Positions 1 through 34,758 of a stretch of DNA of 34,758 nt are shown here, in pieces. Origin of the DNA: Geodermatophilus chilensis (GTDB lineage: Bacteria > Actinomycetota > Actinomycetes > Mycobacteriales > Geodermatophilaceae). Numbering within the stretch: the first letter of the stretch is position 1; the number at the start of each line of letters is the position of its first letter. The DNA is taken from the NCBI RefSeq assembly GCF_002802985.1, contig NZ_NVPT01000036.1, positions 1 through 34,758 on the forward strand. Reading direction: 5' to 3'. The position numbers and the translations under genes are program-made. Under the pieces are notes generated by a model. That model saw only the letters and a program-made list of their open reading frames with translations. It had not been told where the DNA came from and ran no database searches.

Positions 1-65
1 TGTGAGGCCTCCAGAGTTCTACCCGTAACGCGTCGCCGGCAGCATAAGACTTGTATAAGAGCCAG
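1..65 (+). other. Probable residual Illumina/Nextera adapter at contig end
   Basis: Bases 47-65 match the 19-base Tn5 mosaic end used in Nextera libraries at 16 of 19 positions. Just before it, bases 31-43 contain CGTCG and CGGCAGC, like the Nextera read-1 adapter. Bases 9-25 resemble the end of the Illumina P5 primer (CC.CC, GAG, TCTAC). The three pieces occur in adapter order, with a gap of index size between the second and third. The differences look like read errors. Genuine genomic sequence probably begins near base 66. Confidence 0.75.
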
Positions 66-295
66 CCCCACCGGCCGCCCCCGCAGGACCGCGCGGGTCG
101 GTCGGCACCTCCACCGGATGCCGGGCCTGTGCTGCCGCTCGCCGAGGGGACGACTCGCAGCGGGGCGGCGACCACGCGCACTCGGCGTGGCCGGGCCGGG
201 GAGCCCGGCTCCGGCCCGGACACCCGCGCCGTCCACCGGTGCGGAGCACCCCGGCGGCCGCCGTCGCCGCCGAGCGCTCGGACCCGGACGCACCG
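66..295. other. Non-coding leader of the contig, nothing recognised
   Basis: This is very GC-rich sequence left of the MFS transporter terminator. I see no credible gene on either strand. Open frames here have no recognisable domain and mostly exist because stop codons are rare at this GC content. Confidence 0.4.
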
Positions 296-334
296 GCGCC
301 CGCCGCCCCCGGGGGAACCGGGGACGGCGGGCGC
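296..334 (-). terminator. GC-rich hairpin after the MFS transporter
   Basis: A perfect 10-bp inverted repeat (296-305 with 325-334) encloses a C/G-rich 19-nt loop. It lies 23 bases past the MFS stop codon in the direction of transcription. There is no T tract, which is common for actinobacterial terminators. Confidence 0.5.
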
Positions 335-356
335 GGGGTCGGTGCGAGCGGGGGCC

Positions 357-1832
357 TCAGCCGCCCCGGACGCCGGCCGGGGCCTCGTGCACCAGGTGCC
401 CGGCGTCGTGCGTGCGGAAGTTGTCCTCGAGCTCCTCGAGGGTGCGCCCCCGGGTCTCCGGCGCGAACTTCGTGACGAAGACGATCGAACCGGTGTTGAT
501 GAGGGCGAAGAGACCGAAGGTCAGGCTCGCCCCCAGCGCGGCCACCAGCGGCGGGAACGCGAAGGAGATGGCCGCGTTCACCGTCCAGAGCACGAAGACC
601 GCGATGCCCATCGCGAAGCCGCGGATCGTCATCGGGAAGATCTCCGAGAGCAGCAGCCACACCAGCGTGCCGATGAACGTCTGGACGAAGAAGACGACGA
701 ACAGCATCGCGGCGAGGATGAGGTAGCTGCGGAACCCCGACTCGGGCAGCAGGAAGGACAGCGCCAGGACGGCGTGCCCGGCGGCCACACCGATGAAGCC
801 GGTGATGATCAGCGGCCTGCGGTTGATGAAGCCGAGCAGGATGATCCCGATGACCGTCCCGATGATCGCGACCACGCCCACGGTGATCGTCAGCACCAGC
901 GAGGCGCTGGCCCCCAGGCCGGTCGACTCCAGGATGGTCGGGGCGTAGTAGTTCACGGTGTTGATGCCCGTGGCCTGCTGCACCGTGGCCAGCCCGCAGC
1001 CGATCCACAGGACCCGGCGCATCCACGGGTAGGCCCGCAGGTCCCGCAGCGCCGCACCCTTGTCCTCGGTCACGTCGCGGCGGGCGTGCTCGGCGACGAC
1101 GTTGTACTCCTCCGCCGCCTCGGCCGGGTCCCGGCTCATGTCGAGGACGTGCCGGGTCTCCTCCAGCCGGCCCCGGACCGCCAGCCAGCGGGGCGAGTCG
1201 GGCAGGAAGAACAGGCCGGCGAACAGCGCGACGGCGGGGACCGTGGCGACGGCGAGCATCCAGCGCCACACGTGCGGGTCCTCGATGATCGCGTCGAGCA
1301 GGGCGTTCATCGCGAAGGCCAGGAACTGCCCGGTGACGATCATCAGCTCGTTGATCGTCACCATGCGCCCGCGCTTGTGGACCGGGGCCATCTCGGCGAG
1401 GTACAGCGGCACCACCGCCGCGGCGGCACCGACGCCGAAGCCCAGCAGGATCCGGCCCGCGACCATGACCACGACGTTCGGGGCGATGGCGGTGACGAGC
1501 GCACCGAAGAGGAACAGCACGGCGCAGACGAACAGCGCGCCCCGGCGGCCGAGGGCGTCGGCCAACCGGCCTCCCAGCAGCGCACCGAATGCCGCGCCGG
1601 GGAAGAGCAGCGAACTGACCACGACGGCCTCGGAGAGCGGGGTGAGGTCCAGGTCCTCGCCCATGTAGAGCAGCGCACCGGAGATGACCCCGGTGTCGTA
1701 GCCGAACAGCAGACCCCCGAGCGTGGAGATCACCGTCAGCTTGACGAGAAAACGGTTGTGTGCGGTTGAGCCCTTTCCGGCGGCGGACGGAGGACCGGAG
1801 TGCCCGCCGTGGGAGGAATGGATCGCCGACAT
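357..1832 (-). CDS. MFS sugar porter, IolT/XylE-like (probable inositol or sugar:H+ symporter)
   Basis: This 491-residue inner-membrane symporter has about twelve membrane segments. Sugar-porter hallmarks are visible: FGYDTGVISGA in the first helix, GRLADALGRR in the 2-3 loop, PDSPRWL near the middle, VQQATGINTVNYYAPT in helix 7 and PETRGRTLEE after the last helix. The ATG at 1832 was chosen because AGAAGGGG lies just upstream; an in-frame extension to 1901 has no support. Family members carry myo-inositol, xylose, arabinose or galactose. The inositol-type enzymes further along favour a cyclitol, which is inference. A DeoR-type regulator lies 238 bp upstream on the same strand, and a 17-bp inverted repeat at 1911-1927 sits in the leader. 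Confidence 0.88.
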   Translation of the reverse strand: MSAIHSSHGGHSGPPSAAGKGSTAHNRFLVKLTVISTLGGLLFGYDTGVISGALLYMGEDLDLTPLSEAVVVSSLLFPGAAFGALLGGRLADALGRRGALFVCAVLFLFGALVTAIAPNVVVMVAGRILLGFGVGAAAAVVPLYLAEMAPVHKRGRMVTINELMIVTGQFLAFAMNALLDAIIEDPHVWRWMLAVATVPAVALFAGLFFLPDSPRWLAVRGRLEETRHVLDMSRDPAEAAEEYNVVAEHARRDVTEDKGAALRDLRAYPWMRRVLWIGCGLATVQQATGINTVNYYAPTILESTGLGASASLVLTITVGVVAIIGTVIGIILLGFINRRPLIITGFIGVAAGHAVLALSFLLPESGFRSYLILAAMLFVVFFVQTFIGTLVWLLLSEIFPMTIRGFAMGIAVFVLWTVNAAISFAFPPLVAALGASLTFGLFALINTGSIVFVTKFAPETRGRTLEELEDNFRTHDAGHLVHEAPAGVRGG

Positions 1833-1910
1833 TGGCGCCCCTTCTCGGGAACAGGCCGGGTGCGGCCTGGGTGCGGAATGGCTGACAGAGGGGTCGCGCA
1901 CCCAGCTCCC

Positions 1911-1927
1911 GCCGTTCTTAGAACGGC
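1911..1927. promoter_or_regulatory. 17-bp inverted repeat, candidate operator of the MFS gene
   Basis: GCCGTTC and GAACGGC flank a central TTA, giving perfect 7-bp arms about 80 bp upstream of the transporter start. The adjacent DeoR-type regulator is an obvious candidate to bind it, but DeoR operators are usually TTTCG-type direct repeats, so the assignment is uncertain. The rest of 1833-2070 holds no gene. Confidence 0.35.
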
Positions 1928-2070
1928 GACGCTAGGCGGGCGGAATGGCAGTCGCAAGACAGATCGGTGTTCGGGATCGCACATCCACGGATTGCTTTCG
2001 CACAATGCGTGTTCAGGGCGCACGACGGCGGAAGAGGACCCGGCGACGAACGGACGCCGGGCACCCCGGC

Positions 2071-2850
2071 TCAGGGGCCGACCACACGAGGGACCACCCC
2101 CGCCCGTTCCAGCGCGGCCTCGAGCCCGGCGGGCGGCCGGCGGTCGCAGACCACCGCCGTCAGCCGGTCCAGCGGCCCGGCCAGTGCCGGCGCGGAGGTC
2201 TCGAACACCTCGTGGGAGGCGACGAGGACGACCTCGTCGGCGATGTCCATGAGCCGGCGCTGCACGCTGGCCTCCGCCGGCGACTGCGCGTACAGGCCGC
2301 GGGCGTCGACGGCGGCGGGCGACACGAAGAACGTCCGCGCCCGGAGCTGGGTGAGCGCGGCCTCCGTCGTCGGCCCCACGAAGGCCGAGCGGGCCGGGAG
2401 GAACTCGCCGCCCAGCGCGACGACCCGCCCCGCACGCTCCCGGGTGAGGAACGCCAGCGCGGGCATCGAGTGCGTGAGGACGCAGCCGGTGAAGGACGCC
2501 GGCAGGGCCCGGGTGATCGCCACGCCGGTCGGGCCGGCGTCGACGGCGATGGTGTCCCCGCTGCCGACCAGGCCGGCGGCGTGCCGGGCGACCCGCTCCT
2601 GGGCCTCGGTGTGCTCGGTCTCCGGGAAGGCGGCCCGCCGCAGTTCGCGTGGGGCGAGGCCGGCCCCGCCGTGGACCAGCCGCACGCGGCCGTTCGCCTG
2701 CAGCTCGTGCAGGTCCCGCCGGATCGTCATCTGCGAGACCCCCAGCCGGCGGGCCAGGTCGGCGACGGACAGGAAGCCGACGGTCCGCAGCGTGCCGAGG
2801 ATCCAGGCCCGCCGGTCCGGCGCCCCGCGGCGCGGTCCCGGGGCGGTCAC
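2071..2850 (-). CDS. DeoR/GlpR-family transcriptional regulator
   Basis: This 259-residue sugar-responsive repressor has an N-terminal winged HTH at about residues 12-65, with the typical SVADLARRLGVSQMTIRRDL and LVHGGA. A DeoR C-terminal sensor domain follows, containing GDTIAVDAGPTGVAITRAL and the VGPTTEAAL segment; it usually binds a phosphorylated sugar intermediate. I chose the GTG at 2850, which leaves about 12 residues before the HTH; longer frames reach back to 3108 through low-complexity Arg/Pro/Gly. The gene is divergent from the FUSC-like gene (87 bp gap) and lies upstream of the MFS transporter on the same strand, so it probably controls one or both. The ligand is unknown. Confidence 0.82.
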   Translation of the reverse strand: MTAPGPRRGAPDRRAWILGTLRTVGFLSVADLARRLGVSQMTIRRDLHELQANGRVRLVHGGAGLAPRELRRAAFPETEHTEAQERVARHAAGLVGSGDTIAVDAGPTGVAITRALPASFTGCVLTHSMPALAFLTRERAGRVVALGGEFLPARSAFVGPTTEAALTQLRARTFFVSPAAVDARGLYAQSPAEASVQRRLMDIADEVVLVASHEVFETSAPALAGPLDRLTAVVCDRRPPAGLEAALERAGVVPRVVGP

Positions 2851-2936
2851 GGCCCGGCCCCCAGGCGCCGGTGCGGTGCGCCCACCCCGCGGCGAGCCGG
2901 CCGGCCGGGACCCTCCGCACCACCGAGGATGAGGCG

Positions 2937-4253
2937 GTGACTCCCTGGCTCCGACGGGTCGGGCGACCCGTCCGTGGTCACGCCGCCGCGGTGGCCCTCC
3001 TGGTCCGCGGACGGGGCCGCACGGCCGCCTTCCGCGCGGCCCGCCTGACGGGGGCGACGGTCGCGGCCTTCCTCGTCGCGCAGGTCGTCGGGCTGCACAC
3101 CCCGCCACCCCTGATCGCCGCGCTCACCGCACTGCTCGTGGTGCAGGCGACGCTGAGCAGCACCCTCGTCAACGGCGTCCAGCGGGTGCTGAGCGTCGTG
3201 TCCGGCGTGGCCCTGGCGGTCCTGCTGGCCGCCGTCGTCGGCCTCACGTGGTGGAGCCTCGCGGCGCTGGTCGCCACGTCGATCCTGGTCGGTCAGCTGC
3301 TCCGGCTGGGTCCGCACCTGGTGGAGGTCCCGATCAGCGCGATGCTGGTCCTCGGCGCGTCGGGCGCGGAGTCCGTCGGCGCCGCCCGCGTGGTCGAGAC
3401 GCTCATCGGGGCGGCCGTCGGCGTGCTGGTCAACGTGGTGTTCCCGCCCGCCGTGCAGACCCGGTACGCGACGCAGGCGCTGGAGCGGTTCGCCGACGAG
3501 ATCGCCTGCCTCCTGCACGACGCGGCCTCGACCCTGCACGCCGGTCCCGTGACCCCGGAGCAGTCGACCCGCTGGCTGGAGGACGCCCGTCGCCTCAATC
3601 GGCACGCCCCCCGGGTCGACCGGGCGCTGGCCCACGCCGAGGAGAGCCGCCGGCTCAACCTCCGGGCACTGCGGGTCCCACCGGTCAGCCGGGGGACGCG
3701 GACGGGCCTGGACGCCCTCGAGCACGCCTCCGTGTCGCTGCGCACCCTGTTCCGGGCCATCGACGACGCCACCCGGGAGCGGACCGGCGTAGAGGAGGAC
3801 GCCGGCTACGCCGACATCGTGCGGCGCACCGTCGCGAGCCTTCTGGAGCGCATGGGCAACGTGGTCCAGGAGTTCGGCCGCGTGCTGGTCGACGAGGTCC
3901 GGGACGGCCGGGTCCGCGACGGCGAGGACGCCCGGGACGGCGACGGGGCGGGGCCGGACCGGCTGGCCGGGGCGCTCGAGGCGCTGCGCAGCGGCCGGTC
4001 GCTGATGCAGGACCTGCTGATCGGCGACCCGCGCAGCCACTCCGGTCTCTGGGAGATCAACTCGACGCTGCTGGCGACCATCGACCGGATGGTCGACGAG
4101 TTCGGCGCGGTGGAGCGGTCTCCGGCGCAGGGGGCCGCCGACGCCTCCCGGGCCCGGCGGGCCGCCGTCACGGCCGGGCAGCGGCTGCGGATCGCCCGCC
4201 GGTCGCCGGCCCGGCAGGGCACCGGTCCGCCGTCCGGGGACGACGTCGGCTGA
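2937..4253 (+). CDS. FUSC/aromatic-acid-exporter-like membrane protein
   Basis: This 438-residue protein has hydrophobic N-terminal segments at about residues 40-175 (TVAAFLVAQVVGL, LIAALTALLVVQ, LSVVSGVALAVLLAAVVGL, LAALVATSILVGQLL, LIGAAVGVLVNVVFPP) and then a long charged helical cytoplasmic domain. This is the layout of the FUSC and ArAE families, which include AaeB-type aromatic-acid efflux proteins and many uncharacterised actinobacterial members. The GTG at 2937 follows GAGG by a few bases, and upstream frame is low-complexity. It is divergent from the DeoR-type gene, so shared control is possible. The substrate cannot be read from sequence. Confidence 0.7.
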   Translation: MTPWLRRVGRPVRGHAAAVALLVRGRGRTAAFRAARLTGATVAAFLVAQVVGLHTPPPLIAALTALLVVQATLSSTLVNGVQRVLSVVSGVALAVLLAAVVGLTWWSLAALVATSILVGQLLRLGPHLVEVPISAMLVLGASGAESVGAARVVETLIGAAVGVLVNVVFPPAVQTRYATQALERFADEIACLLHDAASTLHAGPVTPEQSTRWLEDARRLNRHAPRVDRALAHAEESRRLNLRALRVPPVSRGTRTGLDALEHASVSLRTLFRAIDDATRERTGVEEDAGYADIVRRTVASLLERMGNVVQEFGRVLVDEVRDGRVRDGEDARDGDGAGPDRLAGALEALRSGRSLMQDLLIGDPRSHSGLWEINSTLLATIDRMVDEFGAVERSPAQGAADASRARRAAVTAGQRLRIARRSPARQGTGPPSGDDVG

Positions 4254-4358
4254 GCGGACGCCGGCTGCCCGGACGGCGCCGGACGTCGGCGCGCTCGACG
4301 GCACCCGTGCGGACACGTGCTCCTCCAGGAGGACGGGACAGCGGTGATAGATGAGGGC

Positions 4359-4378
4359 GGCCCCCGGCAGGGGGGTCC
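4359..4378. terminator. Hairpin between convergent genes
   Basis: A run of Cs (4361-4365), the tetraloop GGCA and a run of Gs (4370-4375) form a hairpin followed by TCCTCTCTC. It lies between the converging FUSC-like and tautomerase genes and could end transcription from either side. Confidence 0.45.
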
Positions 4379-4382
4379 TCTC

Positions 4383-4775
4383 TCAGAGGTCGCCCTCGAG
4401 GAACTGGGCCCGGCCCAGGCCGAAGGACCAGTCCTCGCGGGTGTTGGTGGCGACGGAGACGATCAGGTCGCTGGGCGCGAGGCCGGTGGCCTCCTGCAGC
4501 CGCCGCGCCAGGCCCGCGTAGAGGGCGCGCTTCTGCGCCTCCGAGCGGCCCTGCTGGAACACCTGTAGGACCACGAGGTCCTCGGTGCGCTCGATGCCCA
4601 GGCCGGTGTCCTCGCAGATGAGCTGCCCCGGGCGGTGCTCGGTGACCACCTGGTAGCGGTCCCCGGGGGGTGCCGCGAAGACGTCCAGCATCACCTCCTG
4701 CACGGCGTCGGCGAGCGAACGGAGCTCCGCGGGCGTGCGACGTCCTTCGACGACGTCGATCCGGACGAGCGGCAT
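4383..4775 (-). CDS. Tautomerase-family protein (4-oxalocrotonate tautomerase-like)
   Basis: This 130-residue protein begins MPLVRIDVVEGR. After Met removal, Pro-1 would be the general base of the tautomerase superfamily. Its length (about twice the ~62-residue 4-OT monomer) and internal EDLVVLQVFQQGRS segment match the longer Tautomerase_2 type. Relatives catalyse keto-enol tautomerisation or dehalogenation, often in aromatic or 2-oxo-acid breakdown. The start at 4775 is required to put Pro second; 13 more in-frame residues upstream would bury it. The gene stands alone with its own promoter region, which carries the palindrome at 4821-4832. The substrate is unknown. Confidence 0.75.
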   Translation of the reverse strand: MPLVRIDVVEGRRTPAELRSLADAVQEVMLDVFAAPPGDRYQVVTEHRPGQLICEDTGLGIERTEDLVVLQVFQQGRSEAQKRALYAGLARRLQEATGLAPSDLIVSVATNTREDWSFGLGRAQFLEGDL

Positions 4776-4820
4776 GGCGGTCTCCTCCGCGAGCGGCGGG
4801 GTGGCGCGGACCACACCACT

Positions 4821-4832
4821 ATGTCAGGACAT
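4821..4832. promoter_or_regulatory. Palindrome ATGTC-AG-GACAT, candidate operator
   Basis: A 12-bp inverted repeat lies 46 bp upstream of the tautomerase start, where the promoter should be. A site at 19105-19116, upstream of the ABC binding-protein gene, matches it at 10 of 12 positions. TGTC-N2-GACA resembles operators of FadR-subfamily GntR regulators; no such regulator lies in the window. Confidence 0.4.
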
Positions 4833-4913
4833 TAAGACGTAGTCGAGGGCAGACGAGGGCAGCGCACGACCGGCCCCGCGGCCGTGGGCGGCGGGGCTGG
4901 GGGCGTGCGGGGG

Positions 4914-5741
4914 TCAGCTGTAGGCGGTGCGGAACCGCTCGAGGGCCACGGCCGGGTCCCCCGACGCCCAGCCCTCCAGCGCGACGACGCCGTCGTAGCC
5001 GAGCCGGCGGAGCGCGCCGGCGATGGCCGGGTGGGAGATCTCCCCGGTGCCGGGCTCGCACCGGCCGGGGACGTCGGCGACCTGGATCTCCCCGACCAGC
5101 GGCAGCGCCCGCTCGACCAGCGCGATGAGGTTCCCCTCGCCGATCTGCGCGTGGTACAGGTCCAGGTTGAGCCGCAGGTGCGGGCTGCCCACCGCCTCCA
5201 CCAGCGCGATCGTGTCGGCGGCGCGGGCGAACGGCGTGCCCGGGTGGTCGACGGCGGTGTTGAGGTTCTCCAGGGTGAAGACCCGCCCGGCCCGCTCCCC
5301 CAGCGCGGCCAGCCGCTCCAGCGTGCGCGCGGCGGTGAGCCACATCGCCGGGGTCACGACCTCGGCCGGCACCACCGGCAGCCCCCGGCCGTCCAGCCCG
5401 GTGCCGTGCACGTTCAGCCGCGGGCAGTCCAGCCGCTCGGCGACCGCGAGGGACTGCTCGGCGGTGCGCAGCAGCTCCGCAGCGCCGTCCGGGTCGGCCA
5501 GGGTGCCGGTGACGTACCCGGTCATGGAGGAGAACGTCGCGCCGGTCGCGACGAGCTCGTCGACGTCCTTCGCCGTCCAGTCCCAGATCTCCACCTCGAG
5601 GCCGAGGCCGTCGATGCGCCGCACCCGCTCGGCGAACGGCAGGTCGAGGAAGAGCATCTCGGCCGAGGCGGCGAGTCGGAGGACCCCGTCCTCCCCACCC
5701 CTCGCAGGCTCGGCGCGGGACCCGGGACGGGGCCGCGTCAC
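4914..5741 (-). CDS. Sugar isomerase/epimerase, hydroxypyruvate-isomerase (Hyi)-like TIM barrel
   Basis: This 275-residue enzyme belongs to the AP-endonuclease-2/xylose-isomerase-like superfamily. Expected metal and catalytic residues are present with Hyi-like spacing: Glu158 (TLENLN), Asp194 and His197 (LDLYHAQIGEGN), Gln220 with the Hyi signature ADVPGRCEPGTGEI, and Glu256 (VALEGW). The GTG start at 5741 overlaps the TGA of the upstream dehydrogenase by 4 bp, so translation is coupled. It is the last gene of the P450 operon. Relatives isomerise hydroxypyruvate, 2-keto-inositol derivatives (IolI) or keto-sugars. Here it probably acts on the keto product of the neighbouring Gfo/Idh enzyme. 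Confidence 0.82.
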   Translation of the reverse strand: MTRPRPGSRAEPARGGEDGVLRLAASAEMLFLDLPFAERVRRIDGLGLEVEIWDWTAKDVDELVATGATFSSMTGYVTGTLADPDGAAELLRTAEQSLAVAERLDCPRLNVHGTGLDGRGLPVVPAEVVTPAMWLTAARTLERLAALGERAGRVFTLENLNTAVDHPGTPFARAADTIALVEAVGSPHLRLNLDLYHAQIGEGNLIALVERALPLVGEIQVADVPGRCEPGTGEISHPAIAGALRRLGYDGVVALEGWASGDPAVALERFRTAYS

Positions 5742-6745
5742 TTCCCCACCTGCACCGGGTGGCCGGTGCGCACCGACTCCGCCGCGGCCAGCGCGATGGC
5801 CAGCGCCGCGCGGGCGTCCTCGCCGGCCACCGGGGCCGGGCGCCCCTCGCGGACCGCCTCGACGAAGGCGCCCAGCTCGGCGGTGTACGCCCCGGGGAAG
5901 AGCTCCTGGTCGCCGCGGACGGTCTCGACCAGCCGCCCGACCGGCCCGGAGAAGGCCATCCCGCTGCGGCGACCGTCGCCCATCGTGACCATGCCGCCGG
6001 AGCCGAGCACCTCCCCGCGGACGTCGTAGCCGTAGGCGGCCTCGAAGCACGCCTCGGCCACCGCCATCGCCCCGTTGTCGAAGCGCACGGTGACGACGGC
6101 GGTGTCGAGCAGGCCGCGGTCGCGCCAGGCCGGCTCGACCAGGGCGTCGCCGATGGCGGCGACCTCCACGGCCTCGGCCCCCGGGTTGAGGAAGCGCAGC
6201 GTGTCGAAGTCGTGGATGAGCGTCTCGAGGAAGATCGTGTCCGGCAGGACGCGGGACGGGTCGAACCCGCCGGGGTCGCGGGTCAGCGAGCGCAGCAGCC
6301 GCGGGGTGCCCAGCGTCCCGGCGTCGAGCAGTGCCCGGGCGGCCCGCCAGTCCGCGGCGAACCGGCGGTTGAAGCCCACCTGGAGGACGACGCCCGCGGC
6401 GCGGGCCGCGTCGATCGCCCGGTCGGCGTCCGGCAGCGTGACCGCCATCGGCTTCTCGCAGAACACGTGCCGGCCGGCCGACGCGGCGGCCACCACCAGG
6501 TCCGCGTGCGAGCGGGCCGGCGCGGCGATGACCACCGCCTCGACCGCCGGATCCGCCCAGGCCTGGGCCACGTCGGTGCAGGCCTGCGCCCCGAGCGGGC
6601 CGGCCAGCCGCTGGGCGGCACCCGGGGCGGGATCGACCACGGCGGCCAGCCGCGCGTGCGGCAGCCGCAGGGCGAGGGTCTCGGCGTGGAAGGCGCCCAT
6701 CCGGCCCGATCCGATCAGAGCCACACCCAGCCGGTCGGTCCTCAC
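5738..6745 (-). CDS. Gfo/Idh/MocA-family NAD(P)-dependent sugar or cyclitol dehydrogenase
   Basis: This 335-residue oxidoreductase has an N-terminal Rossmann fold (ALIGSGRMGAFHAE, residues 9-22), the catalytic CEKP motif with Lys98, and a C-terminal beta-sheet substrate domain. The substrate His is His178 in FLETLIHDFDTLRFL. The residue four before it, normally Asp in IolG (D-x3-H), is Glu174 here. The GTG start at 6745 overlaps the P450 stop by 4 bp, and its own stop overlaps the isomerase start by 4 bp. It resembles inositol 2-dehydrogenases overall. Likely role: oxidation of a ring hydroxyl to a ketone in the P450 pathway. Confidence 0.86.
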   Translation of the reverse strand: MRTDRLGVALIGSGRMGAFHAETLALRLPHARLAAVVDPAPGAAQRLAGPLGAQACTDVAQAWADPAVEAVVIAAPARSHADLVVAAASAGRHVFCEKPMAVTLPDADRAIDAARAAGVVLQVGFNRRFAADWRAARALLDAGTLGTPRLLRSLTRDPGGFDPSRVLPDTIFLETLIHDFDTLRFLNPGAEAVEVAAIGDALVEPAWRDRGLLDTAVVTVRFDNGAMAVAEACFEAAYGYDVRGEVLGSGGMVTMGDGRRSGMAFSGPVGRLVETVRGDQELFPGAYTAELGAFVEAVREGRPAPVAGEDARAALAIALAAAESVRTGHPVQVGK

Positions 6746-9012
6746 AGGTCCAGCACCAGACGTGCGGTGGTGGCGCGGGAGACGCAGATCATCATGCAGT
6801 CGTCAGCCTCTCTCTCGTCCGGGCTCAGGACGGAGTCCCGGTGGTCGGGTACGCCGCCGAGGACGGCGGTCTCGCAGGTGCCGCAGGTGCCCTCGGCGCA
6901 CGAGGAGAGGACGCCGACGCCCGCCTCCTCGACGATCGAGAGGATCGACCGGCCGGGCGGGACGGTGAGGGTGAGCCCGCTGCGCACCAGTTCGACCTCG
7001 ATGGCCTCGTCCGGCGCCGTCCGCTCCTGTGGCCGGGGAGCGAAGCGCTCCACGTGCAGGGACCCCCGTGGCCAGCCGGCGCAGCGCTGCTCGACCGCCG
7101 CCAGCAGGGGCTCGGGGCCGCAGCAGTAGACGAGGGTGTCCGGCCGGGGCGTGCCGAGGAGGGTGTCGAGGTCGAGCAGCCCGGTCTCGTCCTGGGGGCG
7201 GACCGACACCCGGTCGCCGTACTGCGCCAGTTCGTCGAGGAAGGCCATGGACGCCCGCTGCCGGCCGCCGTAGACCAGTTCCCAGTCGGCGCCCGCGGCC
7301 TCCGCCGCCCGGATCATCGGCAGGACCGGCGTGATGCCGATGCCCCCGGCGACGAACAGGTACCGCGGCGAGGCCACGAGCGGGAAGTTGTTGCGCGGGC
7401 CGCGCACCCGCACCGCGTCGTCGACGGCCAGCCGGTCGTGCACGAAGCGGGAGCTGCCGCGGCCGGCCGGGTCGCGCAGGACGCCCAGGCGGTACTCCGA
7501 GCGGTCGGCCGGGTCCCCGCACAGCGAGTACTGCCGGGTGGGCGCTCCGTCGAGGACCAGGTCGACGTGCGCGCCCGGCTCCCAGGCGGGCAGCGGGCGG
7601 CCGCCGGCGTCGCGCAGGGTCAGGGCGACGACGCCCTCGGCGACCTCCTGCTTCGCGACCACCCGGGCCTCGGCCTCGAACTCCGCGGTGGCGAGGGTGA
7701 CCGACGTCGTCCGGTGGTGGACTGCCTCGACGTGGGGACGACGGCCGGTCCCGCCGAAGGTGACCGGCAGGTTCTTCCAGACGTACATGTTGGGCGAGCT
7801 CGGGTAGAACGTCGGCGGGCCGGCCAGCTCGTAGTCGCCCAGCACCGGCAGGGCCTCCTCGAGGGCGATCCGCGCCTCCAGCCGGGCCAGCGGCGCGCCC
7901 AGGCAGCCGTGCACGCCCTCCCCGAAGCCCAGGTGCCGGCCCCGGGGGCGGGTGATGTCGAAGCGGTCGGGGTCGGGGAACTGGCGCTCGTCGCGGTTGG
8001 CCGCACCCATCACCAGCACGACCCGGCCGCCGGCGGGGATGGTGACGCCGTGCAGCGTGACCTCGCGGGAGGTCGTGCGGGCGGTCAGCTGCAGCGGCGT
8101 GATGAGGCGCATGGCCTCCTCGACCGCGGCCGGGACCAGCGACGGGTCGGCCTGCAGCAGCGCCCGCTGGTCGGGGTTCTCGGCGAGCAGCTTGAACAGC
8201 GTGCCGGTCAGCCCGGCGGTGGACTCCACCCCGCCGAGGAAGAGGATCATCATCAGACCGCTGACCTCGGAGCTCGGTGTGACCTCGGCGTCCACGAACG
8301 GCACCCCGTCGATGTCGGCCTCGACGAACGCCGTGACCAGGTCCTCGCGCGCGGCGCGGCGGCGGTCCTCGAGCAGGTCGATGAAGTACTGCTGGACGCC
8401 GGCCGTCGCCGCGCGGGCCACCGGCGTCAGGTGCGGGGTGCCGGGCATCCGGTCCTTGAGCTCGTGGGTCCAGTGCTCCAGCTGCTCGCGCCGCGCGCGC
8501 TCCAGGGGGTCCGGGTCGTGCCGGCTCGGCAGGCCCATGAGGTGGAAGAAGACGTCGAAGGGCATGGGCCAGGCCAGCTCCTGGGCGAGGTCCACGGTCG
8601 CCCGGCCCCCCGCGCCACGGTCCCGCCAGGAGCCGACCAGCTCGCGCACCACCGCGCGGATGCCGTCCTCGAGCTCGGCGATCCGGCGGGGCAGGAAGTA
8701 CGGCTGCACCACCGAGCGGACCTCGGCGTGCCGCGGGTCGTCCATGCTGCCGATCGAGCCGGGCGGCACCTGCTCGAGGCGGCTGTCGTCGATGTCCATG
8801 CCCTCGAAGCTGCGGAAGGTGTCCGCGTCCAGGGCGGCCGCCCGCACGTCCTCGAAGCGGGTCAGGACGTACCAGCCCCACCGCTCGTTGTGGGCGGCGG
8901 GCGCCTCGTCGCGCAGCCGGCGGTACGCGCCGAACGGGTCGGACGTGTAGAAGTCCGGCCGGAACGGGTCGTAGTCCAGGGCGGCGGTGCGGGCGGTGGC
9001 GGTCTCGGCCAT
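6742..9012 (-). CDS. Self-sufficient cytochrome P450 fused to FMN/[2Fe-2S] reductase (CYP116B-type layout)
   Basis: This 756-residue fusion contains everything needed for NAD(P)H-driven monooxygenation. Residues 1-420 are the P450: I-helix FLGGVEST (258-265), ExxR at 299-302, and heme loop FGEGVHGCLG with Cys370. Residues ~440-660 are a phthalate-dioxygenase-reductase-like module: RQYSL for FMN (493-497) and GGIGITP (556-562) for nicotinamide. Residues ~670-756 are a plant-type [2Fe-2S] domain with Cys705, 710, 713 and 743 (C-x4-C-x2-C-x29-C). The order matches class VII P450s such as P450RhF, which often O-dealkylate. The acid-alcohol pair is Glu263-Ser264 rather than the usual Asp/Glu-Thr. 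It leads a translationally coupled operon with two sugar enzymes under a LacI-type operator, which is unusual. Confidence 0.93.
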   Translation of the reverse strand: MAETATARTAALDYDPFRPDFYTSDPFGAYRRLRDEAPAAHNERWGWYVLTRFEDVRAAALDADTFRSFEGMDIDDSRLEQVPPGSIGSMDDPRHAEVRSVVQPYFLPRRIAELEDGIRAVVRELVGSWRDRGAGGRATVDLAQELAWPMPFDVFFHLMGLPSRHDPDPLERARREQLEHWTHELKDRMPGTPHLTPVARAATAGVQQYFIDLLEDRRRAAREDLVTAFVEADIDGVPFVDAEVTPSSEVSGLMMILFLGGVESTAGLTGTLFKLLAENPDQRALLQADPSLVPAAVEEAMRLITPLQLTARTTSREVTLHGVTIPAGGRVVLVMGAANRDERQFPDPDRFDITRPRGRHLGFGEGVHGCLGAPLARLEARIALEEALPVLGDYELAGPPTFYPSSPNMYVWKNLPVTFGGTGRRPHVEAVHHRTTSVTLATAEFEAEARVVAKQEVAEGVVALTLRDAGGRPLPAWEPGAHVDLVLDGAPTRQYSLCGDPADRSEYRLGVLRDPAGRGSSRFVHDRLAVDDAVRVRGPRNNFPLVASPRYLFVAGGIGITPVLPMIRAAEAAGADWELVYGGRQRASMAFLDELAQYGDRVSVRPQDETGLLDLDTLLGTPRPDTLVYCCGPEPLLAAVEQRCAGWPRGSLHVERFAPRPQERTAPDEAIEVELVRSGLTLTVPPGRSILSIVEEAGVGVLSSCAEGTCGTCETAVLGGVPDHRDSVLSPDEREADDCMMICVSRATTARLVLDL

Positions 9013-9041
9013 GTGGGTCTCCGCGGTCGGGAGCGACTCGG

Positions 9042-9057
9042 CTTGAAGCGCTTCAAG
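9042..9057. promoter_or_regulatory. Perfect LacI/GalR-type operator of the P450 operon
   Basis: CTTGAAGC-GCTTCAAG is a perfect 16-bp palindrome with the central CG typical of LacI-family sites. It lies 30 bp upstream of the P450 ATG and just downstream of a good -35 box, where a bound repressor would block transcription. A related site lies upstream of the adjacent LacI-family gene at 10268-10281. Confidence 0.75.
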
Positions 9058-9079
9058 ACTCGCGGGTGACCCACACCAC

Positions 9080-9092
9080 TGTCAACCGGTTG
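9080..9092 (-). promoter_or_regulatory. -35 box with second palindrome in the P450 promoter
   Basis: On the minus strand, TTGACA (9085-9080) is a perfect -35 hexamer. About 17-18 bases on, a weak -10 (GAGTCT, about 9062-9057) abuts the operator. Overlapping the -35 is the perfect palindrome CAACCGGTTG (9083-9092), again with a central CG pair, a possible second LacI-type site. Confidence 0.45.
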
Positions 9093-9118
9093 TCAGGACA
9101 AAGCCCGAGCCTCGCCCG

Positions 9119-9137
9119 GCGAGATCGCCGATCTCGC
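9119..9137 (-). terminator. Hairpin after the LacI-family gene
   Basis: GCGAGATC-gcc-GATCTCGC is a perfect 8-bp stem with a 3-nt loop, 53 bp past the LacI-family stop. A second possible pairing (9133-9140 with 9157-9164) overlaps it. It separates the regulator from the P450 operon. Confidence 0.45.
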
Positions 9138-9189
9138 ACGGACACGGCCCCGGGAGCGTGCGAGGTCGCCGATCCCGCCGCGGAGGGAG

Positions 9190-10218
9190 TCAGTCCCCTC
9201 CGGGCGGCGGACCGGTCGTCCCCCGCACCACGAGCCGCGGCGGGACGACGACCTCCCGGGGCACGGTGCGGCCGCCGTCGAGCCGCTCGACCACCGCGGC
9301 GACCGCATGTCGCATCAGCTGCTGGGACTCCTGGCTGACGGTGGTCAGGTCGACGTGCGCCAGCCGCGAGAGCGGGCTGTCGTCGTAGCCCACCACCGAC
9401 ACCTCGCCGGGGACGTCCACGCCGCTGCGCAGCAGCGCGTCGAGCAGTCCGACGGCGGAGGCGTCGTTGTACGCGATGACCGCGGTCGGGGGCGTGTCGG
9501 ACGGGAACAGCGTCCGCGCCGCCCGCGCCCCGGACGCCTCGCCGTGGTCCCCCTCCACCACCTGCACGTGCGCCCCGAGCCGGTGCCGGCGCATGGCCCG
9601 CTGGTAGCCGCGCCGCCGCCCGGCGGCGATGACCCCGGACCCGCCGTCGACGTGGGCGATCCGGCGGTGCCCGAGGCCGACGAGGTGGTCGACGGCCTGC
9701 GCAACCCCCTCCTCGTCGGCGACCCGGACGACGTCCACACCGGCCGACGACACCGAGCGGCCGACGGCGACCACGGGCAGCTCCCGGCCCAGCGCGCCCA
9801 GCCGCGGGGCCGGGGCCTCCGGGCCGAGCAGGACCAGCGCCTCGCAACGGGAGTCGAGCAGCGTCTCGACCGCCCGCCCCTCGTCCCGGGTGCGGGTCAC
9901 CGTGCTCAGCACCAGGTCGTACCCGTGCTCCTCGGCCGCCTCGTGGACGTCCTCGACCAGCTGGGCGTGGAAGGTGCTGCGGACGTCCATCAGGACGCCG
10001 ATCAGCCTGCTGCGCCGGCGGGCCAGCAGACTCGCCGCGCGGTCGGGCCGGTACCCCAGCCGCGCGGCCGCGTCGAGCACCCGCTCGCGGGTGGCCTCGC
10101 TCGGCCCCGGGGCGCCGCGCAGCACGAGGGACGCCGTCGCGGGTGAGACCCCGGCCTCGGCTGCCACGTCCTGCAGCCGGGGACGACGCGGGGACTCCTC
10201 TGCGCTCAGGACGACCAC
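9190..10218 (-). CDS. LacI/GalR-family repressor of the P450 operon
   Basis: This 342-residue regulator has an N-terminal HTH (RLQDVAAEAGVSPATASLVLRG, about residues 13-34) and the LacI hinge region (AARLGYRPDRAASLLARRR). A periplasmic-binding-protein-like effector domain follows, with LIGVLMDVRSTFHAQLVEDV, AYNDASAVGLLDALL and SVVGYDDSPLSRLAHVDLTTV. The GTG at 10218 was chosen because a GAGGGAGG stretch is adjacent and the upstream frame runs into the operator; a slightly later start is possible. It lies immediately upstream of the P450 operon on the same strand. Matching operators before both genes suggest it represses that operon and itself, released by a sugar or cyclitol. Confidence 0.88.
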   Translation of the reverse strand: MVVLSAEESPRRPRLQDVAAEAGVSPATASLVLRGAPGPSEATRERVLDAAARLGYRPDRAASLLARRRSRLIGVLMDVRSTFHAQLVEDVHEAAEEHGYDLVLSTVTRTRDEGRAVETLLDSRCEALVLLGPEAPAPRLGALGRELPVVAVGRSVSSAGVDVVRVADEEGVAQAVDHLVGLGHRRIAHVDGGSGVIAAGRRRGYQRAMRRHRLGAHVQVVEGDHGEASGARAARTLFPSDTPPTAVIAYNDASAVGLLDALLRSGVDVPGEVSVVGYDDSPLSRLAHVDLTTVSQESQQLMRHAVAAVVERLDGGRTVPREVVVPPRLVVRGTTGPPPGGD

Positions 10219-10267
10219 CCCCCTCCCTCGACACGACCGCGGCGCCCCGCTGTGGTCGACGTCTTCA

Positions 10268-10281
10268 TCGAAGCGCTTGAA
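10268..10281. promoter_or_regulatory. Second LacI-type operator (probable autoregulation)
   Basis: TCGAAGC-GCTTGAA shares the central AAGCGCTT core with the perfect site at 9042-9057 and differs at one position in each arm. It lies 50 bp upstream of the chosen LacI-family start. Confidence 0.55.
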
Positions 10282-10342
10282 GCACGCTGGGGCCACGCGC
10301 TGATCTCGCGGGAGCGTGCCACGTCCGTGAGAAGGCCGTCCG

Positions 10343-10459
10343 CACCGCTGGTGCGAGGCGTGGCCGGAGGACCCGACGTGGCGGTTCGTGGCCGTCGGCC
10401 TCGGCCACGACGTCGACTACTGGACCGGGAACCTGCGCGCCGCGGCCGAGGAGCTGTAG
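10343..10459 (+). pseudogene. C-terminal remnant of a sugar phosphate isomerase/epimerase
   Basis: The plus-strand frame ending at TAG 10457-10459 reads EAWPEDPTWRFVAVGLGHD followed by VDYWTGNLRAAAEEL. This resembles the C-terminal part of IolE/IolI-like TIM-barrel isomerases (WRF-AVG-GHD--YW---LRAL), but the beginning and the usual final ~50 residues, including the last catalytic Glu strand, are missing. It lies between the LacI operator and the next dehydrogenase gene, opposite in direction to its neighbours. I infer a decayed copy; the left boundary is approximate. Confidence 0.5.
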
Positions 10460-10468
10460 CGTGGCAGG

Positions 10469-11506
10469 TCAGGCCCCGGTCCGGTGCGGCTCGAAGGCCG
10501 CCCGCGGCCGGGGCGGCAGGCCGGCGAGCCGGTAGCAGCGGTCGATCAGTGTCATGGTCGCGACCGCGTCGTCCGGGCCGGTCGGCACCGGGGACCCGTG
10601 CCGCAGCGCCCGGATCAACGCCTCCAGCTGGTAGGTGTACGTCGTCCGGGTGCCCAGGTGCTCGGTCCGCTCGCCGGCCGGGGTGCGCACCAGGACGCGG
10701 TCGTCGCGATTCGGCTCGACGAACGCCGGCGCCGTCGCCTCCCCGCGGGTCCCGACGATCCGCAGCGAGAAGTCGCGGTCCGGGTGCACCATGCTGCAGC
10801 GCACGGCGGCGGTGGCGCCGGACGGGAAGTGCAGGTCGACGTCGAGCCACTCGTCCACGCCCGGGGCACCCGCCCGTTCCCCGGCCCGCGCGGCGTCCGG
10901 GACCGGCTCCCCTCCGGTCCACGGGGCCAGGCTGCGCAGGGCGTGCAGGCCGTAGCAGCCGAGGTCCATGAGCGCCCCGCCGGCCAGCCCGAGCGACCAC
11001 CGCGGGTCCTCGTCGTCCGGCGAGAGCATGGCGATCGTCGCCTCGACGTGCACGACGTCCCCCAGGTCGCCCGCGTCCACCAGGTCGAGCAGCCGGTGCA
11101 CCACCGGGTGGTAGAGGTGGTGGAAGCCCTCCATGACCGTGACGCCCGCAGCCCGCGCGGCGTCCCGGACCTCGGCGGCCTCCTCCGCGTTCGAGGCGAA
11201 CGGCTTCTCGGACAGCACGTGCTTGCCGGCCGCGACGGCGGCCAGGTTCCACGGACCGTGCAGCGCGTTCGGCAGCGGGTTGTAGATCACCTCGACGTCC
11301 GGATCGGCGAGGACGTCCGCGTAGGTGGGCAGCACGCGCTCGACGCCGTGCGCCCGGGCGAACGCCTCGGCCCGCGCCGGGTCCCGGGCGGCGAGCGCCA
11401 CCAGCCGGCTGCCGGTGTCCCGCGCGGGAACCGCGATGCCCCGCCCGGCGATGCGGGCGGCACCCAGGACCCCGATCCGCAGGGGCTCGACCGGGTCCGT
11501 CGTCAC
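10469..11506 (-). CDS. Gfo/Idh/MocA-family oxidoreductase (xylose/dihydrodiol dehydrogenase-like)
   Basis: This 345-residue enzyme starts with a Rossmann fold (RIGVLGAARIAG), carries SEKPFASN with Lys101, and contains MEGFHHLYHP and GGALMDLGCYGLHALRSL. These are typical of the branch that includes NADP-dependent D-xylose dehydrogenase, glucose-fructose oxidoreductase and dimeric dihydrodiol dehydrogenase rather than IolG proper. The GTG start at 11506 overlaps the IolG stop by 4 bp (GTGA), so the two are translationally coupled. It probably oxidises a pyranose or keto-cyclitol related to the IolG product; the substrate is not determinable. Confidence 0.83.
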   Translation of the reverse strand: MTTDPVEPLRIGVLGAARIAGRGIAVPARDTGSRLVALAARDPARAEAFARAHGVERVLPTYADVLADPDVEVIYNPLPNALHGPWNLAAVAAGKHVLSEKPFASNAEEAAEVRDAARAAGVTVMEGFHHLYHPVVHRLLDLVDAGDLGDVVHVEATIAMLSPDDEDPRWSLGLAGGALMDLGCYGLHALRSLAPWTGGEPVPDAARAGERAGAPGVDEWLDVDLHFPSGATAAVRCSMVHPDRDFSLRIVGTRGEATAPAFVEPNRDDRVLVRTPAGERTEHLGTRTTYTYQLEALIRALRHGSPVPTGPDDAVATMTLIDRCYRLAGLPPRPRAAFEPHRTGA

Positions 11507-12510
11507 CGGTACAGAGCCGGCCGCTCGGGGAGCTCCACGGCCACCCGGCCCCCGGAGTGCAGCGAGCGCAGCGCCGCGTCCGAGACGACCTGCGCGGCGT
11601 AGCCGTCCCAGGCGCTGGGCCCCTGCGGTGGCGCCGCGGTGACGACGGTGTCCACCCACTCGCGCAGTTCGACGTCGTAGGAGAGCGCGAAGCGCTCCCG
11701 CCAGTCGGCCGGGACCAGACCGGCGACGGCGCCCTCGCGGCGCAGGCGCACCGGAGCGGGGTCGGCCAGCTCGACGGTGCCGGTCTCCCCCGACACCTCG
11801 CAGCGGATCTCGTAGCCGTAGTGGACGTTGACCGACACCTCGACGTCGGCGAGGACGCCGTCGGCCAGCTCGAACAGCACGAGCAGCGGGTCCTGCAGCT
11901 CGCCCCCGCGGCTGCTCCTCCGCGGGGTGAAGACCTGCGCGGCGACGATCTCCTGGCCGAACAGCCAGCGCAGCTCGTCGATCTCGTGGATGGCCGTGTC
12001 GGCGATCGACATGTCCCGCGTGTAGTGCGGCGGGACCGAGGCGTTGCGGTGGGCGCAGTGCACGAGCAGCGGGGCGCCGATCGCGCCGCCGTCCACCGCC
12101 TGCTTGAGCGCCCGGTGGGCGGGGTCGTAGCGGCGGTTGAAGCCGACCTGTACCAGCCGGCGGCCGGCGGCGACCTCGGCGTCGACGATCCGCCGGCACG
12201 CCTCCTGCGTGGTCGCCAGCGGCTTCTCGCAGAACACCGGCCTGCCCGCGGCGATGCACGCCAGCACGTACGGCTCGTGCGTCGGCCCCCAGGAGGTGAC
12301 GACCACCGCGTCGACCGCGTCGGAGGCGATCAGCTCCTCGCCGCCGGGCAGGGCCTTGGCGGCGGGCAGCTGCGCGGCCACGGTCGCGGCGCGTTCGACG
12401 TCCGCATCGGCCACCGCCACCACCCGGCTGCCCCCCGGGCCGCCGTCGAGCCGGCCGATGTGCGCCTGGCCGATCATGCCGACCCCGATGACCCCGACGT
12501 CCAGCCCCAC
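11503..12510 (-). CDS. iolG: Inositol 2-dehydrogenase (IolG-type Gfo/Idh/MocA)
   Basis: This 335-residue enzyme closely fits IolG, which oxidises myo-inositol (and often D-chiro-inositol) to the inosose with NAD. It shows GVIGVGMIGQAHIGRL at the nucleotide site. Lys96 (CEKP), Asp171 and His175 (DTAIHEIDELRWLFG) correspond with an offset of one to the Lys97/Asp172/His176 triad known from Bacillus IolG. The GTG at 12510 is preceded by GGAGGG. It is followed without a gap by a second Gfo/Idh gene. A site at 12593-12607 upstream resembles two others around the LacI-type/AKR promoters. IolE, IolB, IolC and IolD are absent from the window, so if inositol is the substrate the rest must lie elsewhere. 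Confidence 0.82.
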   Translation of the reverse strand: MGLDVGVIGVGMIGQAHIGRLDGGPGGSRVVAVADADVERAATVAAQLPAAKALPGGEELIASDAVDAVVVTSWGPTHEPYVLACIAAGRPVFCEKPLATTQEACRRIVDAEVAAGRRLVQVGFNRRYDPAHRALKQAVDGGAIGAPLLVHCAHRNASVPPHYTRDMSIADTAIHEIDELRWLFGQEIVAAQVFTPRRSSRGGELQDPLLVLFELADGVLADVEVSVNVHYGYEIRCEVSGETGTVELADPAPVRLRREGAVAGLVPADWRERFALSYDVELREWVDTVVTAAPPQGPSAWDGYAAQVVSDAALRSLHSGGRVAVELPERPALYR

Positions 12511-12592
12511 GGCGCCCTCCTCGACTCCGTCGCGGCCCGTCGCGGTGCCGCGCCGGCTCCAGGCTGTGGGCCCGACCACAGCGGGGTCAACG

Positions 12593-12607
12593 TCGAGGGT
12601 CCCTCAA
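12593..12607. promoter_or_regulatory. Inverted repeat upstream of iolG (candidate operator site 1)
   Basis: TCGAGGG-TCCCTCAA is a near-perfect inverted repeat 83 bp upstream of the iolG start. Its GAGGG/CCCT core is shared with 13660-13675 and, more weakly, with 14571-14586. Confidence 0.35.
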
Positions 12608-12614
12608 CAATCCG

Positions 12615-13649
12615 TCAACGGGCCGCCTCGAGGGGGATGTTGTACGGCGTGACGACCTGGACACCCGAGTGCCAGGACCGCGGGGTGCCGGGGAGCGCAC
12701 CGTGGGCCTGCATGACCACGTGGCAGGCGCGGCGCAGGTCGAGGGCGAGGTCGTGGTGCAGCACCGCGGACAGCCGCCCCTCCCGCAGCAGCGCGAGGTT
12801 CTCCGCGTCCAGGTCGTGCGCGATGAACGCGCGGCAGGCGCGCCCGGCGTCGGCGAAGGCCGCGACCGTCGCGGCGTTGCCACCGGCGGCGTACATCGAG
12901 TAGACGGCGGCGATGCCCGGATCGACGGCGAGGGCGTCCCGGACGAGCCCGCGCAGCACGTCGTCGTCCCCGGTGGCGTCCACCAGGTCGACCTGCCGCC
13001 GGCCCGGACGCAGCGACCGGGTGGTCGCGCGGAACCCCATCTCCCGGTCGTCCTCGCCGCGGAAGGTGCCGGTCCCCCGGGTGACGAGGACGGCGGCGTC
13101 GTCCGGCAGCCACTGGTCGAGCAGGTAGGCCGCGGTCGCCCCGGCCGCCCGGTTGTCCAGGCCGACGTAGGCGACCCGGCGGCTGGTCGGCAGGTCGGTG
13201 ACCAGCGTGACGACGGGGATCCCGGCCTCGGCCAGCCGCTCGACCGCACCGACGACCAGGGGGTGGTCGGGGGCCTTCAGGACGACGCCCTGCGACCCCC
13301 GCCGGGCGATCCCGTCCAGCGTGGCCGCCAGCTCGGTCACCGGAGGGGCGTCGGCCAGGTGGAACCGCGCCCGGAACGTCGCCGGCCGGACCACCGGCAG
13401 CTGCGACTCCAGGGCCGCCCGGACCGCGGCGGAGAACCGGTCGGGCGCGTCGACCACCAGGTCGAGGAAGAACGTCCGCCCGGTCAGCCGCACCTGCGTG
13501 CGCTGCCGGTCCAGGTCCGCGATGGCGCGGTGCACCTCCTGCACGGTGCTCTGCCGCACCCCGCCGCGTCGGTTGAGGACGCGGTCGACGGTCGCCTCGG
13601 ACAGCCCTGCCTGGCGGGCGATCTCGCGGATCGGATAGGGGTGCGGCAC
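12615..13649 (-). CDS. LacI-type regulator with sugar-binding domain
   Basis: This 344-residue protein has an N-terminal HTH (YPIREIARQAGLSEATVDRVLNRRGGV, about residues 5-31). A sugar-binding (Peripla_BP-like) domain follows, with VVDAPDRFSAAVRAALES, QGVVLKAPDHPLV, VAYVGLDNRAAGATAAYLL and VYSMYAAGGNAATV. It lacks a clear LacI hinge signature, placing it in the divergent branch often found beside inositol genes. The GTG at 13649 has no strong ribosome-binding site. It is divergent from the aldo/keto reductase gene with a 74-bp gap, and lies upstream of iolG on the same strand. It probably senses a sugar or cyclitol and controls both directions. Confidence 0.8.
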   Translation of the reverse strand: MPHPYPIREIARQAGLSEATVDRVLNRRGGVRQSTVQEVHRAIADLDRQRTQVRLTGRTFFLDLVVDAPDRFSAAVRAALESQLPVVRPATFRARFHLADAPPVTELAATLDGIARRGSQGVVLKAPDHPLVVGAVERLAEAGIPVVTLVTDLPTSRRVAYVGLDNRAAGATAAYLLDQWLPDDAAVLVTRGTGTFRGEDDREMGFRATTRSLRPGRRQVDLVDATGDDDVLRGLVRDALAVDPGIAAVYSMYAAGGNAATVAAFADAGRACRAFIAHDLDAENLALLREGRLSAVLHHDLALDLRRACHVVMQAHGALPGTPRSWHSGVQVVTPYNIPLEAAR

Positions 13650-13659
13650 GCCGACCAGT

Positions 13660-13675
13660 CTGAGGGGTCCCTGAG
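13660..13675. promoter_or_regulatory. Candidate operator site 2 in the divergent LacI-type/AKR promoter
   Basis: CTGAGGGG-TCCCTGAG is an imperfect 16-bp palindrome in the 74-bp region between divergent starts, 11 bp before the regulator's GTG. It matches the site at 14571-14586 at 13 of 16 positions, which suggests a shared binding protein, most simply the adjacent LacI-type regulator. Confidence 0.4.
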
Positions 13676-13723
13676 GGATCGCCGAGGTTGACCGGGCGCC
13701 CGGCGGCTGGCGAGGCTGGCGGG

Positions 13724-14560
13724 ATGACCGCTGTCCCCACCGTCCCCCTGAACAACGGCGTCACGATCCCGCAGCTCGGCCTCGGCACCGCCCGGCTCCC
13801 GGACGAGGAGACCCGGCGGATCGTGCGGGAGGCCCTCGAGGTCGGCTACCGGTTCGTCGACACCGCCGCCAGCTACGAGAACGAGCGTGGCGTCGGGCAG
13901 GGCATCGCCGACTCCGGCCTGCCCCGCGAGGAGGTGTTCGTCTCCACCAAGCTGCGCGGCCGGGAGCAGGGGTCCGACTCGGCGAAGGAGGCGCTGCGGT
14001 CGAGCCTGGACCGGCTCCGGCTGGACCACGTCGACCTCTACCTCATCCACTGGCCGCTCCCCCGGCTCGACCGCTACGTCGCGTCCTGGCTGGCGATGGA
14101 GGAGCTGCTGGCCGAGGGCCTCACCCGGGCGATCGGCGTCTCCAACTTCCTGCCCGAGCACCTGGACCGGCTCGCGGCCGAGAGCACGACGGTGCCGGCG
14201 GTCAACCAGATCGAGTGCCACCCGCGGGACCCGCAGCTCGAGCAGCGCGCCGACGACGCGCGCCGCGGCATCGTCACCGAGTCGTGGTCGCCGCTGGCCA
14301 ACGGCGGCGAGCTGCTGCGGCAGCCGGTGCTCGCCGAGATCGGGGAGCGGCACGGCCGGACACCCGCGCAGGTGGTGCTGCGCTGGCACGTGCAGCAGGG
14401 CCTGGTCACCTTCCCCAAGGCGTCGTCCCGCGGTCACCTGGTGGAGAACCTCGACGTCTACGGCTTCGAGCTCACCGACGAGGACATGGCGGGCCTCGCC
14501 ACGCTCGCCGACGGGACGCGGGTCAACGGCCAGTACCCCGACGTCTGGGAGGAGTTCTGA
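13724..14560 (+). CDS. Aldo/keto reductase
   Basis: This 278-residue (alpha/beta)8 NADPH-dependent oxidoreductase has the full catalytic tetrad: Asp46 and Tyr51 (FVDTAASYENE), Lys76 (STKLRG) and His109 (LIHWP). IGVSNF and the C-terminal FPKASSRGHLVENL nucleotide-binding segment are also present. Length is normal for the 2,5-diketo-D-gluconate reductase-like AKR5 type. The ATG at 13724 begins the homologous MTAVPTVPLNNGVTIPQLGLGT. It is divergent from the LacI-type gene and followed 103 bp later by the PhyH-like gene. It may reduce a keto-sugar or aldehyde from the surrounding pathway, for instance formaldehyde-independent recovery of a diketone; that is a guess. Confidence 0.88.
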   Translation: MTAVPTVPLNNGVTIPQLGLGTARLPDEETRRIVREALEVGYRFVDTAASYENERGVGQGIADSGLPREEVFVSTKLRGREQGSDSAKEALRSSLDRLRLDHVDLYLIHWPLPRLDRYVASWLAMEELLAEGLTRAIGVSNFLPEHLDRLAAESTTVPAVNQIECHPRDPQLEQRADDARRGIVTESWSPLANGGELLRQPVLAEIGERHGRTPAQVVLRWHVQQGLVTFPKASSRGHLVENLDVYGFELTDEDMAGLATLADGTRVNGQYPDVWEEF

Positions 14561-14570
14561 GGCCGCCGGC

Positions 14571-14586
14571 CTGAGGGGTTCTTGAC
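14571..14586. promoter_or_regulatory. Candidate operator site 3 upstream of the PhyH-like gene
   Basis: CTGAGGGGTTCTTGAC matches the site at 13660-13675 at 13 of 16 positions and lies 78 bp before the PhyH-like ATG. Confidence 0.3.
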
Positions 14587-14602
14587 GGGCTGACGTCCTT
14601 GT

Positions 14603-14620
14603 CGGCCCGGCATCGGGCCG
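14603..14620 (+). terminator. Hairpin between AKR and PhyH-like genes
   Basis: CGGCCCG-gcat-CGGGCCG is a perfect 7-bp stem with a tetraloop, 42 bp after the AKR stop and 43 bp before the dioxygenase start. It could terminate or attenuate read-through. Confidence 0.4.
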
Positions 14621-14663
14621 TCAGGCTCGATCGCACTCCGCCCCGCTCAGGAAGGACGCCGCC

Positions 14664-15851
14664 ATGACCACCCTGACTCCCACCGGACGTGCCCCCGGCT
14701 GGTTCACCGCGGACGACTGCCGCCTCGAGGACTTCCGCGCCGTCGTCGAGACGACCACCGACCTGGCCGACTACCCCTCCGCCGACGAGCTCCGGGAGGA
14801 CGTCCTGGTCTACGGGGCGCGGCTGCGCGACTCCGTCGCCACCCCCGAGGGGCGCCGGGACGTACAGGCCGAGCTGGCCCGGGCGCTCGCCGACGGTCCG
14901 GGGATCGTCGTCCTCGCCGGCGCCTTCCCCGACACGGCGGTGGTCGACCGCGCCACCGCCGTCTTCGAGGCGATGATCGCCGAGCAGAAGGCGGCCGGCG
15001 TCGTCGGTGGCGACCACTTCGCCACGCCCGGCGCCAACGACCGCGTCTGGGGAGCGCTGGACAAGTTCGCCGTCCGGGACCCGGAGGCCTTCGCCGCCTA
15101 CTACGGCAACGACCTGATCGCGCTCGTCTCCGAGGCGTGGCTGGGCCGCGGCTACCAGGTCACCAGCCAGGTCAACGTGGTCAACCCCGGGGGGAAGGCG
15201 CAGGTCGCCCACCGCGACTACCACCTCGGCTTCATGTCCGAGGAGCAGGCCCTGGCCTACCCGGCGCACGTGCATCGGCTCTCCCCGGTGATGACCCTGC
15301 AGGGCGCGGTCGCCCACTGCGACATGCCGGTGGAGACCGGGCCGACGATGTACCTGCCGCACTCGCAGAAGTACGCCCTGGGCTACGTCGCCTTCCACCG
15401 GCCGGAGTTCACCGCGTACTTCGACGAGCACTTCGTCCAGCTGCCGCTGCGGAAGGGTGACGCCGCCTTCTTCAACCCCGCGCTGTTCCACGGTGCCGGC
15501 ACCAACCGCTCGGCCGACGTGCGCCGCATGGCCAACCTGCTGCAGGTCTCCTCCGCCTTCGGCCGGGCGATGGAGACCGTCGACCGGACGGCGATGTGCC
15601 GGGCGCTCCATCCGGTGCTGCGCGCGTGGAAGACCACCGGCGCGGACGAGCGCACCCTGCGGAACGTCGTCGCCGCCTCCGCCGAGGGCTACGCCTTCCC
15701 GACCGACCTCGACCGCGACCAGCCGATCGGCGGCCTGGCCCCCGAGACGCAGGCCGAGCTGGTCTGGCGGGCGCTGCAGGAGGACTGGTCACCCGAGGCG
15801 CTGGACGCCGAGCTCTTCGCCCAGGCCGAGCGGCACACCAGCGGCCACTGA
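14664..15851 (+). CDS. Phytanoyl-CoA dioxygenase (PhyH)-family Fe(II)/2-oxoglutarate oxygenase
   Basis: This 395-residue double-stranded beta-helix oxygenase has metal ligands His183 and Asp185 (VAHRDYH) and His276 (NPALFHGAGTNRS), with Arg287/288 placed to hold 2-oxoglutarate. VETGPTMYLPHSQKYALGY is the usual GP-hS stretch before the distal His. The ATG at 14664 follows AGGA. The length exceeds the ~300-residue minimum because of an N-terminal helical extension (residues 1-100). PhyH-like enzymes hydroxylate or demethylate many small molecules, including sugars and cyclitol-like antibiotics. In this locus it may act on the same compound as the P450; the substrate is unknown. Confidence 0.85.
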   Translation: MTTLTPTGRAPGWFTADDCRLEDFRAVVETTTDLADYPSADELREDVLVYGARLRDSVATPEGRRDVQAELARALADGPGIVVLAGAFPDTAVVDRATAVFEAMIAEQKAAGVVGGDHFATPGANDRVWGALDKFAVRDPEAFAAYYGNDLIALVSEAWLGRGYQVTSQVNVVNPGGKAQVAHRDYHLGFMSEEQALAYPAHVHRLSPVMTLQGAVAHCDMPVETGPTMYLPHSQKYALGYVAFHRPEFTAYFDEHFVQLPLRKGDAAFFNPALFHGAGTNRSADVRRMANLLQVSSAFGRAMETVDRTAMCRALHPVLRAWKTTGADERTLRNVVAASAEGYAFPTDLDRDQPIGGLAPETQAELVWRALQEDWSPEALDAELFAQAERHTSGH

Positions 15852-15904
15852 CCCCGCCCGGACGCGATCCCGCCGTCCCGGGGCTCCGGGCCTTCCCCTC
15901 GACC

Positions 15905-15976
15905 GGCGATCATGGAGCGGCGGTGGCGACACGCCGGTGCTCAGCGGCGTGTCGCCACGCCGGCTTCATGATCGCC
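15905..15976. terminator. 72-bp palindrome between convergent genes
   Basis: Two perfect stems are nested: an outer 10 bp (15905-15914 with 15967-15976) and an inner 12 bp (15924-15935 with 15946-15957). They are separated by a partly paired segment, with a 10-nt loop. It lies between the converging PhyH-like and ABC ATPase genes and would act on both strands. The structure is longer than a plain terminator and may be a dispersed palindromic element of this lineage. Confidence 0.6.
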
Positions 15977-15980
15977 GCGG

Positions 15981-16091
15981 GACCGGGCGGAGCGAGGCCG
16001 GGCGGAGCGAGGCCGGGCGTCCGCGAGGCCGGGCGGAGCGGGGCACGGCTCCGCCCGGCCGGGTCCCGGGGGACCTGGCCGGGCGGAGCCG
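15981..16091. repeat. 15-bp tandem repeats with inverted copies
   Basis: The unit GGCCGGGCGGAGCGA or a variant occurs in tandem at 15981-15995, 15996-16010, 16011-16026 (16 bases, one altered part) and 16027-16041. An inverted copy lies at 16047-16060 and another direct copy at 16078-16091. The array directly follows the 72-bp palindrome and ends 5 bases from the ATPase stop. Confidence 0.6.
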
Positions 16092-16095
16092 GTGA

Positions 16096-16911
16096 TCAGC
16101 GCTTGAGCTCGTGCGAGAGCTCGGCGAGCTCCTGGCCGCCGGCCATCTCGGTGGTGAGCTCCTCGAGCGAGACCTCCGAGCGCTTCTTGTCCAGCACCCG
16201 GCGGCCGAGCTTGAGGATGATGAAGTGGTCGCCGACCAGGTAGGCGTGGTGCGGGTTGTGGGTGATGAAGACGACCCCGAGGCCGGCGTCGCGGGCCGCG
16301 GCGGTGTACTTCAGCACCACGCCGGACTGCTTGACGCCCAGCGCCGCCGTCGGCTCGTCGAGGATGAGCACCCGCGCGCCGAAGTACACCGCCCGGGCGA
16401 TGGCGACGCACTGCCGCTGACCACCGGAGAGCGTGCCGATCGGCTGGTTGATGTCCTTGACGTGGATGCCCATCTTCTGCAGCTCGGCGTCGGCGACCTC
16501 CCGCATGGCCTTGATGTCCAGCGGCGCCAGCGGGTACCTCCCCTTGCGCAGCTCCGAGCCGAGGAAGAAGTTCCGCCAGACCTCCATGAGGCCCACGACG
16601 GCGAGATCCTGGTAGACGGTGGCGATCCCGGCGTCCAGGGACTCCCGCGGCGAGCTGAAGTGCCGCTCCTGGCCGTCGACCCGCAGGGTGCCCTCGGTGT
16701 GCGGGTGCAGGCCCGAGATGATCTTGATGAGGGTGGACTTGCCGGCGCCGTTGTCCCCCAGCACGCAGGCCACCTCACCGGCGTTGACCGTCAGGTTGAT
16801 GCCCTCGAGCGCGCGGATGGCGCCGTAGGCCTTGCCGACGCCCTCCATCTCGACGAGTGGCGTGCCGGCCCTGAGGTCTGCCGCCGCGTGCTCGGCGATG
16901 GTGTCGGTCAT
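16096..16911 (-). CDS. Sugar ABC transporter ATP-binding protein (FrcA-type, single domain)
   Basis: This 271-residue ATPase has Walker [10 protein letters not shown] (residues 52-60), Q-loop Gln101, signature LSGGQRQ (161-167), Walker B VLILDEP with Glu186 and switch His218 ([16 protein letters not shown]). It has one nucleotide-binding domain, unlike the doubled RbsA/MglA ATPases, so it works as a homodimer as in the fructose importer FrcA. The THNPHHAY motif is typical of that group. The ATG at 16911 lies 2 bases after the permease stop. It completes a binding protein-permease-ATPase operon. Confidence 0.92.
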
Positions 16912-16913
16912 GG

Positions 16914-17975
16914 TCACTTCCTCCGGGCGGCGTAGTTCTTGACGTACAGGTTGACGAGGACGGCGAGCAGGAGCATCACGCCGAGGAAGGTGCGGAACCA
17001 GTTCGGGTCCCAGCCGGCGAAGACGATCCCCTGCGTGGTCATCCCGAAGATGAAGGCACCCAGCGCCGACCCCACCGCCGAGCCGTACCCGCCGGTCAGC
17101 AGGGCACCGCCGACGACCGCGGCGATGATGTAGATGAACTCGTTGCCGACCCCGAGGCCGGACTGCACCGAGCTGAAGTTGAACAGCAGGTGCATGCCGA
17201 GGAACCAGGCCAGGAAGGCCACGCCCATGAACAGGCCGATCTTGACCCTGGGCACCGGGACGCCGACGGCCCGGGCGCTGGCCTGGTTGCCACCCGAGGC
17301 GAAGACCCAGTTGCCGACCCGGGTGCGCAGCAGCAGCCAGGTGGCGACCGCGACGAACAGGAACCACCACAGCACGGTGATCTTCAACGTGATGAACCCC
17401 AGGTCCACGTCCCCGGCGAAAACCGCCCGGGCGGACGCGAACCCGTCCAGCGAGCTGGCGTTGGGCGTGGCCACCGCCCCGGTGACCAGCTTGGTCACGC
17501 CCAGGTTGATGCCCTGCAGGATGAAGAACGTCGACAGCGTGATCAGGAAGCTGGGGATCCCGGTGCGCATCACCAGCCAGCCGTTGACGAAGCCGATCGC
17601 CAGCGCGATGAGCAGGCTGACCACGACACCGACCCACATGTTCAGGCTGAACTGGTAGGTCAGCATCGCCGCGGCCAGCGCCGAGGTCGTCACCGCGACA
17701 CCGGACGACAGGTCGAACTCGCCACCGATCATCAGCAGCGCGACACCCACCGCCACGATGCCGATGGTCGAGGACGCGTAGAGGACCGTCGCGAACGCCG
17801 GCAGCGTCCGGAACGGCTCGGCGACCACGTAGAAGAAGGCGAAGATGGCGATCGCCGCAGCGAGGGCGCCGATCTCCGGCCGGGCCAGCACGCGCGACAG
17901 GAGCGACCGCTGCGTGCGCACCGGCGGGGCGGCCGCACGCGGGGCGGACGGCTGGGTCGCCACGGATGAGCTCAT
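16914..17975 (-). CDS. Sugar ABC transporter permease (RbsC/FrcC-type)
   Basis: This 353-residue membrane protein of the BPD_transp_2 family has about nine or ten hydrophobic segments. Family motifs include [50 protein letters not shown] and [26 protein letters not shown]. It forms the channel of the sugar importer as a dimer. The ATG at 17975 follows TTGGAG. A strong hairpin (18005-18040) separates it from the binding-protein gene, consistent with lower expression than the latter. Confidence 0.92.
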
Positions 17976-18004
17976 GACTGCTCCAAGTGGGGGCGGGGGG
18001 GTGG

Positions 18005-18040
18005 CCCGTGGGGAGCCGGGCTCCCCCGGCTCCCCACGGG
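18005..18040 (-). promoter_or_regulatory. Perfect 16-bp intercistronic hairpin in the ABC operon
   Basis: 18005-18020 and 18025-18040 are exact inverted complements with a 4-nt loop (CTCC). It lies 6 bp past the binding-protein stop and 30 bp before the permease start. Such hairpins commonly stabilise binding-protein mRNA or partly terminate transcription, giving excess binding protein. Confidence 0.7.
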
Positions 18041-18045
18041 GCGCA

Positions 18046-19026
18046 TCAGCGGGTGTTGTTCTCGGCGTACGGGAGGATCACGTCGATGTTCGACTCGTCG
18101 ACGATCGACGGCCCGGTGAGGACCGGCTGACCACCGCCGATGTCGTTGCCGTTGGTCAGGTTCAGGTACAGCGCCTGGACGGCCATGTAGCCCTGGACGT
18201 AGGGCTGCTGGTCGACCGAGAAGGCGATGTCCCCGGCCTGGATCGCCTGTGCCACCTCGGGGTTGAGGTCGAAGGTGACGATCTCGGCCTGGCTGCCGGT
18301 GTCGCCCTTGGCCGCCTGGGCGGCCTGGGCCACCTGGGCGCCGAGGGTGACGATGTGGGTGACCGAGGGGTCGGTCTGCAGGCTCGAGCCGATGGTCTGC
18401 TGGACCGCGGGCAGGTCGGTGCCGTTGACGTAGAGGATCTCGGTGTTCGGGAAGCCCTCGGTCACACCCGCGCAGCGGGTCTCCAGCGCCACCTGGCCCT
18501 GCTCCTGGATCACGCAGAGGGCCTTCTGGCCGCCGTCCGCCCCGATCCGCTCGCCCACGGTTCGGCCGGCGAGCTGCTCGTTGGAGCCGAAGTACATCGG
18601 GATGCCGTAGTCCAGGTAGTCGTCGATCCCCGAGTTGAAGGCGACGACCGGGATCCCGCCCTCCACGGCGCTCTGCGCCGCCGGGCCGACCTGGTCGGGG
18701 TAGGCCAGGGTGACCGCGATGCCGTCGACGTTGCTGTCGACCTGGTTCTGCACCAGGGTGGCCTGCTCGCCGGCCGCCGGGGCGTTGGAGTAGTTGAGCG
18801 TGACGCCGAGGCTGTCGGCGGCCGCGTTGGCGCCGGACCGGATCTTGTCCCAGAACGCGTCGCCCGGCGCCTCGTGGGTGATCATCGCGATGGTGTAGTC
18901 CTCGCCACCCCCACCGCCGCCGCCGGGCTCGTTCTGTGCGCCCCCCTGACTGCTGCACGCGGACAGCGCCAGGGCGGCCGCACTCACGGCCACCACCGCG
19001 CGCAGCGACCTGCGGGTGGTCCTCAT
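18046..19026 (-). CDS. Sugar ABC transporter substrate-binding lipoprotein
   Basis: This 326-residue protein has an Arg-rich n-region, a hydrophobic helix and the lipobox LSAC with Cys24, then a Gly-rich linker. A Peripla_BP_4 (RbsB/FrcB-like) domain follows: YTIAMITHEAPGDAFWDKIRSGA, VDGIAVTLAYPDQV, GIPVVAFNSGIDD, GERIGADGG and VTFDLNPEVAQAI. It would be anchored outside the membrane and pass sugar to the permease. The ATG at 19026 has GAGGAG nine bases upstream. It is first in the three-gene importer operon; the palindrome at 19105-19116 lies in its promoter. The ligand is unknown; the neighbourhood points to a cyclitol or modified hexose. Confidence 0.92.
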   Translation of the reverse strand: MRTTRRSLRAVVAVSAAALALSACSSQGGAQNEPGGGGGGGEDYTIAMITHEAPGDAFWDKIRSGANAAADSLGVTLNYSNAPAAGEQATLVQNQVDSNVDGIAVTLAYPDQVGPAAQSAVEGGIPVVAFNSGIDDYLDYGIPMYFGSNEQLAGRTVGERIGADGGQKALCVIQEQGQVALETRCAGVTEGFPNTEILYVNGTDLPAVQQTIGSSLQTDPSVTHIVTLGAQVAQAAQAAKGDTGSQAEIVTFDLNPEVAQAIQAGDIAFSVDQQPYVQGYMAVQALYLNLTNGNDIGGGQPVLTGPSIVDESNIDVILPYAENNTR

Positions 19027-19104
19027 GTGGATCTCCTCGTCGCGAGGGCCGCCGTCCTGGCGGCCGGGGATGCCCACGTGCGGACGTCTGGTGCGCTCGT
19101 CCGC

Positions 19105-19116
19105 ATGTATGGACAT
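19105..19116. promoter_or_regulatory. ATGT-N4-ACAT palindrome upstream of the ABC operon
   Basis: ATGTATGGACAT lies 79 bp upstream of the binding-protein start and matches the tautomerase-promoter site (4821-4832) at 10 of 12 positions. ACAT recurs 8 bases on, in GTGACATGG. Possibly a shared operator. Confidence 0.3.
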
Positions 19117-19220
19117 AGTGACATGGAGGAATGTGGCATGGCTCACCAGGAGCGTCAAGGGTCCTGCCCGCCGGCGCCCACGTCCAGCACGGCCTGCCCG
19201 CCGGCCGCGCGCTGCCCTGC

Positions 19221-20393
19221 TCAGACCGTCGGGACGTCGACCCGCGCGCCCCGGGCCGCGGAGTCGGCGAGGGCGTCGAGGGTGACCGCCGTGCGGACGG
19301 CGTCGTCCAGGCCCACGCCGACGGGGCGGCCCGCCGCGATCGAGGCGAGCAGGTCGCGCAGCTCGACCACCTTGAGGTCGTCGTAGCCCATCGCGATCCC
19401 GGCACCGGGCTGGAAGGCGGCGTACTCCCCCGCCCCGGGCCCGACCAGCACGGTGGCGACCGGCTGGTCCTGCGCGGCCGGCCCGCGGCTCATCTGCAGC
19501 TCGCCCATCCGCCGGAAGTCCCAGGCCAGCCGACCGGCCGTCCCGTGGACCTCGAAGCCGTAGGCGTTCTGCTCCCCCACGGCCACCCGGCTGGCCTCGA
19601 GCACCACCCGGGCACCGGTGGACAGGCGCAGCAGCGCGGCCACGTGGTCGTCGTTCTCCACCTGCCCCGCGACGCCACCGGTGGCGACGGCGTGCCCGGA
19701 GGTCGCGCCGGTCGGGCGCAGCCGCTCCGGCACGAAGACGGCGGTGTCGGCGAGCACGGAGGCGATCTCGTCGTGCAGGACGAACCGGACGAGGTCGACG
19801 GCGTGCGAGGCGAGGTCCCCGAGCACCCCGCTGCCGCCCCGGGCCCGCTCGTAGCGCCAGGTGAGGGCGCCCTCCGGGGCGGCGGCGTAGTCGCTGAGGA
19901 AGGCGAACCGGGCGTGCGTGACCCGGCCGATGGCGCCCTCGTCGACCAGCCGGCGGGCCAGGGCGACCGCGGGCGCGTGCCGGTAGTTGAAGCCCACGGC
20001 GCCCTGCACACCGGCCGCGGCGACGGCGCCGGCCACCGTGCGGGCGTCGTCCGCGGTGAGCCCCACGGGCTTCTCGATCCACAGGTGCCGACCGGCCTCG
20101 GCGACGGCGACCCCGATCTCCCGGTGCAGCCAGTTGGGGGCGGTCACCGACACGAGCTCGACCCGCGGGTCGGCGAGCAGCCGGCGCCAGTCGGCCGTCG
20201 CGAAGGCGAACCCGAACCGGGCCGCGGCCGCCTCCGCCCGACCGGGGACGTCGTCGGCGACCGCGACGAGCTCGGGGACCAGCCCCAGGTCCGGGAAGTG
20301 GTGCCGCAGCCGGGCGTGGGCCTGGGCGTGCACCCGGCCCATCCACCCGAAGCCGATGACCCCCACGCCGATCGTCCGCGCCGTCGTCCCCAT
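19221..20393 (-). CDS. Gfo/Idh/MocA-family dehydrogenase
   Basis: This 390-residue member is longer than the ~335-residue IolG type. It has the Rossmann motif GVIGFGWMGRVHAQAH, Lys108 in IEKPVGLT, GFNYRHAPAV, and GGSGVLGDLASHAVDLVRFV with Asp193 and His197 in the usual D-x3-H arrangement. The ATG at 20393 follows GGAGGAGG. It is upstream of the ABC importer on the same strand with a 194-bp gap containing a promoter-like region, so it may form its own unit. It probably oxidises a sugar or cyclitol imported by that system. Confidence 0.86.
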   Translation of the reverse strand: MGTTARTIGVGVIGFGWMGRVHAQAHARLRHHFPDLGLVPELVAVADDVPGRAEAAAARFGFAFATADWRRLLADPRVELVSVTAPNWLHREIGVAVAEAGRHLWIEKPVGLTADDARTVAGAVAAAGVQGAVGFNYRHAPAVALARRLVDEGAIGRVTHARFAFLSDYAAAPEGALTWRYERARGGSGVLGDLASHAVDLVRFVLHDEIASVLADTAVFVPERLRPTGATSGHAVATGGVAGQVENDDHVAALLRLSTGARVVLEASRVAVGEQNAYGFEVHGTAGRLAWDFRRMGELQMSRGPAAQDQPVATVLVGPGAGEYAAFQPGAGIAMGYDDLKVVELRDLLASIAAGRPVGVGLDDAVRTAVTLDALADSAARGARVDVPTV

Positions 20394-20521
20394 GAACGCC
20401 CCTCCTCCACTGACAGAGGGCGCGAGCGTAGGGCCGACGGCTCCGGCGCAACGGGACGACGGCATCTCGCGTGGGGCGGCCCACCGGTTGGGGGATGCAA
20501 CGACCTGGGACCCTGGAGTCC

Positions 20522-21100
20522 ATGACGGTCGCCCGGTCCCCCCGCGCCCTGGTCCCGGTGCTGGTCTTCGTCGGGACGGTCGTCGCCGTCATCAGCAGCC
20601 TGGGCGCGCCCCTGGTGCCGGCGGTCGCCGAGACCATGCGGACGACGCTGCCGGACGCGCAGTGGTCCCTGACCGCCACGCTGCTCGTGGGCGCGGTCGC
20701 CACGCCGGTCGTCGGGCGGCTCGGCGACGGCCCGCACCGCCGCCGGGTCGTGCTCGCCGTCCTCGCGGTCGTGACGCTCGGCGGCGTGCTGGCCGCCCTC
20801 CCCCTGGGGCTGGGCTGGCTGATCGCCGGCCGCACGCTGCAGGGCGTTGGGCTCGGGCTCACCCCGCTGGCCATGGCCACCGCCCGCGAGGCCCTCGAGG
20901 GCGACCGGTCGCGGTCGACCATCGCCGTGCTGTCGGTGACGGTGGTCACACAGCGGCCGGCCCGCCCCGGGAGCCTGCTGGACATCTCACGGTGCCTCGT
21001 CCTCGCCGTCGGGCACGCAGTCGCCCCGAAAGGCAGGTCGAGACGGAAGCGGCCACAGACCTGTGCGTACGGACCGTGTCCCTCTCGGACACCGACATGA
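20522..21100 (+). pseudogene. Truncated MFS drug-type transporter
   Basis: The first ~142 residues (to about 20945) are a normal MFS beginning: four hydrophobic helices, the motif-A-like GRLGDGPHRRRVV and RTLQGVGLGLTPLAMATAREAL. After LSVTVV the frame changes abruptly to Arg/Pro-rich sequence without helices and stops at 21100. A complete transporter would need about 250-300 more residues. The break therefore lies near 20945, the left edge of the disturbed region. It is divergent from the Gfo/Idh gene. Loss of function is inferred. Confidence 0.75.
21062..21093 (+). repeat. Dispersed repeat, copy A (divergent)
   Basis: This copy begins TGTGCGTA and ends CTCGGACACC, with GTGTC/GACAC arms that can pair. 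It is related to copies at 26016, 26082 and 30107, and lies just beyond the point where the MFS gene is broken. Confidence 0.6.
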
Positions 21101-21130
21101 ACCCCCACGGCTCGGCAGTCGTGGGGGGTT
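21100..21130. terminator. Hairpin beyond the truncated MFS gene
   Basis: AACCCCCACG (21100-21109) pairs with CGTGGGGGGTT (21120-21130) apart from one extra G, leaving a 10-nt loop. No recognisable gene lies between here and 21530. Confidence 0.5.
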
Positions 21131-21410
21131 CGGTCGTCAATGGATACGTCGGCACCGCTCCTCGCGGCCGTAGCCTCCCCGAGGACAGGTCTTCGGAAAC
21201 GGAATCCGGTCGGATCAGGATCATGCCGCGCAGTCGGGATGTCGCAGCCTCCAGCGCCGTGGTCATTCGTGCGTCCTGACGAAATCGCTCTCGCTCCACG
21301 GGGCTTCCTGGCAGCGGTGGCGATGGTGCGCTGCCCACTCCAGTCGTCCCAGAGACGTGATGCCGGGGTGACAGATCCCTGCAGGCCCACACGGCCATCC
21401 GTGGACGGTC

Positions 21411-21442
21411 TGTGGGTTCGTCTGTGGGCCTTCCTCATGGTG
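21411..21442. repeat. Direct repeat R1 (pairs with 22015-22047)
   Basis: TGTGGGTTCGTCTGTG followed by CTTCCTCATGGTG recurs 604 bp downstream with a few substitutions and one indel. The pair flanks the small gene at 21531. Between 21131 and 21530 I recognise nothing else. Confidence 0.45.
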
Positions 21443-21530
21443 AGACGGACCCCGTACCGAGATCGTGGTCCGCGCAACCGTCGAACGAGGTCGCCCTCCA
21501 GAGAGCGGCCATGCACACGGAGGTGGCCCC

Positions 21531-21845
21531 ATGGGATGCCTTGTCGCCCTGGTCCGTGGAGTCTTCGCTCTCCTGACCGGGGAATGGATGGACGCCGATC
21601 TCTACGATGGGGACGCCTCCGACGGCGGAACCGGCCTCGGGGCGGTATCCGGTACCCGGGAGGAACTTTCCGACGACCCTCCGGGGGAACCGAGGTTCGG
21701 CATGTCCACGACGGGCGGCATCAACCCGGGTACCGGGAACCGCGTGGACATGAGTACCGCGGAATCCGCTGGTGGGGTCCTCAGGGATGTGGGTACAGGC
21801 GAGATCCTCGGGCCGAATGACATTTCTCAGCCGCCGTCCTCCTAG
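21531..21845 (+). CDS. Hypothetical protein, 104 residues
   Basis: I do not recognise this protein. The ATG at 21531 is preceded by CGGAGG at good distance. The product has a short hydrophobic start (CLVALVRGVFALLTGEW), an acidic Asp/Gly-rich middle and a Gly/Thr/Ser-rich tail (STTGGINPGTGNRVDMS, GGVLRDVGTGEIL). Base composition is less GC-rich than the catabolic genes. The repeats R1 and R2 flank it, so it may have moved as a unit. Coding status rests mainly on the ribosome-binding site and reasonable codon use. Confidence 0.4.
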   Translation: MGCLVALVRGVFALLTGEWMDADLYDGDASDGGTGLGAVSGTREELSDDPPGEPRFGMSTTGGINPGTGNRVDMSTAESAGGVLRDVGTGEILGPNDISQPPSS

Positions 21846-22014
21846 ACCCACAACCGTGGCGACGGCTCTGCGCACGACCTGGATGGCAACCGCATCGGTA
21901 CCCACCGAGCCACCGACCCCGGAGGACTTCCCTGCGGTGGCTCGGATGCCCGGGCGCCGCCGGGTATCCCACCCGCCCGCGACGAGCCGAACGCGCGCTC
22001 GGCCGCGGCGATCC

Positions 22015-22047
22015 TGTGGGTTCATCTGTGAGTGCTTCCTCCTGGTG
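22015..22047. repeat. Direct repeat R2
   Basis: This is the second copy of the R1 sequence (TGTGGGTTCATCTGTG then CTTCCTCCTGGTG). It lies in the otherwise empty stretch between the small genes at 21531-21845 and 22137. Confidence 0.45.
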
Positions 22048-22136
22048 CGGCCGCTGGGCACGCGGCAGCGTGGAGCGCGCAGTGAGGCAAGGCGGGACCC
22101 CCGTCGTCCGACACGCCACGCACGAGAGGAACGGTC

Positions 22137-22325
22137 ATGTCCCCGAACCGACGCTGCGCCCGCCACCGCGCCACCGTCTGGATGGCCTACTGCCCCGACT
22201 GCACCACGTGGCACCTCGCCGCCGAGATCGCTCGCCGCGACAGCCCGGTGCAGGGCTCCGCCGTCCCCGGGACGGACAGGGGAAGGGCCCGCCCCGGACC
22301 CGTCCGACTGCGCGTCGCCGCGTGA
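22137..22325 (+). CDS. Small hypothetical protein with a CxxC pair
   Basis: This 62-residue product starts at an ATG preceded by GAGAGGAAC. It is basic, with one YCPDCTTWH motif and an earlier Cys7/His10, so a single small metal-binding ribbon is possible but unproven. It is followed after 37 bp by another small gene in the same direction. No family recognised. Confidence 0.45.
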   Translation: MSPNRRCARHRATVWMAYCPDCTTWHLAAEIARRDSPVQGSAVPGTDRGRARPGPVRLRVAA

Positions 22326-22362
22326 CCGCCGTCGACCGAGGACGAACGGGAAGGGCACCACG

Positions 22363-22569
22363 ATGATCTCGGACTACTTCCTCGACCAGCTCGCCGCCGA
22401 CTTCGCCCGGGCTCGCCTGGATGTCCTGGAGGCCCGGCTCCGGGAGGAACAGGACACCCCGGCCCACCGGACCGCCGTGGCCCACTGCCGGCCGCGGGTC
22501 GACGCCGTCCTGGACAGGTATCTGAAGCACCTCAAGGCGAAGGCGCACGGTGTCGGGTGTCCCAGGTGA
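22363..22569 (+). CDS. Small hypothetical helical protein, 68 residues
   Basis: The ATG at 22363 follows GGGAAGG. The product (MISDYFLDQLAADFARARLD onward) is predicted to be mostly amphipathic helix rich in Ala, Arg and Leu, with a basic C-terminus. Its end touches the stop of the convergent kinase gene (22570). It probably shares a transcript with the gene at 22137. Function unknown. Confidence 0.5.
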   Translation: MISDYFLDQLAADFARARLDVLEARLREEQDTPAHRTAVAHCRPRVDAVLDRYLKHLKAKAHGVGCPR

Positions 22570-24140
<1,571 letters not shown>

Positions 24141-24144
<4 letters not shown>

Positions 24145-24797
24145 GGTCGTGCGTCCGGGTCCGGTCCGGTCAGCTCCGGCACCGGGCTGGCCGCCTCGGT
24201 CTGCGTGGCCTCTGTCGGGTCGGCTTCCCGGAAGACGAGCGTCGAGGAGCCGATCGCCAGGTCGTCCCCGTGTCTGAGCGCTCGCATCTGCAGGAGGCGC
24301 TCACCGCAGACGTACGTGCCGTTCCGGCTGCCGGCGTCCTGAAGGCACCACGCCTGTCCGACTCGTTCCAGGACGGCGTGCACCCGGGAGGCCGCGCGAT
24401 CATCGATCAACGCGACGTCGTTGCCGGCATCGCGCCCGATGGTCACCCGTGACTTCACCAGCGGTACGACTCTGACTCCTGACGGCGTCCAGACCTCAAC
24501 GTGGGCCTCGAGGGTGCCGGTTCCCTCGGCGGCCCACCGCCGGAAGGCTTCGGTTTCTGCCTCAGGGGCCACCCCGCGCGCCACCGCGATGAACCGTTCC
24601 CGTTGCGGGTCCCGGAGACTGAGTGCGTCGGCGAGGAGCCGTGCGGTCTCCTTGCGAGCGGTCCGGTTGATCCCGCGCTCGAGGTCGCTGATCGACCGAG
24701 GGCTCAAGGTCGCTCGCTGGGCGAGTTCCTCCTGCGTCAACCTGGCGTGGAGACGAGCCGCTCGCAACAGGTCCCCGAAGGTCTGCCCTGTTCCCAT
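24141..24797 (-). CDS. XRE-type HTH regulator fused to a C-terminal FHA domain
   Basis: This 218-residue protein joins an XRE HTH (FGDLLRAARLHARLTQEELAQRATLSPRSISDLERG, residues 7-42) to an FHA phosphothreonine-binding domain. FHA motifs are IGRDAGND (120-127), SRVHA (137-141) and DAGSRNGTYV (154-163). The ATG at 24797 begins the HTH homology. It is followed with a 4-bp overlap by the Ser/Thr kinase. The pairing suggests a phosphorylation-gated DNA-binding switch: the FHA domain would bind the autophosphorylated kinase, or a target, and alter promoter binding. That mechanism is inferred. Confidence 0.88.
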
Positions 24798-24995
24798 CGC
24801 CCACCCACTCCGCGCACCGGGTCGCCGAGCCCCGCCGACGGGATGGCGTGGACGGGGCCGGTCCACGGTAGGCCCGCCGTCCCGGTCCCCGGAAGACGGC
24901 CGGGTCCTCCCGCGAGCGACCGCCGCCTCGCCGACGGAGCGAAGGTGGGGCGGCGGTCATCCGGAGCGGCGTCGTCCTCGCTGGTGAGGTCGGCG

Positions 24996-25637
24996 TCAGC
25001 CGATGCGGTCAGCCGTGATGACGGCAGAGAAGGGGCGGAGTCCGGTCGTCACGTTCCCGACGACCTGCAGCTGCACCTGTCCTTCGGTCACCGTCCCCGC
25101 CAGCGCCGAACCCTCAGCGATCGCATCCATGCTGGGGATCACGCCCAAGGAGGGACGGCAGGGCACCAGCTGTGCGGACGAGGTCAGCAGGTTCCCGGCC
25201 GCCGCTTCCTCCACATGGTCCTGGACCAGTTGACCGCTCACGTTGAGCCCGTCGAACTGGAGGTCCCAGTAGTGCAGGAACAGCGGTCCCTGGGAGGTGG
25301 CCGTCACGCCGGTCGTCTGCAGCAGCACGGACCCCTCGGCGAGGTTCGCCGCCACGGACGGCTCCGACACCTGGAGGACGAACGGGTTGCCGTCGCCCAC
25401 TCCGGGATTGACGAAGGCGTCGACCGGCACCTCGTGGATGGCCTCCCCGAGGTCCGCTCCGCACGCGTCGAGATGCCGGATGGCGATGGTCAGGATGCCG
25501 CGGTAGTGGAGCCCCTCCGCCGCCTGGGCGGCGGGCGCCGTGGCGAAACCGAACACGAGGGCAGTGAGGCTGAGCACGACCATCCAGCGCCAGGAGAAAC
25601 GCGGAACAGACGCAGGAAGCGTCAGGTGGGCGAACAT
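24996..25637 (-). CDS. Secreted hypothetical protein
   Basis: This 213-residue protein has a signal peptide (SWRWMVVLSLTALVFGFATAPAAQA) with likely cleavage after AQA near residue 40. The mature part is beta-rich with two cysteines (LDACGADL and LVPCRPSL) that could form a disulfide. The ATG at 25637 follows GGAGG. Upstream, 25665-25685 can form a 7-bp hairpin in the leader. I recognise no family. It lies 198 bp upstream of the HTH-FHA gene on the same strand, so regulation by or signalling to the kinase system is possible. Confidence 0.7.
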   Translation of the reverse strand: MFAHLTLPASVPRFSWRWMVVLSLTALVFGFATAPAAQAAEGLHYRGILTIAIRHLDACGADLGEAIHEVPVDAFVNPGVGDGNPFVLQVSEPSVAANLAEGSVLLQTTGVTATSQGPLFLHYWDLQFDGLNVSGQLVQDHVEEAAAGNLLTSSAQLVPCRPSLGVIPSMDAIAEGSALAGTVTEGQVQLQVVGNVTTGLRPFSAVITADRIG

Positions 25638-25685
25638 CTTGCACCTCCGTAGCGAGATCACCGTCACGGGGATCGAGCCCCCGTG

Positions 25686-26015
25686 GACGAGATTCCGACC
25701 ACAGCCCGGTGAGGACCACGAAGGACGACCACAGGAAGGACACAGGTTCGAGGCCCGGATGCGGAGAGCCCCGCCTGTTGTCGCCACGACCGGTGGCGGT
25801 TCTCCGGTCTCCGACGTCGGGGGTCGACCGCTTCCCGTGACGGACGGACCAGCAGCGCCGTCACGCCCGGACGACCCGTCCCCTGGCCGCCACAGGCTGC
25901 GCCGACCACGCGATCCCTCCCTCAGGGCGGTGCTGGCAGACGCTCGCGGGAACAGGCGCGTAGATGTCTGCGCACCGCTGCCTCAGAGGCACAATCAGCG
26001 CAGCTCAGTGAGGCG
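25686..26015. other. Intergenic stretch, no gene seen
   Basis: Lies between the secreted-protein leader and repeat copy B. It should hold that gene's promoter. I see no credible coding frame on either strand. Confidence 0.4.
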
Positions 26016-26051
26016 TGTGCGTGTGTAGCATGTCGCCGCCCCTCGGACACC
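26016..26051 (+). repeat. Dispersed repeat, copy B
   Basis: Begins TGTGCGTGTGTA and ends CCCCTCGGACACC; it carries a 3-base insertion relative to copies C and D. It lies 66 bp from copy C in the same orientation. Confidence 0.65.
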
Positions 26052-26076
26052 GATCTACAGCTCACCGGCACCGCGG

Positions 26077-26115
26077 AGCCGTGTGCGTATGTACCGAGTC
26101 GCCCCTCGGACACCA
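26077..26115 (+). repeat. Dispersed repeat, copy C
   Basis: This 39-base copy differs from copy D (30102-30140) at only two positions. The last part, CCCCTCGGACACCA, is like the 3' acceptor end of an actinobacterial tRNA-Leu, although the T-arm is not preserved. It lies 98 bp past the stop of the integrase fragment. Confidence 0.75.
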
Positions 26116-26213
26116 GATCGCCCGACGTTCCTGCAGGTCAGGGATGCGGGTCGCTTCCATGTCGGGGCTTCGCAGGCCCTCGTGACACCAGCGCGATACT
26201 TCGGCGCCCGGGA

Positions 26214-26535
26214 TCAGCCGTCGTCGAGCAGCGCGGCGAAGCGGTCAGCAGCCCGCCGGCCCATGCCGGGGTGCACGTGCTGGTAGACGGTGAGCGTGAT
26301 CATGGAGCTCGCGTGACCCAGGCGCTCCGAGACGACTTTCACCGGCACGCCGTCGGCCAGCAGCAGGGTGGCGTGAGTGTGGCGCAGATCGTGCAGCCGG
26401 ATCACCGGCAGCAGCTCCTCCCCCAGCGCTTTGCGCGCCTGGAGCACCTGGCCGGTGAAGCGGCGGGAGAACCGCTCCGGGTGCCGGTGAGTGCCGTCGA
26501 GGTTGCTGAACCAGTCCACGCCGGCGATCCCGGCT
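26214..26535 (-). pseudogene. Tyrosine recombinase/phage integrase, C-terminal fragment
   Basis: Only the last ~105 residues of the catalytic domain are present: DGTHRHPERFSRRF, then HDLRHTHATLLL with the HxxR pair, LGHASSMITLTVYQHV with the second His and the nucleophilic Tyr, and the tail GMGRRAADRFAALLDDG. The N-terminal arm and core-binding domains and the first catalytic Arg are missing. The homology stops near 26530, where an Excalibur tail from the other strand begins. This is a dead remnant of an integrated element. Confidence 0.85.
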
Positions 26536-26582
26536 ACTCGCGCAAGCTGGACCGCGACGGCGACGGCGTCACCTGCGAGTAG
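26516..26582 (+). pseudogene. Excalibur calcium-binding domain, C-terminal tail
   Basis: The plus-strand frame ending at TAG 26580-26582 reads HAGDPGYSRKLDRDGDGVTCE, the signature end of an Excalibur domain (GDPGY...LDRDGDG..CE). The rest of the gene is missing, replaced by the antisense integrase fragment. It marks a sharp recombination junction near 26520. Confidence 0.7.
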
Positions 26583-26789
26583 CCGAAGTCCGACCCCGAG
26601 GGCGGTCACCGGGGCACCGTAGCCACGGGCCCGCCGCACGCGTCAGAACCGACCGGACGGCGTACCGGTGCATCGACACCCTCGCCGTCGCCCCCTCCGC
26701 GGCGCTGGCCACAATCCACACCGCGCGACGCCGCCGCGGGTCGGGCCGAGCCGCTCCTGAGTAGGCCTCCTCGAGCCCTGTCGTGTCGG

Positions 26790-28517
26790 TCACCGATCGT
26801 GCACTGCCGCCGCCGCGTCGACGATCCCTTCGCCGTACAGGCCGTTCTCGTCGGTCGTGCCCTCGCACACGGCGTTGAAGTCAGGAGTCTGCCCCTCGTC
26901 GGTGTAGACCTCGACCCCACCAGCGGGACAGGCGTGGTCCTCCGCGGAGGTGGCGAGGACGCGGGCCACCACTGCGGGGTCGAGCGCGCGTCCGTCGCGA
27001 CCGGAGCGGCCCTCCTCCTCGATGATCAAGGCCGCCACGCCGGCGACGTGGGGCGACGCGATCGACGTGCCCTGCAGATAGGTGTAAAAGCCGCACACGC
27101 CCTTCTCGTCGCAGTACTTGACGGAGAACTCGTCGACCGGGTCGCCGTTCGCGTCGGCCAGGCCTTGCTCGATCGCCACGTCAAGCGGGTACGACGACAG
27201 GATCAGGTTCCCCGGCGTCTGGAAAGCCGGCGTGCCGACGAAGTCGCGGAACCAGCCACCCGGGGCGGCGATCTCGACGTCACCCAGCCCGTAGTTGGAG
27301 TAGTCCGCCTTGGTCGTCGACGGGCCCACTGCCGACACCGAGACGACCTCCGGTGCCTCGTTCGGCATGATCAGACAGGTGTTCTTCACCGTTCGCGGCC
27401 ACGCGGCGTCGGGCGGGAAGTCCGGGCTCGTCTCGTCGTACCGGATCGGCGCGGCCAGGTCCTGGTGCTCGTTGCCCGCGGCCCCGACGAGCGTGACCCC
27501 GCGCCCATGGGCGTACGTCACCGCGCCCAGCACCAGCTCGCGGATGAGCCGCTGCTGGGCAAGCTCCTCGTCGGTCACGTCGCCCTCGATGTACTCGTCC
27601 CGCGACGCGCAGTTGTACAGCCACGGATCGGTGAAGAAGCTCATGTTGACGACGTCGAGGCGGATGTCGCCCGCGTACACCAGCGCCTTGACCGTCTCAT
27701 ACAGGAAGAAGTAGCCGGAGTCGTTCCCGGCCCGCACGTTGACGAGGGTCGCGTCCGGGGCCACGCCTCCGATACCGAAGTCGTTGTCGTCGGCCGCGAC
27801 GATGCCGGCCACGTGCGTTCCGTGCCCGTTGTCGTCCACGTCGGCCGGGTCGACGCAGCTCTCGAACTCGCAGGGACCGTCGACCTCAGGGATGTCGGTC
27901 GTGAAGTTCCGCGACCGCTGGGGGTCGAAGTTCGGCGCGAGGTCGGGGTGCGTGGCGTCGATACCGGTGTCGATGATCCCGACGTCGACTCTCTTGCCGG
28001 TCGCCTCACGGTGGGCAGCGTCGGCCGTCGCCCCGATCATCTGCATGTTCCACTGCCGGTCCGCCAGCGGCTCGGCGTCGGGCCTCCCGTGGGATGGCCG
28101 GTCGGCGGAGCCGGACCCACCCGCTCGATCCGCCGCCGGTCGCTCCTCGGCGAAGCGGTGCGGCATGCCCGGCCGTGCGGTGCCGACCGAGTGGTTCCGC
28201 GCGGCCCCGCGGATCTCCCCGCGTGCGCGCACGTTGTCGAGGAAGGCGCCGTCGGTGGAGGTGACCAGCGCGACGCCGACCTGCTCGGTCACGTCCGTGA
28301 CGGTGCCGCCTGCGGCCGCGATCGCGGCAGCCGCGGCCTTGGGGGCGCCGTTGAAGGCGACGATGTACTCCTCGGCGGTGGACGCCGGCGCCTGAGGAGC
28401 AGCAGCGTCTCCTGGAGTCCCGGTCGCGGTCGTCGACGTCCCGAGCACCATCGCGAACGAGACGGAGAGGACTCCGACCGCCTTGCCGGCACTGCGCTTT
28501 CCAGACCGAGACCACAT
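26790..28517 (-). CDS. Secreted subtilisin-like serine protease (peptidase S8)
   Basis: This 575-residue protease has a signal peptide in the first ~40 residues, an inhibitor-I9-like propeptide (EEYIVAFNGAP to about residue 110) and a complete catalytic domain: Asp183 (GIIDTGID), His232 (NGHGTHVAG), oxyanion Asn349 (GAAGNEH) and Ser485 (GTSIASPHVAG). Several Cys pairs (216/221, 303/381, 469/475) may form disulfides. The ATG at 28517 follows GAGAGGCGG; an in-frame TTG seven codons upstream is the alternative. It is the only intact gene between the integrase fragment and the IS fragment. Probably exported and self-activated; the substrate is unknown. Confidence 0.93.
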   Translation of the reverse strand: MWSRSGKRSAGKAVGVLSVSFAMVLGTSTTATGTPGDAAAPQAPASTAEEYIVAFNGAPKAAAAAIAAAGGTVTDVTEQVGVALVTSTDGAFLDNVRARGEIRGAARNHSVGTARPGMPHRFAEERPAADRAGGSGSADRPSHGRPDAEPLADRQWNMQMIGATADAAHREATGKRVDVGIIDTGIDATHPDLAPNFDPQRSRNFTTDIPEVDGPCEFESCVDPADVDDNGHGTHVAGIVAADDNDFGIGGVAPDATLVNVRAGNDSGYFFLYETVKALVYAGDIRLDVVNMSFFTDPWLYNCASRDEYIEGDVTDEELAQQRLIRELVLGAVTYAHGRGVTLVGAAGNEHQDLAAPIRYDETSPDFPPDAAWPRTVKNTCLIMPNEAPEVVSVSAVGPSTTKADYSNYGLGDVEIAAPGGWFRDFVGTPAFQTPGNLILSSYPLDVAIEQGLADANGDPVDEFSVKYCDEKGVCGFYTYLQGTSIASPHVAGVAALIIEEEGRSGRDGRALDPAVVARVLATSAEDHACPAGGVEVYTDEGQTPDFNAVCEGTTDENGLYGEGIVDAAAAVHDR

Positions 28518-28693
28518 CCCGCGCCGCCTCTCGGGCAAGCCATGGGTGGTACCGACGGCCTGGCATTGGCCGGAGCGGTTTCGGTTCGTCAGTAAAGCGA
28601 GTGGCCCCTCTCACGTCGAGGGGCGCCGACCCGGGACCAAGAAATGTGGCCGCCGGCGCTACACCGCCGCTGGATGAGTAGGTCCGAACCCGG

Positions 28694-29155
28694 TCAGTGG
28701 TCGTAGGCGATCAGGGATCGGGTGACGGGCTGGTCGGTGGCGCGGCTAGGCCATAGGGCGGCGGTCAGGGCCAGCAGCCGCTGGGCGATCCGCGCGGTGA
28801 GTCCGGCGAGGCTGCGCCCGCCGTGCAGCTCGAGATCGAGCTGGCCTTTGAGGGTGTCGTAGACGGACTCGATGAGCTGGCGGATCGGGGCCAGTAGTTG
28901 CTGGCCGGGTCGGGGCGCGCGGTTGCGGGAAGAGGGGCGCAGCAGCGTCGCACCGTGTGCGGCGAGATAGTCGTCGAGCTCGGCAGAGACGTAGCCCTTA
29001 TCCGCGATGAGCAGCAGCCCGGGGCGCTGGTCGAGCAGATCGGCGTCGTGGTCGAGAACGCACATGAGCACCTGGCGCTCGTCGAGCTTGGGATCGGCCA
29101 GCGCCCAGGTGATCGGCAGCCCGGCCGGCGTGCAGACCAGATGCACACCTGGGTC
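28694..29155 (-). pseudogene. IS982-family transposase, C-terminal fragment
   Basis: About 150 residues of the C-terminal half of an IS982/IS5-like DDE transposase: LLLIADKGYVSAELDDYL (second Asp region), LIESVYDTLKGQLDLELHGG with the catalytic Glu, and GLTARIAQRLLALTAALW. The N-terminal half, with the first Asp, is missing. The sequence is fused at about 29155 to the aldolase remnant. It probably came in by IS insertion followed by deletion; no matching left end is visible. Confidence 0.75.
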
Positions 29156-29156
29156 T

Positions 29157-29939
29157 TCGACCAGATGCCCACCACGTCCACGCCGTCGAGCACGGCGACC
29201 AGGTCAGCCTCGCCCGGCGCCTCCCGGAGCGACTCGGTCTCGTAGCCGGCCGCGCCGAGGAGATCGGCCGCCACCGGGTCGATGCTCTCCAGCAGCAAGG
29301 CCCTGGGCACGTCCAAGGACCTCTCGACCGCGGGACCGCCGGCCCGGGAGATGATCGAGGACAGCTCCTCTCGCAGCTCCTCCCGGCGCTCGCCGCCGGT
29401 CAGCCCCAGGGACAGGGACAGGTTGCCCGGACCGACGTACACGCCGTCGACGGCGAGGACGGCGTCGAGGTCGTCGAGCGCGGTCGCGGCCTCCACCATC
29501 ACGACCACCAGAGGCTGGTCGGCACCGCCGGCGAGCCGTCCGATCGACCGCCCACCGGCCGGGGCGTACCGGCAGGCGGCGACGACCTCCCGGGCGTGGT
29601 CGGCGTCGCGCACGTTGGGCACGATGACGCCGTGGGCGCCCAGGTCGAGCGGGCGACGATGACGCCGCCGGCGCCCAGGTCGAGCGGGCGGCCGACGTCG
29701 GCGAAGGCCGGGCTGCGGGTCCGGACCAGCGGCACCGCGCCCGCCGCGGCGATCGCCGCCGCGACGCCCGGCAGCTCGGCCTCGGCCATTGCGCCGTGCT
29801 GCAGGTCGACGACGACGTAGTCGGCTCGGGTCCGCGCCAGCACCTCGCCGGTCACCGCGCCGGGCAGCAGGCTCCACAGGCCGTGGCACGGCTGCCCGGC
29901 GGCCCACCGCCGCCGCAGGTCGACCTCGCTGATCGCCAT
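29157..29939 (-). pseudogene. HpcH/HpaI-type aldolase, frameshifted and cut at its 3' end
   Basis: The gene starts at ATG 29939 and reads well to residue ~95 (LRRRWAAGQPCHGLWSLL, YVVVDLQHGAM, VPLVRTRSPAFADVGRPLDLGA). A 35-bp imperfect tandem duplication (29621-29655 and 29656-29690) then shifts the frame. The second frame continues with the same segment again (LDLGAHGVIVPNVRDADHAR), GRSIGRLAGG and VDGVYVGPGNLSLSLGL. Near 29157 the homology ends at the transposase fragment. The family cleaves 2-keto-3-deoxy sugar acids or related hydroxy-keto acids. Both the shift and the truncation argue for a pseudogene. Confidence 0.8.
29621..29690. repeat. 35-bp tandem duplication inside the aldolase
   Basis: Two adjacent 35-base copies differ at two neighbouring positions (TG versus CC). 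The encoded peptide is the PLDLGAxGVIV strand in both. Because 35 is not a multiple of three, the duplication breaks the frame. Confidence 0.85.
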
Positions 29940-30101
29940 CCCAGGACCCACCCTCCCGCCGGCTCCCGACCACGGCGGCGTCGTCGGCCACCGCCTCGGG
30001 ACCCCGCCGGGACGATCCTCCGACTGCCGCCACCGACTCTGCTGGCTCGGACCGTGATAGCCGCGGTCGCCGGGAGACTCGCCATGCATGATCACGGCCG
30101 T

Positions 30102-30140
30102 AGCCGTGTGCGTATGCACCGTGTCGCCCCTCGGACACCA
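30102..30140 (+). repeat. Dispersed repeat, copy D
   Basis: Nearly identical to copy C (37 of 39). It contains GTGC-gtat-GCAC and GTGTC-N8-GACAC, so two short hairpins could form. It lies 163 bp upstream of the aldolase remnant start and 402 bp before the DUF59 gene. Between 30141 and 30542 I see only a possible worn coding fragment (about 30258-30350). Confidence 0.75.
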
Positions 30141-30542
30141 CGCTGTGGGCAGTTGCCCGCCGCACCTCTTGGGCCGCCTCCGATTCGGATGCGGCCCTCG
30201 CCGTCGTCGGCCCGACTGCGGATCCCGCCGGGTACGTCCCGGTCCGCAGCGGCGACCATGCTGACCCTGCAGGCCGATACCGGCGGGTGGGAGCTGGCCC
30301 GCCTGCAACTGCATCCCGACGGCAGGCGGAAGGCGATCCTGCGGCGCCGGACGCGGCTGCCTACCTGCCCAAGCCGGTCATCTAACGGCTGCGGCCGGCT
30401 CCGGCGTCCCTCCGGCGGGCGCCGGCCTCGATGGCGCCCGTCTCCGGGAGGCCTGGGCGTCACCGGGATCCTCGACGACGGGACCGGGCTCCCGGGCCCG
30501 AACCCCTGGTCACGGGTGTGGTTCAGGTCACACCATGGCGGG

Positions 30543-30920
30543 ATGACTCAGCCGTCTCCCGCGGTGCCCGACTGGGTGACCCGCGCGCTCTCCACGGTGT
30601 TCGACCCCTGCTGCCGGGAGAAGGGCATTTCCGTCGTCGACATGGGGCTGCTCCGGTCGGTCGCCGTCCGCGACGGGCATGCCCGGGTCGAACTGCTGCT
30701 CACCTCGGGCTGGTGCCCGTTCGCCGCCCGGGTGGTCGCCGACGTCGAGACGGCGATCCGCCGGCAGCCCGGCGTCGAGACCTGCGAGGTCGAGATCGTC
30801 TGGAACGAGGTCTGGACGACCGACCGCCTCTCGCCCTCCGCCGCCCGCCGGCTGCGGTTCCTCCCCGACCCCGTCGCCGTCCCCGACCGCGACGCGTTCG
30901 TCTCCGCCCACCGCTCCTAG
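30543..30920 (+). CDS. DUF59/MIP18-family iron-sulfur assembly-like protein
   Basis: This 125-residue protein matches the PaaD/SufT/MIP18 family: DPCCREKGISVVDMGLLRSV near the start, the reactive Cys58 in TSGWCPFAA, VEIVWNEVWTTDRLS and a C-terminal basic tail. Family members help insert metal or Fe-S centres into particular enzymes. The ATG at 30543 begins the homology. The gene is followed 30 bp later by an amidohydrolase. The same two-gene pair occurs in actinobacterial propane monooxygenase (prm/mim) clusters. No monooxygenase subunit is present here. Confidence 0.78.
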   Translation: MTQPSPAVPDWVTRALSTVFDPCCREKGISVVDMGLLRSVAVRDGHARVELLLTSGWCPFAARVVADVETAIRRQPGVETCEVEIVWNEVWTTDRLSPSAARRLRFLPDPVAVPDRDAFVSAHRS

Positions 30921-30950
30921 CCGCTCCAGCCCCAGCCCAGGAGGACGACC

Positions 30951-31961
30951 ATGATCGGCGACGCATTCGTGTTCGACGGGGTCGCGCACCCGTTCAACTT
31001 CACACCCAAGAACGCGTTCGGGTCACCGGGGCAGATGTTCGCCAACCACCTGTACGCCTTCCACGCGACGCTGACCCCGGACAGCGAGCCGAAGCTGTCG
31101 GCGGAGGAGTTCCTCAAGGACTGGACGCCGGCCGACATCCGGCAGATGGTCTACGACCAGTCCGACACCGACATGCTGGTCGCGATGCCGCTGCCGCTGA
31201 CCGACCTGTTCCGCGACGGGCTCTCGCCGTGGGAGGAGTGCGCGGAACTGGCCCAGCGGGATCCGGACCGGACGGTGTTCTGGGGCTCGGTCAACCCGCT
31301 CGAGGGACGCCGGGCGCTGGACCTGATGGAGCGCCAGGTCGGCGAGTTCGGCGCCAAGGCGTTCAAGTTCTACAACGTCCGCTACGACTACGGCTCACCG
31401 TTCCCGTGGCGGATGGACGACCCGCAGGTCGCCTTCCCGGTCTTCGAGAAGGCCCAGGAACTGGGCGTGAACCTGATCGGGGTGCACAAGGGCGTGCCGC
31501 TGGGCCCGCAGCCGATCGAGGCCACCCAGACGTGGGACATGGACGGCGCGGCCGCGAACTTCCCCGACATCAACTTCGTGATCTTCCACGTCGGGCTGCC
31601 GTTCATCGACGAGACCTGCTGGCAGCTCATCCGCTATCCGAACCTGTACGCGTCGCTGGCCGCGACGATCAACTTCCTGGTCCGGGCGCCGCGGATGTTC
31701 GCCGAGATCCTCGGCAAGCTGCTGTTCTGGTGCGGTGAGGACAAGATCGTCTACGGCTCGGAGGCGCCGATCTTCCACCCGCAGTGGGCGCTGCGGGCCT
31801 TCATGGACTTCTCGATCCCGCAGGACCTGTGCGAGGGCTACGGCTATCCGCAGCTCACCGACGTCGCCAAGCGGAAGATCCTCGGCGAGAACCTGCTCCG
31901 CCTGCACGGGATGGACGTCGAGGAGACCAAGGCCCGGCTGGGCCGCCCCCAGGCGCACTGA
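30951..31961 (+). CDS. Amidohydrolase-2-family protein (prm/mim cluster type)
   Basis: This 336-residue TIM-barrel protein has VHKGVPL (His179), VIFHVGLPFID (His213) and KIVYGSEAP (residue 271). Usual metal ligands are altered: the N-terminal HxH is reduced to AHP with His13, and the Asp of the GSD motif is Glu271. KFYNVRYDYG carries Lys139 near the usual bridging position. The ATG at 30951 follows AGGAGG. It is probably co-transcribed with the DUF59 gene. Homologues lie next to propane-type diiron monooxygenases; their reaction is not established, and decarboxylase or hydrolase activity is possible. Confidence 0.78.
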   Translation: MIGDAFVFDGVAHPFNFTPKNAFGSPGQMFANHLYAFHATLTPDSEPKLSAEEFLKDWTPADIRQMVYDQSDTDMLVAMPLPLTDLFRDGLSPWEECAELAQRDPDRTVFWGSVNPLEGRRALDLMERQVGEFGAKAFKFYNVRYDYGSPFPWRMDDPQVAFPVFEKAQELGVNLIGVHKGVPLGPQPIEATQTWDMDGAAANFPDINFVIFHVGLPFIDETCWQLIRYPNLYASLAATINFLVRAPRMFAEILGKLLFWCGEDKIVYGSEAPIFHPQWALRAFMDFSIPQDLCEGYGYPQLTDVAKRKILGENLLRLHGMDVEETKARLGRPQAH

Positions 31962-32046
31962 CCCCGAAATGCGCCCGTGGGCCGGCCGGGTGGAGCACCC
32001 GCCGTGCTGGTGCCGTCCCCGATCCCGGGGAACGGCCCCGCAGCGC

Positions 32047-32160
32047 GTCTCGGGGGACGAGGACGACCTTGCCGACGGTGCTGCGGTCGGCGAGTTCGGC
32101 CAGGGCCTGCGGTGCCAGGTCGAGCGGCAGGACCACTGCGAACATCGGGTGATACGGGTG
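32047..32160 (-). pseudogene. C-terminal scrap of a zinc-type alcohol dehydrogenase/quinone oxidoreductase
   Basis: The minus-strand frame reads VLPLDLAPQALAELADRSTV followed by GKVVLVP, which is the typical final segment of medium-chain quinone oxidoreductases. No stop follows immediately and no upstream domain is present. It lies 86 bp past the amidohydrolase gene, in the opposite direction. Confidence 0.45.
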
Positions 32161-32176
32161 ACGCCGTCCCGGACGA

Positions 32177-32213
32177 GCGACCGCCCCGTCCGCGCGGCGG
32201 ACGGGGCGGTCGC
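32177..32213. terminator. Perfect 17-bp stem hairpin
   Basis: 32177-32193 and 32197-32213 are exact inverted complements with a 3-nt loop. It is downstream of the DUF59-amidohydrolase pair and is the strongest terminator-like structure in this part. The rest of 32214-32612 has no recognised gene; a partial match to the start and end of the dispersed repeat occurs at about 32447-32482. Confidence 0.6.
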
Positions 32214-32612
32214 CGATGTGGGCCAAGGGTCAGCCGCCGGGGCCTCCCCGGGCTCCCACGCCGTCAGTGATCGAGTCGAGACGCGACGCCCCCGGCTCAG
32301 CGGGTCGTCGTCCCTGCCCCTGCTCCGGTTCGCGGCGTTACGGGAAGGGGGCTTCCACCCGGCCGAGCGGGTCCGGTTCGCGCTCGGCCGGGGCGACGTC
32401 GAGGGCCCGCCCGCGCCCCACGGGGGGCCGGCTGCACACGTAGGCGTGTGCGTGTGAAACGCCCAGCAGTGGGCTCTCGGACGCGCGGGATACCCGGCCA
32501 CTGCTCTGGAGTCCGAGCCCCGATGCCCGTTGCCTGGGCCTCGGAGGGAGAGCACAGTGTGCCGCGCGGCGATGCCGCAGGGGCGTCGCCGTCACCAGGA
32601 AGGAGCGGTGGC

Positions 32613-33233
32613 ATGTACGCCCGATCCACCACGACGCGGGTCAGCCCTGAGACCCTCGACGACCTCGTCGCCTACATCCGCGACGACGTCATGCCCATGG
32701 TCACGCAACTGGACGGCTGCGTCGGTCTCTCGCTCCTGACCGACCGCGACACCGGTCGATGCATCGCCACCAGCGCCTGGGAGACCCACGACGCGATGAA
32801 CGCCAGCGCCGAGCGGGTCGGCGCGTCGCGAGAACGCGCAGCCGCGATGTTCGGTGGCACGCCGGAGGTCCAGGAGTGGGAGATCGCTGTCCTACACCGG
32901 GCACACCGGGCCGGGGAGGGCGCGTGCGCGCGGGTGGCGTGGACCCGTACCGACCCGGCGAACCTGGACCGGGTCATCGACGCCTACCGGGAGAGTCTGA
33001 TGCCCTGGTGGGAGGAGACGCCGGGGTTCTGCAGCAACAGCCTCATGATGAACCGTCGAGACGGGCGATGCGCCTCGGCGGTCGTGTTCGACAGCCGCGA
33101 GGCGATGGCGCACACCCGTGACCAGTTCATGACCCTGCGCGAGGAGTTCGTGTCCAGGATGGGGATGGACATCCTCGAGGTGGCGGAGTTCGACCTGGCC
33201 CTGGCTCATCTGCGGGTACCCGAGACGGTCTAA
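32613..33233 (+). CDS. Two-domain antibiotic-biosynthesis-monooxygenase (ABM)-like protein
   Basis: This 206-residue protein consists of two related ferredoxin-like ABM domains. The pattern LxxLVAYIRDDVMPMVTQLDGCVGLSLLTDRDTGRCIATSAWET is echoed in the second half by VIDAYRESLMPWWEETPGFCSNSLMMNRRDGRCASAVVF. The ATG at 32613 follows AGGAAGGAG. ABM proteins act as cofactor-free monooxygenases, heme-degrading enzymes or stress proteins. Here the partner and substrate are unknown. It is a single-gene unit closed by the hairpin at 33261-33307. Confidence 0.75.
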   Translation: MYARSTTTRVSPETLDDLVAYIRDDVMPMVTQLDGCVGLSLLTDRDTGRCIATSAWETHDAMNASAERVGASRERAAAMFGGTPEVQEWEIAVLHRAHRAGEGACARVAWTRTDPANLDRVIDAYRESLMPWWEETPGFCSNSLMMNRRDGRCASAVVFDSREAMAHTRDQFMTLREEFVSRMGMDILEVAEFDLALAHLRVPETV

Positions 33234-33260
33234 CCGGCAGGCCGGTCCGCGCCGCGGCCA

Positions 33261-33307
33261 CCGGAGATGATGGACGCCCATCGGGCCGCGCGGTCCATCG
33301 TCTCCGG
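33261..33307 (+). terminator. 15-bp stem hairpin after the ABM gene
   Basis: CCGGAGATGATGGAC (33261-33275) pairs with 33293-33307, with one T-G wobble and a 17-nt loop, 27 bp past the stop codon. Between 33308 and 33626 I see only the promoter region of the next small gene. Confidence 0.6.
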
Positions 33308-33626
33308 CCCGCGGCGCATCACAGGCTGTCATGTGTCTCGTCAGGCCGTTGATCGCCTCCTGCAGGGCCTTGCCCAGCACGGCGTGGGAGCGCAAGCCGC
33401 ACACATGGCGTTCCTCCCCCACCGGCGACTCCGCTGGTGGGACGGCTCTGCTCCGGTGTGTCCCCGTCCCCCTCGGACATCCGCTGCCCCGGAGCCAAGC
33501 CTCACGCCCCGGCCGGCTCCCCCGGGACCGACCATGGGCAGCTGGACTGATCAGGCCCGCCTGATGCCATGGACGGGGTACCGTCCGGGCACGGAGCCGC
33601 TCAGGTTCCCGATGAGGGAGCACGAC

Positions 33627-33764
33627 ATGGCCGACAGGTCCCCTCGACACTCGATGTCGAAGAAGTCCGGCAAGTCGATCAAGGAGAAGCGCGTCGAGCG
33701 CAAGGCCAAGGCCGCCGGCACCACGTCGCAGATGGAACGGCTGACACACGACAGGAAGCGCTGA
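33627..33764 (+). CDS. Small basic conserved actinobacterial protein, 45 residues
   Basis: The product MADRSPRHSMSKKSGKSIKE continues with alternating Lys/Arg and ends LTHDRKR. It is strongly basic and probably helical, and looks like short actinobacterial proteins of the SKKSGKSIKEKR type with no known role. The ATG at 33627 follows GAGGGAG; an in-frame ATG five codons upstream is possible. It may bind nucleic acid, judged only from charge. Confidence 0.65.
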   Translation: MADRSPRHSMSKKSGKSIKEKRVERKAKAAGTTSQMERLTHDRKR

Positions 33765-33914
33765 GCCTCCCCCTCTCGGCGTGCGGGACGCCGTGGTGCA
33801 GCCCGTGTGTCGACTGTGCCTGTCGACGACCACCGCCGCAGCGTGATCCGCGGGGAGCAGGCCCTGGCGGACCCCATTCCCCGCGCCCATCAACCTCCCA
33901 GGGGAGGCCGCGCC

Positions 33915-34082
33915 ATGAGCACCGAACCCCAGTACCCGAAGACCCGCACCGAGCCTCAGCCCGCGAGGGAACGGGCTCCCGGCCTCCTCACGGAGCCGAG
34001 TGTGGAGGATCGGGCAGACGTCGAGGAGGATCGGCGCAGGCAGCGGGAACTGGACCAGGGAGAGCTGGGCGGAGAGGCCTGA
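33915..34082 (+). CDS. Small acidic hypothetical protein, 55 residues
   Basis: The ATG at 33915 is preceded by AGGGGAGG. The product is Glu/Arg/Pro-rich, hydrophilic and probably disordered at first, with a helical VEDRADVEEDRRRQRELDQ end. No family recognised. It is followed by a hairpin at 34097-34122. Confidence 0.5.
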   Translation: MSTEPQYPKTRTEPQPARERAPGLLTEPSVEDRADVEEDRRRQRELDQGELGGEA

Positions 34083-34096
34083 TCGACGCGCATTCC

Positions 34097-34122
34097 CTGT
34101 CGCCGGGACCCCGGGGACAGGC
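34097..34122 (+). terminator. Hairpin after the small acidic gene
   Basis: CCTGTC (34097-34102) and GACAGG (34117-34122) enclose further G/C pairs, 14 bp past the stop. The following 34123-34339 holds the promoter of the last gene. Confidence 0.45.
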
Positions 34123-34339
34123 CGTCGGGTCGGGCCGCCTTCGCCCGGCTGCGCAGGACGGAGCAGGTCCAGAACCCGCCTGGCGGTCGGGGCCGTCCCC
34201 GGAAGGCGCGGCCCAGGACGGTGTGCGGACCCGGGCGGCATCGGTAGCCTGCCGTGGTCCTCCACCCCTCCGGCCGGGAGCCGGCCGCTGGGAGCCCGCC
34301 CGGTCCTGATCGACCGCCGCCACGGTGCAGGGAGATCCG

Positions 34340-34758
34340 GTGTCCGCAGCTGCGCCCGCGGGATCCGCGACGCTCGCCGCGTCCGGCCCCCCGGCGCAGA
34401 ATCTCGAGATCGTCGTGCTGGCCGTGCTGGTCCTCCTGGCGGCCTACAACGTCTGGCGCCGGCGCGCGCTGCGCCGCCGGTACCACCTGGGCAACCGCGA
34501 GCGCGCCGTCCGCCTGCAGCAGCAGTGGATCGAGCCGCTGGTCGCGGTGGTCCTGGTGGGCGGTGTCCTGGCGAAAGACGTCGCCGCCGGCCCGGCGCAC
34601 CTGCTGGCACTCGCCGTCGGCGGGGTGATCGGTGCGGTGCTGGGGGAATCGAGATCGAGGTGGAGCCAGAACGCGACACCGCTGATCCCGTCCATCGCCG
34701 CGGTCATCGACGCCTCACCGCCCCGGGAGGCGACCTCTTCGTCGTCGAGGAAGCAGGC
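34340..34758 (+). CDS. Membrane protein, 3' end cut by the window
   Basis: The GTG at 34340 follows CAGGGAG. The visible 139 residues start with an Ala/Pro-rich outer segment and a membrane helix (IVVLAVLVLLAAYNVW). An Arg-rich cytoplasmic loop follows, then two more hydrophobic stretches (PLVAVVLVGGVLAKDV and LLALAVGGVIGAVLG). The part after 34645 is hydrophilic and could come from a frameshift near the GGGGG run, because two frames there are open. Family not recognised. Confidence 0.55.
   Translation, partial: MSAAAPAGSATLAASGPPAQNLEIVVLAVLVLLAAYNVWRRRALRRRYHLGNRERAVRLQQQWIEPLVAVVLVGGVLAKDVAAGPAHLLALAVGGVIGAVLGESRSRWSQNATPLIPSIAAVIDASPPREATSSSSRKQ

Follow-up and report, generated by a model that had tools for sequence, protein, structure and literature searches.

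Demethylation of rhizopine, an amino-inositol substrate, is encoded by mocDEF in Proteobacteria, and MocD is an oxygenase other than a P450. Fusion of a P450 to a reductase is known from the class VII enzymes CYP116B and P450 RhF, in which a haem domain is followed by an FMN reductase of the phthalate dioxygenase reductase type and a [2Fe-2S] domain. OhpA and CYP116B234 have been placed in 2-hydroxyphenylacetate degradation, according to excerpts of the two reports (PMC8449657; PMC11889516). In marine Flavobacteriia, a P450 encoded in a catabolic locus demethylates 6-O-methyl-D-galactose and releases formaldehyde, as given in an excerpt of that source (PMC10033563). A LacI/GalR-family regulator gene and a PF01261 TIM barrel gene adjoin mocDEF in some rhizobia (PMC3538637, excerpt), and in Bacillus subtilis D-chiro-, myo- and scyllo-inositol meet at scyllo-inosose, with 1-keto-D-chiro-inositol appearing in the pathway figure (PMC5504672, excerpt).

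The window analysed here is the whole 34,758-nucleotide stretch of a Geodermatophilus chilensis contig, and it carries a row of three genes on the minus strand. These encode a P450–reductase–ferredoxin fusion of 756 aa (6742-9012; ORF with Pfam p450, NAD_binding_1 and Fer2), an inositol 2-dehydrogenase-like Gfo/Idh/MocA dehydrogenase of 335 aa, here called Gfo1 (5738-6745; ORF with Pfam GFO_IDH_MocA), and a Hyi/OtnI-like TIM-barrel isomerase or epimerase of 275 aa (4914-5741; AP_endonuc_2, PF01261), the frame of which sits within a larger ORF (4914-6050). Both gene overlaps are 4 bp long, TCAC on the plus strand being GTGA on the minus strand (6742-6745 and 5738-5741). The three frames are considered real genes because their homologues are 63-92% identical and have conserved neighbours. 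A LacI-family regulator gene with PF00356 and PF13377 lies upstream of them on the same strand (9190 to about 10209, start codon uncertain). The exact 14-bp palindrome TTGAAGCGCTTCAA upstream of the P450 gene (9043-9056) is a probable LacI operator, and a second probable operator with two mismatches to it lies upstream of the LacI gene (10268-10281); two matches in the window compare with 0.04 expected from shuffled sequence. The ORFs, the Pfam matches and the palindrome scan confirm the arrangement reported in an earlier note on this DNA, namely a 756-residue fusion, a Gfo/Idh gene and a Hyi-like gene joined by two GTGA overlaps behind a LacI-type palindrome. The search for homologous P450-Gfo/Idh-Hyi gene orders proposed there found conserved neighbours, but the P450/Gfo1 junction is not kept throughout: a second LacI gene lies in between in 9 of the 18 P450-positive genomes of the family. 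The palindrome core is present in 18/22 P450-clade loci, although three of these (L017, L019 and L020) have it beside a LacI/PhyH pair instead of the P450.

In the fusion, the haem domain spans about residues 1-420, the FMN/NAD(P)H reductase about 436-642 and the C-terminal plant-type [2Fe-2S] domain 677-748 (PF00067, PF00175 and PF00111). This is the class VII order, and the protein aligns over its full length to 6KBH and to 6LAA (CYP116B46); its reductase part matches phthalate dioxygenase reductase (2PIA), the same reductase type as in CYP116B and P450 RhF. The haem domain has the Cys ligand motif FGEGVHGCLG, the ExxR motif as EEAMR and the I-helix acid-alcohol pair as GGVEST, and its AlphaFold2 model (pLDDT 88) has a P450 fold. 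All 22 rows of the clade have Ser as the I-helix alcohol, where Thr is usual; 49/52 outside rows have Thr. Between the B and C helices, the usual substrate recognition area of P450s, there is a clade-specific acidic stretch, EGxDxDD, kept in 22/22 rows (with D replacing the first E in a single row), and its acidity would suit a polyol ligand. A structure search with the haem model listed generic P450s (CYP125, CYP124, CYP108 and others) among its best 50 matches, which gave no hint of the substrate.

P450s are assigned to one family at about 40% identity and to one subfamily at about 55%. The haem domain is 29.4% identical to 6LAA, under the family threshold, whereas the protein of locus L084 is 61.8% identical. 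The tree placed the window's haem clade and CYP116B in separate clades with 100/100 support, and a single clade with CYP116B was rejected (AU test, p 0.009), with long branches as a caveat to this result. The alignment omits five P450 rows whose trimmed reading has an in-frame stop, and the tree omits nine further rows (eight unfused and the duplicate L076). In a PDB search with the haem domain alone, 6KBH and 6LAA were absent from the best 60 of 84 matches (E up to 1e-40). Membership of the haem domain in CYP116B is rejected on the identity, the separate clade and the AU test, so the label "CYP116B-type" used in the earlier note holds for the domain order but not for the haem domain. The clade also differs from CYP116B in its inositol-gene neighbours and in its unfused members, as close relatives of the P450 have the reductase as a separate gene or lack it. 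No characterised member of this P450 clade was found.

Genes were recorded as present in relatives by tblastn against reference proteins, and the gene calls in relatives are crude (GC3 based). Among the 112 genomes of the window's family, the P450 occurs in 18 and iolD in 33, and all 18 P450-positive genomes have both (hypergeometric 3.7e-12, kinship ignored). Within the genus, iolD was found in 12/12 P450-positive genomes compared with 20/26 genomes overall (p 0.013, kinship ignored). The six P450-clade genomes from other groups all have iolD over the cut-off as well, for a total of 24/24. In 16 of these 24, iolD lies on the P450 contig at a distance of 4.6-18.2 kb, and this linkage is seen in the window's family, Pseudonocardia, Actinomycetospora and Nocardioides. 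These counts leave out L076, a repeat of L010, and the neighbourhood counts leave out L022-L024 (match to the reductase part only) and L025-L066 (distant P450s with no nearby reductase match). The genome of the window itself has iolD on a different contig (C40), which synteny with G056 sets beside the left end of the window, and the module probably adjoins iol genes there too. Gfo1 (18/112) and Hyi (16/112) track the P450 and not iolD, and 14 of the 15 family genomes that have iolD without the P450 lack both at the cut-offs used. Since Gfo1 and Hyi follow the P450, and the P450 co-occurs and is linked with iolD, the three genes appear to be an accessory to inositol catabolism. The cyclitol connection proposed earlier is well supported and can be narrowed to the inositol (iol) pathway, and the finding named as its refutation, homologues acting on aromatic compounds in loci that lack conserved sugar genes, did not come up for this clade.

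Nine control loci encode other P450-reductase proteins (haem domains 28-32% identical), and none had a match to IolB, IolD, IolE, the chiro-type IolG, Gfo1 or Hyi at E up to 1e-15; iolD is present in just 3/9 of the control genomes. These loci are not independent, as L078 and L079 share a genus label, and L086 has an in-frame stop between the haem and reductase parts. Some other loci depart from the pattern. The complete triad, Gfo1 included, occurs in the window's family alone; L017, L019 and L020 have Hyi with a Gfo protein of only 36-37% identity, and the stretches read of L015 (a 9-kb contig), L016 and L018 yielded no Hyi and, instead of Gfo1, no Gfo protein or ones of only 31-32% identity. 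In the Nocardioides locus L018, 18 kb separate the P450 from the iol genes of its contig, and threonate/gluconate-type genes lie in between; in L077 (haem domain about 50%) iolD is about 650 kb away with no iol neighbour. The restriction of the triad, L018 and L077 all count against the explanation favoured below.

IolG enzymes use Lys, Asp and His as catalytic residues, and IolI is the TIM-barrel isomerase partner of IolG; the IolG and IolI pair of B. subtilis matches the dehydrogenase and TIM-barrel isomerase of the window in kind. Gfo1 is nearest to inositol 2-dehydrogenases: its best NCBIfam model is TIGR04380 (iolG; 294.7 bits, cut-off 355 not reached), and its best PDB match is 3EZY, followed by the inositol 2-dehydrogenase 4HKT. 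It keeps the catalytic-type Lys (EKP) and His. At the Asp position, four residues before the His, all 15 distinct rows including the window have Glu; 3EZY and the IolG of the iol operon in L009 have Asp there. The Hyi-like protein matches 3NGF and 1K77 in the PDB and falls short of TIGR03234 (114.5 bits, cut-off 353) and NF043033 (98.2 bits, cut-off 325). Both proteins are thus under every curated NCBIfam cut-off, including those for IolG, Hyi and OtnI, which sets them apart from the B. subtilis system and counts against the pathway proposed below. A further difference is that the iol operon already has a separate IolG-like gene. The B. subtilis iol operon, as described in the excerpted source (PMC5504672), has no oxygenase, unlike the module in the window.

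The explanation we favour, with modest confidence, is that these genes form an accessory inositol-catabolism module in which the P450 O-demethylates a methyl inositol, the product then being oxidised and isomerised into the iol pathway. We infer its substrate, demethylation, order of steps, cofactors and effector as follows. The cell would import an inositol derivative beyond the reach of the ordinary iol pathway, and O-methyl inositols (for example pinitol, ononitol, sequoyitol or quebrachitol) are the most likely candidates. Electrons would pass from NAD(P)H through FMN and the [2Fe-2S] cluster to the P450, which would hydroxylate the methoxy carbon, and the resulting hemiacetal would collapse to formaldehyde and free inositol. 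Oxidation of the freed inositol (in the case of pinitol, D-chiro-inositol) by the IolG-like dehydrogenase may then give a keto-inositol, which the Hyi-like TIM barrel may isomerise to scyllo-inosose for IolE, IolD, IolB and IolA. A LacI repressor acting at the TTGAAGCGCTTCAA site, together with its effector, would govern the module. The palindrome core was looked for on C40, as a sign that module and iol pathway are co-regulated, and not found, which counts against this explanation. Also against it, no formaldehyde gene was found linked to the module; an alcohol dehydrogenase near the P450 in Pseudonocardia is far under the formaldehyde-dehydrogenase cut-off. The own genome has three mycothiol-dependent formaldehyde dehydrogenases over the cut-off, none of them on the module's contig or on C40, which offer weak support since they are unlinked. 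The proposed chemistry, in which a ring rich in hydroxyls loses a methyl group oxidatively and formaldehyde is set free, is like that of the 6-O-methyl-D-galactose P450; that enzyme, as the excerpt describes it (PMC10033563), has a separate ferredoxin and ferredoxin reductase and acts on a pyranose in porphyran degradation, whereas here a fusion lies beside iol genes. The rhizopine mocDEF/mocABC system shares the LacI/GalR-family regulator and PF01261 neighbours with the module, going by the excerpt of PMC3538637, and differs in oxygenase type, substrate and bacterial group.

It is unlikely, in our view, that no methyl group is involved and that the P450 instead hydroxylates a ring carbon of a deoxyinositol (quercitol), or another inositol C-H, and so supplies the iol pathway with an inositol or inosose. 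Such a reaction would account equally for the iol co-occurrence and linkage and for the need of an oxygenase, a dehydrogenase and an isomerase. However, methyl inositols are the commoner feed, making up a major share of carbohydrate in many plants (PMC5889025, excerpt), and P450 removal of a methyl group from a sugar ether has been reported in the excerpted work on marine bacteria (PMC10033563).

Other genes around the module bear on a further alternative, equally improbable, in which the substrate is a conjugate of inositol or of a sugar; the P450 would act on its non-sugar moiety (an aromatic or terpene ether or ester) and free the polyol for the neighbouring enzymes. A FUSC/ArAE-type exporter gene and a tautomerase adjoin the module both here and in several relatives, extra TIM barrels and a levoglucosan-dehydrogenase-like Gfo occur at the same loci, and an aromatic acid is the substrate of characterised CYP116B fusions. 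The levoglucosan-dehydrogenase-like and other sugar genes nearby make a glycoside substrate possible and count against demethylation of a methyl inositol. However, the haem domain is not CYP116B, and the genes scanned here and in relatives included no aromatic ring-cleavage family. Two syntenic Gfo/Idh dehydrogenases lie on the minus strand, the first conserved (10469-11509; PF01408) and the second recognised by its GC3 pattern (11503-12579; 86-94% in relatives), and the relatives' copies of the second are 44-46% identical to the Gfo/Idh gene of their own iol operons. A sugar-type MFS transporter (357-1901, minus strand; PF00083, 354.5 bits) has homologues by iol genes in L069, L087, L089, L090, L095 and L097. 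A ribose-type ABC importer ATPase and permease (16096-17975, minus strand; PF00005 and PF02653) also has counterparts close to the P450 of the split and haem-only relatives L070-L074 (ATPase only in L072, no permease matched in L070). Least probable as the substrate is a sugar or sugar acid, methylated or modified in another way, with the iol genes no more than frequent neighbours in a sugar-catabolism island, as might be read from the LacI regulator, the several Gfo/Idh genes, this importer, the Hyi/OtnI-like isomerase and the threonate-type genes adjoining the P450 in Nocardioides, but iolD accompanies the P450 in every clade genome as against 33/112 in the family, and its linkage recurs in all four groups named above.

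The module is a testable candidate for the demethylation of methyl inositols in actinobacteria, including several named type strains. These compounds, pinitol and quebrachitol among them, are abundant carbohydrates of plants. We suggest, more tentatively, that the protein could represent a new P450 family whose fusion with a phthalate-type reductase is independent of that in CYP116B, with unfused forms in close relatives, and which serves as the entry enzyme of a bacterial pathway for oxidative demethylation of plant methyl-inositols that feeds inositol catabolism through its own dehydrogenase and isomerase. Targeted literature searches named no enzyme for bacterial methyl-inositol demethylation among the matches listed. 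The clade adds P450 fusions outside CYP116B with a readable genomic context, and its fused, adjacent and reductase-less forms provide a natural series on the origin of self-sufficient P450s. In Actinomycetospora, the row that ends with the P450 gene starts with a PhyH gene, and the window has a syntenic PhyH-type Fe(II)/2-oxoglutarate dioxygenase gene (14664-15851, plus strand; PF05721). A plasmid search with the P450 returned 107 records, of which the 15 listed are 31-46% identical and 7 of the 107 fall in the 60-80% band.

The P450-reductase-ferredoxin fusion (6742-9012, minus strand; read from open reading frame and domain search), the Gfo/Idh/MocA dehydrogenase Gfo1 (5738-6745, minus) and the Hyi-like TIM barrel (4914-5741, minus) form a row preceded by a LacI gene (9190 to about 10209, minus). 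The GTGA overlaps by which the earlier note had joined the three genes were both read in the window sequence, at the P450/Gfo1 and Gfo1/Hyi junctions. A perfect 14-bp palindrome, TTGAAGCGCTTCAA, lies upstream of the P450 at 9043 and a copy with 2 mismatches upstream of the LacI gene at 10268 (2 matches observed in the window versus 0.04 expected). Its 8-bp core was present in 18 of 22 loci of the clade formed by this P450 and its close relatives, versus 1/10 among the more distant P450-reductase loci L077-L086. The clade loci lacking the core were L015, L016, L074 and L075, and in L017, L019 and L020 it sits by a LacI/PhyH pair, not directly by the P450. A second LacI gene was counted in 9 of the 18 family genomes with the P450. 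Downstream of Hyi, a Tautomerase_2 gene (4383-4775, minus) occurs in the window, L012, L014, G043, G047 and G056, with a 65% homologue in the Nocardioides locus (L018:16296-16682).

Thirteen named relatives of the P450, full-length or nearly so, were found at 63-89% identity (L009-L021), and the P450 was detected in 18 of 112 Geodermatophilaceae genomes (E up to 1e-150), 7 of the 13 being among these 18 by matching coordinates. The clade working set, counting distinct genomes, comprised the 18 family genomes and six from elsewhere: a Nocardioidaceae MAG (L015), Pseudonocardia (L016), Actinomycetospora (L017, L019, L020) and Nocardioides (L018). The inositol catabolism gene iolD was found in 33 of the 112 family genomes and in 18/18 P450 carriers (hypergeometric 3.7e-12, kinship uncorrected), and in all 6 outside genomes. 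Within the window's genus it was present in 12/12 P450 genomes and 20 of 26 in total (p 0.013, kinship uncorrected). The cyclitol link proposed in the earlier note is well supported by this distribution, as iolD occurs in 24/24 clade genomes and, in 16 of them, on the contig of the P450 at a distance of 4.6-18.2 kb (11 of the 18 family genomes plus L016, L017, L018, L019 and L020). The two genes lie on different contigs in 8/24, including the window's own genome, where the P450 is on C290 (the whole window) and iolD on C40. Contig C40 very probably abuts the window, because its start (base 23) and the window's left end (base 279) map to neighbouring places, 3067 and 3023, in a syntenic stretch of G056. 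IolD and IolB scored over the curated cut-off in the Pseudonocardia locus and on C40, as did MMSDH/IolA among the P450-neighbouring genes of relatives; IolE and chiro-type IolG near the P450 in relatives were best-family matches with scores below cut-off.

As controls we took nine loci (L078-L086) whose P450-reductase proteins fall outside the clade, at 28-32% haem identity to the window. None of IolB, IolD, IolE, chiro IolG, Gfo1, Hyi and the further Gfo and TIM-barrel references had a match there (E up to 1e-15, roughly 10 kb each side), and 4/9 had generic aldehyde dehydrogenases alone (34-38%). iolD was present in 24/24 clade versus 3/9 control genomes (Fisher p 7.6e-5, kinship uncorrected). 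At L077 (haem about 50%) no inositol-type neighbour was seen, and iolD lies 650 kb away. Among the controls, an in-frame stop separates the haem and reductase parts of L086, and the haem domain of L084 is 61.8% identical to 6LAA, which we take to be CYP116B46. In the fusions of L078-L083 and L085 the haem domain shares about 30% identity with the window's clade, nor is it close to CYP116B, which suggests that further fused P450 families exist in Actinomycetes.

In the family, Gfo1 was found in 18/112 genomes (E up to 1e-100), 17 of which also have the P450, and Hyi in 16/112 (E up to 1e-80). The exceptions were G097, where Gfo1 is in pieces, and G094, where Gfo1, Hyi and a reductase at the contig end adjoin the iol genes and the P450 would fall past that end. 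No Hyi was seen next to the P450 in G060 (where the contig stops inside Gfo1), G097 and G098. At the same cut-offs, 14 of 15 family genomes with iolD and no P450 lacked both Gfo1 and Hyi. These counts indicate that the triad tracks the P450 and occurs only with iolD, which is itself often found alone, the pattern predicted for a triad that channels a special substrate into the iol pathway. Beyond the family, the partner genes vary: Actinomycetospora has Hyi at 73-74% and a Gfo at 36-37%, and no Hyi or Gfo1 orthologue was found in the stretches read of L015, L016 and L018. Many family relatives have, divergent from the module's LacI, a levoglucosan-dehydrogenase-like Gfo together with a TIM barrel (as at L009:4456-6672, minus); these were not seen at the corresponding place in the window. 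All 15 distinct Gfo1 rows, the window's among them, have Glu four positions ahead of the conserved His.

The nearest solved chains to the full-length P450 were 6KBH and 6LAA, with the reductase supplying much of the score; both were absent from the best 60 of 84 PDB matches to the haem domain alone. The haem domain is 29.4% identical to 6LAA, the window clade and CYP116B were separate in the haem tree (support 100/100 each), and a joint clade was rejected (AU p 0.009, with long branches as a caveat), so the haem domain does not belong to CYP116B and the earlier label "CYP116B-type" holds for the domain order alone. Ser replaces the I-helix Thr in 22/22 clade rows, Thr being present in 49/52 outside rows. 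An acidic EGxDxDD stretch between helices B and C is likewise shared by 22/22 clade rows; there the alignment of non-clade sequences is less certain. AlphaFold2 modelled the haem domain confidently as a P450 (pLDDT 88), and the structure neighbours of the model were uninformative.

Haem and reductase are adjacent split genes in G035, G052 and G060 (L070, L071, L072). No whole reductase gene stands beside the haem gene in G096, G097 and G098 (L073, L074, L075), and in G098 a 37-residue piece downstream of Gfo1 (L075:619-729) matches the reductase C-terminal end and looks like a remnant. The fused forms of G056 and G057 nest among split forms in the haem tree and are sisters of split forms in the reductase tree, and a single fused clade was rejected (AU p 0.002, haem), which points to repeated gain or loss of the fusion or to an exchange of domains. 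Reductase-only matches (55-68%), candidate separate proteins, are widespread in the class sample.

The putative reaction of the module, by analogy, would be O-demethylation of a methyl inositol. Electrons would pass from NAD(P)H through FMN and [2Fe-2S] to haem, as read from the family, the FMN type being assigned from likeness to phthalate dioxygenase reductase. The methyl group would be shed as formaldehyde, Gfo1, whose nearest relatives are inositol dehydrogenases, would oxidise the freed inositol to a keto-inositol, and Hyi, a member of the TIM-barrel isomerase/epimerase superfamily, would shift the keto group to give scyllo-inosose. Hydroxylation of a deoxyinositol and attack on a conjugate each predict a genomic picture identical to that of demethylation. 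The demethylation reading has analogies, not homologies, in B. subtilis, described as converting D-chiro-inositol to scyllo-inosose by a pathway that includes 1-keto-D-chiro-inositol (PMC5504672), in a P450 that demethylates 6-O-methyl-D-galactose with release of formaldehyde (PMC10033563), and in rhizobia, which break down a methylated amino-inositol by means of an oxygenase complex together with the inositol pathway and in some of which the oxygenase-complex genes adjoin those of a LacI regulator and a TIM barrel (PMC10107442, PMC3538637). Ononitol and pinitol are named as abundant cyclitols in a text on rhizopine biosynthesis (PMC6668481). For CYP116B P450s, the passages concerned describe turnover or degradation of 2-hydroxyphenylacetate (PMC8449657, PMC11889516, PMC12126322), and alkanes are mentioned for CYP116B5 (PMC11889516, introduction). 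Among the matches listed from open-access literature on P450s or demethylation in inositol catabolism, none tied a P450 to inositol or methyl-inositol catabolism, which is weak evidence of absence with subscription journals mostly outside the scope.

The window's own genome has three mycothiol-dependent formaldehyde dehydrogenases over cut-off (contigs C317, C311 and C2). The module is repeatedly accompanied by a PhyH-type Fe/2-oxoglutarate dioxygenase (window 14664-15851, plus; L017:3290-4423; L088:10612-11790), which may act in the same pathway as an additional oxidative dealkylase or hydroxylase. In Actinomycetospora the PhyH gene follows the LacI palindrome as the first of a row of genes that also includes Gfo, a TIM barrel, Hyi and the P450.
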